Shown piece after piece: positions 1 to 64,000 of a stretch of DNA of 64,000 nucleotides. The notes below the pieces were generated by a model, which was not told where the DNA came from, ran no database searches, and was given only the letters and a program-made list of their open reading frames with translations. Made by a program: the position numbers and the translations under genes. Every line of letters begins with the position of its first letter. The stretch's first letter is position 1. This DNA comes from Aquisphaera giovannonii. GTDB taxonomy: Bacteria > Planctomycetota > Planctomycetia > Isosphaerales > Isosphaeraceae. Where the stretch lies: positions 2,108,001-2,172,000 of the forward strand of contig NZ_CP042997.1 in the NCBI RefSeq assembly GCF_008087625.1, written 5' to 3'.

Positions 1-312
1 CTGGACCTCCATGCTGAGGATCCGGTAGAGCCACCATCCCAGCCAGAGCAGGACGTACAGGCTCAGGAAGAAGAGCGGCAGCCAGTTCCGGGCGAGGGCG
101 GGGTACTGAGGGATCAGGTTCTGGAGCCCGACCGTCGGGAGCCGGTTGATCGCCCCCAGGAGGGCCAGGACGATCGCCAGCAGGACGATGCGGCCGGACC
201 AGCGCGCGGCGGGGGCCGCCTTCTCCGCGGCCTCCTGCGAGGAGAACATCGGGAAGACGAGTCCCCAGAGCCAGCACGCCCATTCCCAGGGCTTGGCGAT
301 GATCTTGATCAT
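1..312 (-). CDS. tssM: TssM/IcmF-like type VI secretion protein, N-terminal part (cut by window edge)
   Basis: Only the first 104 codons lie in the window; the gene continues past the left edge. The reverse strand opens with ATG at 312 and reads MIKIIAKPWEWACWLWGL, with no stop to position 1. Two hydrophobic segments are visible, IVLLAIVLALLGAI near residues 36-50 and LPLFFLSLYVLLWLGWW near residues 73-90, as expected for the N-terminal membrane hairpin of TssM. In type VI secretion TssM forms the envelope-spanning complex with TssL and TssJ. The assignment rests on position: it starts 16 bp after the tssL stop, in the order tssK-tssL-tssM. The visible sequence alone would only support a membrane protein. 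Confidence 0.6.
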   Translation of the reverse strand, partial: MIKIIAKPWEWACWLWGLVFPMFSSQEAAEKAAPAARWSGRIVLLAIVLALLGAINRLPTVGLQNLIPQYPALARNWLPLFFLSLYVLLWLGWWLYRILSMEVQ

Positions 313-328
313 GGTGCCCTCGGCGCCC

Positions 329-991
329 TCAGCGACCCAGGAAGCCCAGGGCGCTCAGCAGGATCAGGAAGACGATGAGCAGGGCCAGGCAGAGGCCCCC
401 GTAGACGGCGATGGCCCGGCCCAGGGCCGCCCGGCCCGCGAGCGGCTCGACGTTCGTCCCGGCGCCCAGGTCGCGGGGGGCGGGCCAGGGCGAGGTCCGC
501 GTGACCTGCGGGCGCATCTCCTCCATCAGCTCCCGGACCTTCGCCGGGTTCTCCAGGTACTTCCCGCGGAAGCCCAGCGCCGTGCAGAGGAAGAACGCCT
601 CCAGGGCGTCCGGCCCGGGCGGGGTCGCGACCCGCGGGGCGTTCGGGCGCCGCAGGGCGATCTCGGCCTGGTCCCAGAACTTCCAGGCCCGGTCGCGGCT
701 GCCGTAGAGGGCCAGCTCCAGGATCCGCTCCTTCCAGGCGTCGGCCCACGGGCTGTACACGATGAACAGCTCGTCGATCCAGCAGGTCAGCGCGTAGCGG
801 GCCCCCAGGAAGACCGAGCCGTCGCCCGCGTAGTCGGCCAGCCGGCGCACCTCGGTCTCGGATCGCAGGCGATCCATGAGCTGACGCTGCTCGGCCTCGA
901 GGTCGAGGTCCTCCCCCTCGTCGAGCCGGTCCTTCAGGTCCAGGGCGTAGGTCATCACCGGGAAGACCAGTTCGCTGAGCTGTGGGGTCAT
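329..991 (-). CDS. tssL: DotU/TssL-family type VI secretion membrane protein
   Basis: A 220-residue protein of the DotU/TssL family, the inner-membrane component that docks the TssK baseplate protein to the TssM channel. It begins MTPQLSELVFPVMTYALDLKD, with the charged helical region and the LTCWIDELFI segment (about residues 68-77) typical of the cytoplasmic domain. It ends in one hydrophobic tail anchor, CLALLIVFLILLSALGF (about residues 200-216), as in most TssL. No peptidoglycan-binding extension follows the anchor. The start at 991 has GAAGGA eight bases upstream. It lies between tssK and tssM on the same strand, which supports a small type VI operon. The length matches plain TssL proteins. 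Confidence 0.85.
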   Translation of the reverse strand: MTPQLSELVFPVMTYALDLKDRLDEGEDLDLEAEQRQLMDRLRSETEVRRLADYAGDGSVFLGARYALTCWIDELFIVYSPWADAWKERILELALYGSRDRAWKFWDQAEIALRRPNAPRVATPPGPDALEAFFLCTALGFRGKYLENPAKVRELMEEMRPQVTRTSPWPAPRDLGAGTNVEPLAGRAALGRAIAVYGGLCLALLIVFLILLSALGFLGR

Positions 992-1079
992 GATTCCTTC
1001 GATTGAGGGTCGGGGTTGGGGAGGATCGGGGCCGCCGTCGCCGCGGCCGCGCGGGGCCGATGGGCCGTCGCGCCTCGGA

Positions 1080-2516
1080 TCAGGGCTTCCTCGCCGCCCC
1101 CGCGCCGAGCATGAACAGGGCGAAGCGGAAGGGCATCTCCGAGGCGAGCCTCAGGCTGATGGTCTCCTGGCCGTCGATGTTACCGACAATCTTGCTCTCG
1201 TTGAACCGGATGGCCAGCGTCAGGGACCGTTCCACGTACTGCCATTCGTTCTGCTGCTGCTCGCGGTTGATCTCGAAGTAGATGAGGCCCTTGTCGCGGG
1301 GGAGGGCCTGCGGCAGCGACGGCGCGGGGACGTGGCTGAACTTCAGGCCGAGGTCGCCCAGCCGGTAGATCGTCTCGATGCGGTCGGAGCTCCCCACCTT
1401 CATGTCGATGCCGCGCGGGCCCATGAGCTCCACGCAGGCGTCGGCGTCGAGCGGGCTGCGGACGCCGAAGTAGAGGTGGACCGACTGGTCCAGCCAGCCC
1501 CGCTCCAGCGAGACCTGCATCCTCAGCCCGTTGCCCACGAACGGGCGCTCCTGGTAGTCGGGCTCCGGCACGATCGAGAGCAGGTCGTCGAGGTAGTTCT
1601 TGATCCGGTGGAAGCAGCCGCCGAGGTCGTCGTGGTCGTACCGCGGGATCGCCGGCGTGCGCCGGGTCTGGCTGAAGACCGAGAGCTGGCCGACCAGCCG
1701 GCAGAGCTCGAGGTAGGCCGGGAGCGGGTGGATCCCCTCCAGGAAGGCGAGGTTCGTCAGCGTCGCGTACGCCTCGTTGAGCTCGCGGAGCTGGGAGAAG
1801 ATCAGCACGTCCCCCGGCGCGGTGCTCTCCAGGCTCAGGCCCCGCGAGACCGCCTGGTTCGCGAGCTTCTCGACCTTCCGGCCGATCCGGTCGTAGACCA
1901 CCTGGAGGATCTCCACCGACAGCTCGTGCCAGGCGTCGCAGGCCAGCAGCGGCGGGATGTAGCCGGCGTCGAGCTGCGGCGTCGCCTCGGCCCGCTCGGA
2001 CTTCTCCACCCGCGCGATCGGGATCACGTCGTAGCCCGAGGTGTCCTCGGTGGAGAGGAGCAGGCGGAGGTTCAGCCGGCGGATGGCCAGCGGCTGGGGA
2101 TTGGAGCCGACGTTCTCGTCGTCGACCTGCTGCGTCCTCGTGTAGTACCGGACGCCCTCCGCCGGCCGGTCCGGCGCGACGTTCGGCTGGCCGGACTTGA
2201 GCATCGGCACGCCCAGGAGCACGGTCACCTTGCGCTCCCCCGCGAAGGCCGGCTTCAGGTCCAGGTCGGACAGCGGCCCCTCCTCGGGCACCTCGACCAG
2301 CGTGCCGTCGCGGAGCCTCGCCTTCAGCGACGCGACCGAGAACCGGTGGTTGCCCAGCGCCTCCTTGTTCAGCGAGATCGAACGCAGCCCCCAGTTGTGC
2401 TGCCGGTCCCACTTGCCGTCGAGCTGGATGAGGCCGAGCGCCCGCCGATGCTCCGCCAGGAAGTGGTGCGGGCGGAGGAACATCCCCTCGTGCCAGTGAA
2501 TCTCTCCGGCGGGCAT
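1080..2516 (-). CDS. tssK: Type VI secretion baseplate protein TssK
   Basis: A 478-residue TssK protein. TssK forms trimers that connect the baseplate to the TssL/TssM membrane complex. The diagnostic N-terminal motif IHWHEGMFLRPHHF is at about residues 6-19. The start is set at 2516 (MPAGEIHWHEG), because TssK proteins begin a few residues before this motif; the frame stays open upstream to 2582 but that extension is unlike the family. It is the first of three type VI genes on this strand, followed by tssL after 88 bp. No sheath, tube, ClpV or effector gene is in view; if present they lie beyond the left edge or elsewhere. Confidence 0.9.
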   Translation of the reverse strand: MPAGEIHWHEGMFLRPHHFLAEHRRALGLIQLDGKWDRQHNWGLRSISLNKEALGNHRFSVASLKARLRDGTLVEVPEEGPLSDLDLKPAFAGERKVTVLLGVPMLKSGQPNVAPDRPAEGVRYYTRTQQVDDENVGSNPQPLAIRRLNLRLLLSTEDTSGYDVIPIARVEKSERAEATPQLDAGYIPPLLACDAWHELSVEILQVVYDRIGRKVEKLANQAVSRGLSLESTAPGDVLIFSQLRELNEAYATLTNLAFLEGIHPLPAYLELCRLVGQLSVFSQTRRTPAIPRYDHDDLGGCFHRIKNYLDDLLSIVPEPDYQERPFVGNGLRMQVSLERGWLDQSVHLYFGVRSPLDADACVELMGPRGIDMKVGSSDRIETIYRLGDLGLKFSHVPAPSLPQALPRDKGLIYFEINREQQQNEWQYVERSLTLAIRFNESKIVGNIDGQETISLRLASEMPFRFALFMLGAGAARKP

Positions 2517-2684
2517 GATCGACGTCGCCTTCGGGTTGCTGCGGGACTTGCGGGGAAACCGTCGCGGGAGATCATAGCACACGTCCCGGCGCGATTCCCG
2601 CCCCCGGACGATTCTCTATCTCATCCGGCCGTGAGCCCGGACACCGAAACGGGCGGGGGGCCCCCGGCGCGGCGTCCCGCCCGC

Positions 2685-4091
2685 TCAGTACTCGCGATCG
2701 GCGAGGATCCCGGGCTGGGGCGTCGGATACCGGCCGTCCTTGCCCGGGTGGACCGGCGCCTCGGAGGCCATCGTCAGCCGGTCCAGGCCGGGCGCGAACT
2801 CCTGCGACGCGTTCAGGGCCTGGTCCCAGGTCACGACCTGGCCGGTGTGGCAGGCCATGCGGCCCATGATCTGGACGAGGCTCGCCTCGGCGCCGCGGCG
2901 GGCCTCGTTGTAGGGCTTGTCCTCGCGGATCGCGGCGACCAGGTGGTCCCATTCGAGCTGATAGGGATTCGGCTCCGGCTGCGGGAACGCCCAGGTCAGG
3001 TCGCCCTTGGCGAAGTTGTGCCCCTTGTAGATCCGGCACTTCGCGGGCGTGTGCATCGCCGTGGAGATGACCGCCGAGCCCTTCGTGCCGTGCGCGTAGC
3101 TGGCGAACTCGCCGTGGCAGCCGGTCATGTTCCGCGCGTTCAGGTACAGGTTCGTGCCGTCGGCGAACGTGTACTCGACCGAGTAGTGGTCCAGGTTCTG
3201 GTCCACCTCGTCGCCCCGGTAGTACCGGCCGGCCAGGCCGTGCGCCCGGACCGGCCACGAGCCCTTCATCCAGCAGCACTCGTCGATGTTATGGCTGGTG
3301 TAGTCGTGGACGAGTCCCCCGCTGGCCCAGTAGAAGCTGAGGTAGTTCTTCACCTGGTAGAGCAGCTCGCTCATGTCCGGCGGCTTCGGGCCGGTGAATC
3401 CCGCCGGCCCGACCAGGCGGTAGGTCTTCATCAGCGTGATGTCGCCGATCTGCCCGTCGCGGATCCGTTGCAGGAGCGCCTTGCGGGCCTCGCAGTGGCG
3501 GCACATCAGGCCGACGCCGACTTTCAGGTTGCGGGCGGCGGATCGATCGGCGAGCGCGAGCATCCGTCGGGTGCTCGGGCCGTCCACCGTCGTCGGCTTC
3601 TCCATGAAGACGTGGATGCCCCGGTCGATGGCGTGGGCGAAATGGACCGAGCGGAACGCGCAGGGGGTGGTGAGGAGGACGATGTCGCCCGCCGACAGGC
3701 ATTCCATCGCCTGCTTGTAGGCGTCGAAGCCGAGGAACCGGCGCTCGGGCGGGACGTCCACCTGGCTGATGTCCCAGGTGCCGGCCGGGCGATCGACGGC
3801 GGCCGCGTTGCCGCCGGTATTGGTCAGCGTGTCGTAGCTGCTCCGGAGGCGGTAATCGAAGATGTCCGCCATGGCGACGAGCTTGATCGGGCCGCTCCTC
3901 GTGGACAACGCGTTGGCGGCCGCGCCGGTGCCCCGGCCGCCGCAGCCGACCAGGGCGATCTTGATCGTGTGGCTCTCGCCGGCGTGCACCGCCGGGATGG
4001 CCACCCCGGCGAGGGCGGAGGCGGCCACGCCCTGGCCCGCGGACTCCAGGAACTCGCGACGCGACGGACGCTCGGACTTCTGGCCGGTCAT
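2685..4091 (-). CDS. Tat-exported Gfo/Idh/MocA-family oxidoreductase
   Basis: A 468-residue NAD(P)-dependent oxidoreductase of the Gfo/Idh/MocA family, probably acting on a sugar or cyclitol outside the cytoplasm. A twin-arginine signal (PSRREFLESAGQG, residues 9-21) precedes the Rossmann fold, whose dinucleotide loop is VGCGGRGTGAA (about residues 48-58). The family EKP signature appears as FMEKPTTVDG. The C-terminal half has the extended sheet domain with HNIDECCWMKG. The start at 4091 is chosen over 4118 because GGAGG lies nine bases before it. Exported members with a Tat signal are abundant in planctomycetes. The substrate cannot be told from sequence. It is divergent from the DUF1570-like gene at 4295. 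Confidence 0.88.
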   Translation of the reverse strand: MTGQKSERPSRREFLESAGQGVAASALAGVAIPAVHAGESHTIKIALVGCGGRGTGAAANALSTRSGPIKLVAMADIFDYRLRSSYDTLTNTGGNAAAVDRPAGTWDISQVDVPPERRFLGFDAYKQAMECLSAGDIVLLTTPCAFRSVHFAHAIDRGIHVFMEKPTTVDGPSTRRMLALADRSAARNLKVGVGLMCRHCEARKALLQRIRDGQIGDITLMKTYRLVGPAGFTGPKPPDMSELLYQVKNYLSFYWASGGLVHDYTSHNIDECCWMKGSWPVRAHGLAGRYYRGDEVDQNLDHYSVEYTFADGTNLYLNARNMTGCHGEFASYAHGTKGSAVISTAMHTPAKCRIYKGHNFAKGDLTWAFPQPEPNPYQLEWDHLVAAIREDKPYNEARRGAEASLVQIMGRMACHTGQVVTWDQALNASQEFAPGLDRLTMASEAPVHPGKDGRYPTPQPGILADREY

Positions 4092-4294
4092 GGCGGTCTT
4101 CCTCCCTCTGGATGGCAAGTCGGCGGGCGGCGGCGATCACGTCGTCGGGATGCCGCCGTCGGCCATCTTCCACCCCGGGCCGGCCCCGATCAAGGAGCGA
4201 GCCGAGAGGCAAGGGGCGATCGATTTGAAGCCGCCGGCCCGGCCTGTAGAATGCCCAGGTCGCAGGAAGATTCGGCCGGAACGGGGGATCGTCG

Positions 4295-5257
4295 ATGCGA
4301 GGTGACGGATCGAAGCGCTGGACCCGGCGTGCCTGGCTGGGACGACCCGCGAGACTGGCGCTCACAGCCGCGGGCCTCCGGCTCGCGTCCTCGCCGGCGC
4401 TCGGGCAGGAGGCGAAGCCCGGGGAGGATGAAGAGGCCGCGGTCCGCGACGCCGCGAAGGCCGCCCGGCTGGCCGGGGTCGCGGCGGCCCGCAGCGAGCA
4501 TTTCCTCGCCGTGGGGGACGCCCCGGCGGGCTATCTCCGCGGGGCGCTCGACCGCTGCGAGGGGCTCGGCAAGGACTTCCTGGCCCACTTCCGCGCCCGC
4601 GGCTTCGAGGTGGCCTATCCGCCCCGGCGGCTGACGGTCGTGGGGCTGAAGGACGACGCGTCGTACGGCGCCCTGCTCGGCGAGGCCCCGGGAAAGGACG
4701 TCGGCGGGCACTTCGACCTGGACACCAACCGGCTGGTGATCTTCGACTTCCGGGAGGGCGGGGGCCTCGAGAAGGCGGATGCGGAGACGATCAACCTGTT
4801 CGCGCTCGTCCACGAGACGTCCCACCAGCTCTGCTTCAATACGGGTCTGCTCGATCGAGCCCACGTCCCGCCCCTCTGCGTCAGCGAGGGCCTGGCGACC
4901 TACGTCGAGCTCTGGCGGCCGGGCGTCCGGAACGCGATCGGTGGCGTGAACAAGCCACGGCTGAAGGCGCTGGGCAATGCCCGCGACTGGATCGACCTCG
5001 CCGACCTGATCTCCGAGGACGCCGCGTTCGAGGACGACCGGCAGCAGCTCGCCTACGCCGAGGGCTGGCTCCTGATCCACTATCTCATGCGGTCGCCCGG
5101 CCGCCAGGCCCGCCTGCGCCGGTACCTGGCGAGCGTCCGCAAGGAGGGCGCCAAGACCCCGGCCGCCCGGCTGAAGCTGGCCGAGGCGGCGCTGGGGTCG
5201 CTGTCCAAGCTCAACAGGGAGGTCAAGGACGAGGCGCGGAATTTCTTCCGGCGATGA
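4295..5257 (+). CDS. DUF1570-like secreted zinc metallopeptidase
   Basis: A 320-residue protein with an arginine-rich export signal (RRAWLGRPARLALTAAG, residues 11-27) and a processing-like LGQEA near residue 40. The gluzincin motif HETSH (about residues 168-172) is followed by CVSEGLATYVELW, where the glutamate of SEGLATY would be the third zinc ligand; this spacing and context match the DUF1570 family found in planctomycetes. It would act outside the cytoplasmic membrane. The function in the cell is unknown. The gene is divergent from the oxidoreductase gene at 2685-4091, with about 200 bp between the starts, and its 3' end faces the secA-like gene. Confidence 0.7.
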   Translation: MRGDGSKRWTRRAWLGRPARLALTAAGLRLASSPALGQEAKPGEDEEAAVRDAAKAARLAGVAAARSEHFLAVGDAPAGYLRGALDRCEGLGKDFLAHFRARGFEVAYPPRRLTVVGLKDDASYGALLGEAPGKDVGGHFDLDTNRLVIFDFREGGGLEKADAETINLFALVHETSHQLCFNTGLLDRAHVPPLCVSEGLATYVELWRPGVRNAIGGVNKPRLKALGNARDWIDLADLISEDAAFEDDRQQLAYAEGWLLIHYLMRSPGRQARLRRYLASVRKEGAKTPAARLKLAEAALGSLSKLNREVKDEARNFFRR

Positions 5258-5308
5258 GGCTGCCGGCACTCTCGAGATCTCATACGAGTCGGACTGGTCG
5301 CGCCGAGA

Positions 5309-7258
5309 TCAACCGAGCACGGGATTGAGTCCCATGTTCCGGCGCATCTCGGCCCGCTGCTTCTCGTAGGCCATGAGGAGCTTGCGGTCCTTGAAGTGCT
5401 GCCGCTCCTTCTTGGCCTGGGCGCGGATCATGAATCGCCGCCAGGCCGGGCTCGTCAGCTCGCCGCGGCCGGCGTAACGACGTCGGATCCGCGCCGCGGG
5501 CTTCTCGCCGAAGGCCTCGACGATCTCGTCCTCCAGGGAGATGAAGAACTGGACGAAGCCGGGGTCCCCCTGGCGGGCCGAACGGCCGGCGAGCTGGCGA
5601 TCGATGCGTCGGGACTCGTGCCGCTCGGTCCCGATGACGTGGAGCCCGCCGAGCGCGGCGACCCCCTCGCCGAGCTTGATGTCGGTGCCGCGGCCGGCCA
5701 TGTTGGTCGCCACCGTCACCTTGCCGATCTGGCCGGCCTGGGCGACGATGTTGGCCTCGATCTCGTGGTTCTTGGCGTTGAGGATCTGGTGCTCGATGCC
5801 CGCCTCGGCGAGCAGGCGGCTGAGCGTCTCGGACTTCTCGATGGACCGGGTGCCGACCAGGACCGGCACGCCGGTCTTGTTCCACTCGACGATCTGGTCG
5901 GCGACGGCCCGGAATTTCTCCTCCTCGGTGGAGAAGACGCGGTCCGGCAGCCAGACGCGGCGGCAGGGGCGGTTGGTGAGGATCTTCATCACGCCGACCT
6001 TGTAGATCCGGCGGAGCTCGGCGGCGTCCGAGGTCGCGGTACCGGTCATGCCGGCGATCTTCTTGTACCGCTTGAAGAAGTCCTGCACGGTCACGCGGGC
6101 GGCCGTGATCGTCTCCAGGGTGATCTCCAGCTTCTCCTTGCCCTGGATGGCCTGGTGCAGGCCGTCCTGCCACTGCCGGCCGGGCATCATTCGCCCGGTG
6201 AACTCGTCCACGATCACCACCTCGCCGTCGTGGATCACGTAGTCGCGGTCGCGGAGGTAGGCGATCTGGGCGCGGAGGGCCCGCTCGACGTACTCATAGA
6301 CGCCGTCCACGGTGAGGGTCACGAATGCCGGGTGGGCGGCCCGCGACTGGACCTTGCGGCGGCCCGCGGCGGTCAGCTCCGCCTTCTTCTCGACCGGGTC
6401 GTACTTGTAGTCCTTCACCCGGACGAGCGTCGCGGCGAGCTGGTCGGCGCCGTAGTAGGCGGAGGCCTCCTCCTGGGTCGGCTGGTTGTTGGCCCCGATG
6501 ATGAGCGGCGTCCTCGCCTCGTCGATGAGGATGCTGTCGGCCTCGTCAACCACGCAGAAGAAGTGCGTCCGCTGCACGGGCAGCTCGGTCTGGGCATGCT
6601 GGCCGGAGCCGAGGAACACCTCCTCGAACGACTTCCGATGGGTGTCGCCGAGCTGGAGGCGCTTCAGCTCGTCGCGGAGGAAGTCGAAGCCGAGCTCCTT
6701 GCTGGTGCCGTAGGTGATGTCGCAGGCGTAGGCCTGCCGACGCGAGGTATCGGGCTGGTTGGTCTGGATGATGCCAACCGTCATGCCCAGGCGCTGGTAG
6801 ATCGGGCCCATCCACTCGGCGTCGCGGCGGGCCAGGTAGTCGTTCACGGTGACGACGTGGACCCCCTTGGCGGGCAGGGCGTTGAGGAACGTCGGGAGGG
6901 TGCCGACGAGCGTCTTGCCCTCGCCCGTCTCCAGCTCCGCGATGCAGCGATAGTGGATCGCCGTGCCGCCCAGGATCTGGACGTCGAAGTGCCGCTGGCC
7001 GATCGTCCGCTTGGCGGACTCGCGGACCAGCGCGAAGGCCTCCGGGAGCAGGCCGTTGAGCGAGTCCCCCTGGCGGGCCCTGAGGCGGAGCTCCTGGGCC
7101 TTGGCCCGCAGTTCATCGTCGTTCATCGGCTCGAAGATCGGCTCCAGGTCGTTGACCTTCTGCACCTGGAGGGCGAACTTGCTGAACCGGCCGGCGGGCG
7201 TCGGCCCCGTGAGCTGCGAGACGCGATTCAACCACATCGGGCCAAGGCGGTTCGCCAT
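5309..7258 (-). CDS. Short SecA-like protein-translocase ATPase lacking helical-wing and C-terminal regions
   Basis: A 649-residue SecA homologue; usual SecA proteins have roughly 830-900 residues. The motor is complete: Walker A in LETGEGKTLVGT, Walker B VVDEADSILIDEARTPL, the DEFTGR segment closing the preprotein-binding domain, MTGTA, TNMAGRGTDIKL, and the arginine-finger motif GRSARQGDPG. After the second nucleotide-binding fold only about 70 residues remain. DRKLLMAYEKQRAEM lines up with the long scaffold helix (usual form: IRK-LLEYD-VMN-QR), and the protein stops there, without helical wing, two-helix finger or zinc-binding tail. There is no frameshift scar. It is therefore probably an accessory SecA or a SecA-derived motor, not the housekeeping enzyme. 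It lies downstream of murB and the FtsQ-like gene. Confidence 0.8.
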   Translation of the reverse strand: MANRLGPMWLNRVSQLTGPTPAGRFSKFALQVQKVNDLEPIFEPMNDDELRAKAQELRLRARQGDSLNGLLPEAFALVRESAKRTIGQRHFDVQILGGTAIHYRCIAELETGEGKTLVGTLPTFLNALPAKGVHVVTVNDYLARRDAEWMGPIYQRLGMTVGIIQTNQPDTSRRQAYACDITYGTSKELGFDFLRDELKRLQLGDTHRKSFEEVFLGSGQHAQTELPVQRTHFFCVVDEADSILIDEARTPLIIGANNQPTQEEASAYYGADQLAATLVRVKDYKYDPVEKKAELTAAGRRKVQSRAAHPAFVTLTVDGVYEYVERALRAQIAYLRDRDYVIHDGEVVIVDEFTGRMMPGRQWQDGLHQAIQGKEKLEITLETITAARVTVQDFFKRYKKIAGMTGTATSDAAELRRIYKVGVMKILTNRPCRRVWLPDRVFSTEEEKFRAVADQIVEWNKTGVPVLVGTRSIEKSETLSRLLAEAGIEHQILNAKNHEIEANIVAQAGQIGKVTVATNMAGRGTDIKLGEGVAALGGLHVIGTERHESRRIDRQLAGRSARQGDPGFVQFFISLEDEIVEAFGEKPAARIRRRYAGRGELTSPAWRRFMIRAQAKKERQHFKDRKLLMAYEKQRAEMRRNMGLNPVLG

Positions 7259-7365
7259 GATGCCTGCACTCCCCTCTTCGGAACCCGTCTCCCGTCCGGC
7301 GCATCGGGGATCGGCGACGGCCGAGGGCCGTCGGTAAGATCCCTACCCTCAATAGGGACGCCGGA

Positions 7366-8460
7366 CTAACCGGGATTCCCGCCGGTGCCCTGAGGCCCCG
7401 TCTGCGGCCTCGTCCTCACCCCCTCCAGGTCCGTCCGGGAGAACGCCCAGTAGTCGCGGCCTGGGAGGACGGGCCGGGGGGTGATTTTGGCCCACTTTGC
7501 CAGGATAGCCCACTTCTCCGACGCCGACAGTGCGCCGGGAGCCTCCTCACCCGGAGCGGGGCCCCAGAGGATGAAGGCCTTCTCGGCATTCACGAGGAAG
7601 AAGCCGCGGGGCTCGCTGACGTCGGGCGTGGGGATGGCCTCGGTGACGGTGATTCCGATGATCTTCAAGGCGGGCGTCGAGGCGGCGAGTTCGGCCCGCT
7701 CAGGTTCCAGGAAGAATGCGGCCAGATTGGCCGCCTGCTTCACGCACCGCTCGATTTGGGCGCCGTCGGGCACGGAAGAAGGAGGGCGCCATGGCAGCCC
7801 GGGTTGGAGGCCCGGAGAAGGCATCAGGATAGTCCTGGCTCCCAGCAGCTGGATCGGGGGAGGCAGCTTTTCCAGGTCGATGTCCTCGTTCGGCAAGACG
7901 TGGGCGTTGCGGTCCAGGATCACCGGCTCATCCCCGCGGAAGGGGATGATTGCGACGGGCTGCTTGTAGACGAGGTGGACGACGATCCCGCGCGGGGGAT
8001 ACTCCACCTTGGTGACGTCCTCCACGAACGGGAAGAGCCGGAAGGCGCGATGGATGCGGCTCTTCTCCGGATCGGCCTGGCCTTTGGCCAGGTCCAGGAC
8101 CCGCAGGACCTCATCCTCCTGGGCGTTCTCGCGCACCCTCTTGAGGAAAGCCTCGCGGCCCCCTCGAAACCACTCCGGAGGGGGCTCGGCGAGGGTGAGC
8201 TCGGTGAAGCGAAGTTCGTAATCCGGCTGGACATGCAGCCATTCGACGGCCGATCGGGCGCCCCGCCACATCAAGTAGCCGCAGAAGCCCAGGGCCAGCA
8301 TGCCGGCCAGGGCGGCCAGGAGGACCCTGGGGAGGTCGAGATGGCGTTCCGGACGGACGAAGTCGAAGCGGCGGGGCCGCCGCGGGGAGTCGTCGGCCAC
8401 GAACCCTCCATCGAGCCGCGCATCGGCCGTGGTGATCCGAGGGGGCTCGCGGTAATCCAT
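7366..8460 (-). CDS. FtsQ/DivIB-like cell-division membrane protein
   Basis: A 364-residue bitopic membrane protein: a charged cytoplasmic head of about 50 residues, one membrane segment (VLLAALAGMLALGFCGYLMW, about residues 46-65), then an outside domain. The segment FPFVEDVTKVEYPPRGIVVHLVYKQ is followed by PVAIIPFRGDEPVILDRNA. That resembles the FtsQ POTRA pattern, where a strand-helix-strand unit ends in a basic/PVA motif and a strand with an Asp-Gly or Asp-Arg turn. Position supports this: it lies directly downstream of murB, as ftsQ does in division/cell-wall clusters. The start at 8460 has GGAGG nine bases upstream. The POTRA match is by eye and moderately weak, so no gene symbol is given. 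Confidence 0.6.
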   Translation of the reverse strand: MDYREPPRITTADARLDGGFVADDSPRRPRRFDFVRPERHLDLPRVLLAALAGMLALGFCGYLMWRGARSAVEWLHVQPDYELRFTELTLAEPPPEWFRGGREAFLKRVRENAQEDEVLRVLDLAKGQADPEKSRIHRAFRLFPFVEDVTKVEYPPRGIVVHLVYKQPVAIIPFRGDEPVILDRNAHVLPNEDIDLEKLPPPIQLLGARTILMPSPGLQPGLPWRPPSSVPDGAQIERCVKQAANLAAFFLEPERAELAASTPALKIIGITVTEAIPTPDVSEPRGFFLVNAEKAFILWGPAPGEEAPGALSASEKWAILAKWAKITPRPVLPGRDYWAFSRTDLEGVRTRPQTGPQGTGGNPG

Positions 8461-8608
8461 CACCGATTTCCTCCATCCCGGACGCATGGGGCCCCGGGAT
8501 TGCGCACGGATTCAACGCCCGATGTCCGACGGGTCGGCGAGGGGCACGGCATCGGGGCGGGATGCGACCCGGGACGGGGACGGCCGAGGTGAGCCCGGTG
8601 TCCTTAGC

Positions 8609-9490
8609 TTACCATACCTGGATCTGGAGTTCCAAATCGTAGCCGAACTGCTGCCAGACCCGCTGCTGGATCTGGTCGATCAATCGCAGGACATCGTCCG
8701 ACTTCGCGCCCGGTTGGGCGACGATGAAATTGGCGTGCCGGTCGGACACCTCCGCCCCGCCGCAACGCGCGCCCTTCATCCCGGCCTGATCGATGAGGGC
8801 CCCGGCCGAGACGTCGGGCGCCGGGTTCTTGAAGATGCAGCCGGAGGACTGGTGCCCGTAGGGTTGGCTCTCCTTCTTGATGATCCAGATCCGCCGCATC
8901 CGCCGCACCACGGCCTCCGGATCTTCCGGCGCGAGCTCGAATTCGGCGGAGAGCAGGACCGGCTCATCCAGGTTCGAGGAGCGGTCGGCGAAGGTGATGT
9001 CGTCGCGCTCGCGGACGTGGACCTCGTTGGCCGCGTCGAGGACGGTGGCGCGGCGGACATACTGGCCGATGGAGCCCTGACGGCTGCCGGCGTTGCCGCG
9101 CAGGGCCCCGCCGACGGTGCCCGGGATCCCGGTGAGGGCCTCCAGGCCGGCGAGCCCCGCCCTCGCCGTCTGCGAGATCAGGGCGGTGAGCGGCACGGCG
9201 GTGCCGACGGTGATCACGTTCGACTCGAATTTCACGTCCGAGAAGAACGGGCTCTCGAGCTGGATCACGAGGGCATCCACGCCCTCGTCGCGGACCAGGA
9301 CATTGGAGCCCCCCCCGAGGATTCGGCACGCGATCGACGACTCGCGGGCCCTCCTCAGGGCGGTCAGCAATTCGTCCAGCGAGCGGGGCTTCGCGAAAAA
9401 CCGGGCATGGCCGCCGAGGCGGAACCAGACGTGGGGGGCCATGGGCACGTCGGTCCGGACGAAATCCTGTAATCCGTCGAAAGGACGCAT
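8609..9490 (-). CDS. murB: UDP-N-acetylenolpyruvoylglucosamine reductase MurB
   Basis: A 293-residue MurB, which reduces the enolpyruvyl ether of UDP-GlcNAc with NADPH and FAD to give UDP-MurNAc for peptidoglycan. FAD-binding motifs ILGGGSNVLV (about residues 57-66) and GIPGTVGGALRGNAG are clear. The C-terminal catalytic motif is SSGCIFKNP: a cysteine stands where most MurB proteins have the proton-donating serine; cysteine forms are known in the family. The size fits the short type II form. Directly downstream on the same strand is the FtsQ-like gene. A good promoter lies about 200 bp upstream (9692-9720), which would give an unusually long leader. Confidence 0.95.
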   Translation of the reverse strand: MRPFDGLQDFVRTDVPMAPHVWFRLGGHARFFAKPRSLDELLTALRRARESSIACRILGGGSNVLVRDEGVDALVIQLESPFFSDVKFESNVITVGTAVPLTALISQTARAGLAGLEALTGIPGTVGGALRGNAGSRQGSIGQYVRRATVLDAANEVHVRERDDITFADRSSNLDEPVLLSAEFELAPEDPEAVVRRMRRIWIIKKESQPYGHQSSGCIFKNPAPDVSAGALIDQAGMKGARCGGAEVSDRHANFIVAQPGAKSDDVLRLIDQIQQRVWQQFGYDLELQIQVW

Positions 9491-9691
9491 CGGCTGGGAT
9501 TCTCACCTCGCTGGGGGACGACGCCGCGGGGAGACGAGGATCGACCGGCTCCGTGCGAACGCACGCCGCCCGGCGGCCCGGGGCGACCCGGGGACCTGAC
9601 CCGGCCGCCCCGCGGCTCCTCGAACCGCGACGACCACTCCTCGGCCGTCGCGGCCGCGCCCGCGTCGAGGCACGCGATCGCGGGCCCGGCC

Positions 9692-9720
9692 ATCCTATCG
9701 GCAAGGTCGCCGATCGTCAA
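9692..9720 (-). promoter_or_regulatory. Candidate sigma-70-type promoter for murB; only signal in the 9491-9823 non-coding stretch
   Basis: On the reverse strand TTGACG (9715-9720) and TAGGAT (9692-9697) are separated by exactly 17 bp, close to the bacterial -35/-10 consensus in otherwise GC-rich DNA. It points at murB, leaving a leader of about 190 bases. I see no convincing small ORF or RNA fold in the rest of 9491-9823. The promoter is inferred from sequence only. Confidence 0.4.
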
Positions 9721-9823
9721 GTCACCCCGAACCTGCGCACTTTGCGTATCTTGCCGCCAGGGAAGCACTTCGAACCGAGTTCGTGCCGGAGCCCGTGCAC
9801 GCGAACGTCGCCGCGGCGTCTTC

Positions 9824-10555
9824 CTACAGAGGCGGGCCCGCCAGGTCGAGGGTCTTCCGGGGATCCAGCTTCCAGCCCGCGGAGCCCTCCGCCTTCCAGG
9901 CCATCGGCAGCGACAACCAGTTGCCGGCCGAGGGGGCGAGCGTCAGGGTCGGATCCGGCAGCGCGTTCCCCTTGCGTTCGATGGTTTCCTCGGGCTGGAT
10001 GTTGGCGACGGTCTCCGCCGTCCCCGCGGGCTCCTCCCGCTGCCGGACGCCCACCTCGACGCGGAACTGGCCGGAGCCCAATCTCTGCCGGAAGTCGTCG
10101 CACTGGCTGCGGACCGAGTCATACCACCTCGTCGCCTCCGAGTCCGTGCCCGGGATCGAGGCGTCGTGGATCGTGCGAAGGTCTCCATGGACGGCGGCCC
10201 GGGCGACTCGCGCCGCACGCTCTTCCAGTGTCTCCGGGGGCTTCTGGAGCGCCCGATAGGCGACGAGGCCGATGACGGCCGCGAGGGCGAGGGCGATCAT
10301 GGCGCTGGTCGGCGAGACGAGAGCCCGCCCCACCTTTTCGAACCACTGGTCCACCTTCTCGGTCTCGTCCGGGGCGTGGAGCTCATGGGTGGGAGTGTGG
10401 GCCGCCCCGGGATCCGGCGGGTCGCCGAGGACCGTGCGGCCGCTGGCCGTCACGTGGAAGGCCTTGAGGCATTTCCGGCAGATGAGTCGCGAATTGACCT
10501 TGTCGGCCGGAGCCCGTCCCGCCGCCCCGCACGCCGGACATTGGATCTCGATCAT
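9824..10555 (-). CDS. Zinc-ribbon membrane protein of unknown function
   Basis: A 243-residue protein. The N-terminus MIEIQCPACGAAGRAPADKV with a second CRKC pair about 20 residues later is a four-cysteine zinc ribbon of the kind seen at the start of many planctomycete membrane proteins. One membrane segment (SAMIALALAAVIGLVAY, about residues 82-98) separates it from an outside region of about 140 residues with no domain I recognise. The start at 10555 is chosen because GGAGG lies eight bases before it; the open frame reaches 10618. The head should sit in the cytoplasm. The layout resembles the protein at 55224, although the outside parts are unrelated. Confidence 0.65.
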   Translation of the reverse strand: MIEIQCPACGAAGRAPADKVNSRLICRKCLKAFHVTASGRTVLGDPPDPGAAHTPTHELHAPDETEKVDQWFEKVGRALVSPTSAMIALALAAVIGLVAYRALQKPPETLEERAARVARAAVHGDLRTIHDASIPGTDSEATRWYDSVRSQCDDFRQRLGSGQFRVEVGVRQREEPAGTAETVANIQPEETIERKGNALPDPTLTLAPSAGNWLSLPMAWKAEGSAGWKLDPRKTLDLAGPPL

Positions 10556-10850
10556 GACGGTTACCTCCACCAACCACGTCGCGTGCCCACCACGGGTTCG
10601 CTCTCCATCGGCGACCATTGCGAGAAAATGCCCTCTCGCGGCCGAGAATTCCAGCGCCGTGCCGCGAGAATACGTGTCGGCCGGGCCGATGCGACTCCCG
10701 GCGCGGCGGGCTCTCCGGTCCCCCGGGGATCATCAGGGACAGGGTGCCGGCCGGGATTGGAGGAACGTACGACGTTCGGTTGGCATCTAACGATCAGCTT
10801 ACTGGGTGCGGGCCCACAAAACACCAATCTGCTCTCGCTGGGAGGATTCC

Positions 10851-13800
10851 ATGCGGCCGCGGATTCGAACGGAAGCGGCGATCCTCGTCGCCGTCGCGAT
10901 CCTCCCGACCTCGACGACGCTCGGTCAGGCTACCAACGACGAGCCGACGGCGAGGTTCGCGGGACTGGCCCGGCCTCCTCGACAGGCCGACCGCTGGGAC
11001 GCGCCGGCCACGAGAATCCCGCCCGGCGTGGTGGCGGCGGCGCGGATCCTGTTCGACCAGGGCTTCGCCGATCCCCGGGGCTGCGAGTATCGCGCCGTCC
11101 GGCTGGTGCGTGACACGGTCGCCGGCCTCGGGGGGCCGCAGCGCGTCGAGGCGGCCGTCGCGGCGCCGGAGCACGCCTGGGTCCTGCCGGCGGAGGGGCC
11201 GGATGCGCCCCGCTTCGCCGTCGCCTGGAACGGGCTGATCTATCCGATCGAGGCGCTCGGAGTCGGGGCGGACCTCGAGGCCGACGTGCGGGCCCTGGTC
11301 GACGGCGCACGCAAGGATCTTCGGGAGCATCGGAGGGGACCGCACGCGTTCTCGGGGGAAGCGGGCTGGCCGTTCGGCGCGTTCGGCGCCATGCCGCACG
11401 CCGCCTCGGCGTCCCGGGAGTCGCTGATGCCGGCGAAGGTCGTGATGCTGCTCCGGCTGGGGCGGGCCGACCTGGCGGAGGCCCTGCTGGAGGCGGGGAC
11501 GGGCCGCGCCCCGGCGGCCGCCCCTCAGCCGAGCGATGACCCGCTCGGATATCACGCCCTCGCCTCGGCCTGGGCCTGGGCGATGCTCGACCGGGCCTCC
11601 GGGGCCCACGAGAAGGGCGACGACGCCCTCGCCAGGGCCGACCTCAGGGCGCTCACCAGGCTCGTCCCTCTCGTCGAGGCGAAGTGCGCCGAGCTGGGAC
11701 TTCCCCGACCCGTCGCGGCGGGCAACGCGGCGGGGCCCGCTCCCTACCTCGGCTTCGCGGCACCCGCGAGTCGGCTCCTGGCCGACCAGGAGCGTCGCGC
11801 GCGGGAGCCCCGCCGGCGGCCCGCGAAGGGCGTGCGGGTCGACGACCAGCCGGAGCGGATCGCCGCGCTCATCCGCAACCTGGACCAGCTGACGGAGCGG
11901 GACATGGGCGTGTACTTCGTCCTCGGCCATGCCAGCAACGGCCCGGAATCGGAGCTCGCGAAGGAGGGGGAGGCGGCCATCCCCGCGCTCCTGCAATGCC
12001 TCGAGGGCGACGAGAGGCTGACGCGGATCATCCTGCGCGATCGCCGGCACGATTCGCGATGGCTCGCGCCGAGGGGCGTGGAAGTCGTGGCCCGGGCCAC
12101 TCTCCAGCGGATCCTGGGCACGACCGAGGTCGGCGGCCGGAACGACGGATTGCTCTCGCCCGACGAGAGGGCATCCGCCGCGTCGGAGCTCCGGGCCTTC
12201 TGGGAGAAGACGCGTGGCCTGGACGCCCTCGGCCGGGAGTTGGCGGTGCTCGCGGACGACGGCGCCGGGCCGGATCGCTGGCTCGAGGCGGCCAGGGCGC
12301 TCGTGCTGCCCGTCGGGCCGGTCTGGGAGACGCCCCGAGGCAGGAGGCCTGTGCGTCTTCCGCTCCGGGGAGAGCCCCTCCGATCGCGGGAGGCTCCGAG
12401 CGTCTCGGACCTGATGGCCCGGCGCATCGCCGGCATGGACCCGGGTGAAGCGAACGCACGGGACGCCGACGAAATGATCCTCGCGTACCGCGCGAACGAC
12501 ATGGCCGAGCTGCTGGCCCGGTGGGACTTGCCCCGCGCCTTGCCCGTCCTCCGAGCCCGGGTCCGTCGGTGCATCGCGCTCGACCGGGCGCGGCAGCCGG
12601 GGATGCCGTTCGACGGTTTCGCGGGTTGGGCCGGCACCCTGACGTCCTGGAGAATCCGCGGCGGCGATCCCGACGCGTTCGCGGATTATGCCGGATGGGT
12701 GCGCGACCTCGACCCCGAGGTCTACCAGAATTTCCCCTCCGCGGCGCTCGATCCGTTCTGGCGGGATCCCGAGAACCCGCGCGCCTCCGAGGTCCTGTCG
12801 TCGCTCTTCGATCGGCCGGGCTCGCCCTGGATGCCGATCCTCGCCCCGAGGGGAAAGTACAGGATCAGGGAGATCCAGTCGCAGCTCCTCGTCAGCCCCA
12901 TGCTGGGCTTCGGGGTCTTCCGCCGGCGCGTCATCGACGCGCTCGATGACCACGCCGAGGTGGGGAGCGTGGAGTGCGACGAGGACGGCCGGATTGCCGT
13001 CAAGCTCCCGGACCGGACGGAATTCCCGTCGCTCCGCGAGGGGGTCCCCGACAGGCCCGCTCCGCGCAGCCGTATGCCGGTCCGCAAGCGGGACGAGGTC
13101 GCCGACATGCTGAAGGGCGTCGAGGGGATGCCCTATTTCGAGCATCACTGGCCGGAAGCCCGGAAGGGCCGGGCGATCGAGGAGATGAAGCGCCTGCTCG
13201 GGCTGTATGGCGACCGGTATCGGCCCGTCGTCCTCGATCGGAGGTCGTACGATCCGCTTTCGCAGTACCCGCACCCGCCCCGCGCGGAGCTGTCGTTCCC
13301 TCCGCTCGACCATCCGGCCTCGACGGAGGAGGCCTCGGCCGGCTTGGCGATCTTCTCGCTGGGGCGAGGGGCGGAGACGCGGGTCTGGCGCATGCCGGCC
13401 CCGGCGATGCCCGCCCGCTGGACCAGCCTTGCCATCCCGCCCGACGACCCGATCCTGCTCTCGCTGCCCGCCGGCAAGCCGGTCCATCCGGCCCAGATTG
13501 AGGTCCTCCAGGGCGGCTGGGCCTGGCAGGCGGAGGAAGTCCGGCGAGGAGACCGCTGGGAGCGGATCTATGGATTCGTGGGCCGCCACGTCGTCGCGGC
13601 AGTGCCGGCGTCGGAGATCGATTTCCCCGCCGACGAGGCGTCCGCGAGCGGCTTCCTGCGGTTCACCAGGGACCTCGAGGCGAGCCTCATCCCGCCCGGG
13701 ATGGCCGACGGCCGAGGTGCCACGCAACGCCCGGTGCCTGCGGGAGCGCCGCTGCCCCTGACGGTCCGCCTCAGGAATCGCCGGGGCATCGAGGCGACGG

Positions 13801-14180
13801 CACCGGTCGAGCTGGTCCGCAAGGGCGACGGGATTACGTTTCGCGACGGGACCTCGATCCGCCTCTTCCGCGCGAACGAGGGCCGGCCGCGGAGGTCCGG
13901 GAGCCAGGGCCAGGACGAGCCGACCCGCGAGTTCGAGGTCGTCCCCTGGCGTCGGCCCGGCCGCCACGCACCCGCCGAGGCCCGCGTGCTCTCGCCGACC
14001 GAGGTCGTGGAGGTGTTGAAAGTGGACCTCCGCGAGCTCTACGACAACCTGAAGCCCGGCCGCTACCGGGTCGAGCTGCGACTCGAGGACCGCCAGGATC
14101 GCGAAGGCAAGCCGGCGGTGGCGGAGGGGACGTTCGTCATCGAGGCGCCCGCTTCCGGCCCGATCAGATCCACCTCCTGA
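10851..14180 (+). CDS. Large secreted protein of unknown function (1109 aa)
   Basis: A 1109-residue protein opening with a Sec signal peptide (RIRTEAAILVAVAILPTS, residues 4-21; likely cleavage after TLGQA). The start at 10851 has GGGAGG five bases upstream and beats the in-frame ATG at 10806. I recognise no domain: there is no cytochrome motif, protease signature or obvious short repeat. The first 300 residues look helical and Ala/Leu-rich; the last 250 look like beta-sandwich material (for instance LPLTVRLRNRRGIEATAPVEL). The 3' end overlaps the end of the convergent corA-like gene by 17 bp. It is monocistronic as far as the sequence shows, and is probably periplasmic or surface-located. 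Confidence 0.7.
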   Translation: MRPRIRTEAAILVAVAILPTSTTLGQATNDEPTARFAGLARPPRQADRWDAPATRIPPGVVAAARILFDQGFADPRGCEYRAVRLVRDTVAGLGGPQRVEAAVAAPEHAWVLPAEGPDAPRFAVAWNGLIYPIEALGVGADLEADVRALVDGARKDLREHRRGPHAFSGEAGWPFGAFGAMPHAASASRESLMPAKVVMLLRLGRADLAEALLEAGTGRAPAAAPQPSDDPLGYHALASAWAWAMLDRASGAHEKGDDALARADLRALTRLVPLVEAKCAELGLPRPVAAGNAAGPAPYLGFAAPASRLLADQERRAREPRRRPAKGVRVDDQPERIAALIRNLDQLTERDMGVYFVLGHASNGPESELAKEGEAAIPALLQCLEGDERLTRIILRDRRHDSRWLAPRGVEVVARATLQRILGTTEVGGRNDGLLSPDERASAASELRAFWEKTRGLDALGRELAVLADDGAGPDRWLEAARALVLPVGPVWETPRGRRPVRLPLRGEPLRSREAPSVSDLMARRIAGMDPGEANARDADEMILAYRANDMAELLARWDLPRALPVLRARVRRCIALDRARQPGMPFDGFAGWAGTLTSWRIRGGDPDAFADYAGWVRDLDPEVYQNFPSAALDPFWRDPENPRASEVLSSLFDRPGSPWMPILAPRGKYRIREIQSQLLVSPMLGFGVFRRRVIDALDDHAEVGSVECDEDGRIAVKLPDRTEFPSLREGVPDRPAPRSRMPVRKRDEVADMLKGVEGMPYFEHHWPEARKGRAIEEMKRLLGLYGDRYRPVVLDRRSYDPLSQYPHPPRAELSFPPLDHPASTEEASAGLAIFSLGRGAETRVWRMPAPAMPARWTSLAIPPDDPILLSLPAGKPVHPAQIEVLQGGWAWQAEEVRRGDRWERIYGFVGRHVVAAVPASEIDFPADEASASGFLRFTRDLEASLIPPGMADGRGATQRPVPAGAPLPLTVRLRNRRGIEATAPVELVRKGDGITFRDGTSIRLFRANEGRPRRSGSQGQDEPTREFEVVPWRRPGRHAPAEARVLSPTEVVEVLKVDLRELYDNLKPGRYRVELRLEDRQDREGKPAVAEGTFVIEAPASGPIRSTS

Positions 14181-15255
14181 GCCTGGCGATCGTCCACATC
14201 ACGGCCGGCGACAGGGCCATGACGGCCAGGGAGGCGAGGAAGAGCGTCCTGCGGGGCAGGGGGCCCTCGAAGGCCAGGGTCTCGCCGAAGAAGTTCATGC
14301 CGAAGAAGCCGGTGAGGAAGGACATCGGCATGAACATGACGGTGACCATCGTCAGCGTCTTCATGATGTCGTTGGTGCGGTTGGACATCACCGAGAGGTA
14401 CGTCTCGAGCGTCCCGGCGATCAGGTCGCGGAGGCCCTCGGAGATGTCGTGGACGCGGACGACGTGGTCGTAGACGTCGCGGAAGTAGACCCGGTTCTCG
14501 GCCCGGACCGGGTCGTATGGGTCGCGGGCCAGGCGATTCAGCACTTCACGCTGGGGGCCGAAGAGCTTGTGCAGGCGGATGGCGGCCCGCTTCACGCGGA
14601 AGATCGTCCTCAGCGCGGCGGGGCTGGGGTCGTCCAGCACGCGGTTCTGGATGTGGTCGAGGCGGTCGTCGAGCTGCTCGATCGTCTTCAACGACTGGTC
14701 CACGGCCACCTCGAGGAACCGCGCGAGCAGGTGGTCGGCGCCGCGGCGGAGGCGGTCGCGAGGGTCCTTCAGGATCGAGGCCCACTCCCCCTCCAGGAAC
14801 GCGATGGGCTCGGTGTGGTAGGTCAGGACGAAGTTGGCCCCGAGGAAGATGTCGATCTCGTGCAGCTTCAGGGCGTCCCCGCGTCGCTCCATCGAGGTGG
14901 CGTGGAAGACCAGGTAGAGGTATTCGCCCCAGTCGTCGATCTTGGGCAGGTTCGATTCCGCGATGGCATCCTCCACGGCCAGGGGGTGGAAGCCGAAGAC
15001 GTCGCGGAGGATCGCCTCGGCCCGGAAGTCCTCCTGGTCCTGGGGCAGGGTGCTCTCGAGGTCCACCCAGAGGATCCCGTCCCGGTCGGCAAGGGCCTCC
15101 GGGATGCGCTCGCCGGTCCAGTCCAGGTGGAGTTCCCCCGCGCCATCGCGGTAGACGAGGCGGGTGATGGGGTCCTTCGGGGACGAGGGGGCGGCCTCGG
15201 CCCGCGTGGCGGGAGTGTCGCGCACGTCGAGGGGCGAGCCCGATGGGTCGTTCAC
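14164..15255 (-). CDS. corA: CorA-family magnesium/cobalt transporter
   Basis: A 363-residue CorA-family divalent-cation channel. A cytoplasmic alpha/beta funnel (WVDLESTLPQDQEDF, then HPLAVEDA near residue 90) and the long stalk helices (SLKTIEQLDDRLDHI) lead to two C-terminal membrane segments. The selectivity motif GMN is present in FLTGFFGMNFFGE, between segment one (TLTMVTVMFMPMSFLTG) and segment two (TLFLASLAVMALSPAVMW). The start is a GTG at 15255 whose GTGA overlaps the stop of the lipoprotein gene, suggesting coupled translation. The frame runs further upstream, but that part is antisense-like arginine/proline-rich noise. Confidence 0.88.
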   Translation of the reverse strand: MNDPSGSPLDVRDTPATRAEAAPSSPKDPITRLVYRDGAGELHLDWTGERIPEALADRDGILWVDLESTLPQDQEDFRAEAILRDVFGFHPLAVEDAIAESNLPKIDDWGEYLYLVFHATSMERRGDALKLHEIDIFLGANFVLTYHTEPIAFLEGEWASILKDPRDRLRRGADHLLARFLEVAVDQSLKTIEQLDDRLDHIQNRVLDDPSPAALRTIFRVKRAAIRLHKLFGPQREVLNRLARDPYDPVRAENRVYFRDVYDHVVRVHDISEGLRDLIAGTLETYLSVMSNRTNDIMKTLTMVTVMFMPMSFLTGFFGMNFFGETLAFEGPLPRRTLFLASLAVMALSPAVMWTIARLRRWI

Positions 15256-15716
15256 GGGGAGGCTCCCGCCGGATGGTTCGCCCTGTACTCCTCGAGGCGG
15301 GCGTTGGCCTCGGCCCGATCGCGCGCGGCCTCCTCCGCGAGGTCGATCTCGACCGCCGCGGCGCGGTCGCCTGCGATGGTGCGGGTGATCCGCGTCGGGA
15401 ACCGTCCGAAGAGCAGGGCATACTGCGGCGGCACCGGGGCCCCCACGATGCGGATCGCGACGAGACCGACCGGGACGCGATCCGCCTCGAAGGTGCCGTC
15501 GTCGCGGATCCGGGCTGAGCGGATGTTGCCCCTTGTCCCCTGGCCGGGGAGGAAATCGACGAAGCCGCCCCCGACAGCCTTGCCCCCCAGCGAGATGCGG
15601 CCGGAGACGTGCGTCGTCGCGAACCGCTCGGGGCCGAGTTCCTCGGAACAGCCGGCGGCGAGCAGGCCCAGGACGACCGACAGCGCGCGGACGCGCCATG
15701 AAAACCGGAGCCTCAC
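15252..15716 (-). CDS. Small lipoprotein with transthyretin/carboxypeptidase-regulatory-like domain
   Basis: A 154-residue predicted lipoprotein. The signal peptide FSWRVRALSVVLGLLAAGC ends in the lipobox LAAGC, so the cysteine at about residue 20 would be lipidated. The mature part, beginning VSGRISLGGKAVGGGFVDF, has the planctomycete beta-sandwich pattern in which a GKxVxGGxVxF strand is followed by a charged GTFEADRVPVGLVAIRI strand. The protein ends in a helical tail rich in Glu, Arg and Ala. The start is a GTG at 15716 without a strong ribosome site, so it could be off by a few codons. Its stop overlaps the corA start (GTGA). Its role is unknown. Confidence 0.65.
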   Translation of the reverse strand: MRLRFSWRVRALSVVLGLLAAGCSEELGPERFATTHVSGRISLGGKAVGGGFVDFLPGQGTRGNIRSARIRDDGTFEADRVPVGLVAIRIVGAPVPPQYALLFGRFPTRITRTIAGDRAAAVEIDLAEEAARDRAEANARLEEYRANHPAGASP

Positions 15717-15897
15717 AGAAGGCCAGCCCGGGCAAACGGGGGGCCTCGCACAGCGGAGCCGATCGTCACCGTGCCCGACGCCCGCGGCAGGCACGGCCGA
15801 TACCCCCACCGGCCGCCCGCGGCGAAGATCCGCGGATGGTCCGGTCATAGACGGCGACGGCCTACCGGGAGGGGCTCCGCGTCCCATCTTCGCACCC

Positions 15898-16557
15898 TCA
15901 CGACGTGGAGGTGAACCTGGCGACAAGGTCCCTCGCCTCATGCGCGAGGCCGGCCGCGTCGGGGGCCGATCCCTCGCCGATCGTGCCGCGTGGAGAGTCG
16001 TCCAGGACCGTGCCCCCGCGGCGGGCATGCCCGACGTGGGGGCCGGCGAAGTCCCTCCGAAAGAGGATCCGGCCGCCGGATTGGGCCTCGCCGGTCAGCC
16101 GGCCGGATCCGTTCAGGAGGACAAGATCGCCGCCTTCCTGGAGCAGCCCGGCGCGGGCGCCGACGACGCCGGCCGCCACGATCCTCCCGCCGCGCTGGCC
16201 ATAGCCGAGCGCCACCCCGGCATTCCCGAGGATCAGCAGGGTGCCTCCCGCGAGGCCACGGCCGGCACCGTCGGCGGCCGACCCTCGGCAGACGACCACG
16301 AGTCCGGGGGCATCCATCTCCGCGGCCAGCTCGGGCCCGGCGTTGCCCGCCAGCTCGACGACCGCCCGCCAGGGCCCCCGGAGGCGTAGGAGGAGCAGTC
16401 GCTGGCCCTCCACCCCGTCCAGGCGGATGCGGCGATGGCCGAGCTGGAGGCGGTGCTCCAGCTCGGCGTTGATCTGATGGTAATCCCTCAGCTCGGGGAC
16501 CGGGATGGATGACGGGTCGGCCGGCGGAGGAGGCCCGGCGGCCCCGGGCTCAGCCAC
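15898..16557 (-). CDS. GXGXG beta-helix protein (GltB C-terminal / FwdC-like)
   Basis: A 219-residue protein built almost only of a GXGXG right-handed beta-helix, the fold of the C-terminal domain of glutamate synthase large subunits and of formylmethanofuran dehydrogenase subunit C. The repeated glycine pattern is clear: LVVVCRGSAADGAGRGLAGG, then LLILGNAGVALGYGQRGG, then RIVAAGVVGARAGLLQEGG. It opens with VPELRDYHQINAELEHRL, unlike an enzyme domain. The start is a GTG at 16557 overlapping the stop of the upstream gene (GTGGCTGA), which suggests translational coupling. Standalone proteins of this type occur with C1-transfer enzymes or glutamate synthases, but no such gene lies nearby, so the role is open. 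Confidence 0.65.
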   Translation of the reverse strand: MAEPGAAGPPPPADPSSIPVPELRDYHQINAELEHRLQLGHRRIRLDGVEGQRLLLLRLRGPWRAVVELAGNAGPELAAEMDAPGLVVVCRGSAADGAGRGLAGGTLLILGNAGVALGYGQRGGRIVAAGVVGARAGLLQEGGDLVLLNGSGRLTGEAQSGGRILFRRDFAGPHVGHARRGGTVLDDSPRGTIGEGSAPDAAGLAHEARDLVARFTSTS

Positions 16558-18169
16558 GGCCTCGGTTCCCGGCCACCTTGGAGGCGGGCCGATCGGGCTT
16601 CGAGGGCTTCTCGGCGGCCGGGGGCGACGCATCGCCCTCCCCTTCGGCGGCCGCCGCCGCGGGCGAGTCCTCATTCAGGAGCCCCTCGTCGCCGGGGACG
16701 AGATGGCCGTTGGCCGGGACGTTCTTCGCCAGGAACTCCTTCAGCCTGCCGATCTGCGCCTCCAGGTCCTTGCGCTCCGCGGCCCGCTGGCCCGCGGGCG
16801 CCCGGACGAGCTCCAGCGCGGACTTGGCGACGGCCGTGATCTGGCCCTGAACCTTCTGGATGTCCGAGCGACTGGAGGCCGCGGCGGGGTTGTGCAGCAG
16901 GCCGCTGTCCCGGACCCCCGGCTGGCCCTCGAAGACCTGCGACAGGGGGCCGACGAGCAGCGCGGTCATGTACTGGGCCTTGGCGGCGTTCAGCGGCGGG
17001 CCCTTGTCGGAGTAGCTGGAGAGGACCGCCTCGCCGGCCCCGGCGGCGACCTGGCCGGCCAGGTAGGCGACCAGCTTGAAGTTGTAGTCCGTCACCGCGT
17101 TCGTGATCTGCATCATCCCCAGGGCGCGGGCGGCCTCGGCCCGGATGTCCAGCCTGGCCTTCGGCGCGGCCAGGACCTTCGCGGCGGCCTTCGCCATCCG
17201 GGCCTCCTTGGGCGACTTCGGCTCGGCCCCCTGGCGCAGGTAGGACAGCGCCTCCAGGGCGCGATACTTCACCGGCCAGGGCATCTCCTCGTTGCCGTCC
17301 AGGAACTCCGCGACGACCTTCGCCGCGTCCACGGTCTGCTGGTTATTCAGCCGCGGCGTCTCGTTGTACCGGACGATGTTGGAGAGCCCGCGGAGCGCCC
17401 AGAGCTTCACCCAGACCGTCTGGTCCTTGTTCCGGATCTCATCGAGGAAGATCTTCAGGGCCTCCGGGCTGCCGGTCTGGCCCAGGACGATCATCGCCTG
17501 GATACGCGGGACGAGGTGATTCTTCAAGACGGCGGGCAGCATCTGGACGAGCGCACGGTTGTACTCGTTCAGGAACGTGTTGCTCTTGCTGGCCCTGGCG
17601 GCGAAGAGGGGTTCCTGGAGGTTCCTCGTCGCCGTCTCGATGGCCCGCGAGTCGATGCTGCCCGGGGGCGGGTCGATCAGGGACTGGATGTTCTTGGTGT
17701 CGGTGAGCTGGGCGATCATGCCGCCGATCATCCTGCGGATGATCGTCGCGTCCACGGGGGCCGCCGGGTTCGCGGCCATCTCCTTGACGGCGCCGATGTC
17801 CGCCGGGTCCGCCGGCCGGTTGCGGATCGGGTTGAACTTCTTGAGGTCGATCAGCTCCTGGGCGGCCGGATCCTTGAAGATCTCGACCGGGGAGAGCTTC
17901 TGGAGCTGGGAGGGATCCGGCGGGGGCTCGGTGGGCTCCGCCTCCTTGCCGTCGTCCTTCGACTTCGCGGCATCCTTGGCCTGATCCTTCGCGTCGCCGT
18001 CCCCCTTCGCGGCCGGGGGGGCGGACCCCTTCGTCTGGCCGCCGGGCTGCGCCTGCGTGGGGCCGGCCAGCGCGGCGATCATCGCCAGCGTCAGCAAGGA
18101 CGAGAGGCCCGTCGCCATGCCCCCGAGCCGGACCGTCACTCGCCGCCGCCGCGGCAACACCTTGACCAT
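16550..18169 (-). CDS. Secreted helical-repeat (HEAT-like) protein
   Basis: A 539-residue exported protein. A signal peptide (GLSSLLTLAMIAALAG, about residues 21-36, cleavage near TQAQP) is followed by a low-complexity linker rich in Lys, Asp, Ala and Pro. The main part consists of alpha-helical pairs, for example HLVPRIQAMIVLGQTGSPEA, VKLWALRGLSNIV and IRAEAARALGMMQI, in the style of HEAT repeats that bind proteins. The C-terminus is again low-complexity (PAAAAAEGEGDASPPAAEKP). There is no catalytic motif. The start at 18169 (MVKVLPRRRR) gives a normal signal peptide; the upstream open frame is discarded. Its stop overlaps the next gene by eight bases. Confidence 0.65.
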   Translation of the reverse strand: MVKVLPRRRRVTVRLGGMATGLSSLLTLAMIAALAGPTQAQPGGQTKGSAPPAAKGDGDAKDQAKDAAKSKDDGKEAEPTEPPPDPSQLQKLSPVEIFKDPAAQELIDLKKFNPIRNRPADPADIGAVKEMAANPAAPVDATIIRRMIGGMIAQLTDTKNIQSLIDPPPGSIDSRAIETATRNLQEPLFAARASKSNTFLNEYNRALVQMLPAVLKNHLVPRIQAMIVLGQTGSPEALKIFLDEIRNKDQTVWVKLWALRGLSNIVRYNETPRLNNQQTVDAAKVVAEFLDGNEEMPWPVKYRALEALSYLRQGAEPKSPKEARMAKAAAKVLAAPKARLDIRAEAARALGMMQITNAVTDYNFKLVAYLAGQVAAGAGEAVLSSYSDKGPPLNAAKAQYMTALLVGPLSQVFEGQPGVRDSGLLHNPAAASSRSDIQKVQGQITAVAKSALELVRAPAGQRAAERKDLEAQIGRLKEFLAKNVPANGHLVPGDEGLLNEDSPAAAAAEGEGDASPPAAEKPSKPDRPASKVAGNRGRG

Positions 18170-18669
18170 GTCGGCAATCCCCGTTGCTAGATGACCGAAC
18201 CCCGCTCCGAGGCCAGCGGCGAGGCGACCCCCGATCCGCACCCCGCCCGATCCCGGCGAAGGCCCGCCGGCGATCGGCCGCGGCGGCCGACTCGAGGCCC
18301 TCTGCGAGGCCGGGCTCATGGATTTTTCCGAACGAATATCGCGACGACGGAGTGCCGAAGGCCGGCCGAGGCGAGGGCGTCTCGGCCCCCGAAGCGGCCC
18401 CCAGGCCGTCAACTCATCTTTAGGCGATCAAACCACTTCCAGCAATTTATCATGTTTCAAGTTAACCCGCCGAATCGCCCGTGTCAAGTCGGCCGGAAGG
18501 ACGCCCGTCCACGGTTCTTGGGCAATCCGCCGGTCCCGGCGGCGCGGATCCGGGCCCGCGACGCCGGGCGCGGATGGCCCGCCGCCACTTGGACGCATCC
18601 CCCCCGGCGGCCGTTCCGCCGGCCCCGCGACATCTTTCGCGTTGAGCGGCCTCCGAGGCGATCGGTAAG
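18170..18669. other. 500-bp non-coding region between divergent genes
   Basis: This region separates the helical-repeat gene (minus) from the MBL-fold gene (plus). Most of it is GC-rich and shows no ORF with family-like content. An AT-rich island at about 18412-18475, including TTTATCATGTTTCAAG and TTAAC, stands out from its surroundings and is the natural place for divergent promoters, though I could not pick a convincing -35/-10 pair. I see no tRNA or hairpin. Confidence 0.4.
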
Positions 18670-19527
18670 ATGAACGGAGATGCCCGTCCCCTCGCCAGGT
18701 CGGCCCGCCCGGGCAGCAGGACGCCTCAGGAGCACGCGCAGGTCATGATCGAACGGAATTACCTGTTCCCCGGCGTCATCGAGATGAACTACCAGTCTCG
18801 CCGCCGGATGGGCGTCAACGTCTACCTCATCGACGGCGGCACGGAGTATGCGCTGATCGACGTCGGCTTCCTGGACGAGCTGACCGACGTCCTCGAGCTG
18901 GTCCGGCAGATGAACTTCAGCCTCTCGGCCTGCAAGCTCATCGTCGCGAGCCACGCGGACGTCGACCACACCCAGGGCCTGGCCCGGGCGCGCGAGATCC
19001 TCAAGTGCCCGATCGCCGCGCATGCCCTGAGCATCCCCGCGATCGAGCAGGGGGACGAGATCTTCACGTTCGCCCGGATCGACGCCCAGGGCATCCACAT
19101 CCCGATGCCCCGCTGCAAGGTCGACCGGCCGATCGACGAGGGGGATAGGCTCCAGATCGGCGAGAGGACGCTGGAGGTCTGGAGCACCCCGGGCCACGCC
19201 GCCGGCCAGATCGCCCTCCGGATGGGGAACCTCCTCTTCTCCGGCGACAACATCTTCCGGGACGGCTCGGTGGGCGCGATCGACGCCCACCACGGCTCGA
19301 GCATCCCCGACTTCATCACCAGCCTCGAGCGCATACGGGCCAGCGACGTGGAGTTCCTGCTCCCCTCGCACGGCCCGATCTTCCGCAAGGACGACGCCCT
19401 GATCGACGCCACGATCCGCCGCCTCGAGTCGTATTCCCACATGGCGGACTTCGGCACCTGCGCGGTGGACTGGCCCCTCCTCGACCAGTGGGAGGAGGAG
19501 CTGGCGAGCGGGAGCCGGGACTTCTGA
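18670..19527 (+). CDS. MBL-fold metallo-hydrolase with an unusual HxDxDH metal motif
   Basis: A 285-residue metallo-beta-lactamase-fold hydrolase. The metal motif reads [10 protein letters not shown], so the second histidine of the usual HxHxDH is an aspartate (HxDxDH). Other ligands are present: STPGHAAGQ (histidine at about 177), FSGDNIF (bridging aspartate) and LPSHGPIF (last histidine). This resembles glyoxalase II and flavodiiron-related hydrolases, but the substrate is unknown. Start choice: 18670 gives a basic 25-residue leader, whereas an in-frame ATG at 18745 ([14 protein letters not shown]) begins where the fold begins and may be the true start. It is the first of a run of plus-strand metabolic genes. 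Confidence 0.75.
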
Positions 19528-19688
19528 GCTGACCTCTGTGCCGGACTCGCCTCGCCGATTGGAAACCGCACGTCGAGATCCGAACAATAGGAAGGGCCGC
19601 CCCCCCGCCGGGTGCCGAGCCGCCGGCCGCTTCGGCGCGGCCGCCGGGGGCCGCGCGGGGCCGGCCCGACCCAGGAAGGAGACCCGAC

Positions 19689-21020
19689 ATGACGGCGCTC
19701 CACCGATCTGATCCCCGGATCCTCGGCCCGCTCCCGGGCCCCCTCGCCACGCGCTGGCTCCGGCGCGACGACGCGGTGATGTCGCCGTCCTACACGAGGA
19801 CCTATCCGCTGGTCGTCCGTCGCGGCTCCGGGGCGATGATCGAGGACGTGGACGGCAACCGGTTCCTCGACTTCACCGCCGGCATCGCGGTCACGAACGC
19901 CGGCCATTCCAACCGGAAGGTCGTCGAGGCGATCGCCCGCCAGGCCCGCCGGCTGATCCACATGTCCGGGACCGACTTCTACTACGAGCCGCAGGTCCGG
20001 CTGGCGGAGAGGCTCGCCCGGCGCGCCCCGGGGCCCGAGGCCAAGCGCGTCTTCTTCACCAACAGCGGCGCGGAGGCCGTCGAGGCGGCCCTCAAGCTGG
20101 CGCGGCGGCACACCGGCCGCAACCGCGCCATGGCCTTCCTCGGCGCCTTCCACGGGCGGACCTACGGGGCACTCTCGCTCTCGGGATCGAAGCCGCTCCA
20201 GCGCCGGGGCTTCGCGCCGCTCGTCCCGGAGATCCACCACGCGCGGTACGGCGACCTCGAGAGCGTCCGCGTCCTGCTGCGGTCGGTATGCCCGCCGGAG
20301 GAGCTCGCGGCGATCTTCGTGGAGCCGATCCAGGGCGAGGGGGGCTACGTCGTCCCGCCCGCCGGATTCCTGCCGGGCCTCCGGGCCCTCTGCGACGAGC
20401 ACGGCATCCTCCTGGTGCTGGACGAGGTCCAGAGCGGCTTCGGCCGGACCGGCAAGCTGTTCGCCTCGGAGCACTGGGGCGTCGCCGGGGACATCGTCTG
20501 CCTGGCGAAGGGGATCGCCAACGGGCTCCCCCTCGGGGCGATCGTCGCGAAGGCGGACGTGATGGACTGGCCCAGCGGGAGCCACGCCTCGACCTTCGGC
20601 GGCAATCCGGTGGCGTGCGCGGCGGCCCTGGCCTCGCTGAAGTTGATCGAGCGACGCTACCTGGCCAACTGCGTCCGGCGCGGCGTGCAGCTGCGTCTGG
20701 GCCTGGAGGCCATCGCCGCGGCCCGCACCCCGATCAAGGAGGTCCGCGGCCTGGGCCTCATGATCGGGGCCGAGATCCGCGGCGCGTCGGGCGAGCCCGA
20801 TCCGCACCTCCGCGACCGGATCATCGACCTGGCCTTCCATCGCGGGCTCCTGCTGCTGCCCTGCGGCCCGAGCACGATCCGGTTCTGCCCGCCCCTCTGC
20901 CTGACCCCTCGCCAGGTGGAGATCGGCCTCTCGATCCTCGACCGGGCGATCGAGGACGCCGCGCCGGGGGCCCTCGCCGAGGCCGGGCGGTCCGCCGGGC
21001 CGATGGCGAGGCCGGTGTGA
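19689..21020 (+). CDS. Class III PLP-dependent aminotransferase (acetylornithine / 4-aminobutyrate type)
   Basis: A 443-residue class III (omega) aminotransferase. Hallmarks are GNRFLDFTAGIAVTNAGHS, the phosphate-binding FTNSGAEAVEAALKLAR, GAFHGRTYGAL, the cofactor aspartate in LVLDEVQSGFGRTG, and the PLP lysine in CLAKGIANGLPLGA (about residue 272). The closing HASTFGGNPVACAAAL is also typical. The sequence fits 4-aminobutyrate, 5-aminovalerate, lysine or acetylornithine enzymes, and the motifs do not decide among them. GAAGGAGA lies just before the ATG. It may form an operon with the genes at 21170 and 22690 on the same strand (gaps of 149 and 92 bp), which would point to catabolism of an amino acid or amine. 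Confidence 0.85.
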   Translation: MTALHRSDPRILGPLPGPLATRWLRRDDAVMSPSYTRTYPLVVRRGSGAMIEDVDGNRFLDFTAGIAVTNAGHSNRKVVEAIARQARRLIHMSGTDFYYEPQVRLAERLARRAPGPEAKRVFFTNSGAEAVEAALKLARRHTGRNRAMAFLGAFHGRTYGALSLSGSKPLQRRGFAPLVPEIHHARYGDLESVRVLLRSVCPPEELAAIFVEPIQGEGGYVVPPAGFLPGLRALCDEHGILLVLDEVQSGFGRTGKLFASEHWGVAGDIVCLAKGIANGLPLGAIVAKADVMDWPSGSHASTFGGNPVACAAALASLKLIERRYLANCVRRGVQLRLGLEAIAAARTPIKEVRGLGLMIGAEIRGASGEPDPHLRDRIIDLAFHRGLLLLPCGPSTIRFCPPLCLTPRQVEIGLSILDRAIEDAAPGALAEAGRSAGPMARPV

Positions 21021-21169
21021 CGGCCCGCATCGATTGGCAATCCGCGTCTCGAGCACCGGGTGCGAGGCCCCCGCGGGGCCCTGCAAGGCTCGGATGGGAC
21101 TTCGTCCCGGGATCCATGAAAGCGATTGGCGTCGGCCTGGCCGAGCCGGCCAGCACGGGGGAGGAGCTC

Positions 21170-22597
21170 ATGCCCGCACTTACGGTACGCGAAGCGGACC
21201 GGTCATTCGAATGGCAGCGATGGCCCCAGGCCGAGGCCTTCGTGGGCCGGCTCATCGCCGGGGGCGTCGAGGGGAACCGCTTCGCGACCGGGCTCGCGGC
21301 CCGGCTTCCCGCCGAGACCGGCACGGCGTTGCCCGTCTGGGTCGATCACCTGGTGATCACCGGCGGCGGCTCGCTCGAACGGACGCTCGCCGGCCTCGGA
21401 TACGAGCGGGAGGCCATCAGGCACCCGCGCGGCGGCACCGTGCACGCCCATCGGGGCGGGCTCTTCCCGCGTATCGTCGTGCTGCCGGACGCGGGTGCGG
21501 CGGGCGAGGAGGGCGTCGGCGAGGTCGCGGAGGTCGCCATCAAGGTGGAATCGGTCGCGGATTTCGTCCGCGCCCACGACCTCGGGCTGGAGGTCGTCGG
21601 CCAGCCCATGGGGCCCTACCGCACCGCGACGGTCCCGGGGGAAGCGACCTCGTTCACGGCCCTGGAGCGGCGGGCGTATCGGGGCTTCGAGCCCTTCCCG
21701 GGCGACCTCGCGCGGGACGGGCGGATGAGGCCCCAGGCCGCGCGCGACGCCCTGGCGGCGCTGGACCTCTGGCGGGCGCGGAGGCGCCGCTTCGACGACG
21801 ACGGGGAGGGCATCCGCGCCACCCGGGCGACCCTCGAGCGCGCGATCGAGCTGGCCGGCGACAGGGACCTCGCCTGCCACCTGATCTTCCAGGCCGAGCG
21901 CGAATACTGGCAGTCCAGGAACCTCGCGGCGAGGGTGCAGAAGGAGCGGCAGGACCGGCTCGGCCTGGGCTGGGCGAACCATGATCACCACACCTTCCGC
22001 TGCTCGCGGCGGTCCTTCCCGGACATCATGGCCATGTTCATCCGGCTGGGATTCTCGCTCCGGGAGCGGTTCCACGCCGGCCGCCACGCCGGATGGGGCG
22101 CGCAGGTGCTGGAGCATGAGACGACCGGCATCGTCATCTTCGCCGACCTGGACCTGGCGCCCGAGGAGGCCACGCAGGACTTCGCCCGTCATCGCCTCGA
22201 GGACCTGCCGCGGCCGAGCACCGTCGGCCTCTGGGTCGCGCTCCACGGCGAGTCGATCCTGGACGCCGGGATGCACCACCTGGAGGCCCAGTTCGAGTTC
22301 GACGCCCTGAAGGAGGGGCTGGAGGAGGAGGCCGGGATCAAGACCATGGCCCCGTTCTCCGACTTCCCGTTCCTCCGCCAGGCGTTCACCGCGGGCGAGC
22401 GCTGGCCGGTGTCGAGGGCCCGCGCCGACCGGGCCCTCGCGATGGGGTACATCAGCGACGCCGAGCACGCGAAGTTCCTTCGCGACGGGGCGCTCGGCAG
22501 TCATCTCGAGAACCTCCAGCGTCGCGAGGGCTACAAGGGGTTCAACCAGCAGGCCGTCAGCGCGATCATCGCGGCGACGGATCCGCGGTTGCACTGA
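21170..22597 (+). CDS. Unrecognised two-half protein with VOC-like metal-site motifs
   Basis: A 475-residue protein I cannot assign to a family. The start at 21170 is set by an excellent ribosome site (GGGGGAGGAG) five bases upstream; the open frame upstream is a shadow of the aminotransferase gene. The N-terminal half has LPVWVDHLVITGGGSLER followed by LAGLGYERE. The C-terminal half has a related pattern, GWANHDHHTFRCSRRSF, then IRLGFSLRERFHAG. A buried D/N-H pair, a short helix and a 'LGF/LGY' strand recall vicinal-oxygen-chelate (glyoxalase/dioxygenase) repeats. DUF1338 2-oxoadipate dioxygenases are a possible distant relation, but their exact motifs are not seen. Genes on both sides are catabolic enzymes, so it may be a metal-dependent oxygenase or lyase. 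Confidence 0.6.
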   Translation: MPALTVREADRSFEWQRWPQAEAFVGRLIAGGVEGNRFATGLAARLPAETGTALPVWVDHLVITGGGSLERTLAGLGYEREAIRHPRGGTVHAHRGGLFPRIVVLPDAGAAGEEGVGEVAEVAIKVESVADFVRAHDLGLEVVGQPMGPYRTATVPGEATSFTALERRAYRGFEPFPGDLARDGRMRPQAARDALAALDLWRARRRRFDDDGEGIRATRATLERAIELAGDRDLACHLIFQAEREYWQSRNLAARVQKERQDRLGLGWANHDHHTFRCSRRSFPDIMAMFIRLGFSLRERFHAGRHAGWGAQVLEHETTGIVIFADLDLAPEEATQDFARHRLEDLPRPSTVGLWVALHGESILDAGMHHLEAQFEFDALKEGLEEEAGIKTMAPFSDFPFLRQAFTAGERWPVSRARADRALAMGYISDAEHAKFLRDGALGSHLENLQRREGYKGFNQQAVSAIIAATDPRLH

Positions 22598-22689
22598 GGA
22601 TCGACGTCTCGCCCGACGAGGCGCCGCGGGACCGCTCGCGGCCGCGGCCCGCCCGTCGGGGTTGTCCACATCGCCCCGGAGTCAGGACC

Positions 22690-23478
22690 ATGCCCGATCC
22701 CCTGGTAATTCGCTCGGATGACAGCGTGGTGGCCGTCCTCACGCTCAACCGCCCGGCCAAGCGGAACGCCCTCTCCCGGGCCCTGATGCACGAGCTCGAG
22801 GATCACCTGGACCGCGCGGCGAGCGAATCGAGGGTCCGCGCGGTGGTCATCACCGGCGCCGGCACGGCGTTCTGCTCGGGCATGGACCTCGGCGAGGCCG
22901 CCCGGGGCGGCACGAGTGCCGAGGCCGAGGGCTACGCCGTCGCCACGCTGCAGGAGTACGCGGACCTGCTCCAGAAGGTCCACACCCTCCCCAAGCTGAC
23001 GATCGCGGCGGTGAACGGCGATGCCCTGGCCGGCGGCGCCGGCCTGATGTCGGCGTGCGACCTGGCCATCGCCGCGACCTCGGCGCGGATCGGCTACCCG
23101 GAGGTGTTGCGGGGCCTCGTCCCGTCCACCGTGATGCACGACCTGACCCGCCTGATCGGAGGCCGCCGCGCGCGGCACCTGCTGCTCACCGGCGGGCTGA
23201 TCCTGGCCGACGCGGCCCACGAGTGGGGCCTCGTCAACCTGGTGACGCAGCCCGAGAACTGCCTCAAGGAGTCGATCCGGACGGGCAAGCAGATGATCGA
23301 GTCGGCGCCGCAGGCCGTGGCGGCGATCAAGCGCCAGCTCGACGAGGTCGAGGGCCGGCCCAGGAGCCTCCGCGGCGCGGCCGCCGTCAGCGCCGCCATC
23401 CGCGTCGGTGAGGAGGCACAGGAGGGCGTCCGGGCGTTCCTGGAGAAGCGGCCTCCGCGGTGGGCGCAGTCGCCGTAA
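22690..23478 (+). CDS. Enoyl-CoA hydratase/isomerase-family protein
   Basis: A 262-residue crotonase-fold enzyme acting on acyl-CoA thioesters. The N-terminal LNRPAKRNALSRALMHEL, the oxyanion-hole segments GTAFCSGMDLGEA (about residues 58-70) and AAVNGDALAGGAGLMSACDL, and the C-terminal trimerisation helix are all present. At the usual hydratase glutamate positions the sequence reads GGAGLMSACD and YPEVLRGLVP; the second keeps one acidic residue (PEV), which fits a hydratase or isomerase. The substrate cannot be read from sequence. Ribosome site GGAGTCAGGA precedes the ATG. It follows the aminotransferase and the unrecognised gene on the same strand. Confidence 0.85.
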   Translation: MPDPLVIRSDDSVVAVLTLNRPAKRNALSRALMHELEDHLDRAASESRVRAVVITGAGTAFCSGMDLGEAARGGTSAEAEGYAVATLQEYADLLQKVHTLPKLTIAAVNGDALAGGAGLMSACDLAIAATSARIGYPEVLRGLVPSTVMHDLTRLIGGRRARHLLLTGGLILADAAHEWGLVNLVTQPENCLKESIRTGKQMIESAPQAVAAIKRQLDEVEGRPRSLRGAAAVSAAIRVGEEAQEGVRAFLEKRPPRWAQSP

Positions 23479-23570
23479 ACGCGGAGGGGGCGTCCTCCCT
23501 TGCGCCAATCATCCCTTCAAGTCTCGTTTGCCAGCTCGTGATTGACCATACGTGGGGCCTCAGGTCTCTG

Positions 23571-23610
23571 TCCCCTCTCCCGCCGTGCGGGAGAGGGCTA
23601 GGGTGAGGGT
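23571..23610. repeat. REP-like palindromic element, copy 1
   Basis: A hairpin with arms CCCTCTCCCGC and GCGGGAGAGGG around a three-base loop (23573-23597), followed by CTAGGGTGAGGGT. This resembles a family of short interspersed palindromes found between genes in many GC-rich bacteria. A second, more decayed copy in the opposite orientation lies at 24303-24352, so the two flank the ankyrin gene. It could also act as a terminator for the gene ending at 23478. Confidence 0.7.
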
Positions 23611-23674
23611 CCTGTGGACTCGGGCTTCCAATACTCCGTCGTGTTTGTGAAAGAAATACCCTGCGGAGGTGATC

Positions 23675-24223
23675 ATGTCACATGTGCATCCTTTGCAGCG
23701 CGCCATTTTCGATGGGGACTGCGAGCGCATCGATGCTCTTCTTGCAGGGCGTGATCCCAATGTAACAACTGAGGATAGCGATAAATGGAACCTGCTGCAT
23801 TTGGCGTTGGTAGGTGTGAGTAGGCCACCAAGGCCCGAGGTCGTCCGACATCTGATCGAGCTTGGCGTGGACGTCAACGCAAGAGATCGTCGCCAGTGGA
23901 CGCCCCTGCATTTCGCCGCCAGGACCAAGAACCCGGCAGTTGTCAAACTTCTGATCGATGCGGGGGCGGACGTCAATGCGATGAATGACGAAGGGATCAC
24001 CCCATTGCACGAAAGTCTCGCTGAATACCCGGTGAACCTGAAACTGACCGAGATTTTTCTCGCCGCCGGTGCGAAGACGGATATTCTGCGCAAGTACGTG
24101 GACGTCGTCGTAAGCCCGGTCAAGAGAGAGTTGCTTGACCTGCTAGCGAAGCATGAGTCACGCGGCTTGCTCGACGAGGCCGAACGGGTGTCATCGCCGC
24201 CAAGGCAGGATGATCAAGGATAA
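23675..24223 (+). CDS. Ankyrin-repeat protein
   Basis: A 182-residue protein of three to four ankyrin repeats, a protein-protein interaction fold. The consensus is clear in DRRQWTPLHFAARTKN followed by VVKLLIDAGADVNAMND, and in GITPLHESLAEYP; weaker repeats lie before (KWNLLHLAL) and after. There is no signal peptide or membrane segment, so it is probably cytoplasmic. GGAGG lies six bases before the ATG at 23675. Codon use is visibly less GC-biased than in neighbours (codons such as ACA, GAT, AAA and TTG are frequent), and it sits between two inverted palindromic repeats. Both features suggest it arrived by transfer. Confidence 0.8.
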   Translation: MSHVHPLQRAIFDGDCERIDALLAGRDPNVTTEDSDKWNLLHLALVGVSRPPRPEVVRHLIELGVDVNARDRRQWTPLHFAARTKNPAVVKLLIDAGADVNAMNDEGITPLHESLAEYPVNLKLTEIFLAAGAKTDILRKYVDVVVSPVKRELLDLLAKHESRGLLDEAERVSSPPRQDDQG

Positions 24224-24302
24224 GCATGCTGCTGGGCGCTGCGGCACTGGCCATGGACGCTTGCGCATTGCTCTCGGTGGCCGTTGGCCATACGAGGCAC
24301 GC

Positions 24303-24352
24303 TGCACCCTCACCCCAGCCCTCTCCCGCCGAGCGGTAGAGGGAGAGGCTGT
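24303..24352. repeat. REP-like palindromic element, copy 2 (inverted, degenerate)
   Basis: CACCCTCACCCCAGCCCTCT, then CCCGCCGAGCGGTAGAGGGA, is the reverse-orientation counterpart of the element at 23571, with a few mismatches in the stem and loop. The remaining non-coding DNA from 24224 to 24499 is GC-rich, contains short palindromes such as GTTGGGCCGCAGGCCCAGCG near 24505-24524, and holds no gene I can support. Confidence 0.6.
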
Positions 24353-24499
24353 TTCGCTCGCGGTTGGTGGTGACCTGGAGTTCGCAGGTCCGTGGAGGGG
24401 GCTTCGGCTTGTCGTCGACGGCAAGCCCCACGAAGGGGGTCCAGGGAGCCTGCGATCCGACCTACCGTTGCTCGGAGGAAGGCGGAATAGCTCTCGCCC

Positions 24500-26878
24500 T
24501 TATCGCTGGGCCTGCGGCCCAACGGCGAGGCCACCCTTCGCCGGGCTCCGCTGGGCCTCGGCGGAGAGGGCGTCCACCTCGGCCTTGAGCGCCTGGGCCT
24601 TCGCGGTGGCCGCGTCGAGCGGGGCCTTCTTCTCGGTGATCGACTTCTCGGCGGCGGCCTTCGCGGCCGTCGCTGTCTCCACGAACTTTTTCGCGGCGGC
24701 GAGGCCGGCGGCGGCGGTCTGGGCCGCGGTCCTCGCGTCGGCGAGGGCCTTCTCGGCGTCGGCCCTCTCCTGGCCGATCCGGGCGAGGGCCTGCTTCGCG
24801 GCCTGGGCCCCGAGCGTCGCGGCGCGGGTGCGGACCTGGGCCGGGGCGACGGCGGCCGGGGCGGCGGCCCTCGCGGCCGAGGCCCGGACGACGGCCGACT
24901 GGGTTTCCGCCTGGCGCGTGCCGGCCGCGGAGAGGGCAGAGATCAACTCCCCTGACCTAGCAGCGTGCTTGGTCAGCTCCGCACTGGCCTTCGCAGCCTC
25001 CTCGGGCGACTTCGCCGCCTTCAGCGCGGCGGCGGCGGCGGCGACGGCCGGGTCATGGGCCAGCTTGTCGGCCAGGGCCTTCTCGACGCCCGCCTTGCTC
25101 GCGGCGAGGGCGTCCGCGGCGGCCTTCTCCGCGGCCGCGGCGTCGGCGACGGCCTTCTCGGCCGCGGCCTGCTCGGCCTGGGCGCGGGCCAGGAGTTGGT
25201 CGGCGGCCTGCGAGGTCGCGGTGGCCTCGTTCCAGGCCGCGAGCTTCGCCTGGGCGGCCTGCTCGGGGGCCGCGACGGCCGCCTGCCGGCTGGCCGCGGA
25301 TTTCTCGAGGGCCGCGACATCCTGCTGCGCCTTGGCCAGGGCGACGGCGGCGGCGGTCACCGGGGCCTGGAGCGGCTCGAGCTGCTTCGCCAGCGAGTCG
25401 GCCTCGGCCTGGGTGACGGCGTAGGCCTTCTTCGCCAGGTCCAGGCGGACGGCCAGGGGCGCCGGGTTGATGGCCAGGTTGGCGAGCTTCTTGCCGTCCT
25501 TCGGATCGAGGACGCGGACCTCGCCCGAGAAGTCCGCGGCGATCACGCGGGAGTCGTCCTGGGTGAAGACGGCCTCCAGCGCCAGGTCGCCGAATGGGTC
25601 GAATTCCCGCTGCTTGTTGCCGTTGGCGTCCCAGACGCGGGCCCGCTGGTCGCGGCCGGTGGAGACGATCCGCCCATCCTTGGCGAACCGCACCGACGCC
25701 GCGCCGCCCCCGTGGGCCGCGATGGACTTGATCGGGTTGCCGTTCTCCATCTCCCAGAGCTTGACGGTGCCGTCCTCGCTCGACGACGCCAGGACGTTCG
25801 AGTCGAGCCGCCACGAGAGGTCCGTGATGGCCGCGGCGTGCCCGCGGAGGTCGAAGTACTCGCGGCCCGTCTGGGCCTCCCAGACCATCAGGCCGTTGTT
25901 CCGGTCCCCGGTCGCCAGGAGCACGCCGTCGGGGCTGAACTCGACCGCGGTGACCCACTCGGTGTGCTTCTTCATCTCGAAGAGCAGGTTGCCGTCGGCC
26001 GTGTTGTAGACGCGGACGATCTTGCTCGGCCCGCCCAGGGCCACCATGCCGTGGTCCGGGCTGATGTCGGCCGCGAGGACCGCATCATATTCCTTGCCCA
26101 CCTCGAACATCCGCTGGCCGGTCTTGACGTTGAAGGCGACGGCCAGCCCCGACTGCCCGCCCCGGCCGCCGCCGGCGAGAAGGAGGTCGCCGTTGCGGCT
26201 GAATCGCAGCGAGTGGATCGTCCCCTCGGGGAACGGCAGGACGCCGACGAGGTGAAAGTCCGTCGTGCGGTACAGGACGACCTGCTTGTGCCCGCCCAGG
26301 GCGACGAGGGTCGCCCACGGGCTGGAGGCCATCGCGACGACGGCCGCGGGGCGGGCCATCGGCATGAACGGCTCCGTGGGGACGTCCTTCGGCATCGCCG
26401 GCTCGCCGGCCGGCTTGCCGAGCGAGGAGGGGTCCAGCTTGAACTCCATCTTGGGCTTCGCCTTCACCGAGGCGACCGAGCCCGAGGCCTCGAGGGCCCC
26501 GCCGGCGATCCACTGGCGGATCAGGTCGATCTCGGCGTCGGGGATCTTGGAGGAGTTGGGCGGCATCTTCGGCTCCTCGGAGTGCGTGATCACGCCGAGG
26601 AGGCTCGAATTGTCCGGGTCGCCGGGCTCGACGACCTTGCCGGAGCCGCCGCCCTGCATCGCGGCGGAGTAGCTGTCCAGGTTCAGGCCCCCCTTGGCCT
26701 TGTCCGGGTTGTGGCAGGAGCCGCAGCGGCTGCGGAAGATGCCCGAGACCTGGTCCGCGTAGGTGACCTTCGGGGCCGCCTTGGCCTTGTCGTCGGCTCC
26801 CGCGACCGCGGAGGTCGTCGCACCGATCGCGGCCGTGAGGATCGCCGTCAGTCCCGCACCGATCAGCTTTCGTCGCAT
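24500..26878 (-). CDS. Exported c-type cytochrome domain + WD40 propeller + alanine-rich coiled coil
   Basis: A 792-residue exported protein with four parts. A signal peptide (LIGAGLTAILTAAIGATTSA) leads to a planctomycete-type cytochrome domain with one haem motif (RSRCGSCHNPDKAKGG, about residues 49-64) and MPPNSSKIPDAEIDLIRQW. WD40-like repeats of a beta-propeller follow (for example WVTAVEFSPDGVLLATGDRN and SSSEDGTVKLWEMENG). The last 280 residues are almost only Ala, Lys, Glu and Gln heptads, a long coiled coil. It is last in a four-gene minus-strand operon and would be periplasmic. The final 15 codons run into repeat-like DNA. The role may be electron transfer or surface assembly; neither is proven. 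Confidence 0.85.
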   Translation of the reverse strand: MRRKLIGAGLTAILTAAIGATTSAVAGADDKAKAAPKVTYADQVSGIFRSRCGSCHNPDKAKGGLNLDSYSAAMQGGGSGKVVEPGDPDNSSLLGVITHSEEPKMPPNSSKIPDAEIDLIRQWIAGGALEASGSVASVKAKPKMEFKLDPSSLGKPAGEPAMPKDVPTEPFMPMARPAAVVAMASSPWATLVALGGHKQVVLYRTTDFHLVGVLPFPEGTIHSLRFSRNGDLLLAGGGRGGQSGLAVAFNVKTGQRMFEVGKEYDAVLAADISPDHGMVALGGPSKIVRVYNTADGNLLFEMKKHTEWVTAVEFSPDGVLLATGDRNNGLMVWEAQTGREYFDLRGHAAAITDLSWRLDSNVLASSSEDGTVKLWEMENGNPIKSIAAHGGGAASVRFAKDGRIVSTGRDQRARVWDANGNKQREFDPFGDLALEAVFTQDDSRVIAADFSGEVRVLDPKDGKKLANLAINPAPLAVRLDLAKKAYAVTQAEADSLAKQLEPLQAPVTAAAVALAKAQQDVAALEKSAASRQAAVAAPEQAAQAKLAAWNEATATSQAADQLLARAQAEQAAAEKAVADAAAAEKAAADALAASKAGVEKALADKLAHDPAVAAAAAALKAAKSPEEAAKASAELTKHAARSGELISALSAAGTRQAETQSAVVRASAARAAAPAAVAPAQVRTRAATLGAQAAKQALARIGQERADAEKALADARTAAQTAAAGLAAAKKFVETATAAKAAAEKSITEKKAPLDAATAKAQALKAEVDALSAEAQRSPAKGGLAVGPQAQR

Positions 26879-26964
26879 GGGTCGTCTCGTCGCCGGGGAA
26901 GGGGACCGGCGAGGGGCGCGGCCGAGGAGATCCGGCCGGGCCGCCCCTCGCGGCGGGGGGCTCG

Positions 26965-29487
26965 TCAATGGTTGAAGAGGAACTCGCGGCTGTTCAGCAG
27001 CGCCCAGAACGTGTCCTCGAGCGCCTGCTTCTGGTTGGGGCCGGCGGCGAGGGCCGGGGACAGCTTGTCGAGCTCCTCCTTCGACGGCAGCCGGCAAAGG
27101 CTGCGGAGGTACAGGTCCTTCAGGCTGTCCTGGGGCGACTTCTTCTCGGCCAGCAGCCGGGTGATCACGCCGCCCTGCTTGATCTTGGCGTTCACCGTGT
27201 CGCCGTTGATGAGGTGGAGGGCCTGGGACAGGGTCGGCTCCATCTTCACCTCGCACGAGCAGGGCGTCTCGCGGGTGGCCCGGCCGAACGTCGTGAGGAA
27301 GTACGTCGAGCTCTGGCCGTCGGCGATCTGCACGGCGCGGGCGCCCACGGGGAGGCCCTGGAACTTGTCCTTCGTCTCGGTCACCGCGCTGATGGTGTCG
27401 AGCAGGTTCTCGGCCTTGATCCGCCGGACCAGGGCGTGGGCGAAGTTGCGGTCGTCCTGGGCGTTGCTCTCGTTGCGCTGGGTGGCCCGCTGGTAGGCCC
27501 TCGAGTTGCAGATGTCGCGGACGAGCGCCTTCAGGTCGTACTTGGTGTCGGTGAAGTGCCTGCCCAGGGCCTCGAGCAGCTCGGGGTTGGTGGCCGGGTT
27601 GCTCACCCGGAAGTCGTCCACCGGCTCCACGATGCCGACGCCCATGAAGTGGGCCCACACTCGGTTGGCGAACGACGCGGCGAACCAGGGATTCTGGGGC
27701 GAGGCCAGCCACTTCGCCAGGACGACCCGACGGTCCTTGCCGGCGACGTCGGGCGTCTCGCCGCCCAGGAACTTGGGCGCCATCACGCGGCCGCCGACGG
27801 GGTGGTTCACCTCGCCGCCGCCCGAGTTGAAGATGATCAGCTCGCGGTAATCCTCGCCCTGCTTGCGGCCGATCTGCGAGAAGAACGCCGCGAAGCTGTA
27901 GTAGTCGTCCTGCGTCCAGCGGTCGAATGGGTGGTTGTGGCACTGGGCGCACTGGATCCGCATCCCCATGAAGACCTGGGCCACGCTCTCGGTCAGGGGG
28001 AGGGTCTCGGTGGTGGTCTGGTAGAAGTTGGTGGCCGCGTTCTTGAACGTGCCGCCGCTGGCCCCGAGCAGCTCCTGGACCATCTGGTCCATGGGCATGT
28101 TCTTGGAGACCCGCTCGACGAGCCAGTTGTAGTAGAGGAACATCGACTTGTAGCTGACCGTGATGGTCGATCGGATCTGGAGGAGCTCGGCCCACTTGTT
28201 CACCCAGATCTCCGAGAACTCCTTCCGCTCGAGGAGCTCGTCGATCAGCTTCGCCCGCTTGTTCGGGTCCTTCGAGGCCATGAACCGGCTGTACTCGTCG
28301 ACGGTCGGCGTCAGGCCGACGATGTCGAGCGTCACGCGGCGGAGGAAGGTGGCGTCGTCGCAGAGGTCGGAGGGCGCGATCCGCAGCTTGCGGAGCTTGT
28401 CGGCGACGAGCTTGTCGATGTAGTTCGCCTCCGGCTCCTTCGGGTACTCGAACTTCAGCCCCTTCGGCAGGACGATGAACTGCGAGCCGACGGTGAAGGT
28501 CTCGAACCGGGCCATGACGAACGCCTCGCCGCGGTCCCCCGCGGTGACGAGGCCATCGGGGCTGACGGCGGCGGAGGACTCGTTGTTCGTCAGGAAGACG
28601 GCCAGGCGCGTCACGTCGCGGTCGGTGCCGTCGGAGTAGCGGGCCCTCGCGGTCATCTGCTGGGTCGCCCCCTTGCCGTCCAGGACGCCCGATGACGGGT
28701 AGATGTCCAGGCCGACGACCTTGGGCAGCTTGCCGACGTCGTCGTTGGGCGCTCCCGCCTCGATCCACTCGAGGAGCGTCCCGTACAGCTCGCCGTTCGG
28801 CTCGATCTTCTTGCCGCCGGTGTGCTGCACGGCGCCGGTGGCCTTCTCCAGGAGGGTGCTGTCCGACGGGACGGCCAGGTTGATCCGCCGCCCGACCTGC
28901 TCGCGGGTCAGCCGGTGGTAGTCGCCGGCGGGGTCGAAGCCGAAGAGGGAGATCCGGAATCCGTCCTTGCCCCTCGCCGCGCCGTGGCAGCTGCCGGTGT
29001 TGCAGCCGGCCCGCATGAAGACCGGCATCACGTCGAGCCGGAAGCTGAGCGGATTCCGGGCCTTCGCCAGGGCGACCTTGACCGGGATCGAGGCGTGCCT
29101 GTCCCCGAACGAGATGGCCAGCGTCGTCTCGCCGTCGGCCGCGGGGGCGAACGTCGCCCCGTCGCGGACCAGGAGCGAAGGGTTGGCCGGGGCGATCGTC
29201 GCCTCGCGGGTCACGTCGCGGGTGATCCCGTCCGCATAGGCCGCCTGGACGACGATCGACTGCCGGTCGCGCGAGGTCGTCAGGTTGATGGCGTCCGGAT
29301 AGACGCGGAGCGACGCGAGGCCCGCGGTCGGCGACCTCTCCGGGGCGGGGGCGAACGCGGGGGCGGGGATGTCCGCCGGCGCCCCGGCGGGCTTCGGGCC
29401 CGCCGCGGAGGCCGCCCCGAGCGGGCACGCCAGGCTGAGGCAGGCCGCGGCGAGCAGGCCGGCGATCGGCATTCTGATCTGGGTCAT
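26965..29487 (-). CDS. DUF1549/DUF1553-domain exported protein with haem-type motifs and Ig-like domains
   Basis: An 840-residue exported protein typical of planctomycetes. A signal peptide (MPIAGLLAAACLSLACPL) is followed by a BIG2-type Ig-like domain (LRVYPDAINLTTSRDRQS). Next come a cysteine-histidine motif (AGCNTGSCHGAARGKDG, about residue 170), a second Ig-like domain (GLDIYPSSGVLDGKG), DUF1549 (YIDKLVADKLRKL onward) and DUF1553. A CAQCHNHPFDRW motif lies inside DUF1549. The start at 29487 has GAGGAAG in front. Such proteins are encoded next to DUF1501 proteins, as here. They are thought to act in the periplasm or at the surface; no reaction is established. The next gene downstream, 24500-26878, carries the matching cytochrome/WD40 protein. 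Confidence 0.9.
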   Translation of the reverse strand: MTQIRMPIAGLLAAACLSLACPLGAASAAGPKPAGAPADIPAPAFAPAPERSPTAGLASLRVYPDAINLTTSRDRQSIVVQAAYADGITRDVTREATIAPANPSLLVRDGATFAPAADGETTLAISFGDRHASIPVKVALAKARNPLSFRLDVMPVFMRAGCNTGSCHGAARGKDGFRISLFGFDPAGDYHRLTREQVGRRINLAVPSDSTLLEKATGAVQHTGGKKIEPNGELYGTLLEWIEAGAPNDDVGKLPKVVGLDIYPSSGVLDGKGATQQMTARARYSDGTDRDVTRLAVFLTNNESSAAVSPDGLVTAGDRGEAFVMARFETFTVGSQFIVLPKGLKFEYPKEPEANYIDKLVADKLRKLRIAPSDLCDDATFLRRVTLDIVGLTPTVDEYSRFMASKDPNKRAKLIDELLERKEFSEIWVNKWAELLQIRSTITVSYKSMFLYYNWLVERVSKNMPMDQMVQELLGASGGTFKNAATNFYQTTTETLPLTESVAQVFMGMRIQCAQCHNHPFDRWTQDDYYSFAAFFSQIGRKQGEDYRELIIFNSGGGEVNHPVGGRVMAPKFLGGETPDVAGKDRRVVLAKWLASPQNPWFAASFANRVWAHFMGVGIVEPVDDFRVSNPATNPELLEALGRHFTDTKYDLKALVRDICNSRAYQRATQRNESNAQDDRNFAHALVRRIKAENLLDTISAVTETKDKFQGLPVGARAVQIADGQSSTYFLTTFGRATRETPCSCEVKMEPTLSQALHLINGDTVNAKIKQGGVITRLLAEKKSPQDSLKDLYLRSLCRLPSKEELDKLSPALAAGPNQKQALEDTFWALLNSREFLFNH

Positions 29488-29549
29488 GCGTTCTTCCTCG
29501 TGTCGTGGGTGGGTCGGCGGCGAGCGGCCCCGGCGAGGGCGGCCGCGGC

Positions 29550-32018
29550 TCACTTGCCGCCGGCGCCGGCGAGCTTCTGCTTGGACTCCAGTCGCAGCTT
29601 CTCGAGTCGGCTCAGGGGCTTGGCCGCGGCGGCGGCCGGCGGCGGCTGGGGGGGGGCGGCGGCCACCGCGGGCGCCGGGGCGGCCGGCTTCGGGGGCAGC
29701 GGGACGTCGATCCGCAGCGCGCCGGTGCCGATGTTGTGGACGATCGGCTCGCCGTTCAGGGTGACGACGACCTGGCAGAAGAGGCTGGCGTGGTTGCCCG
29801 CCGGGGAGGCCTTGTCCGTCTTCAGGCGGAAGACCAGGTCCTTCGAGTCCTTGGTGATCGTCTTCGCGTCGGTGGTCACCTTGTTGGGCAGGCCCAGGAG
29901 CGTGACCGAGGCCTCGCCGGGGAAGTCCGCGAGCTTGGCGACCTTGACCGCCATGTCCGCCTCCTTCCCCTGCTCGACGCTGGCGGCCTGGAACTCGAGC
30001 CCCACGTACGGCGAGGCGACGGTCAGGTTGGCGAGCTGGGACGAGACGCGGATGGGGCCGCTGGCCACGCCCGAATCGCCCTGGACCAGGATCTTCCAGG
30101 TCCGCAGCTCCGCGCCGCCGTCGGCGTTGAGCGGGATGACGGCCTCATCCTTCCCCTCGGGGATGACGATGCCGCCGCCCGAGCCGACGCCGGGCGGGTT
30201 CCAGGGGAGGTAGACCGAGATCGGCGCCTTGAAGCCGGGCTTGCGCGTGGCCTTGATCCTGAGCCCCATCGACCCGTTGCGGACGAGCGGGACCTTCGGC
30301 TCGATGACCTCGATCGAATAGGGGCATTCCTCGGTGACGTTCACCGACAGGCTGGGCACCGTCCGCGACCAGACGATCACGTTGTTCTGGCCGAGCACCG
30401 GCGCCGCCTGCGACCCGAACGTCGACGGGACCTTCGTCTTCCCGTCGGCCGGCATGCCGTCCACGGAGGCGAGCGACCCGCCGAGCGGCGCGTCGGCCTT
30501 CGCGGTGAACAGGATGGGGACGACAGCCTGGCTGGCCGCCAGGACGGGCGCCTCCACGCTCACGCCGGGCGGCAGGTCGCGGATCGCCAGCGCGAGGTCG
30601 CCGCCGAGGTCCGCCCGGCTGCCGATCAGCAGCATCCCCTGGCGATTGCCGCGGGGCACGGCGGCCGCCATCGGGCCGGTGCCGAGGGTGACGTACTCGA
30701 CGTTCGTGGACATGGCCACCTTCGGCTCGACGGGGGTCACCTCGACCCGGTAGACGTAGTCCGGGCCCCCCTTCTTGAGCTGGTCCTGGATCGAGAACCA
30801 GTATTCCGCGTCCTCCGGGCAGGTGAACCGGAAGAAGCTGTCGGGCGCCAGGGCGTCGTCGTCCCCGACGGCCGCCCCCGCCCCCTTCTTGCCCAGGTAC
30901 ATGACCGAATCCAGGGGCGAGCGGAGCTGGCGCCCGAAGAGGCGGAAGTCGTACGTCTGCCCCTTCTTCCCCTTGAACGCGAAGTGGTCGACGTCGCCGG
31001 GCTTCTCGATGATCCCGTTGGCGGCGACCGGCGGCGTGATCGGGGTGGCCTTATCCTGGCCGTCGTTGGGCTCGGCCTCGATCGCGTTGGCGAGCGGGCT
31101 CAGCCGGAAGAGGTTCGGGTAGGGGGAGATCCCCTTGGCGTCCTGGCGGGTTAGGCCGAAGTTGGCCACCGGGGAGGCCGGCAGCGTCACCTCGCTCGTC
31201 GCCTCGCCTGCGGGGTCGCCGATCCATCGGACCGTGACCTTCTCGCCGAGCTTCCCGCCGGGGGGGAAGACCGCGGTGCAGCGGGGGAAGTTGCCGACGT
31301 GCAGGCGGTAGAGGCAGCTGTCATTGCCGGCGTAGGCGCTCTCGCGGACCTGGACGATGTACTTGCCGTCCTCGGGGACCAGGATCGAGGCGAAGCCGTC
31401 CTGCCAGGTCAGGGCCGGATCGTCGCTGGAGGCGAGCTCGAACCGCTTCGCGTTGAGGATCGCGACGTACGGGTCGAACGTCGTGATCCCCAGCCGCAGG
31501 CCCTCGACCTCGGCCGAGAGCCGGTCCCCCTTCTTGGCCTCGACGACGTAGTAGTCCACGTCCTCGTTGCCGGCGACGCCGCTGACGGTCGTGTTCAGCG
31601 CGATCGGCTGGGGCTTGTCGAAGTCGTTGTTGGGCTCGGCCTCGGCCGCCTCCTTCAGCGCCCCGACGCTGAACGTCCGGAGCTCGCTGATGCCAGTGGC
31701 CGTCCGGAGCCGCAGGTCGTGGAGGCCGACGGCCGCGTCGGGGGCGATCTTCAGCCGGGCCTTCACGGAGTTGTCGTCCAGCTTGGTGATCGACAGCACG
31801 GAGATGCCGGGCTGATACCAGATGATCTCCTTGGCGTCGCCGAGGCGGGCGCCGGAGAGGGTGACGTCGAGCTCCGTCCCGCGCTGGCCGCCCGTCGGCC
31901 GCAGGGCGGACAGGGCCGGCCAGGCGGCCCGGGCGGTGGGGACCGCCAGGGCGAGCACCGCGGCCAGGGCGAGGAGCGCGGGGGCGAATCTGCGGGGGGG
32001 CGGGGTGTGGCGAAGCAT
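29550..32018 (-). CDS. Exported protein with TIG-like and pre-peptidase C-terminal (PPC) domains
   Basis: An 822-residue exported protein. The signal peptide PALLALAAVLALAVPTARA is followed by an IPT/TIG-like Ig domain (ALRPTGGQRGTELDVTLSG). At least two PPC domains follow, each opening with the signature E-x-E-P-N-[ND]: EAEPNNDFDKPQPI (about residue 131) and EAEPNDGQDKATPI, and each containing DVDYY or DVDHF. The C-terminal part is further beta-sandwich material ending in a Pro/Ala linker and a basic tail. PPC domains bind carbohydrate or act as secretion modules. There is no catalytic domain. It lies between the DUF1501 gene and the DUF1549/DUF1553 gene, with gaps of 62 and 88 bp, in one operon. 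Confidence 0.85.
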   Translation of the reverse strand: MLRHTPPPRRFAPALLALAAVLALAVPTARAAWPALSALRPTGGQRGTELDVTLSGARLGDAKEIIWYQPGISVLSITKLDDNSVKARLKIAPDAAVGLHDLRLRTATGISELRTFSVGALKEAAEAEPNNDFDKPQPIALNTTVSGVAGNEDVDYYVVEAKKGDRLSAEVEGLRLGITTFDPYVAILNAKRFELASSDDPALTWQDGFASILVPEDGKYIVQVRESAYAGNDSCLYRLHVGNFPRCTAVFPPGGKLGEKVTVRWIGDPAGEATSEVTLPASPVANFGLTRQDAKGISPYPNLFRLSPLANAIEAEPNDGQDKATPITPPVAANGIIEKPGDVDHFAFKGKKGQTYDFRLFGRQLRSPLDSVMYLGKKGAGAAVGDDDALAPDSFFRFTCPEDAEYWFSIQDQLKKGGPDYVYRVEVTPVEPKVAMSTNVEYVTLGTGPMAAAVPRGNRQGMLLIGSRADLGGDLALAIRDLPPGVSVEAPVLAASQAVVPILFTAKADAPLGGSLASVDGMPADGKTKVPSTFGSQAAPVLGQNNVIVWSRTVPSLSVNVTEECPYSIEVIEPKVPLVRNGSMGLRIKATRKPGFKAPISVYLPWNPPGVGSGGGIVIPEGKDEAVIPLNADGGAELRTWKILVQGDSGVASGPIRVSSQLANLTVASPYVGLEFQAASVEQGKEADMAVKVAKLADFPGEASVTLLGLPNKVTTDAKTITKDSKDLVFRLKTDKASPAGNHASLFCQVVVTLNGEPIVHNIGTGALRIDVPLPPKPAAPAPAVAAAPPQPPPAAAAAKPLSRLEKLRLESKQKLAGAGGK

Positions 32019-32106
32019 GGTGGGATCTCGGCGGTGGGGATGCGGGCGGCGCAGCTCTCCTGTCCTCCCTGTCCTTCGTCTCCTCGAGCGGGCGGCCGGG
32101 CCGCCC

Positions 32107-33414
32107 TCAGGCGAGCAACTCCTTGACGACCTTGCCGCCGTCGACGATCTCGATCGGCCGATTGCCTGGGGCCATCAGCTCCTTGTCGGCGACGATGCCG
32201 AGGAGGTTGTAGACGGTCGTGGCCAGGTCCTCCGGGCCGATCGGGTCCTTGTCGGGCTCGCTCGCGGTCGAGTTCGAAGCCCCGTGGATGTACCCCTTCT
32301 TGATTCCCCCGCCGGCGAGGGCGACGCTGAAGACCTTCGGCCAGTGGTCGCGGCCGGCGTCCTTGTTCACCTTCGGGGTCCGGCCGAACTCGCTGGAGAC
32401 CATGACGAGCGTGCGGTCGAGCAGGCCGTTGCGCTCCAGGTCGCGGATCAGGGCGGCGTACGCCTGGTCGAACGCCGGGAGCTGGCCCTTCATGCCCGCC
32501 ACGATCCCGGTGTGCAGGTCCCACGAGCCGTATTCGACGGTCACCATTCGGACGCCCGCGGCGACGAGCCGACGCGCCATCAGGAATCGCTGGCCGGCGG
32601 CGTTGCGGCCGTACTCGTCGCGGACCTTCGCCGGCTCGGCGGCGATGTTGAACGCCTCGCGGGCCTTCTGGGAGCTGATCAGGCTATACGCCCGGTCGTA
32701 GAACGTGTCCATCGCCGCGATGTTGTCGCTCTTCTCCTTGCGGGCGAAGTGCTCGTTCACCGCGTCGAGGGCGCGCCGGCGGGTGCTGAACCGGTCCTCC
32801 TTCACGTCGCCGGGCAGGTTCAGGTCCTGCACCCGGAAGCCGGCGTCGGCCGGGTCGGCGCCCAGGCTGAACGGCGAGAAGGAGGAGCTCAGGTAGCCGG
32901 TGCCGGCGTAGACGTTCGGCTGCCGGGGGACGCAAACGTAGGGCGGCAGGTTGTTCCTCGGCCCGTACTCGTGGGAGATGACGCTCCCCAGGCTCGGGTA
33001 CTGCAGCGCCGGGCTGGGCCGGTAGCCCGTGAACATGTTGTGCGTGCCGCGCTCGTGGGCCGCCTCGCCGTGCGTCATCGAGCGGATGATCGTCAGCTTG
33101 TCGGCGACCTGGGCCGTCTGCGGCAGGCTCTCGCTGAACCGCTCCCCGTCGATCTTCGTCGGGATCGAGCCCATGTCGCCGCGGTACTCGACCGGCGCGA
33201 ACGGCTTGGGGTCGAACGTTTCCTGATGCGAGATCCCGCCCGGCAGGAAGATGTGGATGACCGAGTCCGCCTTGGCCGGGATCGGCGCGTAGCTTTTCAG
33301 GTCGGCCCGGGCCTGGATGCGGAGCAGGTCCGCCAGTGTCAGGCTCCCCAGCCCGATCGAGCCGACGGTGAGGAAGCCGCGGCGGGACAACGTCTGTCGG
33401 GGTGGCGTCGGCAT
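32107..33414 (-). CDS. Tat-exported DUF1501-domain protein
   Basis: A 435-residue DUF1501 protein, related to the alkaline-phosphatase/sulfatase fold. A Tat signal (LSRRGFLTVGSIGLGSL, residues 8-24) begins the protein; GGAGA lies nine bases before the start at 33414. Family hallmarks are the early FLPGGISHQETFDPK, the mid-protein MTHGEAAHERGTHNMFTG, and the late SSEFGRTPKVNKDAGRDHW. The catalytic nucleophile of true sulfatases is not evident, and function is not established. It is the first gene of the operon that continues with PPC, DUF1549/DUF1553 and cytochrome-WD40 proteins, an arrangement repeated many times in planctomycete genomes. Confidence 0.9.
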   Translation of the reverse strand: MPTPPRQTLSRRGFLTVGSIGLGSLTLADLLRIQARADLKSYAPIPAKADSVIHIFLPGGISHQETFDPKPFAPVEYRGDMGSIPTKIDGERFSESLPQTAQVADKLTIIRSMTHGEAAHERGTHNMFTGYRPSPALQYPSLGSVISHEYGPRNNLPPYVCVPRQPNVYAGTGYLSSSFSPFSLGADPADAGFRVQDLNLPGDVKEDRFSTRRRALDAVNEHFARKEKSDNIAAMDTFYDRAYSLISSQKAREAFNIAAEPAKVRDEYGRNAAGQRFLMARRLVAAGVRMVTVEYGSWDLHTGIVAGMKGQLPAFDQAYAALIRDLERNGLLDRTLVMVSSEFGRTPKVNKDAGRDHWPKVFSVALAGGGIKKGYIHGASNSTASEPDKDPIGPEDLATTVYNLLGIVADKELMAPGNRPIEIVDGGKVVKELLA

Positions 33415-33833
33415 TGGGGGGCTCTCCTCAGGAGGAGCGAAACTGGAGGGATTCGTACCGATGCGGGCGAATCGGCGGAAGGAACGTGCTGTCGCGATGC
33501 ACGGGCGGGTGGAGAACCAGATGCAGGCTGACAGCAGTCTAGCAGACGAATGCGGGATCCGGAAGCCGCCGTCCCCCTCGCCTCCTGGCCGGGCGTGAAC
33601 CAACGCAAGCGAATCAATTTCATCAACTTGCGTCAAATCGTCGCGGAGGCCGAAGGGGAGTGGCTCCGGAAATTCCAAGGAATGTCAAACACAGATCCAT
33701 CGCCCAGTATGTACGTGAGGTGACCGTGGGAGCGTTGGCGCGCCGTTTCAAGAACGGAAGGAATGTGGAGGGAACGCGACGACGCCCCCGGCCGGCGGGC
33801 CGTGAAGACATGGGGCCTCGGGGGCAGCCGCCC
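33415..33833. other. 419-bp non-coding region upstream of the DUF1501 operon
   Basis: The stretch lies before the DUF1501 start and after the convergent end of the PF10091 gene, and should hold the promoter of the four-gene operon. A less GC-rich patch at about 33605-33640 reads TTGACG, then AAGTTGATGAAATTGATTCG, on the reverse strand. TTGACG is a good -35 match, but no good -10 follows at 16-18 bp. No ORF in this stretch has family-like content. Confidence 0.35.
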
Positions 33834-35378
33834 TCACTTCGCCCGGGCGGAGGTCAGCTCGGCGTGCACGGGCCTCCGGGAGCCGGAGACGATGGGCTGG
33901 GTGTCCTTGCCGGCGGAGAACTCCTCCATCGCGATGATCGGGCGGATGACCTTCTCCACCTGGCCGTCGCTGAAGGCGTGCTGCATGGCGTCATCGGCCA
34001 GCTCGTTGGCGATCGCCGCCATGATCATCCCCTGGTCGAGGGCCAGCACGCCCCCGGAGACGATGCCCGACTCGACGTCCACCGAATCGAGGAACCCGAA
34101 CTGGCTGTAGACGGGGAACTTCGCCGCCATCTTGCGGAGATTCTCCATCGCCTCGCGGGGCGCGAACCGGAGGGCCAGGAACGCGGCGTGGGGCGTGACG
34201 ACCCCGTGCTTCGACGGCGGCATGTTGGGGGCCGCGGGCGAGGGGGGGGCCCCCACGTCGAAGGACAGGTAGCCCAGCGGATCGGTGCCGAGGGCCTTGA
34301 CGCCGTACACCTCGTATCCCCCGCGCGGGCAGTTGGCCGGGGAGAAGCCCCAGAAGCCGTACCGGGCCTCCTCGATCCCGTGCTGGATCTGCGCCTGGAC
34401 ATAGAGCGGATGGTTGATGCCCCAACTCCGGGGCGCCCAGACGTCCTCGGGGACGAAGAGGGTCACCATCAGGGCCTCGAACATGCTGCCGCCCCAGCTC
34501 GGGACGATCCGGGCGCCGCGGTAGGTGTAGGCCCCCTCGAAGACCTTGATGCCCATGTAATCCCGGTACTGGCCCACCGGCTTCTGCTCCTGGTCCGGGG
34601 TGCTGCCCGGCAGGGTGCGGTAGAGCCGATAGTAGTGATTCTCCGGCAGGTCCTTCCGCATGATCCCGACGTAGCTGGCGATCCTGGCCTCCGTGTTGAG
34701 CATCCCGTAATGGCCGTAGAAGCTCTTCTCGTCGGCCCAGTATCCGACCCGCAGGAACCCGGGATGATTCACCGGGTCGGCGGCATCGTAGGGATCGAAG
34801 AAGAAGCGGAAGTTCATGGCCTCCAGCAGCTTCGTCGCCTTCGCCCGCAGCCCCGGCCTGGAATTGGACACCATCACCAGCGACGCGGCCAGCCAGCCGT
34901 TGTCCACGCAGGAGACCAGCGGCCGCCGGGGCGTGGGGTCGTGGGCGGAGGTCCGGACCACGCCCCCGGTCCTCGGGTCGATGTCATTGAGGTAGAACCC
35001 GTGATGGCGGTCGATCGCGGCCAGGGTGTCGAGGGTCCGCTCCGTCCGCGTGTGGCCCTCCTCCTCGCTGATCAGGTTCAGCCGCTCGGCCGCGAGCACG
35101 CTCCACAGATAGGCGCCGATGTTCGTCGGCGAGGTCTGGAGCGTCGGCGTCCCCCAGCCGTCGCCCTCCTTGATCAGGCCGTCGGCCGGCAGCCCGGTCG
35201 GGAACGTCATCCGGTCCAAGGACCGCCACGTCGCGCCCGCATATTGCAGCAACTGGGCGCGGTCCTCGCTCGTGAGCCGGCTCGGACGCGTGGACTGGGC
35301 GTGGACCTCCCCGGAGCGGGCTATCATGACAACTGTCAGAGCGGTTCCGATCAACCCCGACGCGCAGGGACGCACCAT
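33834..35378 (-). CDS. Exported glycoamylase-like (PF10091 / GH144-type) protein
   Basis: A 514-residue exported protein. The signal peptide (ASGLIGTALTVVMIARSG) ends near VHAQ. The central (alpha/alpha) barrel is of the 'glycoamylase-like' PF10091 type, whose members include GH144 beta-1,2-glucanases. Matching segments are VPSWGGSMFEALMVTLFVPE, YGFWGFSPANCPRGGY, VVTPHAAFLALRFAPREA, and FGFLDSVDVESGIVSGG with LDQGMIMAAIANEL. The start at 35378 is preceded by GGAGG at seven bases. Substrate specificity (beta-1,2-glucan or another glucan) is an inference from the family. It is divergent from the metE-like operon; an AT-rich gap of 257 bp between the starts includes a perfect TATAAT at 35468-35473 on the reverse strand. 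Confidence 0.8.
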   Translation of the reverse strand: MVRPCASGLIGTALTVVMIARSGEVHAQSTRPSRLTSEDRAQLLQYAGATWRSLDRMTFPTGLPADGLIKEGDGWGTPTLQTSPTNIGAYLWSVLAAERLNLISEEEGHTRTERTLDTLAAIDRHHGFYLNDIDPRTGGVVRTSAHDPTPRRPLVSCVDNGWLAASLVMVSNSRPGLRAKATKLLEAMNFRFFFDPYDAADPVNHPGFLRVGYWADEKSFYGHYGMLNTEARIASYVGIMRKDLPENHYYRLYRTLPGSTPDQEQKPVGQYRDYMGIKVFEGAYTYRGARIVPSWGGSMFEALMVTLFVPEDVWAPRSWGINHPLYVQAQIQHGIEEARYGFWGFSPANCPRGGYEVYGVKALGTDPLGYLSFDVGAPPSPAAPNMPPSKHGVVTPHAAFLALRFAPREAMENLRKMAAKFPVYSQFGFLDSVDVESGIVSGGVLALDQGMIMAAIANELADDAMQHAFSDGQVEKVIRPIIAMEEFSAGKDTQPIVSGSRRPVHAELTSARAK

Positions 35379-35635
35379 GACACGGCCTCCGGGAGAGGAA
35401 GAGGGGAGGGAGTCCGCGTTGATCTCCCAATCTTCATCGACCACTGAAGCGGGAGCGATCTGTCTAAATTATATACGACAACTCTGTCCAGGCCAGTTCC
35501 TTGACTGATTTGATGCGAGTTATCACCCGAGCGTGCCGCTCGAAGGGACGCAATTCCGACCCCTGGCTTGTCGCGACGACCGCCAGTAGAGTCGAACGGA
35601 CGGGATATGTTCGCGACGGCCCAAGGACTGGATAC

Positions 35636-36661
35636 ATGCGCTTGCCCCTCATCCCCGCCACCGTGATCGGGAGCTGGTCATTCCCCGGTTGGTACGAGCG
35701 GTTCGTGGCCGACGTGAAGTCGCACCCGGGACTCTTCGGCCCCGTCGACCGCGAGGAGGCGGTCCGCGACGCCGTCTTGCTGGCTATCGACGACCAGGCG
35801 CGTGCCGGACTGGATCTGATCAGCGACGGCGAGATGCAGCGGGTGGACTTCAACCTGGGCTTCTACGAATACCTGGGCGGCCTGGAGCCCCGGCCGCGGG
35901 CCAGGCAATGGGGGGCGCCCGCCCACGACCAGAGGGACCGCTACCGGTGCGTGGCCCCGCTGGACGCGCCGGGCGGCCTGGGGGCGGTGGCCGAGTACCA
36001 CCGCCTGAGGGCCTGCACCGACCTGCCGGCGAAGGTGCCCGTGCCCGGGGCGTTCACGCTGGCCGGCTGCATCGACGGCGGCGAGGTCTACCCCGACCGG
36101 GAGGCCGTGACCGAGGCCCTGATCCCGATCGTCAACGCCGAGCTCCGCGCGCTGGCCGCCGCCGGGGCGGAGTTCCTCCAGCTCGACGAGCCGAGCTTCG
36201 CCTGCCATCCCGACGCGGCGGAACGCTTCCTCGACGTCATCGCCAGGACCACCGAGGGAGTCAACGCTTATATTAGCATGCATATGTGTTTCGGGAACTA
36301 CCGGGCCCGCGCGGTCGGCCACCGGACGTACCGGCCCCTCTTCCCGCACGTCGGCCGGGCGAAGGTCAACCAGCTCGCCCTGGAGTTCGCCAGCCGGGAG
36401 ATGGCCGAGGTCGACCTCCTGGCCGGGCTGCCCGAGGCGATGGACGTGGCGGTGGGGCTCGTGGACGTCAAGAACACCTGGATCGAGCCGGCCGAGCTCG
36501 TCGCGGACCGGCTCCGCGCCGTGCTCAGGTACGTCCCGGCGGAGCGGGTGTCCGTCACTCCCGACTGCGGCTTCTCGCAGACGGCGCGCCATATCGCGGC
36601 GGCCAAGGCGAGGTCGCTGGTCGAGGGGGCGCGGTTGGTCCGGAAAGAGCTGGGGCGATGA
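35636..36661 (+). CDS. Core-MetE-like (cobalamin-independent methionine synthase C-terminal-type) methyltransferase
   Basis: A 341-residue TIM-barrel protein matching only the catalytic C-terminal half of MetE. The zinc-ligand set of MetE is conserved: the histidine and cysteine of MHMCFGN, the glutamate of LALEFAS, and the cysteine of TPDCGFSQTAR. QLDEPSFAC matches the substrate-binding DEP motif. The N-terminal half that binds folylpolyglutamate in full MetE is absent, as in 'core-MetE' proteins that take methyl groups from other donors. The start at 35636 follows AAGGA by eight bases. It leads a four-gene plus-strand run; the next gene begins 16 bp later. The sugar-enzyme neighbours make the methyl acceptor uncertain. 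Confidence 0.75.
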   Translation: MRLPLIPATVIGSWSFPGWYERFVADVKSHPGLFGPVDREEAVRDAVLLAIDDQARAGLDLISDGEMQRVDFNLGFYEYLGGLEPRPRARQWGAPAHDQRDRYRCVAPLDAPGGLGAVAEYHRLRACTDLPAKVPVPGAFTLAGCIDGGEVYPDREAVTEALIPIVNAELRALAAAGAEFLQLDEPSFACHPDAAERFLDVIARTTEGVNAYISMHMCFGNYRARAVGHRTYRPLFPHVGRAKVNQLALEFASREMAEVDLLAGLPEAMDVAVGLVDVKNTWIEPAELVADRLRAVLRYVPAERVSVTPDCGFSQTARHIAAAKARSLVEGARLVRKELGR

Positions 36662-36677
36662 TCGTAGGGGAGGCGCG

Positions 36678-37520
36678 ATGATCGAGCCCGTCCAGAGCGG
36701 CCCGGACCTCGTCGCGGCGATCTTCGACGACGCGCCCGGCCCCGGCTCGCTGGCCGTCACCTGGCTCGGCCAGAGCGGCTTCGCGATCCGGTCCGCGGAC
36801 GGCACGCTCGTCGTCGACCCGTACGTCTCCGAGCACCTCACGATCAAGTACGCCGGGACCGCCAGGCCCCACGTGCGGATGACCCGGGCGCCGCTGCGGG
36901 GCGCCGACCTCGCCCGCGCGGACCTCGTGCTCGCGTCCCACAAGCACTCGGACCACCTGGACCCGGGGACCCTCCCGGACCTGATGCGCGGGGGCATCGC
37001 CCGGCTGGTCCTGCCGGGGCCGCTCGTCGACCACGCCGCCGCGATGGGGCTCGACCGGGCCCGCCTGATCCCGACGGACGCCGGCCGCGTGGTCGAGCAC
37101 GCCGGCTTCCGCGTCCGCGCGGTGCCCTCGGCGCACGAGGCGATCGACCGGGACGACGCGGGCCGCTGCCTCTATCTGGGGTACGTCATCGAGACTTCCG
37201 GTTTCCGCCTGTATCATAGCGGGGACAGCCTGGCCTACGAGGGCCTGGATCGCGAGCTGGGGGCCGAGCCGTTCGACGTGCTCTTCCTGCCGATCAACGG
37301 CCGCGACCCGTCGCGCGGCGTGCCGGGCAACATGACGGCGGCCGAGGCCGCGGACCTCGCCGCCCGGATCCGACCCCGGTTCGTCGTGCCGCATCATTAC
37401 GATATGTTCACCTTCAATACCGTCCCGGTCGAGTCCTTCGAGGCCGAGGCCCGCCGGCTGCCGGCGGGGGTCCAGGCCCGGGTCCTCCGGTGCGGCGAGC
37501 GCTGGGAGATCAGGCCGTGA
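36678..37520 (+). CDS. UlaG-like MBL-fold lactonase/hydrolase
   Basis: A 280-residue metallo-beta-lactamase-fold protein close to UlaG, the L-ascorbate-6-phosphate lactonase. The N-terminal WLGQSGFAIRS and VVDPY lead to the metal motif SHKHSDHLDPGT (about residue 88), then LYHSGDSLAYEGL (bridging aspartate) and FVVPHHYDMF (final histidine). It is separated by 16 bp from the metE-like gene, and its stop overlaps the start of the xylulokinase gene (GTGA), so the three are almost certainly co-transcribed. A lactonase beside a pentulose kinase fits breakdown of a sugar acid or an ascorbate-like lactone, but no other ula genes are present. Confidence 0.8.
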   Translation: MIEPVQSGPDLVAAIFDDAPGPGSLAVTWLGQSGFAIRSADGTLVVDPYVSEHLTIKYAGTARPHVRMTRAPLRGADLARADLVLASHKHSDHLDPGTLPDLMRGGIARLVLPGPLVDHAAAMGLDRARLIPTDAGRVVEHAGFRVRAVPSAHEAIDRDDAGRCLYLGYVIETSGFRLYHSGDSLAYEGLDRELGAEPFDVLFLPINGRDPSRGVPGNMTAAEAADLAARIRPRFVVPHHYDMFTFNTVPVESFEAEARRLPAGVQARVLRCGERWEIRP

Positions 37521-39058
37521 GCGTCACGATAGGCATCGACGTCGGCACCTCGGGGACGAAGACGATCGCGATCGACGAGACGGGGGCGATCCTGGCGTCG
37601 GCCTCGGCGGAGTACCCGTGCTCGTACCCGAAGCCGGGCTGGTCGGAGCAGGCCCCCTCGCTCTGGTGGGACGCGACGGTCGAGACGCTGAAGAAGGTCC
37701 TCGCCTCCGGCAAGTTCAAGACGGCCGACGTGGCGGGGGTCGGCCTCAGCGGGCAGATGCACGGCTCGGTCTTCCTGGACGACGCGGGCGAGGTCATCCG
37801 CCCGGCGCTCCTGTGGAACGACCAGCGGACGGCCGCGGAGTGCCGGGAGATCGAGGAGCGGGCCGGCGGCCGCGAGGCGCTCGTGAAGATGGTCGCGAAC
37901 ATCGCGCTGACCGGCTACACGGCGCCCAAGCTGCTCTGGGTCCGCCGCCACGAGCCGCAGAACTGGGACAAGGTCCGCCAGGTCCTCCTGCCGAAGGACT
38001 ACATCCGCTACAAGCTCACGGGCACGTACGCGACCGAGGTGAGCGACGCCTCCGGGACGCTGATGCTGGACGTCGCCAACCGGCGGTGGAGCAAGGAGCT
38101 CCTGGGCAAGCTGGACCTGGACCCGGGCATCCTGCCCCCTTGCTACGAGAGCTACGAGGTCTCCGGCAAGGTGGCCGCCGCGGCCTCCGAGGCGACCGGC
38201 CTGCCGGTCGGGACCCCCGTGGTCGGCGGCGGCGGCGACCAGCCGGCGGGCGCGGTGGGCAACGGCATCGTCCGGCAGGGCGTCGTCTCGGCGACGATGG
38301 GGACCTCCGGCGTGATCTTCGCCCACGCCGATGAGGTCGGATTCGACCCGCAGGGCCGCCTCCAGCGCGGGTGCCACTCCGTCCCGGGCGCCTACTATAC
38401 GATGGGAGTGGTCCTCTCCGCAGGCGGCAGCTTCCAGTGGTTCCGCAACGAGCTGGGCAAGGCCGAGGTCGCGGCGGCCAAGGAGCAGGGGGTCGATCCC
38501 TACTACCTCCTCACCGCCGAGGCGGCGATCGCCGGCCCGGGCGGAGAGGGCCTCTTCTTCCTGCCCTACCTCACGGGCGAGCGGGCCCCGCACTTCGACC
38601 CCGACGCCAAGGGGGGGTGGATCGGCCTGACCGTCCGCCACGGCCGGCCGCACATGATCCGCGCGGTGCTGGAGGGGGCCACGTACGCTATGCGCGACAG
38701 CCTGGAGCTGATCCGCGAGATGGGCGTCCACGTCACGCAGGTCCGGCTCTCCGGCGGCGGGGCCCGCAACCCGATCTGGCGGCAAATCCAGGCGGACATC
38801 TACGGGGCCGACGCCGTCACGCTGAACTCGACCGAGGGGCCCGCCTTCGGCGTCGCCCTGCTCGCCCAGGTGGGCACCGGCGGCTTCTCCTCGGTCCCCG
38901 AGGCCTGCGACGCGACGATCCGGACCGTGGAAACGACGCCCGTGGATCCGAAGGTCAAGGCGTTCTACGACCGCGGCTTCGCGATCTACCGGAAGCTCTA
39001 CACCGACCTGAAGGATACGTTCAAGCAGATGACCGAGCTGGTGGAGAGCCACGGTTGA
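37517..39058 (+). CDS. xylB: Xylulokinase (FGGY-family carbohydrate kinase)
   Basis: A 513-residue FGGY kinase best matched to xylulokinase, which phosphorylates D-xylulose to xylulose 5-phosphate. Key segments are IGIDVGTSGTKTIAIDE (phosphate loop 1), SGQMHGSVFLD (the MHG motif of xylulokinases), LLWNDQRTAAEC, the catalytic aspartate region GGGGDQPAGAVGNG (about residues 236-249), and RLSGGGARNPIWRQI (adenosine motif). The start is a GTG at 37517 that overlaps the stop of the UlaG-like gene. No xylose isomerase lies in the window, so the pentulose may come from another route. The end overlaps the next gene by TTGA. Confidence 0.9.
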   Translation: MSVTIGIDVGTSGTKTIAIDETGAILASASAEYPCSYPKPGWSEQAPSLWWDATVETLKKVLASGKFKTADVAGVGLSGQMHGSVFLDDAGEVIRPALLWNDQRTAAECREIEERAGGREALVKMVANIALTGYTAPKLLWVRRHEPQNWDKVRQVLLPKDYIRYKLTGTYATEVSDASGTLMLDVANRRWSKELLGKLDLDPGILPPCYESYEVSGKVAAAASEATGLPVGTPVVGGGGDQPAGAVGNGIVRQGVVSATMGTSGVIFAHADEVGFDPQGRLQRGCHSVPGAYYTMGVVLSAGGSFQWFRNELGKAEVAAAKEQGVDPYYLLTAEAAIAGPGGEGLFFLPYLTGERAPHFDPDAKGGWIGLTVRHGRPHMIRAVLEGATYAMRDSLELIREMGVHVTQVRLSGGGARNPIWRQIQADIYGADAVTLNSTEGPAFGVALLAQVGTGGFSSVPEACDATIRTVETTPVDPKVKAFYDRGFAIYRKLYTDLKDTFKQMTELVESHG

Positions 39059-41145
39059 GCGCACCGAAGGCCGCCGATCCGCCCGAAGCCCCGCCGGCCC
39101 GCTCCCTCTTGCGGGGCCGGCTCGGCGAGGGCCTGGCCGTCGTTGCGCTCCTGGTCCTCCACGTCGCGCTCGCGGAGTCGAGCCTCGTCCGCGAGAACGC
39201 GACGGTGGACGAGGTCGTCCACCTGCCGGCCGGCATCACGTACTGGCAGCAGCACACGTTCCGGCTCTATCACCACAACCCGCCGCTCGTGCGGATGGTC
39301 GCGGCGCTCCCCGTGGTCCTGGCGAAGCCGGTCATGGAGCCGGTCTACCAGCAGCCGAGCTGGTCCAGCCCCGACCCGTCGCCGTCCACGTTCTCCCAGT
39401 CCTTCGCCCGGATGAACGCGGACCGCTACTTCGACCTGTTCACGCTGGCCAGGATGGTGATGCCGATCTTCGGCGTGATCGGCGGGCTCGTCGTCTTCGC
39501 CTGGTCCCGGATGCTCTACGGCCCCGGCGGCGGCCTCCTGAGCCTGGCCCTCTGGTGCCTCTGCCCCAACATCCTGGCCCACGGCCGGCTGCTGACGACC
39601 GACGCCGGCTCGACGGCCATCGGCGCCGCGGCCACCTTCGCCTTCTGGCTCTACCTGCGAAAACCCAACTGGCTCCGGGGCGCCGCTGCGGGGGTCTTGC
39701 TGGGCCTGGCGCAGCTCACCAAGTTCAGCATGCTTGCCCTGTATGTCGTCTGGCCGTTCCTCGCGGTGATCTGGCTCATGCTCGCCGTGAGGCCCGACGA
39801 GCGGTTCCGGACGATCGGCAAGTACGCCGCCCATGGGGTACTCGTGGTCATCCTGAGCGTCTTGACGATCGACGCCGGTTACTTCTTCGAAGGCGTCGGC
39901 ACGCCCCTCGGCCGCTTCGAATTCGCCTCGACGAGCCTCACTCGACCGGTCCCGGGCGGGCTGCGGCAGGCGCCAGCGACGAAAAATAGGCTCTTCGCCA
40001 TGCACTGGCCGTTCCGCGAGAACCGCTTCCGCGGGACCATCCTGGCCGGCCTGCCGTCCCCTTTGCCGTCGCATTACCTCCTCGGATTCGACGAGCAGAG
40101 GATCGAGACGGAGGGCATCTTGAAGCGGATGAACCGTGCCTTCGAAGCACTCAGGGCCGGCGACCTTGAGACGGCACGGGCCGAGGCGATGTCGGCGGAT
40201 GCGTCCGTCCAGGGCTATCCGGTCTATCTGAACGGGGAGCTGCGGCGGACGGGGTGGTGGTATTACTACCTGGCCGCTCTCCTCTACAAGGTGCCGGAAG
40301 GGACCTGGGGCCTCGTGATCCTCTCCGTCGCGAGCCTCGTCGTCCGGCGACGGAGTGGCGCGGATTGGGCCGATGAGGTGTGCCTCGCCGCGTTCCCGGC
40401 CTTCCTGCTGTTCTCGATGAGCGTCCTCACGGACATCAACCTGGGCCTCCGTTACGTCCTCTCGATCTTCCCGTACGTCCACATCGCGGCCGGCAAGGTG
40501 ATCCCCTGGGCGATCGGCCTGGGCGGGAAGCCAGCCCACTGGGCCTGGGGCGGGATCGCCTCTCTGCTGCTCCTGACGGCCTCGGCGACCGCCTGGATTC
40601 ATCCCCACTACCTGACTTATTTCAACGTGCTATCCGGCGGTCCTGACCGAATGCCCCCGCGGCTGATCGACAGCAACCTGGACTGGGGACAGGACCTGGT
40701 GAACCTCCAGGACTGGTATCGCGAGAACGCCGAGGGCGAGCCGATTGGACTGGCCTACTTCGGGCAGATCAACCCGACGCTCCTCGAGGGCCGCGGCCCG
40801 GCGCTCAGGTGGTACATCCCCCCGGCCCGCCCGGGGGGGCTGGTGTTGCTGCAGGATCCCAACTCGCCAACGCTGCGAGTCTCCGGCCCGGCGGGGCAAC
40901 TCGCGCCGGGCTACTACGCGATCAGCGCCTCGATCGTGCAGGGTCTTCCATGGAGGCTCTACGACCCTTCGCCTTTCGTGTGGGAGCCGTGCTGGAATGC
41001 CGATCAGGACGCCTTCTCCTACTTCCGCCGGCTCACCCCGATCCACCGCATCGGCCACTCGATCGACGTCTACAAGCTGACCGAGCAGGACGTGGCCCGC
41101 GTCCGCGCGGAGTTGCAAACGCCGATACCCCGGCAGGCCGACTGA
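39055..41145 (+). CDS. Family-39-type (PMT/ArnT-like) membrane glycosyltransferase
   Basis: A 696-residue polytopic membrane protein of the GT39/GT-C type. The catalytic acidic pair lies in the first outside loop (ATVDEVVHLPAG, about residue 48), followed by YHHNPPLVRMVAALP, the usual H-x-P-P element. Further membrane segments include MPIFGVIGGLVVFAW, AAHGVLVVILSVLTI and AWGGIASLLLLTASATAW. The C-terminal region has DSNLDWGQDLVNL and YFGQIN, seen in bacterial PMT-family proteins. It would transfer a sugar from a lipid-linked donor to a protein or lipid outside the membrane. The start is a TTG at 39055 overlapping the xylulokinase stop; no better start is seen in frame. Confidence 0.78.
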   Translation: MSAPKAADPPEAPPARSLLRGRLGEGLAVVALLVLHVALAESSLVRENATVDEVVHLPAGITYWQQHTFRLYHHNPPLVRMVAALPVVLAKPVMEPVYQQPSWSSPDPSPSTFSQSFARMNADRYFDLFTLARMVMPIFGVIGGLVVFAWSRMLYGPGGGLLSLALWCLCPNILAHGRLLTTDAGSTAIGAAATFAFWLYLRKPNWLRGAAAGVLLGLAQLTKFSMLALYVVWPFLAVIWLMLAVRPDERFRTIGKYAAHGVLVVILSVLTIDAGYFFEGVGTPLGRFEFASTSLTRPVPGGLRQAPATKNRLFAMHWPFRENRFRGTILAGLPSPLPSHYLLGFDEQRIETEGILKRMNRAFEALRAGDLETARAEAMSADASVQGYPVYLNGELRRTGWWYYYLAALLYKVPEGTWGLVILSVASLVVRRRSGADWADEVCLAAFPAFLLFSMSVLTDINLGLRYVLSIFPYVHIAAGKVIPWAIGLGGKPAHWAWGGIASLLLLTASATAWIHPHYLTYFNVLSGGPDRMPPRLIDSNLDWGQDLVNLQDWYRENAEGEPIGLAYFGQINPTLLEGRGPALRWYIPPARPGGLVLLQDPNSPTLRVSGPAGQLAPGYYAISASIVQGLPWRLYDPSPFVWEPCWNADQDAFSYFRRLTPIHRIGHSIDVYKLTEQDVARVRAELQTPIPRQAD

Positions 41146-41230
41146 TCGACCACGGGTTCTCTTGGACCTTCATGGGGTGCCTCCGCGCTTTGCTTGACAC
41201 ACCCTACAATTCGATAATCTTTTCTGTGTT

Positions 41231-41673
41231 CTACAGCTCGCTCGGGTCATACTCCGGAAGTGGGGCCTCCACCGGCATCGGTATGCAAGGTCGCCGAATC
41301 GCCTGCTCATACATTTTCCGTGTGTCTGAGCACCATCTCGCGAGACCTTGATAGCTCTCGGACTCCGCCGTGGCCGGAAAGCTCGTGCGGGAGGCTTCCC
41401 GTATCGTATGGAATAGCTTCGGATCCCTGAGAGCCAACTCCCTTCCTTCATCGGAACTTTCCAACCTTCGGAACTCTTCCGACTGCGATCTCATTCGGAT
41501 CGCGAATTCTTCCGCGGTTGCTGCCATTCTGAAATACCGGGCTTCATCCTCCCTGAGCTGGTTGTTACGCCCAAGATGCGAACCCTCCACCACGCCTGGG
41601 CGGCGCCGAGGAGCACTGCCAGCAACGCTACCACAGCCATCCACCGTCGTGTTGTCATACGAAGTGACAGCAT
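41231..41673 (-). pseudogene. Small membrane-anchored protein, copy A (frameshifted)
   Basis: This is a paralogue of the gene interrupted at 48792-50768. It begins MLSLRMTTRRWMAVVALLAV at 41673 (a basic head and one membrane segment). It should continue into a soluble part with NQLREDEARYFRMA, then KLFHTIREASRT, and end VEAPLPEYDPSEL at 41231. The two halves are in different frames: the 443-base span is not a multiple of three, and alignment with copy B shows four bases missing near 41575-41600 between QAWWRV and NQLRED. The family is unknown to me; a TM-anchored, charged helical protein is all that can be seen. An ISAs1 element starts 46 bp upstream of it. Confidence 0.7.
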
Positions 41674-41935
41674 GATGACTTCCTGGAAATGTGGCGAGCG
41701 TGGCGATCCGTGATGGCGCAGGGACATTGCACCATACATTATGATCCTGTCAGCACTCTCTCCATATAGCGATTATTGCAGGCGGCGGCGAGCCGCTTGT
41801 TCTTGATGCCGATCTTCTCGGAAGTCTCGTTCTTGAGCAGGCCCAGCGCGGCGCGGCGGACGACGCTCAGGTTGGCGTCGGCTAGCCCGGATATTTCATA
41901 CGGATCGCGGTGTTCGAAGTGGCGCGGTGGCCTTA

Positions 41936-42933
41936 GAAACTATCCGAGAACTTGGCTTTCCGGAATGCCCTTTGCTTGAAGGGGTTTGTGTCATGAGATC
42001 CGCTCGCGAGGGGGGCACCATGACCAGGAGGCCCGGAGATGGCTCGCCGGAAATCGCAAGTCCCGCCGCTGGAGACGATCTGGGAGATCCCCGATGAGCT
42101 GTGGGCCAGGATCGAGCCGATCCTCCTGGAGTTCTGGCCCGCCAAGGCGACGGGGCGACCGCCGGCCCAGTGGCGGAGGATGCTCGAAGGGATCATCTTC
42201 CGGATGCGCAGCGGCTGCCAGTGGGATCAGCTCCCGGAGCGGTTCGGGCCCAAGAGCACCGTCCACGACTGGTTCCGGCGATGGGCCGAGGGGGGCGTCC
42301 TGGAGGGGATCTGGGCGGTCATCCTCGCCGAGTGCGACGAGCTCGGCGGGGTGGATTGGAGATGGCAGAGCGCCGACGCGATGCTGGGCAAGGCCCGGTC
42401 CGGGGGGGGAAAAGACGGGCAGGAACCCCACCGACCGCGGCAAGCAGGGCACCAAGAAGAGCCTGCTGACCGACGCCGATGGCGGGCCGCTGGGGGTGGT
42501 GATCGCCGGGGCCAACGTCGTGGAGCAGAAGCTCCTGGCCGAGACGATCGAGGCGATCGTCGTCGAGAGGCCCGAGCCGTCGGCCGACGAGCCGCAGAAC
42601 CTCTGCCTCGACAAGGGGTATGACAACCCCCGCTCGGAGGAGGCGGCGACCGCCTCCGGATACGCGCCGCACATCCGTCGCATCGGCGAGGAGAAGAAGG
42701 CCGTCGACACCTCGAAGGGGCACAAGCCCCGCCGCTGGGTCGTCGAGCGGACCTTCGCCTGGCTGTCGAAGTGCCGCGGCCTGCTGGTGAGGTACGAGAA
42801 GAACGACATCAACTACCTCGGCATGATCCAGCTCGCCTGCGCCCTCCTCTGGTATCGCAGGCTCTATCGCCTCACTCAAGGCAAGCCCAAAGTAGCCGTC
42901 ACATGATCACTACAGGTGTTCTCGGATAGTTTC
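41936..42933. mobile_element. IS5-family (IS427-like) element inserted in the IS1380
   Basis: A 998-bp element with perfect 16-bp inverted ends GAAACTATCCGAGAAC and GTTCTCGGATAGTTTC, flanked by TTA on both sides (41933-41935 and 42934-42936), the short TNA-type duplication of the IS427 group. It is the innermost and hence youngest of the three nested elements. It separates the left 50 bp of the IS1380 from its transposase gene. Confidence 0.9.
42039..42906 (+). CDS. IS5-family transposase in two overlapping frames (G8-A4 shift site)
   Basis: The first frame starts at 42039 (MARRKSQVPPLETIWEIPDE), carries the DUF4096-type N-terminal domain (RMRSGCQWDQLPERFGPKST) and reads to a run of eight G and four A at about 42402-42413. 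The catalytic part continues in the +1 frame: EKTGRNPTDRGKQGTKKS, LCLDKGYDNPRSE and RRWVVERTFAWLSKCRGLL, ending at 42906. A fused product of 288 residues would be a full IS427-group transposase. Elements of this group commonly need frameshifting or transcript slippage on a homopolymer to make the active enzyme, so the shift may be programmed, not a defect. A plain indel cannot be excluded. Confidence 0.8.
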
Positions 42934-42995
42934 TTACTCATTGTAGGGTATGGGTTAGCAACAACCCCGTCCCCTCCGAGCGCCAGGTCTCCGCG

Positions 42996-44348
42996 ATGTC
43001 AGACTGTAACAGCATCACCCTGCCGTTTTCCAGCCTCGAGCCCAGGGCGATCGTCGCCGACTTCCGCGGCGGGCGGCTCACCACCGACTCCGGCGCCCTG
43101 CTGCTCCGCCAGGTCGCCGAGCAGACCGGGTTGTGCGGCGCCCTCGACGCGGCCATCTCCGACCCGCGCGATCCCCGGTTCATCGTCCACCCGCAGCGGG
43201 CCCTCATCGCCCAGCGGATCACCGCCATCGCCCTGGGCTACGAGGACCTCAACGACCATCAGGCCCTCCGCGACGATCCGATCCTGCAGCTGGTCGCCGG
43301 CAAGGTCCCCGAGCCGGATGCCCCGCTCGCCTCGCCCCCGACCCTCTGCCGGTTGGAGAACCGCATCGATCGCCGCACCCTGGGCCGCATCGCCGAGGTC
43401 CTCGTCGATCAGTTCCTCGCCGCCCATCCGACGCCGCCGGAGCACCTGATCCTCGACTTCGACGCCACCGACGACCGCATCCACGGCCAGCAGGAAGGCC
43501 GCTTCTTCCACGGCTACTACGACCACCACTGTTATCTCCCCCTGTACGTCTTCTGCGGCGACGAGCTGCTGACGGCCTACCTCCGCCCGAGCAACATCGA
43601 CGCGGCGAAGCACTCCCGCGCCGTGCTCAAGCTACTGGTCGGGAAGCTCCGCGCCGCCTGGCCGGGCGTGAGGATCACGATCCGAGCCGACAGCGGGTTC
43701 TGCCGCTGGCGGCTGATGCGATGGTGCGACTCCCGCGGCATCGGCTACGTGCTGGGCCTGGCCAAGAACCCGGCTCTGCTGCGGGCGGCCGCCGATGAGA
43801 TCGCCCGCGCCGAGCGGCAGTTCCTGAGCGCCGGCGAGCCGCAGCGGGTCTTCGGCTCCTTCGGCTACGCGGCGGGGACCTGGGACCGACCCCGGCGGGT
43901 GATCGTCAAGGCCGAGCGCAACGCCCAGGGACCCAACCCGCGGTTCATCGTCGCTAACGTGCCGGGCGACCCCCGCGAGCTCTACGAAGGCGTGTACTGC
44001 CAACGGGGCGAGATGGAGAACCGGATCAAGGAGCAGCAGCTGGACCTGTTCGCCGACCGGACGAGCTGCCACCGGTTCCTGGCCAACCAGTTCCGCCTGC
44101 TGCTGAGCTCGGCGGCCTACGTGCTGGTGCAGGCGCTGCGGCGGACGGCGCTGGCGGGGACGGCGCTGGCCGAGGCGCAGGTGGGGACGATCCGGCTGCG
44201 GCTACTGAAGGTGGCGTCGCGGGTGGTGGTCAGCGCCCGCCGGGTGGTATTCCACCTGGCGAGCAGCTATCCCTACCGGGATATCTTCCGGGAGGTGTAC
44301 GAGCGGTTGACCGGCCGCCCGCCGGCGGCGGCAGTCGACGGGACCTGA
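42996..44348 (+). CDS. IS1380-family transposase
   Basis: A 450-residue intact DDE transposase of the IS1380 family. The start MSDCNSITLPFSSLEPRAI is followed by FRGGRLTTDSGALLLRQVAE (typical family N-terminus). First acidic residues lie in LILDFDATDDRIHGQQEG, the second in ITIRADSGFCRWRLMRWCD, and the late glutamate in YCQRGEMENRIKEQQLDLF. The length is usual for the family. It is the only gene of the element at 41886-44498; the IS5 insertion lies 63 bp upstream of its start and may affect its promoter, but the reading frame is untouched. Confidence 0.93.
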   Translation: MSDCNSITLPFSSLEPRAIVADFRGGRLTTDSGALLLRQVAEQTGLCGALDAAISDPRDPRFIVHPQRALIAQRITAIALGYEDLNDHQALRDDPILQLVAGKVPEPDAPLASPPTLCRLENRIDRRTLGRIAEVLVDQFLAAHPTPPEHLILDFDATDDRIHGQQEGRFFHGYYDHHCYLPLYVFCGDELLTAYLRPSNIDAAKHSRAVLKLLVGKLRAAWPGVRITIRADSGFCRWRLMRWCDSRGIGYVLGLAKNPALLRAAADEIARAERQFLSAGEPQRVFGSFGYAAGTWDRPRRVIVKAERNAQGPNPRFIVANVPGDPRELYEGVYCQRGEMENRIKEQQLDLFADRTSCHRFLANQFRLLLSSAAYVLVQALRRTALAGTALAEAQVGTIRLRLLKVASRVVVSARRVVFHLASSYPYRDIFREVYERLTGRPPAAAVDGT

Positions 44349-45633
44349 GCGCGGCCGGATCGGGGTGATTGAGCCGCCCCCCGCGTGGGGGCCAGGGGGG
44401 AGGTGTGCGCCGCGAGCCCGCCCGAGCCCCGGGCCCGCCGTCAACACGCAAAAGATTGTTCATTCGTCTTTGGTCGGCCGGCGTGTGAAATATCGGGGCT
44501 AGGCCCCGGCGGACGCGGCAGGCGTCCTCGCCGAAGGTCACATCGAGTTGCCAATGCAGCGAATTCTCGATCGTCCAGTGGGCGCAGACGGCATCGGCGA
44601 ACTCCTTCGCCCCCAGCGGGCGGCTGAGGATGTAGTAGCGCACCGCGTCGCTCTCCTTCCCAGCGTCCGCGGTCGGGCAGCTCGGCCGGCGCGTCGCAGA
44701 CGTAGTACGCCCGGTGCTCGACGCGGCCGTGGCCCTCCTCCTTCGTCTCGTGCCGGCTCACCGAGACGCCCGCGAAGTCGTCCTCCATCGCGCCGACGAA
44801 GTAGCCCTGGATCCCGCGATGCAGCGTCGGCTGGTTGTCCTTCACCGCCAGGACGTAGTCGGCCTCGTGCTCGAGGATTGCCTCGGCGATCGCCGTCCGG
44901 CAGCCCATCGCGTCGATCGTCACCAGGCAGCCCTTCAGCTCCAGCAGCCGCAGCGGCGCGGGGATCGCCGTGAGCTCGTTCGACTTCCCGTCGACGACGA
45001 CTTGCCCGAGGCTCAGCCGGTTGGCCGTCGCCCAGGCCGAGACCATGTGGATCGCCGCCTTGCCCGAGGCCCGGTCGAAGCTCCCGCGCAGCGTCTTGCC
45101 GTCGATCGCCACGACCCGGCCGGCGGTCGCCTCGTGGAGCTCGGGGATCCAGCCCAGCAGGCATTTCTCGAAGGCCGCGGGGGTCCAGCGCCTGGAAGAT
45201 AGCGTTGAAGCGGTCGTGCGACGGGATCCCCGCCCCGAGGTCGAGGATCGTCGCCAGCCAGTCCCGCTTCATCTGCCCCCAGGCGGCGATGGTGACGAAG
45301 TCGTCGGCCCCGCAGATCACGGCGCAGATCGCGATTGTGACGACGTTGACCAGCGGATGGATCACCTTGCGACGGCGCGGGTCGGTCAGGCTGGCGAAGT
45401 GGTCCTGAAGGCGGACCGAACGAGGCGCGGGAACGGGCTCGGAAGTCGGCTGCGACGACATGGTTGAGGACCTCGGCCGGCGGCCCCGTGCCGGGCTCCT
45501 GCCCGACCGTCAATGGGCTAGCTGTCAGCGTCTTCGCAGATTGCCCATTATGGCGCAATCGCCCTGTCCCGCAAGCCCCCTCGAATTGCCTCCGCGACGG
45601 GGACGGGAGGTCCGGTTCTCCCCCTTACGAAGG

Positions 45634-47173
45634 CAGTGCTGTAAGGGTCTCGGCATTCTGCGACGGGGCGGCAGATAGTAGCATAAACTCTTATTTGGTA
45701 TCGGGTTGAGTCCCTAGCAGGAGGCCCCGCGTTATGGACGACGACGTCTTTTCCACCGTCGTTCTTGAGAAGCTTCCTTTGGCGGAGTCGGTGTGGCGCC
45801 TGCTCCACTATACGATGGATGAAGCCTGGCTGGTGGACCTCTGGGATCGGAACCGCGGCCGCTGCTACGAGCGCGAATTGAAATTCAGCACGCTGGCCCA
45901 TCTCGTCTCCGACGCCCTGCTGCAGCACGACGGGAGTGGCCGAAAGTCCTTCGAGCGGGCGCAGGAAGAGAGGATCTTGAACGTCTCGATCCCCTCGCCC
46001 TACGCGAAGCTCGCGACGCTCCCCGTGGCCCTGAGCGAGGCCTTTCTCGAGGGAGGCAGCCGGCGGATGCAGGCGGTCTTGCCCGAGGACCTGGCCGTCG
46101 ATCCCCTGCCGCCCTGCTTGGAGGGCTACGACGTCTTTGGCGCCGACGGCAAGGCGGTCAAACACGTCAAGCGGTTGCTCAAGTCGTTGCGCAACCTGCA
46201 GGCGGGTATCCTGGGCGCGCGCGCCTCGGTGGGCTTGAACCTGAGGACGGGGCTGGTCGTGGGCATGGTCGGCCATCTCGACGGCGAAGCCGGCGAGGCG
46301 GCGCTGACCGAGGACCTCCTGCCCCGTCTGGCCACGGCCGCGGCCCGGTCGGGGAAGCCGTGGGTGGCCGTGCTCGACCGGCTCTACTGCAACTTGAGCT
46401 TCCCGCGGCGGGTGCTGGACGCCGGGGGCCATTTCCTCATCCGCTACTGCAGCAATACGACCTTCGTCCCCGATGCGAAGAGGCCGGCCCGTGCCGGCCG
46501 CGACTCCCGCGGGAGGCGGATCGTTCAGGAGTGGGGGTGGCTGGGCAAGGTCGAGAAGGGTAGTCGGGTGTACGTGCGCCGGATCACGCTCGACCTCGGC
46601 GGCGGCAAGTCGATCGGCGTCGTCACGGATCTGTTGGATGAGGAGGAGTTCCCCGCGGAGGCCCTGCTCGCGACGTATCACGGCAGGTGGGGGATCGAGG
46701 AGGCCTTTCACCAGATCACCGAGGTGTTCTCGTTGAAGCGCCTGATCGGCACCGGGCCGAAGGCCGTGCTCTATCAGATGTCGTTCTGCCTGCTGTTGTA
46801 CAACGCGTTGCAGGTGGTGCGGCTTCACCTGGCCTCGCATCAGGCATGCGCGGCGGAGAAGATCTCCAACGAGAAGCTGTTCGACGACGTGCAGCGGCAG
46901 ATGATCTCGGTCGACGAGTTGATCGAGGCGGACGTCCTGCTTGGCATGCTCGGTGCGGTGCCGTCCGCGGATGAGTTGCGCTCGCGTTTGCAGGAGCGCC
47001 TGGGCGGGGTATGGAGCAAGCGCTGGTGGAAGGCGCCGAGCTCCGGGGGAGGCGGGCACAAGAAGGAGAAGAAGCGCGTGCTCGGTAACCATACCTCGAC
47101 CTACCGTGTGCTTCAGCAAGCCCGCGAATAAGATATGAACTCCCGAGGCACCTGCAAGACCCTTACAGCACTG
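45634..47173. mobile_element. IS4-family (IS231-like) element inserted in a palindromic hairpin
   Basis: A 1540-bp element with inverted ends CAGTGCTGTAAGGGTC, flanked by a perfect 11-bp target duplication CCTTACGAAGG (45623-45633 and 47174-47184). IS231-type members of the IS4 family duplicate 10-12 bp. The duplicated bases are the exact centre of a palindrome (stem CTCCCCCTT / AAGGGGGAG, loop ACG), so the insertion took place at the hairpin loop. The perfect duplication suggests a recent event. Confidence 0.88.
45734..47131 (+). CDS. IS4-family transposase
   Basis: A 465-residue DDE transposase of the IS4 family, apparently intact. Catalytic segments are YDVFGADGKAVKHVKR (first aspartate, about residue 138), KPWVAVLDRLYCNLSFPRR (second aspartate) and YHGRWGIEEAFHQITEVF (glutamate in a Y-x2-R-x3-E arrangement; the lysine that follows in the usual YREK signature is not seen). 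The C-terminus is basic (WSKRWWKAPSSGGGGHKKEK). It fills the 1540-bp element at 45634-47173, starting 100 bp from the left end and ending 42 bp from the right end. Confidence 0.9.
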   Translation: MDDDVFSTVVLEKLPLAESVWRLLHYTMDEAWLVDLWDRNRGRCYERELKFSTLAHLVSDALLQHDGSGRKSFERAQEERILNVSIPSPYAKLATLPVALSEAFLEGGSRRMQAVLPEDLAVDPLPPCLEGYDVFGADGKAVKHVKRLLKSLRNLQAGILGARASVGLNLRTGLVVGMVGHLDGEAGEAALTEDLLPRLATAAARSGKPWVAVLDRLYCNLSFPRRVLDAGGHFLIRYCSNTTFVPDAKRPARAGRDSRGRRIVQEWGWLGKVEKGSRVYVRRITLDLGGGKSIGVVTDLLDEEEFPAEALLATYHGRWGIEEAFHQITEVFSLKRLIGTGPKAVLYQMSFCLLLYNALQVVRLHLASHQACAAEKISNEKLFDDVQRQMISVDELIEADVLLGMLGAVPSADELRSRLQERLGGVWSKRWWKAPSSGGGGHKKEKKRVLGNHTSTYRVLQQARE

Positions 47174-47255
47174 CCTTACGAAGGGGGAGTTAGAGGGGGT
47201 GGATTGCGGAGGCCCAGGCGGTCGAATCCACCCCCCTGTATCCCCCCTTCGTAAG

Positions 47256-48685
47256 CTTAGCATTACCCACGGGTCTACCGCATATGTTTCTTCATTGCCT
47301 CGAGGAGCAGGGTGTAGCCGGCGGCCATGGCCTCCAGGCGGCGGAGGCCGCGCCAGATCGTCTTGACGCCCGGCTCGCCGTCGCCCTTGCGGCCCAGGAA
47401 GCCGCCCAGCTTCGCCACCCGCCGCACCGCATCCTTCAGCGTCGGGTCCTCGTCCGGGCCCTCCAGCAGCCGCAGGACCGCACGCTCCGGCTCGCCCAGG
47501 GCCGCCTCGGCCGGGCCCTCGGGATGCCGCCTCGCCTCGTAGGTCAGCCACAGCAGCCGCCACGCCACCGCCGAGCACGTCGCCACCGCCCGGTCCAGCC
47601 GCCCCGCCGTCCGCAGCTGCAGCCGCTCGACCCGGCAGCCCGACTTCAGGACGAAGTGATAGCGCTCCACCAGCCACCTCAGGGCATACCACCGCACCGC
47701 CCGCTCGGCGTCGGCCAGGGACCGCACCGGCAGCGTCGTCACCAGCCACCACCGCACCGGCTCCTGCCCCTCTGGCGGCGACTCCTCCTCGACGAGGATC
47801 GCCGTCAGCGGCACGTCCGGCAGACCGGAGGCGCCCTTGCGGTTCGCCGGCGGCTTGACCGCCACGGCCGCGTAGCGGACCGTCAAGACGGCCGTGCGCG
47901 GCGGCCGGCCGTCGGCCCGGCCCAGCTCGACGGCCATCGTGCCCCGCGCCGCCGAGGCGCGCACGGCGTCGCCCAGCAGCCGATCGGGGCCGCGGACGCC
48001 GCGGCGGGGCTTGACGCGGACCAGCAGGTGCGAGCCGGCGCGGCGGGGCCGGGCGAAGAGGTCGTAGATGTCGGCCTCGCGGTCGGCGACCGTGACGACC
48101 TCGCGGCCGGGCGGCAGGGCCGCCTCGACGGCCGCGGCCGACTCAAGCCAGCGGGCGGACTCCTTCTCGGCGGTGGGCCGGGAGCGGCGGTCGGTCGACT
48201 TGCCGAGCCGCCGGGGGTCGCGGGTCCAGGAGCGGCGGTCGAGCAGGCCGCAGGGCACCCCGTCGGCCGAGACGGCGAGCGTGGAGTGCACGAGCAGGCC
48301 GCGGCGGCGGGGGTGGTCGAGGTAGCCCAGGCCCTCGGTGGCCTCGTGGCCGGTGAAGTCCAGCGAGGTGGTGTCCTGGACGGCCAGGATGGGGCCGCCG
48401 GGCGGGAGGTGCTCGACGGCGTCGCGGCGCGGGGCGTCGGCGATGGTGCCGGCCTCGACGGCGGGGTTGTCGAAGAAGCGGTAGGCGGCCTTGGCGGCGG
48501 CCCAGCCGCCGGAGGCCTCGGGGAGGCCGGCCTCGGGGGCGGCGGCCAGGTCGTCGACGATCTTGAGGAAGCGGCGATTGAGGCGGTCGTCCCCAAGGTC
48601 CACGTGTCGCAAGCCCAGCGTCTGTCTCATACAATTGCTACGAACAATGCAGACGCTTTGATCGAAGGATGTGGGTAACGATAAG
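47256..48685. mobile_element. IS4-family Tn5/IS50-like element inserted in the second hairpin
   Basis: A 1430-bp element with short inverted ends CTTAGCATTACCCAC (from 47256) and CTTATCGTTACCCAC (ending at 48685, minus), 13 of 15 equal. It is flanked by a perfect 10-bp duplication CCTTCGTAAG (47246-47255 and 48686-48695). The target is the centre of the hairpin TCCCCCCTT-CGT-AAGGGGGGA. Its gene is on the minus strand and unrelated in sequence to the neighbouring element at 45634, so the same kind of site was hit twice independently. Confidence 0.85.
47275..48630 (-). CDS. IS4-family Tn5-like transposase
   Basis: A 451-residue transposase related to that of Tn5/IS50. The N-terminal DNA-binding part (DLGDDRLNRRFLKIVDDLA, then GGWAAAKAAYRFFDNPAVE) is the Tn5-type Tnp_DNA_bind module. 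Catalytic residues are seen in ILAVQDTTSLDFTGHEATEG (first aspartate), VVTVADREADIYDLFA (second aspartate) and YALRWLVERYHFVLKSGCRV, a perfect Y-x2-R-x3-E-x6-K signature. The start at 48630 (MRQTLGLRHVDLG) is chosen because the frame upstream is outside the conserved protein and partly outside the element. The gene is intact. Confidence 0.9.
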   Translation of the reverse strand: MRQTLGLRHVDLGDDRLNRRFLKIVDDLAAAPEAGLPEASGGWAAAKAAYRFFDNPAVEAGTIADAPRRDAVEHLPPGGPILAVQDTTSLDFTGHEATEGLGYLDHPRRRGLLVHSTLAVSADGVPCGLLDRRSWTRDPRRLGKSTDRRSRPTAEKESARWLESAAAVEAALPPGREVVTVADREADIYDLFARPRRAGSHLLVRVKPRRGVRGPDRLLGDAVRASAARGTMAVELGRADGRPPRTAVLTVRYAAVAVKPPANRKGASGLPDVPLTAILVEEESPPEGQEPVRWWLVTTLPVRSLADAERAVRWYALRWLVERYHFVLKSGCRVERLQLRTAGRLDRAVATCSAVAWRLLWLTYEARRHPEGPAEAALGEPERAVLRLLEGPDEDPTLKDAVRRVAKLGGFLGRKGDGEPGVKTIWRGLRRLEAMAAGYTLLLEAMKKHMR

Positions 48686-49121
48686 CCTTCGTAAGGGGGG
48701 AATTGTGTTCGGCACTCCACTTCGCCGGGGAGGGCCGAGGGGGCCGGGTTCGACGACTCCGGGCTTATGGCGCAGACTCTAATATGGAATTTCAGTCACT
48801 CGGGGGTAGGGTCTCCACCGGATTCGGGACCCAAGGTCGCCGAATTACCTGTTCATACATTGCCTGTGTGCCTGCGCACCATCTCGCGCGATCGCGAAGG
48901 CTGATGGCCTCCGCCCCAGCCCGAACCCTTGTGCGTGAGGCTTCCTGTATCGCCTGGAGTAGCTGGGGATCCTTTGCAGCCAGCTCTTTGCCCTCTGGAC
49001 CGGTTTCTATCCTTCGGAAATATTCCGCCTTAGGTCGGAATTCGAGCGCAAATTTCGAGACTTCTCGCTGTACCCCACCATCCGAGCAGGGTCAGCAAGT
49101 CGTTCTGCTCTTGTAAGATAG

Positions 49122-49179
49122 GGCCTGCATCCCGGTGAATGAGGGTGCTTACCGACCTCAACACCAGGGATGCAGGCCA
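49122..49179. promoter_or_regulatory. Perfect 12-bp inverted repeat overlapping the transposase start
   Basis: GGCCTGCATCCC (49122-49133) and GGGATGCAGGCC (49168-49179) are exact reverse complements around a 34-base loop. The second arm contains the first ATG (49170) and touches the second ATG (49179). If transcribed from outside the element, the mRNA would fold and hide the start region; a transcript begun inside the loop would not. This is a known way for insertion elements to limit transposase made from readthrough transcripts. Confidence 0.6.
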
Positions 49180-50564
49180 TGGGCACCGAGGCACCCACAC
49201 CGATCGTTATACCGGTTCGATGCGCCCCCAAGAAGGCTCCGTGCCCCCGGTGCGGCAAGCGAGGCCGGCGGAAGCGGACGATCACCCGCAGGGTCCGAAC
49301 CGTCACCTACAAGGCCGTCGCCTACCTGGAGGTCACCTACGGCGAGTACGCCGCCCGATGCGAGTGCTCCACGACCTTCCGCAACACCCACGAGGGTGTG
49401 ATCCCCAGGGCCGCCTACGACAACAAGGTCCGCGACCTCGTCCTCGATCGCATCCTCAAGGACGGGATGAGCGTCGAACGCACCCTCCGGTCACTCCGGC
49501 GCGACTTCCTCCTCGACCCGTCCTCGGGGTTCGTCTACGACGTGCTCCGCGACCGGGCCGCGCAACTCGACATGGCAACGCACCGCCGTGAGGTGCTGGA
49601 CCGCTTCAGCGGCGCGCTCTGCGTCGACGAACTGCATCTCGGCCGCTTCACCTTGCTGCTGGCCACCGACCCCTTGAATGACCTGCCGGTGGCCTTCGCG
49701 CTGGTCGCCGCCAACGATCAGTCGCACATGCGGCGGTTCCTGGGCAACCTCAAGACCTGGGGGTTGGCCCCCGAGGTCGTGGTCACCGACGGGTCGAACC
49801 TGTATCCCGCCGTCCTCGCCGAGTTGTGGCCCGACGCGGCGCATCAGCTGTGCGTGTTCCACGTCATCAAGGACATCAACGAGCTGATCCTCGACGCCGT
49901 ACGCCGGATGCGCACGGCGATGGGCCGGCGGGGCAAGGCCGGCCGCAAGAAGAAGCGGGGCCGCAAGGGGGCCAAGGCCAAGGCCGCCGCGAAGCGACGC
50001 GGCCTGACGGTCAAGGAGAAGGCGCACTTCGTGTTCAAGCACCGCCACCTGATCGTGAAGCGCCGCGAGAACTTGACCGAGGCGGAGCGGGGCGACCTGA
50101 AGCGGGCCCTGGAATACCCGCCCGCGTTGGCGACGTTGCGGCGATTCGCCGACCGGATCTACTGGGTGTTCGACACGCCCAAGGACCGGCACCAGGCGGC
50201 TTGCCGCCGGTCGGCCCTGGTGCGCGATCCCGCGTTCCTGGCGGTCCCCGAGTTGGTCAAGGCGATGGAGCAACTGGACGAGGGGAAGTTCGCCAAGCTG
50301 ATGGCGTACCTGAACGACCCGGAGAGCCGGCGGGTGCGGACCAATAACCACGTGGAGCGGACCAACCGGGTGTTCCGGTTTCTGGAGAAGGTGCGGTACA
50401 AGTGGCGTCGCCGGCGGACGCTGGTGCGATTCGTGGCCTTGACGTTGGATGGCATCTGGCGGGAATGGACCCGGGCCGAAACGAGAGGACGCGAGGTCCC
50501 GGATGAAGCCGGGTGTGGCGAGTCGCAAACCCAGACTACACAACAATCAAGTCAGTCCGCATGA
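49170..50564 (+). CDS. ISL3-like transposase
   Basis: A 464-residue DDE transposase with an N-terminal zinc-finger-like module (CPRCGKRGRRKRTITRR, then the CEC of ARCECSTTFRN), as in ISL3-family enzymes. The catalytic core shows LCVDELHLGRFTLLLATDP (first aspartate, about residue 152), VVVTDGSNLYPAVLAELWPD (second aspartate), FHVIKDINELILDAVRR, a lysine/arginine-rich insertion (KAGRKKKRGRKGAKAKAAA) and a late RTNNHVERTNRVFRFLEKVR with the glutamate. An in-frame ATG at 49179 is an alternative start. The ISL3 assignment is by layout and by the 8-bp target duplication; another related family cannot be excluded. The gene is intact. Confidence 0.75.
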   Translation: MQAMGTEAPTPIVIPVRCAPKKAPCPRCGKRGRRKRTITRRVRTVTYKAVAYLEVTYGEYAARCECSTTFRNTHEGVIPRAAYDNKVRDLVLDRILKDGMSVERTLRSLRRDFLLDPSSGFVYDVLRDRAAQLDMATHRREVLDRFSGALCVDELHLGRFTLLLATDPLNDLPVAFALVAANDQSHMRRFLGNLKTWGLAPEVVVTDGSNLYPAVLAELWPDAAHQLCVFHVIKDINELILDAVRRMRTAMGRRGKAGRKKKRGRKGAKAKAAAKRRGLTVKEKAHFVFKHRHLIVKRRENLTEAERGDLKRALEYPPALATLRRFADRIYWVFDTPKDRHQAACRRSALVRDPAFLAVPELVKAMEQLDEGKFAKLMAYLNDPESRRVRTNNHVERTNRVFRFLEKVRYKWRRRRTLVRFVALTLDGIWREWTRAETRGREVPDEAGCGESQTQTTQQSSQSA

Positions 50565-50768
50565 AATCGAGGTGGTGATCGGCGAGAAGTCTCCCAAGTT
50601 CTCCTCCATCGCTGCCATCTCGAGATACAGGTTCTCATCCTCCCTTAGCTGATTGATGCGCTCTCGACAGAACTGGACCTTCCTCCACGCCTGGACAACA
50701 CCGAGGAGCAATGCGAGCAGGGCTATCGCAGCCATCCGCCGTCGTGTTCTCATACGGAGTGACAGCAT

Positions 50769-51143
50769 AAGAATTCCGTGGAAATATGACTGAACGAGCC
50801 TGGTGGTGTGGGTCAGCGAGGCGCAGCCCACCATCCGGCGAGTAGAAGTCGCGGACCGCGTCAGCGATGCGTACCCCAGCATGTCGCATGTAGGAACGCG
50901 GCTCACTCACGCGGTCGTGCGATTGGCAAATCTGGCTCCGTCCTTCCCCAATCCGTGGTGCACTGCCCGAGCCCAACATGCCGGAGGAAGCTCGACCAAC
51001 GTTGGGCGCGATCCTGTATCACGACCGTGAAGAACTACGTCCCGCCTGGCACGTGCCAGCGACGATTCTCGGGCATGGACGCCTCAAGGCATTTTGGGAT
51101 GGTGGGTTGCGATTGGCTGGCCCACCCCACTACGACTTCGATT
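50769..51143. other. Non-coding region with two inverted GGTGGG...CCCACC hairpin repeats
   Basis: No ORF here has family-like content. Two related 28-31-base hairpins lie in opposite orientation: 50804-50834, which on the minus strand reads ATGGTGGGCTGCG...CTGACCCACAC, and 51099-51127, ATGGTGGGTTGCG...CTGGCCCACC. Both have a GGTGGG / CCCACC stem. They look like members of a short intergenic repeat family. The first lies just upstream of the start of small-protein gene B. Confidence 0.5.
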
Positions 51144-52046
51144 CTACAAGCCCATCCATCGGCAGACGTAGACCTGCGTCAAGTCGTCCTCGCGAACCGG
51201 CCCGTAATGGACCGTCAGATCGAATCCGGCCCGCTTCAGGACCTCCGGCAGGTCGGCGCCGAACTCGGTGAAGACGAGGTAGCCGACGTCCCCCCCGGGG
51301 TGGTGGATCGACGCGGCGAGGTGCTTGATCGAACCGTCGGGGCGCAGCTCGGCCCGGCGGAACGTCTTCGGCTCGTCGGGGAGGACCGGGACGGTGAAGA
51401 TGTGCAGGCCGCCTGGGGCGAGGACGCGTCGGATCCCGCGGAGGGCCGCGCCCAGGTCGGGGACGTGCTCGAGAGACTCGGAGGTCAGCACCAGGTCGAA
51501 GCTCGCGTCCGGATAGGTCAGCCGGGTCAGGTCCTCGGAGCGGACGCCCTCGACGATGGCACCGGGCGGAGCGCCGGGATGGTAATCGGAGGAGGCGAAG
51601 CCCGGCAGGTGCGAGAGCGCCCCGTGGATGCCGTCGATCCGGTTGATCTCGGCGATCCGCATTCGGGCGGCCTCGGGGGAGCGCACCCACTCGGCCAGCG
51701 AGCGGGCCGGGGCAGGGGGGCTGCCGATCGGGAACGTTTCGAGGAGCACGGAGGCGATCCGCCTGGCCCGAAGCTTGGCGCCGCAGCCCGCGCAGTCGGA
51801 GGATTCCTTGCGGGCCAGGGCCTTCGCCAGCCTCGGCGTCAGTCCCCAGCGCTCGGCCAGCTTCTCGGGGACGACCCGGCGGCGGTAGATCATCGGCCGG
51901 ACCCGTCCGCAGACCGAGCATCGGGCCCAGCGGCCCGACAGCACGGCGCCGGCGTGGTCGCGGACGAGCCAGCCCAGCCGGTGGCCCTCGTTCCAGGCGG
52001 GGACGAGGATCCGCTTCAGGGACTTCGGGATCGGCAATCGGGCCAT
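51144..52046 (-). CDS. Class I SAM-dependent methyltransferase with N-terminal cysteine pairs
   Basis: A 300-residue protein. Two cysteine pairs, CSVC (about residue 43) and CAGC (about residue 85), could form a zinc-binding site in the N-terminal part. The C-terminal half is a methyltransferase fold: LTRLTYPDASFDLVLTSES, LEHVPDLGAALRGIRRVLAP and GGLHIFTVP are the usual motif II-III segments of class I enzymes. The glycine-rich SAM loop (motif I) is not obvious, so the fold call rests on the later motifs. Ribosome site GGGGAG precedes the start. Such proteins are often found with glycan or lipid biosynthesis, but no such neighbours are present. The substrate is unknown. Confidence 0.7.
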   Translation of the reverse strand: MARLPIPKSLKRILVPAWNEGHRLGWLVRDHAGAVLSGRWARCSVCGRVRPMIYRRRVVPEKLAERWGLTPRLAKALARKESSDCAGCGAKLRARRIASVLLETFPIGSPPAPARSLAEWVRSPEAARMRIAEINRIDGIHGALSHLPGFASSDYHPGAPPGAIVEGVRSEDLTRLTYPDASFDLVLTSESLEHVPDLGAALRGIRRVLAPGGLHIFTVPVLPDEPKTFRRAELRPDGSIKHLAASIHHPGGDVGYLVFTEFGADLPEVLKRAGFDLTVHYGPVREDDLTQVYVCRWMGL

Positions 52047-52216
52047 CGTCGTGCTCCCCGTCGAGACCCGGATTGTACCGCCGGGGCGGCCCGCGGGGAG
52101 TCCTCGCCGCTCACCTTGACCCTGGGGGCCCGACCGATTACAATCAATTCATGCGTATGCGACGCCGATGAACCGGCGGTAAGTCCTTGAATTCCAGGAT
52201 ATTGGGACGAGCCTCG

Positions 52217-53386
52217 ATGGCCTACTCCACCACGGTGACGCGGCACAGGACCCGGGAAGTCGGCGTCGACGACCATGTCGTCGGCGGGTCCAACCCGATC
52301 TGGGTGCAGTCGATGACGACGACGAACACCTTCGACGCCGAGGCCACGCTGGCGCAGATCCGCCGGCTGGAGGAGGCCGGCTGCGAGATCGTCCGGGTGA
52401 CCGTGCCCAAGAAGGAGGACGTCGAGGGGTGCAAGGCGATCCGGGACCACATCAAGATCCCGCTCATCGCCGACATCCACTACGACTACCGCATGGCGCT
52501 CGCCTGCCTGGAGGCCCGCACCCCCTCGGGCCGCCGGGCGGTGGACAAGATCCGCATCAACCCCGGGAACATCGGCGGCGAGGAGCGGTTCAAGGAGGTC
52601 GTCCGCAAGGCGAAGGACGCCGGCGTGCCGATGCGGATCGGCGTGAACTCCGGCAGCCTGGAGAAGGACCTGATCGAGAAATACGGCTTCCCCTGCCCGG
52701 AGGCCATGGTCGAGAGCGCCCTGCGTCACATCGAGACGGCCGAGAGCCTCGGCTACAAGCTGATGATCGTCAGCCTGAAGGCGAGCCACGTGCCGACGGC
52801 CGTCGAGTGCTACACCCAGTACGCCGCCAAGTGCGACTACCCGACCCACGTGGGCATCACCGAGGCCGGGTCCAAGGAGTACGGCACCCTGAAGAGCGCC
52901 GCCGGGATCGGGGCCATCCTCCTGCGGGGCGTCGGCGACACGATCCGGGTCTCGCTGCTGGGCGACCCGGTGCCGGAGATCGCGGCCGGCTTCGACATCC
53001 TCCGCGCCTGCGACCGCCGCGTGACGCAGCCCGAGGTCGTCGCCTGCCCGACCTGCGGCCGGCTGGACATCGACCTGGAGCGGATCGTCGCGGAGGTCGA
53101 GGAGAAGATGAAGGGGCTGAGCAACCCCCTGCGGATCAGCATCCTCGGCTGCCTGGTCAACGGCTTCGGCGAGGCCAAGGAAGCCGACCTGGGCATCGCC
53201 GCCGGCGCCGGGAAGGGCATCATCTTCAAGCGCGGCGTGCCGATCCGCCACGTCAAGGAAGACGAGATGGTCCAGGCCCTCCTCCAGGAGGTCGAGCGGT
53301 TCGAAGAGGAGACGAAGCCCCTCGCCTCGTTCGTGGAGAAGGAGAAGCAGAAGCAGGCCAAGGCGGCGCTGCCGGTCCTGAACTGA
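52217..53386 (+). CDS. ispG: 4-hydroxy-3-methylbut-2-enyl diphosphate synthase IspG
   Basis: A 389-residue IspG, the iron-sulfur enzyme of the MEP isoprenoid pathway that reductively opens MEcPP to HMBPP. The TIM-barrel part has IWVQSMTTTNTFDAEATLAQI, DIHYDYRMAL, KIRINPGNIGG and HVGITEAGSKEYG. The [4Fe-4S] ligands are the two cysteines of CPTCGRLDIDL and the cysteine of GCLVNGFGEAKEADLGIA, with the conserved glutamate as fourth ligand. The short two-domain form fits bacteria. The start at 52217 (MAYSTTVTRHRT) is preferred to an upstream TTG at 52187. It is convergent with the kinase gene; the two ends are 41 bp apart. Confidence 0.96.
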   Translation: MAYSTTVTRHRTREVGVDDHVVGGSNPIWVQSMTTTNTFDAEATLAQIRRLEEAGCEIVRVTVPKKEDVEGCKAIRDHIKIPLIADIHYDYRMALACLEARTPSGRRAVDKIRINPGNIGGEERFKEVVRKAKDAGVPMRIGVNSGSLEKDLIEKYGFPCPEAMVESALRHIETAESLGYKLMIVSLKASHVPTAVECYTQYAAKCDYPTHVGITEAGSKEYGTLKSAAGIGAILLRGVGDTIRVSLLGDPVPEIAAGFDILRACDRRVTQPEVVACPTCGRLDIDLERIVAEVEEKMKGLSNPLRISILGCLVNGFGEAKEADLGIAAGAGKGIIFKRGVPIRHVKEDEMVQALLQEVERFEEETKPLASFVEKEKQKQAKAALPVLN

Positions 53387-53427
53387 GCCCGGCCGCTCCC
53401 GGCCTCGATCGCTGACCCCGGCGTGCC

Positions 53428-54963
53428 TCACCGGCCCTGCGGCCGTGGCCTCGGCTCGTTTGGTTGCCGCGAACGACGGCGCGTCGCGAACAGGCGTACG
53501 AGGAGCGGGATGGCCGCGAGGATGGCGAGGATCAGGATCCTTCGCCAGTGCCCCCGACGCCGGGCCCTTCGCCCCTGGACCCGGCTGTCGCTGGCGTTTC
53601 GGGGCCTCGTATAGACGTTCGTCGGGCCTTCGCCGACCACGGGGTGAGCTGACTCGGCGACCGATTGGTCCGCCAGCCCGTAGACGGAATCGGGGTCGAA
53701 TCGGTCCTCGGCGTGGGGGGAGGCCGGCCGGCTCGGCGGGAGATGGCTGGGCTTCGCCTCCGCGCACCGCTTGAGGCCGTCGATGACCTCGACCATGGAT
53801 TGCGGCCGCACCCCCACGGATTTCCCCATCATCCGCCAGAAGAACTCGTTGAGCGGGACCGGGACGTCGTCGCGTGCGTTCCGGAGCGAGGGGATCGGTC
53901 GCTCTCGGTGGCCGAGCATGCGCTCCATGAACGACTTGCCCCCGTACGGGGCGCGGCCGGTCAGGAGGTAGTGGAGCGTGCACCCTAGCGAGTAGATGTC
54001 CGACCGCGGATCCGCCAGGCGCGGGTCGAACGCCTGCTCGGGCGACATGTAATCGACCGTCCCCACGATCACCCCGCTGACCGTGAGGTCCGTGTCGGAA
54101 CCCTCGGCGTCCATCGCCTCCAACCCCTGATTCACCCGGGCCAGGCCCAGGTCCAGCACCTTCACGACATTCGACCGATCCAGGAGCAGGTTCGCCGGCT
54201 TGATGTCGCGGTGCGTGATCCCTCGGTCGTGGGCCTCCTTCAGGCCGCGCGCGGCCTGGATGACGCAGTCGACGGCCTGGCGGACCGACATCGGCCCGTG
54301 GTCGCGGACGTGGCGGGCGAGGTCCTTCCCGTCGACGTATTCCATCACGAGGTACAGGAGTCCCCTCGCCTCCCCGGAGTCGAGGGCGGCGACGATATTC
54401 GGGTGGCTCAGCCTCGCCACGGCGGAGACCTCCCTGCGGAACCGCGCGACCGCCGCCCTGTCCCGGCTGATGGAAGGGGACAGCAGCTTCAGCGCGAGGT
54501 CGGCCTCCGTCCCCGGGTGCCGGACCCGGAAGACCAGGCCCATGCCGCCGGCGCCAATCTTGTCGAGGACCAGATAGTCGCCGATGGCGAGCCCGCGGGC
54601 TTTCCCCTGGCGGATGGCGGCCGCCTGGTACGGGGTGAGCCAGCCCCTGCGGACCATCGCTCCGGCCAGTCGGGACACCACGACCGGCTCGTCCCCGGGG
54701 AAGAGCTGGGCTCGAAGCTCAAGGAGGCGCGACTCCTCGACGAGGCCGCTCCCGACGACGCTCTCCGCGAATTGCCTCGGGTCGTCGAGGAACGCCGCCG
54801 GGGGGCTGGGGGAGGCGTCCGGGGGCAGGCCCGCGTCTTCACCGGACGAGTCATAGAGCAAGGTCTCGGATGCGTCGCAGGTGTAGTCGGCCAGGTCGGC
54901 CGGAGGTGAATCCTCCGGGACCTTGTCCGGACGACCGGGGCGTGCGGATCCGGCTGGCCGCAT
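53428..54963 (-). CDS. Membrane-anchored Hanks-type Ser/Thr protein kinase
   Basis: A 511-residue kinase. After an N-terminal region of about 140 residues (including LVEESRLLELRAQLFPGDEP and MVRRGWLTPYQAAAIRQGK, the short helical lead-in common in planctomycete kinases) comes the catalytic domain. It shows IGAGGMGLVFRVRHPGTEAD, the lysine of LALKLLSP, the catalytic loop HRDIKPANLLLD, and DLGLARV in place of the usual DFG. GTVDYMSPEQAFDP and SDIYSLGCTLHYLLTGRAPY follow. A Ser/Pro-rich linker leads to a C-terminal membrane segment (ILILAILAAIPLLVRLF, about residues 473-489). The outside tail is short, so there is no sensor domain. The start at 54963 has GAGGG in front. Confidence 0.92.
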   Translation of the reverse strand: MRPAGSARPGRPDKVPEDSPPADLADYTCDASETLLYDSSGEDAGLPPDASPSPPAAFLDDPRQFAESVVGSGLVEESRLLELRAQLFPGDEPVVVSRLAGAMVRRGWLTPYQAAAIRQGKARGLAIGDYLVLDKIGAGGMGLVFRVRHPGTEADLALKLLSPSISRDRAAVARFRREVSAVARLSHPNIVAALDSGEARGLLYLVMEYVDGKDLARHVRDHGPMSVRQAVDCVIQAARGLKEAHDRGITHRDIKPANLLLDRSNVVKVLDLGLARVNQGLEAMDAEGSDTDLTVSGVIVGTVDYMSPEQAFDPRLADPRSDIYSLGCTLHYLLTGRAPYGGKSFMERMLGHRERPIPSLRNARDDVPVPLNEFFWRMMGKSVGVRPQSMVEVIDGLKRCAEAKPSHLPPSRPASPHAEDRFDPDSVYGLADQSVAESAHPVVGEGPTNVYTRPRNASDSRVQGRRARRRGHWRRILILAILAAIPLLVRLFATRRRSRQPNEPRPRPQGR

Positions 54964-55223
54964 GGAGGCCCTCGAATGGCAGGGACCTTGGCGCGGCGGC
55001 GCCACGCCATCTCGACCACGATACGTCACGCGGCGAGGGGACGGCAATCGCCAACGCACGTTTCGAGCGCGGCCCGGAGAGGGTCTTCAGATCAGGAGAG
55101 CCGTAGGATTGACCCAAGGTCAATTCACATCCTAACATTCGCTCAGGACGGCGAGGCATCCGCGTCGGGGCGGATCGCGCATTCCCGCTCGCAAGAGGAG
55201 GGATGGGGACTCGAGGAGGAGCC

Positions 55224-55826
55224 ATGACGATCGCCTTCGCCTGTGCGTCTTGCGGCCGTCGATATCAGGTCCCTCGCCGATGGATCGGCAGGCGCGTCCG
55301 CTGCAAGGCGTGCGGGCAGGTCCAGCCCGCCCCGGCGCGGGCGACGCGGGAAGGTGAATCGGGGACGCTTGAGCGGCACCCCGAGAACACCGGCGCTCCT
55401 CCCTCCCTTCCCGTCGAGGTCCCGGCACCGGTCGCATCCACGCCGCGGGCCGGCCCGCGGCCCCGGCGCCGTCGCAGGCCCGCGACGCTCGAGGAGTGCC
55501 GGGTCCAGCGACCCGCCGTCGCACTCCTGCTGCTCAGCGGCTGCGACCTTTTCATGACCTTCGCCCTGCTCCGGAGGAGTCCGGCGTATTTCGAGTCGAA
55601 CCCCGTCGCCATGTGGTTCTTCGCCCGCTGGAACATGGCGGGCATGGCCCTCTTCAAGTTCGGCGCGGTCGGCGTGGCGATCGCGGCGTGCGAGCTGGTC
55701 GAACGCAAGCGACCGGGCCTCGGCAAGCTCATCCTGATCCTCGGTTGCGTCGCCGCCGCCTACGCCTTCGTCCAGGGATACCGGCTGATCCTCGGGGTGG
55801 AGGGTCCTGACCTCGCCGACGAGTGA
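55224..55826 (+). CDS. Zinc-ribbon membrane protein, DUF5658-like
   Basis: A 200-residue protein: an N-terminal four-cysteine ribbon (FACASCGRRYQVPRRW with CKACGQV about 18 residues on), a Pro/Arg-rich linker of about 60 residues, then three membrane segments (VALLLLSGCDLFMTFALL, ALFKFGAVGVAIAACEL, LILILGCVAAAYAFVQGY). The membrane part, with CDLFMTFALLRRSP and ESNPVAMWFF, matches the DUF5658 pattern. The start at 55224 is set by GGAGG four bases upstream. Function is unknown; the head would sit in the cytoplasm. Another ribbon-headed membrane protein lies at 9824, with an unrelated body. Confidence 0.7.
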   Translation: MTIAFACASCGRRYQVPRRWIGRRVRCKACGQVQPAPARATREGESGTLERHPENTGAPPSLPVEVPAPVASTPRAGPRPRRRRRPATLEECRVQRPAVALLLLSGCDLFMTFALLRRSPAYFESNPVAMWFFARWNMAGMALFKFGAVGVAIAACELVERKRPGLGKLILILGCVAAAYAFVQGYRLILGVEGPDLADE

Positions 55827-56032
55827 GCGGCCCCGTTGCGGATGACCGGGAGGCGCGGGGCGGCCTGCTCGCGGCGCCTCCTCGTTGCCATGGACAAAAC
55901 CCGACCCCTGCGCATAATCGGCTCCACTCGCCCAAGAGCGACATCCGATACGTAGGGTTGCTTCCTCGCCTCGAGCGACGCGGGGCATGCCTGCATGCCT
56001 CCTTCCCATAAATGAACGTGAAAGGATTCACG

Positions 56033-56668
56033 ATGAGATCGGCAACGGCGCGGAGGGCGTGCCATGGCCTGTTGCTGACCGTGGCGTGTGCGTCCGGGTT
56101 CGGAGTCGGGACGGTCCAGGCCGCGGCCACGAAGAAGGTGACCCTGAGCGGCCAGGACGCGAGGACCTTCGTCGCCTGGAACCGCTTCCTGGCGGGAGGG
56201 ACGCCGACGTGGTCCGCGAGGCATGCGCCGGACTTCTCGCCGATGGTCCGGAGCACGATCTGGCAGATCGTCAAGTCCGACACGCAGGCCGAGCAGCTGG
56301 CCAACCCGATGATCGACTACCTGCTTTGGCGTCGCAGCCTCAACGTCAGGCGGTTCGCGACCTACCACCCCTATCTGAACCCCAGGCTGGCCCAGCTCCT
56401 GAACAGCAGCCCGACCTTGCCCTCGGGCGCCCCGGCGCCGCAGCCGCCGACGGCCGTGTCGCCCCAGGATTTGACCGGTCCCAAGGCGGGCCCGACCCCC
56501 TCGACGCCCTCCACGACGACCCCCCCCGCGCCCTCGGATCCGATCGGCCAGACCGTGTCCCCCCCTTCGGTCCCCGAGCCGAGTTCCCTCGTCCTGGCGG
56601 CCACGATGACGGGGATGGGCCTCTGGTGGCGGCACCGAATCGGCCGCGAGCAGCGGTCCCGCCGCTGA
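56033..56668 (+). CDS. PEP-CTERM sorting-signal protein
   Basis: A 211-residue exported protein. A signal peptide (ACHGLLLTVACASGFGVG) ends near VQAAA. The mature part has about 100 residues with no family I recognise (VTLSGQDARTFVAWNRFLAG; MIDYLLWRRSLNVRRF). A stalk rich in Pro, Thr and Ser follows, and the protein ends in a PEP-CTERM signal: VPEPSSLVLAATMTGMG, a hydrophobic segment and a basic tail (RHRIGREQRSRR). Such tails are cut by an exosortase that moves proteins to the cell surface; no exosortase gene is in this window. The start at 56033 has AAAGGA six bases upstream; an in-frame ATG at 56012 is possible. Confidence 0.85.
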   Translation: MRSATARRACHGLLLTVACASGFGVGTVQAAATKKVTLSGQDARTFVAWNRFLAGGTPTWSARHAPDFSPMVRSTIWQIVKSDTQAEQLANPMIDYLLWRRSLNVRRFATYHPYLNPRLAQLLNSSPTLPSGAPAPQPPTAVSPQDLTGPKAGPTPSTPSTTTPPAPSDPIGQTVSPPSVPEPSSLVLAATMTGMGLWWRHRIGREQRSRR

Positions 56669-56878
56669 GGAGCCCGGTCGCGGCCCCCGGCCGCGCCCCC
56701 CGTTTTCCCGCCGCATCCCTCCGCCTTCTGGTAAGCTGGTCGCCGGCCGCCGCAGCGGGAACCCGCGCGGTCCGATGCGTGTCTGTACACGCGGAGGCCC
56801 GGCGAAGGTTCGACGTCGTCCCCTCGGCCGGCCCCAGGCGACCTGCATCGAGCGGACTCGAGGAACGGAACGAAAACG

Positions 56879-58474
56879 ATGGCGGACGCGTCACGGTTCT
56901 ACATCACCACGGCGATTGACTATCCCAACAGCCGGCCGCACATCGGCACCGCGTTCGAGAAGATCGGCGCGGACGTTCAGGCCCGCTTCCGCCGCATGGA
57001 AGGCGCCTCGGTCCACTTCCTGATGGGCAACGACGAGAACACCATCAAGGTGACCCAGCGAGCCCGCGAGCTCGGCCTGGAGCCGAAGCCGTACGTGGAC
57101 GACATGGCCCGCCAGTTCCAGGAAGTCTGGAAGGCCCTGGAGATCTCCAACGACGACTTCATCCAGACGAGCGAGGAACGCCACCACCGCGGCTGCCAGG
57201 CGTTCATCCAGGCCGTCCACGACGCGGGCGACATCTACAAGGGGGTCTACAAGGGCCACTACTGCAACGGCTGCGAGTCCTTCAAGACCGAGAAGGAGGT
57301 CGCCGAGGGGAACGGCCGCTGCCCGAACCACCCCAATCAGGAGCTCGTCTTCCTCGAGGAGGAGAACTACTACTTCCGCTGGTCCGCGTTCCGGGATCGG
57401 CTCCTGGCACACTACGAGTCGCACCCCGAGTTCATCCAGCCGGAGAGCCGTCGCAACGAGATCATGAGCCTCGTCCGGGAGGAACTCCGCGACGTCGCGA
57501 TCTCCCGGAAAGGTTTCACGTGGGGCATCCCGGTCCCGTTCGATCCGGGCCACACGATCTATGTCTGGTTCGACGCGCTGCTCAACTACGTGACGGCCGT
57601 CGGGTACGGGACGGACATGGAACGATTCCGTCGCGAATGGCCGGCGGACGTGCACGTGATCGGCAAGGACATCACGCGATTCCATTGCGCCCTCTGGCCG
57701 GCCATGCTCATGTCCGCGGGGGTCGAGCTGCCGCGCAAGGTCTTCGGCCACGGCTTCGTGTTCCGCAAGAACGAGGCGACCGGCGAGGCGGAGAAGCTCA
57801 GCAAGAGCCTGGGCAACGTCGTCGAGCCGATGGAGCTGATCAGCAAGTTCTCCGCCGAGGGCTTCCGCTACTACTTCATGAGCCAGTGCCCGTTCGGGGG
57901 CGACGGCGAGTTCTCCTTCGAGCGGTTCGCCGACGTCTACAACAGCGGGCTCGCCAACAACCTGGGCAACCTCTACAGCCGCATCCTGACGATGTGCGCG
58001 AAGTACTTCCCCGAGGGACTCGGCAGCAACGAGGGAGTGGACCTGACCGCGTGGCGGAAGGAGCTTGACCTGCCCTCGCTCATCGGCGAGCTCCGCGAGC
58101 GGATGGGGTCCTTCGACTACAGCACGGCGCTTCAGAAGATCTGGCTCGAGGTCGTCGATCGGGCGAACCGGTACACCCAGGAGACCGAGCCGTTCAAGGT
58201 CGCCAAGACCGACCTGGAGGCGGCCCGGACGATCCTCTTGAACCTCGTGGACTGGCTCCGCGTCGCCGCGATCCTGGTCAAGCCGGTCCTGCCGGCCACC
58301 GCCGAGACCTTCTACCGGGCGTTCAACTTCGAGGAGTCCACGCCCTGGGAGAAGGTCTCGTTCTCGACGGCCTCAACCCCCGCGCAGCCGCTGGAACTCC
58401 GGATCGAGGCGCCGCTGACCAATGGCAAGCCGGCGCCGCTGTTCCCCAAGATCGATACGAAGAAGCCGGCGTGA
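56879..58474 (+). CDS. metG: Methionyl-tRNA synthetase
   Basis: A 531-residue class I synthetase charging tRNA-Met. The class I signatures are HIGT (in NSRPHIGTAFEKIGADV) and KLSKS (in GEAEKLSKSLGNVVEP, about residue 307). A single zinc knuckle (HYCNGCESFKTE with the later CPNHP) lies in the connective domain. The anticodon-binding helical domain follows (GLANNLGNLYSRILTM; RWSAF earlier). The C-terminal dimerisation/tRNA-binding domain of longer MetRS proteins is absent, and the protein ends soon after the anticodon-binding bundle, as in many bacteria. It is followed by a large hairpin and a convergent methyltransferase gene. Confidence 0.97.
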   Translation: MADASRFYITTAIDYPNSRPHIGTAFEKIGADVQARFRRMEGASVHFLMGNDENTIKVTQRARELGLEPKPYVDDMARQFQEVWKALEISNDDFIQTSEERHHRGCQAFIQAVHDAGDIYKGVYKGHYCNGCESFKTEKEVAEGNGRCPNHPNQELVFLEEENYYFRWSAFRDRLLAHYESHPEFIQPESRRNEIMSLVREELRDVAISRKGFTWGIPVPFDPGHTIYVWFDALLNYVTAVGYGTDMERFRREWPADVHVIGKDITRFHCALWPAMLMSAGVELPRKVFGHGFVFRKNEATGEAEKLSKSLGNVVEPMELISKFSAEGFRYYFMSQCPFGGDGEFSFERFADVYNSGLANNLGNLYSRILTMCAKYFPEGLGSNEGVDLTAWRKELDLPSLIGELRERMGSFDYSTALQKIWLEVVDRANRYTQETEPFKVAKTDLEAARTILLNLVDWLRVAAILVKPVLPATAETFYRAFNFEESTPWEKVSFSTASTPAQPLELRIEAPLTNGKPAPLFPKIDTKKPA

Positions 58475-58496
58475 CGAGGGGACCTGCAGGGCATTG

Positions 58497-58574
58497 CCCG
58501 TGGGAGCCGGCTCCATCCGGCGACCGAGTGAGCCTCGGCCTGCCCGGTCGCCGGATGGAGCCGGCTCCCACGGG
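58497..58574. repeat. Perfect 29-bp inverted repeat (hairpin) after metG
   Basis: Arms at 58497-58525 (CCCGTGGGAGCCGGCTCCAT and on to GACC) and 58546-58574 are exact reverse complements around a 20-base loop. Each arm itself contains the palindrome GGAGCCGGCTCC. It lies between the converging metG and methyltransferase genes, so it may end transcription from both sides. Part of one arm recurs at about 59424-59442 (GCGGGAGCTGGCTCCATCC), which marks it as a member of an interspersed repeat family, not a simple terminator; no T-tract follows. Confidence 0.75.
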
Positions 58575-58610
58575 GCTCGATCTTCTCACGCACCTTTCCG
58601 CCGCACGGCC

Positions 58611-59393
58611 TCACGCCCGCGCCGGCTTCACGCCCTTGACGAAGCCCCGGACGCATTCGATGCGGATGGATCCGTCGTCGAGGAGCGACGGCGCGAATCC
58701 GCGGATCGGCGGGCCGTCGAGGATCATCTCGCGGACGCGGGCCTTGGGCAGCTCGGGCGTGCCACGGTCGAACCACTCGTCGAAATCCAGGACGAACGGC
58801 TCTTCCAGGTAATGGATGCGCTCGAGCCCGGCGCGGGCGAGCAGGTCCACGAGGCCGCCGCCGGTCAGATTCCGGGTGTGCGTGCCGTCCCTCGCCCGCT
58901 CGATGGCCTCGTGCCGGCCGGCGAGCTCGCGGTCGGGGTCGGTGAGGTGGTCGTTCAGGACGAGGATGCCGCCCGGGCGGAGTAGGCTTACCTGGCGGCG
59001 GACGAAGGCCATGGGGTCGGGGACGTGGTGGAGCACGTAGCGGGACAAGGCGCCATCGAACGGGGCCAGGCCGTCGAGGTTCGCGTCGTGGAGCGAGGCC
59101 TGGTGGAACTCCGCGGCGCCCGGCTGGCCTTCGCAGCGGGCCCGGGCCCGATCGATCATCTCCCGGGAGAGGTCCACGCCCACGACGCGATAGCCCGCCT
59201 GGAGGAGCGCCGCGGAGACCAGCCCCGGGCCGCAGCCGGCGTCGAGGACGCGGCTGCCGGCCGGGAAGCCGCTGTGGCGTACCAGGCGGTCGAGGGCCAT
59301 CGGGTCGGTCTGAACGGGGGCCCGCTCGAACTGCGACGCCTGGCCGTCGAATGCGTCGGAGAGGGCCCTGTCGTGGTCGGAAGAGAAGCTCAT
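58611..59393 (-). CDS. Class I SAM-dependent methyltransferase (UbiE/arsenite-methyltransferase-like)
   Basis: A 260-residue methyltransferase. The SAM loop is VLDAGCGPGLVSAALLQAG (motif I, about residues 49-67), followed by VVGVDLSREMIDRAR (acidic residue binding the ribose), DGALSRYVLHHVPDPMAFV (motif II) and LLRPGGILVLNDHLTD (motif III). The fold and motif order match the UbiE/Methyltransf_11 group. The C-terminal 90 residues are less typical (HYLEEPFVLDFDEWFDRGT). GAGGACA precedes the start. The substrate is unknown. It faces metG across the hairpin at 58497. Confidence 0.85.
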   Translation of the reverse strand: MSFSSDHDRALSDAFDGQASQFERAPVQTDPMALDRLVRHSGFPAGSRVLDAGCGPGLVSAALLQAGYRVVGVDLSREMIDRARARCEGQPGAAEFHQASLHDANLDGLAPFDGALSRYVLHHVPDPMAFVRRQVSLLRPGGILVLNDHLTDPDRELAGRHEAIERARDGTHTRNLTGGGLVDLLARAGLERIHYLEEPFVLDFDEWFDRGTPELPKARVREMILDGPPIRGFAPSLLDDGSIRIECVRGFVKGVKPARA

Positions 59394-59457
59394 GGTGTCC
59401 TCGCGAAGGTTGCCCGCCGCCTCGCGGGAGCTGGCTCCATCCTACCGCGCCGGGCCG

Positions 59458-61755
59458 TCATTCCCCGACGGCCTCTCCCCGGATCTTCGAGTAGGACGCG
59501 CGGGCCGCGTCGTAGGCTCGCTTCGCCTCTTCTTTTTCGGAGGGGCGGATGGCACCCTCCTTCTGGGCCCAGCACCGGTCCACGGCCTTCAGACACCAGT
59601 CGGCGGAGGCTTTCGAAGCCCGGATCGGCTTGTTGCCGACGAGGACGAAGACCGGGTTCGTGTGCGACGAGGGGAGGACCCTCAGGGCGATCCAGCTCGA
59701 CGTCTTCAGCGGGACGTCGAACGTAACCTCGCGGATGGTGCCGTCCGCCTCGATCTCCTTCCGGGCCACGGCCCGGCCGTTCACGACCACCTCCACGGGC
59801 ACCGTCCGGGTCTCGCCGATCCGGGCACGCTCCAGGTCCCAGTAAGGCTTCTCCGAGAGCGGCCGCTTCCGGATCGCCCTCGCCTCGGCGGACGGGACCT
59901 TGTCCAGGAACGCGGCGACGCGGGCCTGGACCTTCACCGTGCCGGGCGCGATCAGCTTGAGCTCGCTGCCGTCCTCGCCGACGCCCCGCCCGTCGACGCG
60001 GAAGTCGATCAGGTGGCTGCGACCGTCCCCGACGTAGGAGCGGCCCTCCTTGAGCCCCTGGCACCAGCGGTCGAAGTCGAGCTGACCGTCGGGCAACTTC
60101 ACGTAGACCCGCCCCAGGCCCACGCGCTCGCCGTAGATGCAAGGGAAGTCGGTCTCGCCGCTGATCCGGGCCCTGTAGCCGCAGTTCAGCGTGTGATACC
60201 AGACGTTCAGCTCCCAGGGGGCGGGGGTGTCCACCGTGGAGATGAAGTCCACGGCGTCGTGGACGACGTCGACGACGTATTCATTCGCCCCGATCCCGTC
60301 GAACGGCGGCATCTCCAGGGAGGGGATGTCGTCCGTGGAGATCCGCAGGCCCCATCCCGAATGGGAGAAGCCCACGACCCCGCCCTGGGCCTTGCCCCAC
60401 TTCAGCACGGGCAGGTCCCAGCTCGGCCATTCCTCGATCCGGGTCGTGCCCGGGTAGTCGTCGTCCTTCAAGCGGAGCAGGCAGAGGTGCCCGGCGTGCG
60501 AGGAGGGGAAGCCGGAGACCTCGATGTCGTACCGCATGAGGTTCTCCGCCGTGGACAGTGCGTGGGTCTTGCCCTCGAAGAATTGCTTCTGGTAGTACCA
60601 GCAAGGGCCCCAGGCCAGGACGCAGCCGACGTCCAGGTCCTCGCCCTGGATGTGCCGCCACATGTCCTCCGGCTTCACGCCCTCGGTCGGGCTCTCGTAG
60701 TGGCCGCAGCCCGCCGCGTGGATGTGGTGATCGCCCGAGAACCACTTCTCATCGGCCAGGTGGATCCAGCGCTCGAGGCGGAACGATTCCTTCTGCCCTC
60801 CGCCCGGCTTGACGGTGATGGTCTTCTTCAGCCGGCGGTACTCCGGCCCCCGGGTGTACTCCACGTCGTAGACGCCGGGCGATAGCATCAGGGTCTCGCC
60901 GTCCCGGCGATAGACCTGCGGATGGAAGTAGAAGTCCGGGGCGAGCCGGCGTCCCGCGGAGGGATGGACCCGCCCCAGGCTGTCGCGGATCAGGAACTCG
61001 GCCGTGGTGGGCCGGCCGTCCACGTCGCGGACCTCGAGCGCCACGGGGACCGCCGGGTCGATGCTGAAGAGGATGTCGACGTCGCTGCGGAAGCCCAGGT
61101 CCTGCGTGCCCTGGCCGACGTTGAAGCCGATGCGCGCCTCACGCCGGCCGGCATCGCGGCTGTAGATCTCGATGATGCGGTACTCGACGAGCAGGCCGCT
61201 CAGCTCGGGCTTCAGCGGGCGGGCCTGGAACATCGCCAGGTCCATCCAGCGCTGGAGGACCTGCCCGGGGCTTACGGAGGCCTTCGGATCGGGGTTCCCC
61301 GTGGACGGCCGGAAGACCGGGGCGGCGTTGGGGCTGCTGGTCGCCAGCGCGGCGGTGACGCCGGCCTGGTTGTGCACCTTGATGAGGAAATCGGTCCACC
61401 CATCCTGGACGAGTCGCGCGGCCGCGGGGCCCTGGACCGATTTCACGCGGCTCTCCGCGTTGATCTCGACGCCGATCAGGCAGTGGGCGTCCAGGACCTG
61501 CTGGATGATCCGGACGCCCGCCTGCGGGTCGTCGCCCTCGATCGCGCGGAGGAGCCGCTCGCGGTCCCTCGGCGGCAGCGGCCGCCCGAGCATGTCGAGC
61601 GCGTCGATCACGCGTCGGGCCTGTGCGGAGAGGGGCTGGAACTCCACGCCCTGGACGACCGGCAGCGGCTCGGCGCCGGCCGGCCGGACCGCCACCAGCA
61701 CTGCCCCGACGACTGCAAGCCATGCCGATCTCGCCAGCCACAAGCGGCCGTACAT
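59458..61755 (-). CDS. Secreted CehA/McbA-family (PHP-type) metallohydrolase
   Basis: A 765-residue exported protein. The signal peptide is RSAWLAVVGAVLVAVRPAGA (cleavage near AGAEP). The N-terminal 340 residues are beta-sandwich and helical material I cannot assign. The hydrolase domain begins at WFSGDHHIHAAGCGHY, the histidine cluster that starts PHP-like CehA/McbA enzymes, and continues with GGVVGFSHSGWG, IGANEYVVDVVHD, LNCGYRARISGETDFPC and GRSYVGDGRSHLIDF. CehA-like enzymes hydrolyse esters or carbamates with metal ions; here the substrate is unknown. GGAGAGG precedes the start at 61755; the open frame upstream is not part of the protein. Confidence 0.8.
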   Translation of the reverse strand: MYGRLWLARSAWLAVVGAVLVAVRPAGAEPLPVVQGVEFQPLSAQARRVIDALDMLGRPLPPRDRERLLRAIEGDDPQAGVRIIQQVLDAHCLIGVEINAESRVKSVQGPAAARLVQDGWTDFLIKVHNQAGVTAALATSSPNAAPVFRPSTGNPDPKASVSPGQVLQRWMDLAMFQARPLKPELSGLLVEYRIIEIYSRDAGRREARIGFNVGQGTQDLGFRSDVDILFSIDPAVPVALEVRDVDGRPTTAEFLIRDSLGRVHPSAGRRLAPDFYFHPQVYRRDGETLMLSPGVYDVEYTRGPEYRRLKKTITVKPGGGQKESFRLERWIHLADEKWFSGDHHIHAAGCGHYESPTEGVKPEDMWRHIQGEDLDVGCVLAWGPCWYYQKQFFEGKTHALSTAENLMRYDIEVSGFPSSHAGHLCLLRLKDDDYPGTTRIEEWPSWDLPVLKWGKAQGGVVGFSHSGWGLRISTDDIPSLEMPPFDGIGANEYVVDVVHDAVDFISTVDTPAPWELNVWYHTLNCGYRARISGETDFPCIYGERVGLGRVYVKLPDGQLDFDRWCQGLKEGRSYVGDGRSHLIDFRVDGRGVGEDGSELKLIAPGTVKVQARVAAFLDKVPSAEARAIRKRPLSEKPYWDLERARIGETRTVPVEVVVNGRAVARKEIEADGTIREVTFDVPLKTSSWIALRVLPSSHTNPVFVLVGNKPIRASKASADWCLKAVDRCWAQKEGAIRPSEKEEAKRAYDAARASYSKIRGEAVGE

Positions 61756-61942
61756 GGGTACCTCTCCGAATGGCGAAGGTGCGATGCGGTCTCCGGCGGG
61801 CCGATCGATCCGCCGCGACCGCCCGGGGAGGTCTATTGGAGCCCCGTGGTCCCGCGAGGGCAAGGTGTCGCCGGCCTCGCGTTTCGTCGCGAACTGTAAC
61901 AATGGTCAGACCAAAAAATCAACACGCGCTGGGAGCAGCCCG

Positions 61943-61972
61943 TTGACAGAAGTGGACTTCGATCCGTATCTC
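61943..61972 (+). promoter_or_regulatory. Candidate sigma-70-type promoter for the DUF1559 gene
   Basis: TTGACA (61943-61948) is a perfect -35 match, followed after 18 bp by TATCTC (61967-61972), a fair -10. It would give a leader of about 115 bases before the gene at 62094. The rest of the 338-bp gap 61756-62093 shows a slightly AT-rich patch (AACAATGGTCAGACCAAAAA) and no gene. Confidence 0.4.
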
Positions 61973-62093
61973 TACTCGTGCCATTCGATGCGAGCCTGAC
62001 GGACATCATCATCCTCTTCCTTCCCGGATCCGGGGCCGAAGCACCGCCCCCATGCCGTTCCGGCCTGATCCGGGTACGTTCGGAGTTCCCTCC

Positions 62094-63134
62094 ATGAGAG
62101 CGTTGCGCCGCGCGTTCACGCTGATCGAGCTCCTCGTCGTCATCGCGATCATCGCCGTCCTGATCGCGCTGCTCTTGCCCGCGGTCCAATCGGCCCGCGA
62201 GGCGGCCCGGCGCATCCAGTGTACGAACAACCTGAAACAACTGGGCCTGGCGTTCCACAACTACCTGAACGCCCACAATAGCCTGCCGCCCGGGCGCATC
62301 TGGGCCCCGCGGCCCGGCAAGTCGAGCACGGATTTCCCGACCATCTTCTCGGGCGTCCAGAACACCACCTGGTTCATCCTGATGCTCCCGCTCATCGAGC
62401 AGACGAACCTTGCGAACTCGTTCAATTTCACGCTCGGTGCCGAGGGCTACTACGGGCCGGGGCTGGCGCCGGCGGCCGGCTTCTTCGCCAACTCCACCGT
62501 GAGCGCCACCAAGATCTCGTCCTTCCAGTGCCCCAGCGACCGCGACGAGCACTTCCAGATCAACCCCGGCTATCAGGGCGGCGTCCTGAGCGGCCCGATC
62601 CTGACGAAGGGCAACTATGCGGTGAGCTGGGGCAACACCGACTGGGGCCAGAATTACAGCTCCGACCTGGGCGCCCAGTACATGCGTTCCGCCTTCGGCC
62701 ATGCCGGGAACATCTCGATCGCGTCGATCACCGACGGCACCAGCAATACTGTCTTCACCGCGGAGGTCCTTCAGGGGCAGACGAACGACATCCGCGGCGT
62801 GATGTGGTCGATCGTGCCCGGCGGGTCGTCGTTCATGACGCGGTTCACGCCCAACGGGCTGAAGGACTACCTGAACCTCACCAACGGCGGCGACTACCTC
62901 AACAACGACCCCGGGCTCTTCTGCACGAGCGAGCCGGTCCAGCAGCTCCCCTGCTTCCCGGGCGCCAGCGACCGCGGGGCGTTCTCGGGGGCCCGCAGCC
63001 GACACCCCGGCGGCATCAACGTGGGCATGGGGGACGGCTCCGTCCGGTTCATGAAGAACACGATCAACGCGCCGATCTGGATCGGCCTGAACACCATCGC
63101 CGGCGGCGAGGTGATCAGCGCCGACGCATACTGA
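62094..63134 (+). CDS. DUF1559-domain pseudopilin-like protein
   Basis: A 346-residue protein of the DUF1559 family, present in many copies in planctomycetes. It starts with a type IV pilin-like signal: short basic leader, FTLIELLVVIAIIAVLIALL and the helix VQSAREAARRIQCTNNLKQL, where the prepilin peptidase would cut before the phenylalanine. The body shows the family landmarks NSLPPG, TGTSNT-like TDGTSNTVFTAE, and the end motif SRHPGGINVGMGDGSVRFM. It is probably exported by a type II-like system and surface-located. Function is unknown. The start at 62094 has GGAG eight bases upstream; the frame before it is dropped. Four cysteines may form disulfides. Confidence 0.92.
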   Translation: MRALRRAFTLIELLVVIAIIAVLIALLLPAVQSAREAARRIQCTNNLKQLGLAFHNYLNAHNSLPPGRIWAPRPGKSSTDFPTIFSGVQNTTWFILMLPLIEQTNLANSFNFTLGAEGYYGPGLAPAAGFFANSTVSATKISSFQCPSDRDEHFQINPGYQGGVLSGPILTKGNYAVSWGNTDWGQNYSSDLGAQYMRSAFGHAGNISIASITDGTSNTVFTAEVLQGQTNDIRGVMWSIVPGGSSFMTRFTPNGLKDYLNLTNGGDYLNNDPGLFCTSEPVQQLPCFPGASDRGAFSGARSRHPGGINVGMGDGSVRFMKNTINAPIWIGLNTIAGGEVISADAY

Positions 63135-63410
63135 CCGCCGATCGTCCTTCGCCCGGGGGCCGGCCCGCCGGAGTGCCCCCCCGGGCGGTTCAGGGCCGCC
63201 CACGCCGAGCATCCCGGACAGCCCGAAAGCGATGAGGCGGGGCGGCGAGACTGTCCTTGCCAGGTGCTCCCGATTGGAGTAAGGTCCCCGCGCGAACGGC
63301 CCTGGTCCCGTCGAGCGGGGGACTCCCCGTCTCGAAGCCGGCGCACGGCGATGGCCATGACGGCCTCGGTCTCGGGCGCATGGCCGCCCGCGAGGAATGG
63401 GAGGATCCCT

Positions 63411-64000
63411 TTGAAACGCCGTCGTTTGTGCTGGCTGGGACGGCTCTCGATCCTGGGGCTGGGACTATCCCCGGGCCTGCTCTGGGTCCTGATCGTCCTC
63501 GTCGCGCCCACGAACTGGGCGCGCCGCCATGTCATCGCCGCGCTCGAAGCCTCCAGCGGCAGGGCGGTCGAGCTGGACAGCCTGGGCGTCTGCCTGGGGG
63601 GCAACGTCTCGCTCTCCGGGCTTCGCATCGCCTCGCCCTCCAGCCGGGACCGCCCCTGGCTGGATGCCCGGCAAGTCCAGCTCGACGTCAGCCTGATCCA
63701 GCTCCTCCGCGGGAGGTTCGATCCCACCTCGCTGGACGTCGAGGACGCCACCCTCAGGGTCTTGCGGCGACGGGACGGCAGCCTCGAGATCGCCGACTCC
63801 TCGCGTGAGGCACGCGCCCCGGCCAACGACCAGGCCGGCCGTGCAAGCTGCGCCCCGGCGAGGCTGGCGGCGAAGCTTCACAACCTCCGCCTCGAAGTCG
63901 TCGACGAGCCGGACTCGAGCGTCCTCGCCCTCGAGGACGTGAGCGGGGATGGCCTGTGGGAGCGTGAGGGGGGCCTCTCCACCAGCCTCTTCGGGCGCTG
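63411..64000 (+). CDS. AsmA/TamB-like membrane-anchored protein, N-terminal part (cut by window edge)
   Basis: An open frame running off the right edge; about 196 codons are visible. It starts with a basic head and one membrane segment (LSPGLLWVLIVLVAP). The usual AsmA opening follows: RRHVIAALEASSGRAVELDS, with LGGNVSLSGLRIASPS and VQLDVSLIQLLRGRFDPTSL, then LDVEDATLRVLRRRDGSLEI. This is the beta-groove unit of AsmA/DUF748-type proteins that handle lipids or outer-membrane biogenesis. The start is taken as a TTG at 63411 because GGGAGG lies six bases upstream; an in-frame ATG at 63357 lacks one. The gap 63135-63410 before it shows no gene. Confidence 0.6.
   Translation, partial: MKRRRLCWLGRLSILGLGLSPGLLWVLIVLVAPTNWARRHVIAALEASSGRAVELDSLGVCLGGNVSLSGLRIASPSSRDRPWLDARQVQLDVSLIQLLRGRFDPTSLDVEDATLRVLRRRDGSLEIADSSREARAPANDQAGRASCAPARLAAKLHNLRLEVVDEPDSSVLALEDVSGDGLWEREGGLSTSLFGR

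Follow-up and report, generated by a model that had tools for sequence, protein, structure and literature searches.

The HglS, FLO7, and YdcJ proteins (2-oxoadipate dioxygenase-decarboxylase, or hydroxyglutarate synthase; PF07063, formerly DUF1338) are the closest described systems to the gene studied here. The metal ligands of the Pseudomonas putida HglS are His70, His226, and Glu294, Arg74 binds the far carboxylate of 2-oxoadipate, and 3LHO, 3IUZ, and 2RJB are named as DUF1338 structures (PMC7286885). A second HglS family, or the lysine catabolism of Planctomycetes, was found in none of the matches listed in a search of the open-licence PubMed Central. 4-Hydroxyphenylpyruvate dioxygenase (HPPD) is composed of two VOC domains with the metal site in the second only, and its N-terminal domain has a role in structure, dimerisation, or substrate gating.

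In our study, a stretch of 64,000 nucleotides of Aquisphaera giovannonii (hereafter the window) was found to contain a gene for a two-domain VOC protein, lying, as the preliminary description had stated, between an aminotransferase and an enoyl-CoA hydratase, both of which were matched by Pfam (Table 1). The gene is real and conserved; one copy was present in the window's genome, and a GGAGGAG stretch resembling a ribosome site lies directly 5' of its ATG. The protein had zero matches in Pfam and NCBIfam at E up to 1, and searches of the PDB sequences, Pfam, and NCBIfam with the protein or its profiles returned only noise. A search of plasmids returned nothing. We propose that the protein is probably a two-domain relative of HglS, which would convert 2-oxoadipate and O2 to 2-hydroxyglutarate and CO2. 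The HglS-like fold predicted for both halves and the lysine-breakdown genes often found among its neighbors in other bacteria suggest that it probably takes over the role of HglS where the latter is missing. The best-supported reading is that it works like HglS yet is no member of PF07063 as curated. With this proposal, a family without a Pfam or NCBIfam model gains a concrete, testable function; if it is true, the two-substrate 2-oxoacid oxygenases, which form a small group, gain a further member.

Table 1. Positions of the two-domain VOC gene, its presumed functional parts, and its flanking genes in the window.
Feature	Position	Strand	Basis
Class III aminotransferase	19689..21020	+	149 bp upstream of the two-domain gene; PF00202, E 8.8e-118; NF004426 (PRK05769)
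Gene of the two-domain VOC protein, 475 aa	21170..22597	+	ORF (ATG at 21170, stop ending at 22597), homologues, AlphaFold2 model
N-half, residues 12–228, predicted VOC pair of DUF1338 fold	21203..21853	+	Half folded alone, pLDDT 92.0
C-half, residues 229–475, predicted VOC pair of DUF1338/HglS fold, presumed metal site	21854..22594	+	Whole-model comparison
H273-H274-T275-F276-R277, with H273 as presumed first metal His and R277 as presumed distal-carboxylate Arg	21986..22000	+	Conservation; HglS spacing (PMC7286885)
H369-H370, presumed second metal His (H370)	22274..22279	+	61/61, 17/17
E447, presumed third metal ligand, in the C-half (second module, last strand)	22508..22510	+	61/61, 17/17; strand 447–451
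Enoyl-CoA hydratase	22690..23478	+	Downstream of the two-domain gene; PF00378, E 6e-55

Out of 85 stretches from the homologue search, the best 80 were retained, which represented 79 distinct loci. Judged by their titles, these belonged mostly to the Planctomycetota and Chlamydiota, together with the Verrucomicrobiota, KSB1, and Peregrinibacteria. The window protein was aligned with the members of 60 of the 79 loci (61 rows), and 19 loci were omitted by hand (close copies, partials, and a few others). The identity to the window protein ranged between 41 and 81%, and in the tree of the 61 rows the window paired with Aquisphaera insulae within the Isosphaeraceae. No credible Pfam family was found among the 61 members, and the weak matches varied from member to member.

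The AlphaFold2 model of the protein (pLDDT 93.3, pTM 0.91) contained two tandem VOC domains, whereas HglS has one. The VOC beta-alpha-beta-beta-beta pattern was present four times, with two modules per half, and in the second module one strand was shrunk to a single residue. The C-half was compared through the whole model (aligned residues about 190–475); for the N-half, a separate model of this half was used in the comparison. In VIA-align 2, the highest match of the whole model was 6w1k, the rice hydroxyglutarate synthase (Z 16.1, 208 aligned, 3.0 Å, residues 230–475), followed by 3iuz (Z 15.6, 216 aligned, 4.1 Å, residues 190–461) and 3lho (Z 14.9, 194 aligned, 3.3 Å, residues 220–460). The next rows were those of hydroxymandelate synthase (HMS; Z 12.5 and 12.3) and of the long DUF1338 structures 2rjb, 6w1g, and 6w1h, which were tied at 12.0–11.8. 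The N-half alone was matched best by 3iuz (Z 12.8, 157 aligned, 2.7 Å), 3lho (12.1), and 6w1k (11.6), followed by 6w1g, 2rjb, HMS, and HPPD at about 8. Both halves are thus predicted to fold like HglS, in the VOC fold of the DUF1338 type. A comparison with the VOC and DUF1338 structures had been suggested earlier, along with the possibility of an enzyme other than DUF1338; two VOC-type halves were obtained, and the latter doubt runs against the best VIA-align matches, which are DUF1338 proteins. The suggested internal VOC repeat was recovered in the predicted structure, where DUF1338 proteins are the top matches of both halves, but not in the sequence, where no similarity between the N-half and the C-half was detectable by hhalign (probability 0.8), so that the repeat is structural only.

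In Foldseek, HPPD and HMS were the first matches of the whole model (E 1e-10) but with a TM of about 0.25, and none of the 50 matches listed for the whole model or for the N-half was a DUF1338 structure. In VIA-align, by contrast, HPPD and HMS (Z about 12 with the whole model and 8 with the N-half) were placed below the short DUF1338 structures for both halves, and the neighbors of the protein include lysine genes. The plan of HPPD is similar to that of our protein, with two VOC domains and a metal site, presumed in our protein, in the second only; if the proposal is true, the arrangement seen in HPPD, in which one VOC domain is silent and the other catalytic, has a second case on the DUF1338 frame.

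The methylmalonyl-CoA epimerases and one glyoxalase, which have the VOC module in common with the protein, matched the whole model at lower scores (Z 8.1–8.5), and the chains of this type contain 129–151 residues compared with 475. VOC folds serve many reactions, and these matches would suit a protein that has the VOC fold alone in common with HglS and whose chemistry is another one, such as that of an isomerase, a lyase, or an extradiol-type dioxygenase. Such a protein is improbable, as the short DUF1338 structures scored far higher (Z 14.9–16.1 with the whole model and 11.6–12.8 with the N-half), H273 and R277 are invariant, and the lysine-gene neighbors recur in several phyla.

For the comparison of profiles, 30 DUF1338 loci (L110–L139) were used, and motifs served to select 14 short proteins and 14 long ones; two loci (L129 and L133) were unrecognised and were dropped. 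The short proteins were all from Planctomycetota and were picked by NDH[IV]A[FL]RT, so that this motif partly reflects the selection; the second motif, [AV]NHFT, was present in 14/14 of them. The decoys (n = 150) consisted of 149 column shuffles and one reversal. The N-half profile matched the 14 short DUF1338 proteins with a score of 40.8, above the decoy maximum of 24.2 (n = 150), whereas the C-half profile scored 23.6, inside the decoy range (maximum 27.2, n = 150). The profile of the 14 long proteins did not match the protein, and PF07063 matched neither the window protein nor any of the 61 members at E≤1; for the DUF1338 family as curated, the earlier doubt was thus right. In a low-stringency profile alignment, DHHTFR fell on the first motif of the short DUF1338 proteins, GLW.ALHG and AAW...HG coincided just ahead of the second histidine, and the final GFNQ..VS.II..TD was set on GF.A.SADKIF.STD. 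H370 was matched by eye to the histidine of NHF in the short DUF1338 proteins.

The '[DN]H ... LG[YF]' motif noted in the preliminary description is real in each half, the N-half containing V-D59-H60-L ... L-G-Y and the C-half D272-H273-H274 ... L-G-F. Its conservation goes beyond chance: D272, H273, H274, T275, and R277 were invariant in 61/61 members, whereas D59 and H60 were conserved in 58/61 and 49/61, respectively. The H369, H370, E372, and E447 residues were also invariant (61/61). In 17 further members, H273, H274, R277, H369, H370, and E447 were kept in 17/17. E372 was considered as a metal ligand and was rejected, being substituted by Ala in 7/17 of these members. The spacing of four residues from H273 to R277 is that of His70 and Arg74 in HglS, and the H-x-x-x-R followed by a His and then a Glu appears to be in the same order in both proteins. 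The earlier remark that the DUF1338 motifs are not visible and that this may be a different enzyme is not supported, since the H-x-x-x-R spacing of the HglS type is found here and is invariant. On the basis of conservation and order, and of their places on VOC strands, H273, H370, and E447 are presumed to be the candidate metal ligands, and R277 is presumed to be the candidate distal-carboxylate arginine.

The N-half differs from HglS in having no full metal triad. Its E166 was conserved in 61/61 members and lost in 2/17 of the further members (L190 and L192), and no histidine was seen at the second ligand position among the 61 aligned members. The conservation of the histidines, named earlier as a check, holds for H273 in the C-half (61/61) and fails for the N-half, where H60 is incompletely conserved (49/61) and the second His is absent. 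The N-half probably does not bind a metal, and with H60 incompletely conserved and no second His, the catalytic site is most likely confined to the C-half. A non-catalytic protein with a structural or regulatory role, as might be read from the incomplete triad of the N-half and from two divergent members (L196 and L197) that have lost presumed catalytic residues, is very unlikely in view of the presumed catalytic residues being invariant in 61/61 and 17/17 members.

These two divergent members are shorter (L196, 8961–10151; L197, 9096–10316), with 26 and 31% identity, respectively. In L196, R277 was replaced by Trp, whereas in L197 the H369-H370 pair was lost; E447 was replaced in both, with a Glu three residues later in each. 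The function of these two members may have been changed or lost.

In the proposed mechanism of the two-domain HglS relative, Fe(II) would be held in the C-half by the candidate ligands H273, H370, and E447. The 2-oxo acid end of 2-oxoadipate would chelate the metal, and R277 would grip the far carboxylate. Reaction with O2 would lead to decarboxylation and intramolecular hydroxylation, in the direction of 2-hydroxyglutarate and CO2. The N-half, having the same predicted fold without a full metal site, would probably serve in structure, dimerisation, or substrate gating, like the N-terminal domain of HPPD. In the pathway, lysine would be converted to 2-aminoadipate semialdehyde, via saccharopine or by an aminotransferase, followed by its conversion to 2-aminoadipate by a dehydrogenase and to 2-oxoadipate by an aminotransferase. 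The two-domain protein would convert 2-oxoadipate to 2-hydroxyglutarate, which would be converted to 2-oxoglutarate by an FAD enzyme.

The neighboring genes were examined in the 79 loci, 20 further regions, and the window. At least one lysine-type neighbor was found in 37/79 loci, and in the other 42/79 none was present in the flanking DNA examined. The likeness to HglS extends to lysine-catabolism neighbors in several lineages, and the lysine-type route through a 2-oxoadipate-dioxygenase-like enzyme near an aminotransferase, put forward earlier, draws support from the fold matches and the neighbor genes. A class III aminotransferase homologue was located near the gene in 23/79 loci, in the window, and in L198. 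In L181 and L182, the gene is immediately preceded by an aminotransferase of class I/II, which is unrelated. The window aminotransferase scored 564 bits with NF004426 against the cut-off of 552, and we propose that it is a lysine or 2-aminoadipate aminotransferase. A saccharopine dehydrogenase was located near the gene in L033, L035, L051, L071, and L072 (5/79), and was checked by Pfam in L035 and L071. None of the 79 loci contained both the class III aminotransferase and the saccharopine dehydrogenase, and for this reason we read them as two alternative ways in which lysine reaches the semialdehyde.

The L-piperidine-6-carboxylate dehydrogenase (hereafter the piperidine enzyme) was found over its 730-bit cut-off and within 4 kb of the gene in L033, L035, L051, and L070 (4/79). 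In the phylum sample, the gene is accompanied by the piperidine enzyme (E≤1e-100) in 24 genomes; the two are 1.4–1.6 kb apart in at least 12 of these, placed elsewhere in seven, and without a listed place in five. The 12 genomes belong to four genera of two families, nine of them to one genus. In both fully read cases (L191 and L192), the gap between the two genes is filled by a saccharopine dehydrogenase. Other aldehyde dehydrogenases were found near the gene in L030 and L071; in L071 the order is aldehyde dehydrogenase, two-domain gene, and saccharopine dehydrogenase, and in L030 it is aminotransferase, aldehyde dehydrogenase, and two-domain gene. A fusion of the last two in L030, which lie in one open frame, was considered and rejected, as a run of N separates them.

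A YdiJ-like D-2-hydroxyglutarate dehydrogenase was present within 1.2 kb of the gene in 8/79 loci. It lies downstream on the same strand in L047, L052, and L068 and is convergent in the other five (L046, L055, L058, L067, and L078). A YdiJ-like gene was also found 5.7 kb off in L040 and adjoining the gene on the same strand in L199. The neighbors in L046 and L058 were checked with the model, and the scores of the YdiJ-like neighbors, including that of L199, were under the YdiJ equivalog cut-off. In four Chlamydiota loci (L046, L058, L067, and L078), the YdiJ-like neighbor lies beside arginine succinyltransferase pathway genes, namely astB and astD in L046 and L058, astD in L067, and astB in L078.

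An acyl-CoA carboxylase subunit homologue was found 3' of the gene in 9/79 loci and an enoyl-CoA hydratase near it in the window and 4/79 loci, which possibly indicates a leucine-type neighborhood. With its fold and its Fe(II)- and O2-dependent chemistry unchanged from the proposal, the protein might act on another 2-oxo acid from the neighboring aminotransferase, for example 2-oxoisocaproate from leucine, which would give 3-hydroxyisovalerate, or a compound similar to 2-oxoadipate; in the window's genome, no piperidine-6-carboxylate dehydrogenase over the cut-off and no match to one saccharopine dehydrogenase query was found. We consider such a substrate rather unlikely. The invariant R277 takes the position of the distal-carboxylate arginine of HglS, and 2-oxoisocaproate has no distal carboxylate; the lysine genes are neighbors in other lineages; and the neighboring aminotransferase is of class III and not of a branched-chain type. 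The enoyl-CoA hydratase of the window is a neighbor in few relatives and probably has a function separate from the two-domain protein. In L002, L010, and L024, an acyl-CoA carboxylase-type gene comes after the two-domain gene, with the enoyl-CoA hydratase further on, whereas in the window and L027 the enoyl-CoA hydratase alone adjoins it.

The co-occurrence with HglS was studied in 392 genomes of Planctomycetota, where PF07063 was found in 31 and the two-domain family in 49, with both in one genome only. The overlap expected by chance was about 4, and the probability of one or fewer was 0.078, which is not significant alone. The one shared genome (G151) contains a full DUF1338 protein and the divergent copy of L196. 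PF07063 was found in none of 45 other carrier genomes, whose completeness is unstated, nor was it found in the window's genome; it was thus absent from nearly all sampled carriers. In the window's class, 13 genomes contained the piperidine enzyme (E≤1e-100), of which 12 carried the two-domain family and one PF07063. We lean slightly toward the view that an undescribed lineage of two-domain 2-oxoadipate dioxygenases replaces DUF1338/HglS in many Planctomycetota, Chlamydiota, and Verrucomicrobiota and a few other phyla. If so, the missing last step of lysine degradation would be supplied in bacteria without HglS.

The piperidine enzyme was present in 29/45 genomes of the window's order, and 28 of these 29 also contained the two-domain gene; this co-occurrence is uninformative, since the gene is present in 42/45 genomes of the order anyway. 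Phylum-wide, the carriers were not enriched in the piperidine enzyme (24/49 compared with 217/392). In the window's genome, no piperidine-6-carboxylate dehydrogenase was over the cut-off (best 270 bits) and one saccharopine dehydrogenase query had no match; a different dehydrogenase would therefore be needed there, or 2-oxoadipate would have to be supplied in some other way. The genome contains several other aldehyde dehydrogenases and three matches to the YdiJ model, all under the cut-off. The piperidine enzyme was not found over the cut-off in a congener (G001) either, and the aldehyde dehydrogenase of the L030 type was found at E≤1e-120 in 0/45 genomes of the order, the window's genome included. 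Among the Chlamydiota carrier genomes, counted from titles, 0/27 contained the piperidine enzyme at E≤1e-150.

The gene is also carried by genomes of one further family (f46), with 14 rows in the phylum sample; three of them (L180–L182) were read and had a G+C of 0.42–0.43, and the piperidine enzyme was absent from all 14 at E≤1e-100. Two contigs labelled Candidatus Kuenenia (L026 and L028; G+C 0.51) contained the gene as well. An O2-dependent enzyme would be odd in these carriers if they are anaerobic. In the window, a metallo-beta-lactamase-fold hydrolase (18670–19527; PF00753, E 4.6e-21) lies on the same strand, 5' of the aminotransferase, and has a weak likeness to the subclass B3 models, with scores far under the cut-offs. 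A small ORF at 23669–24223 has, by eye, the look of ankyrin repeats.
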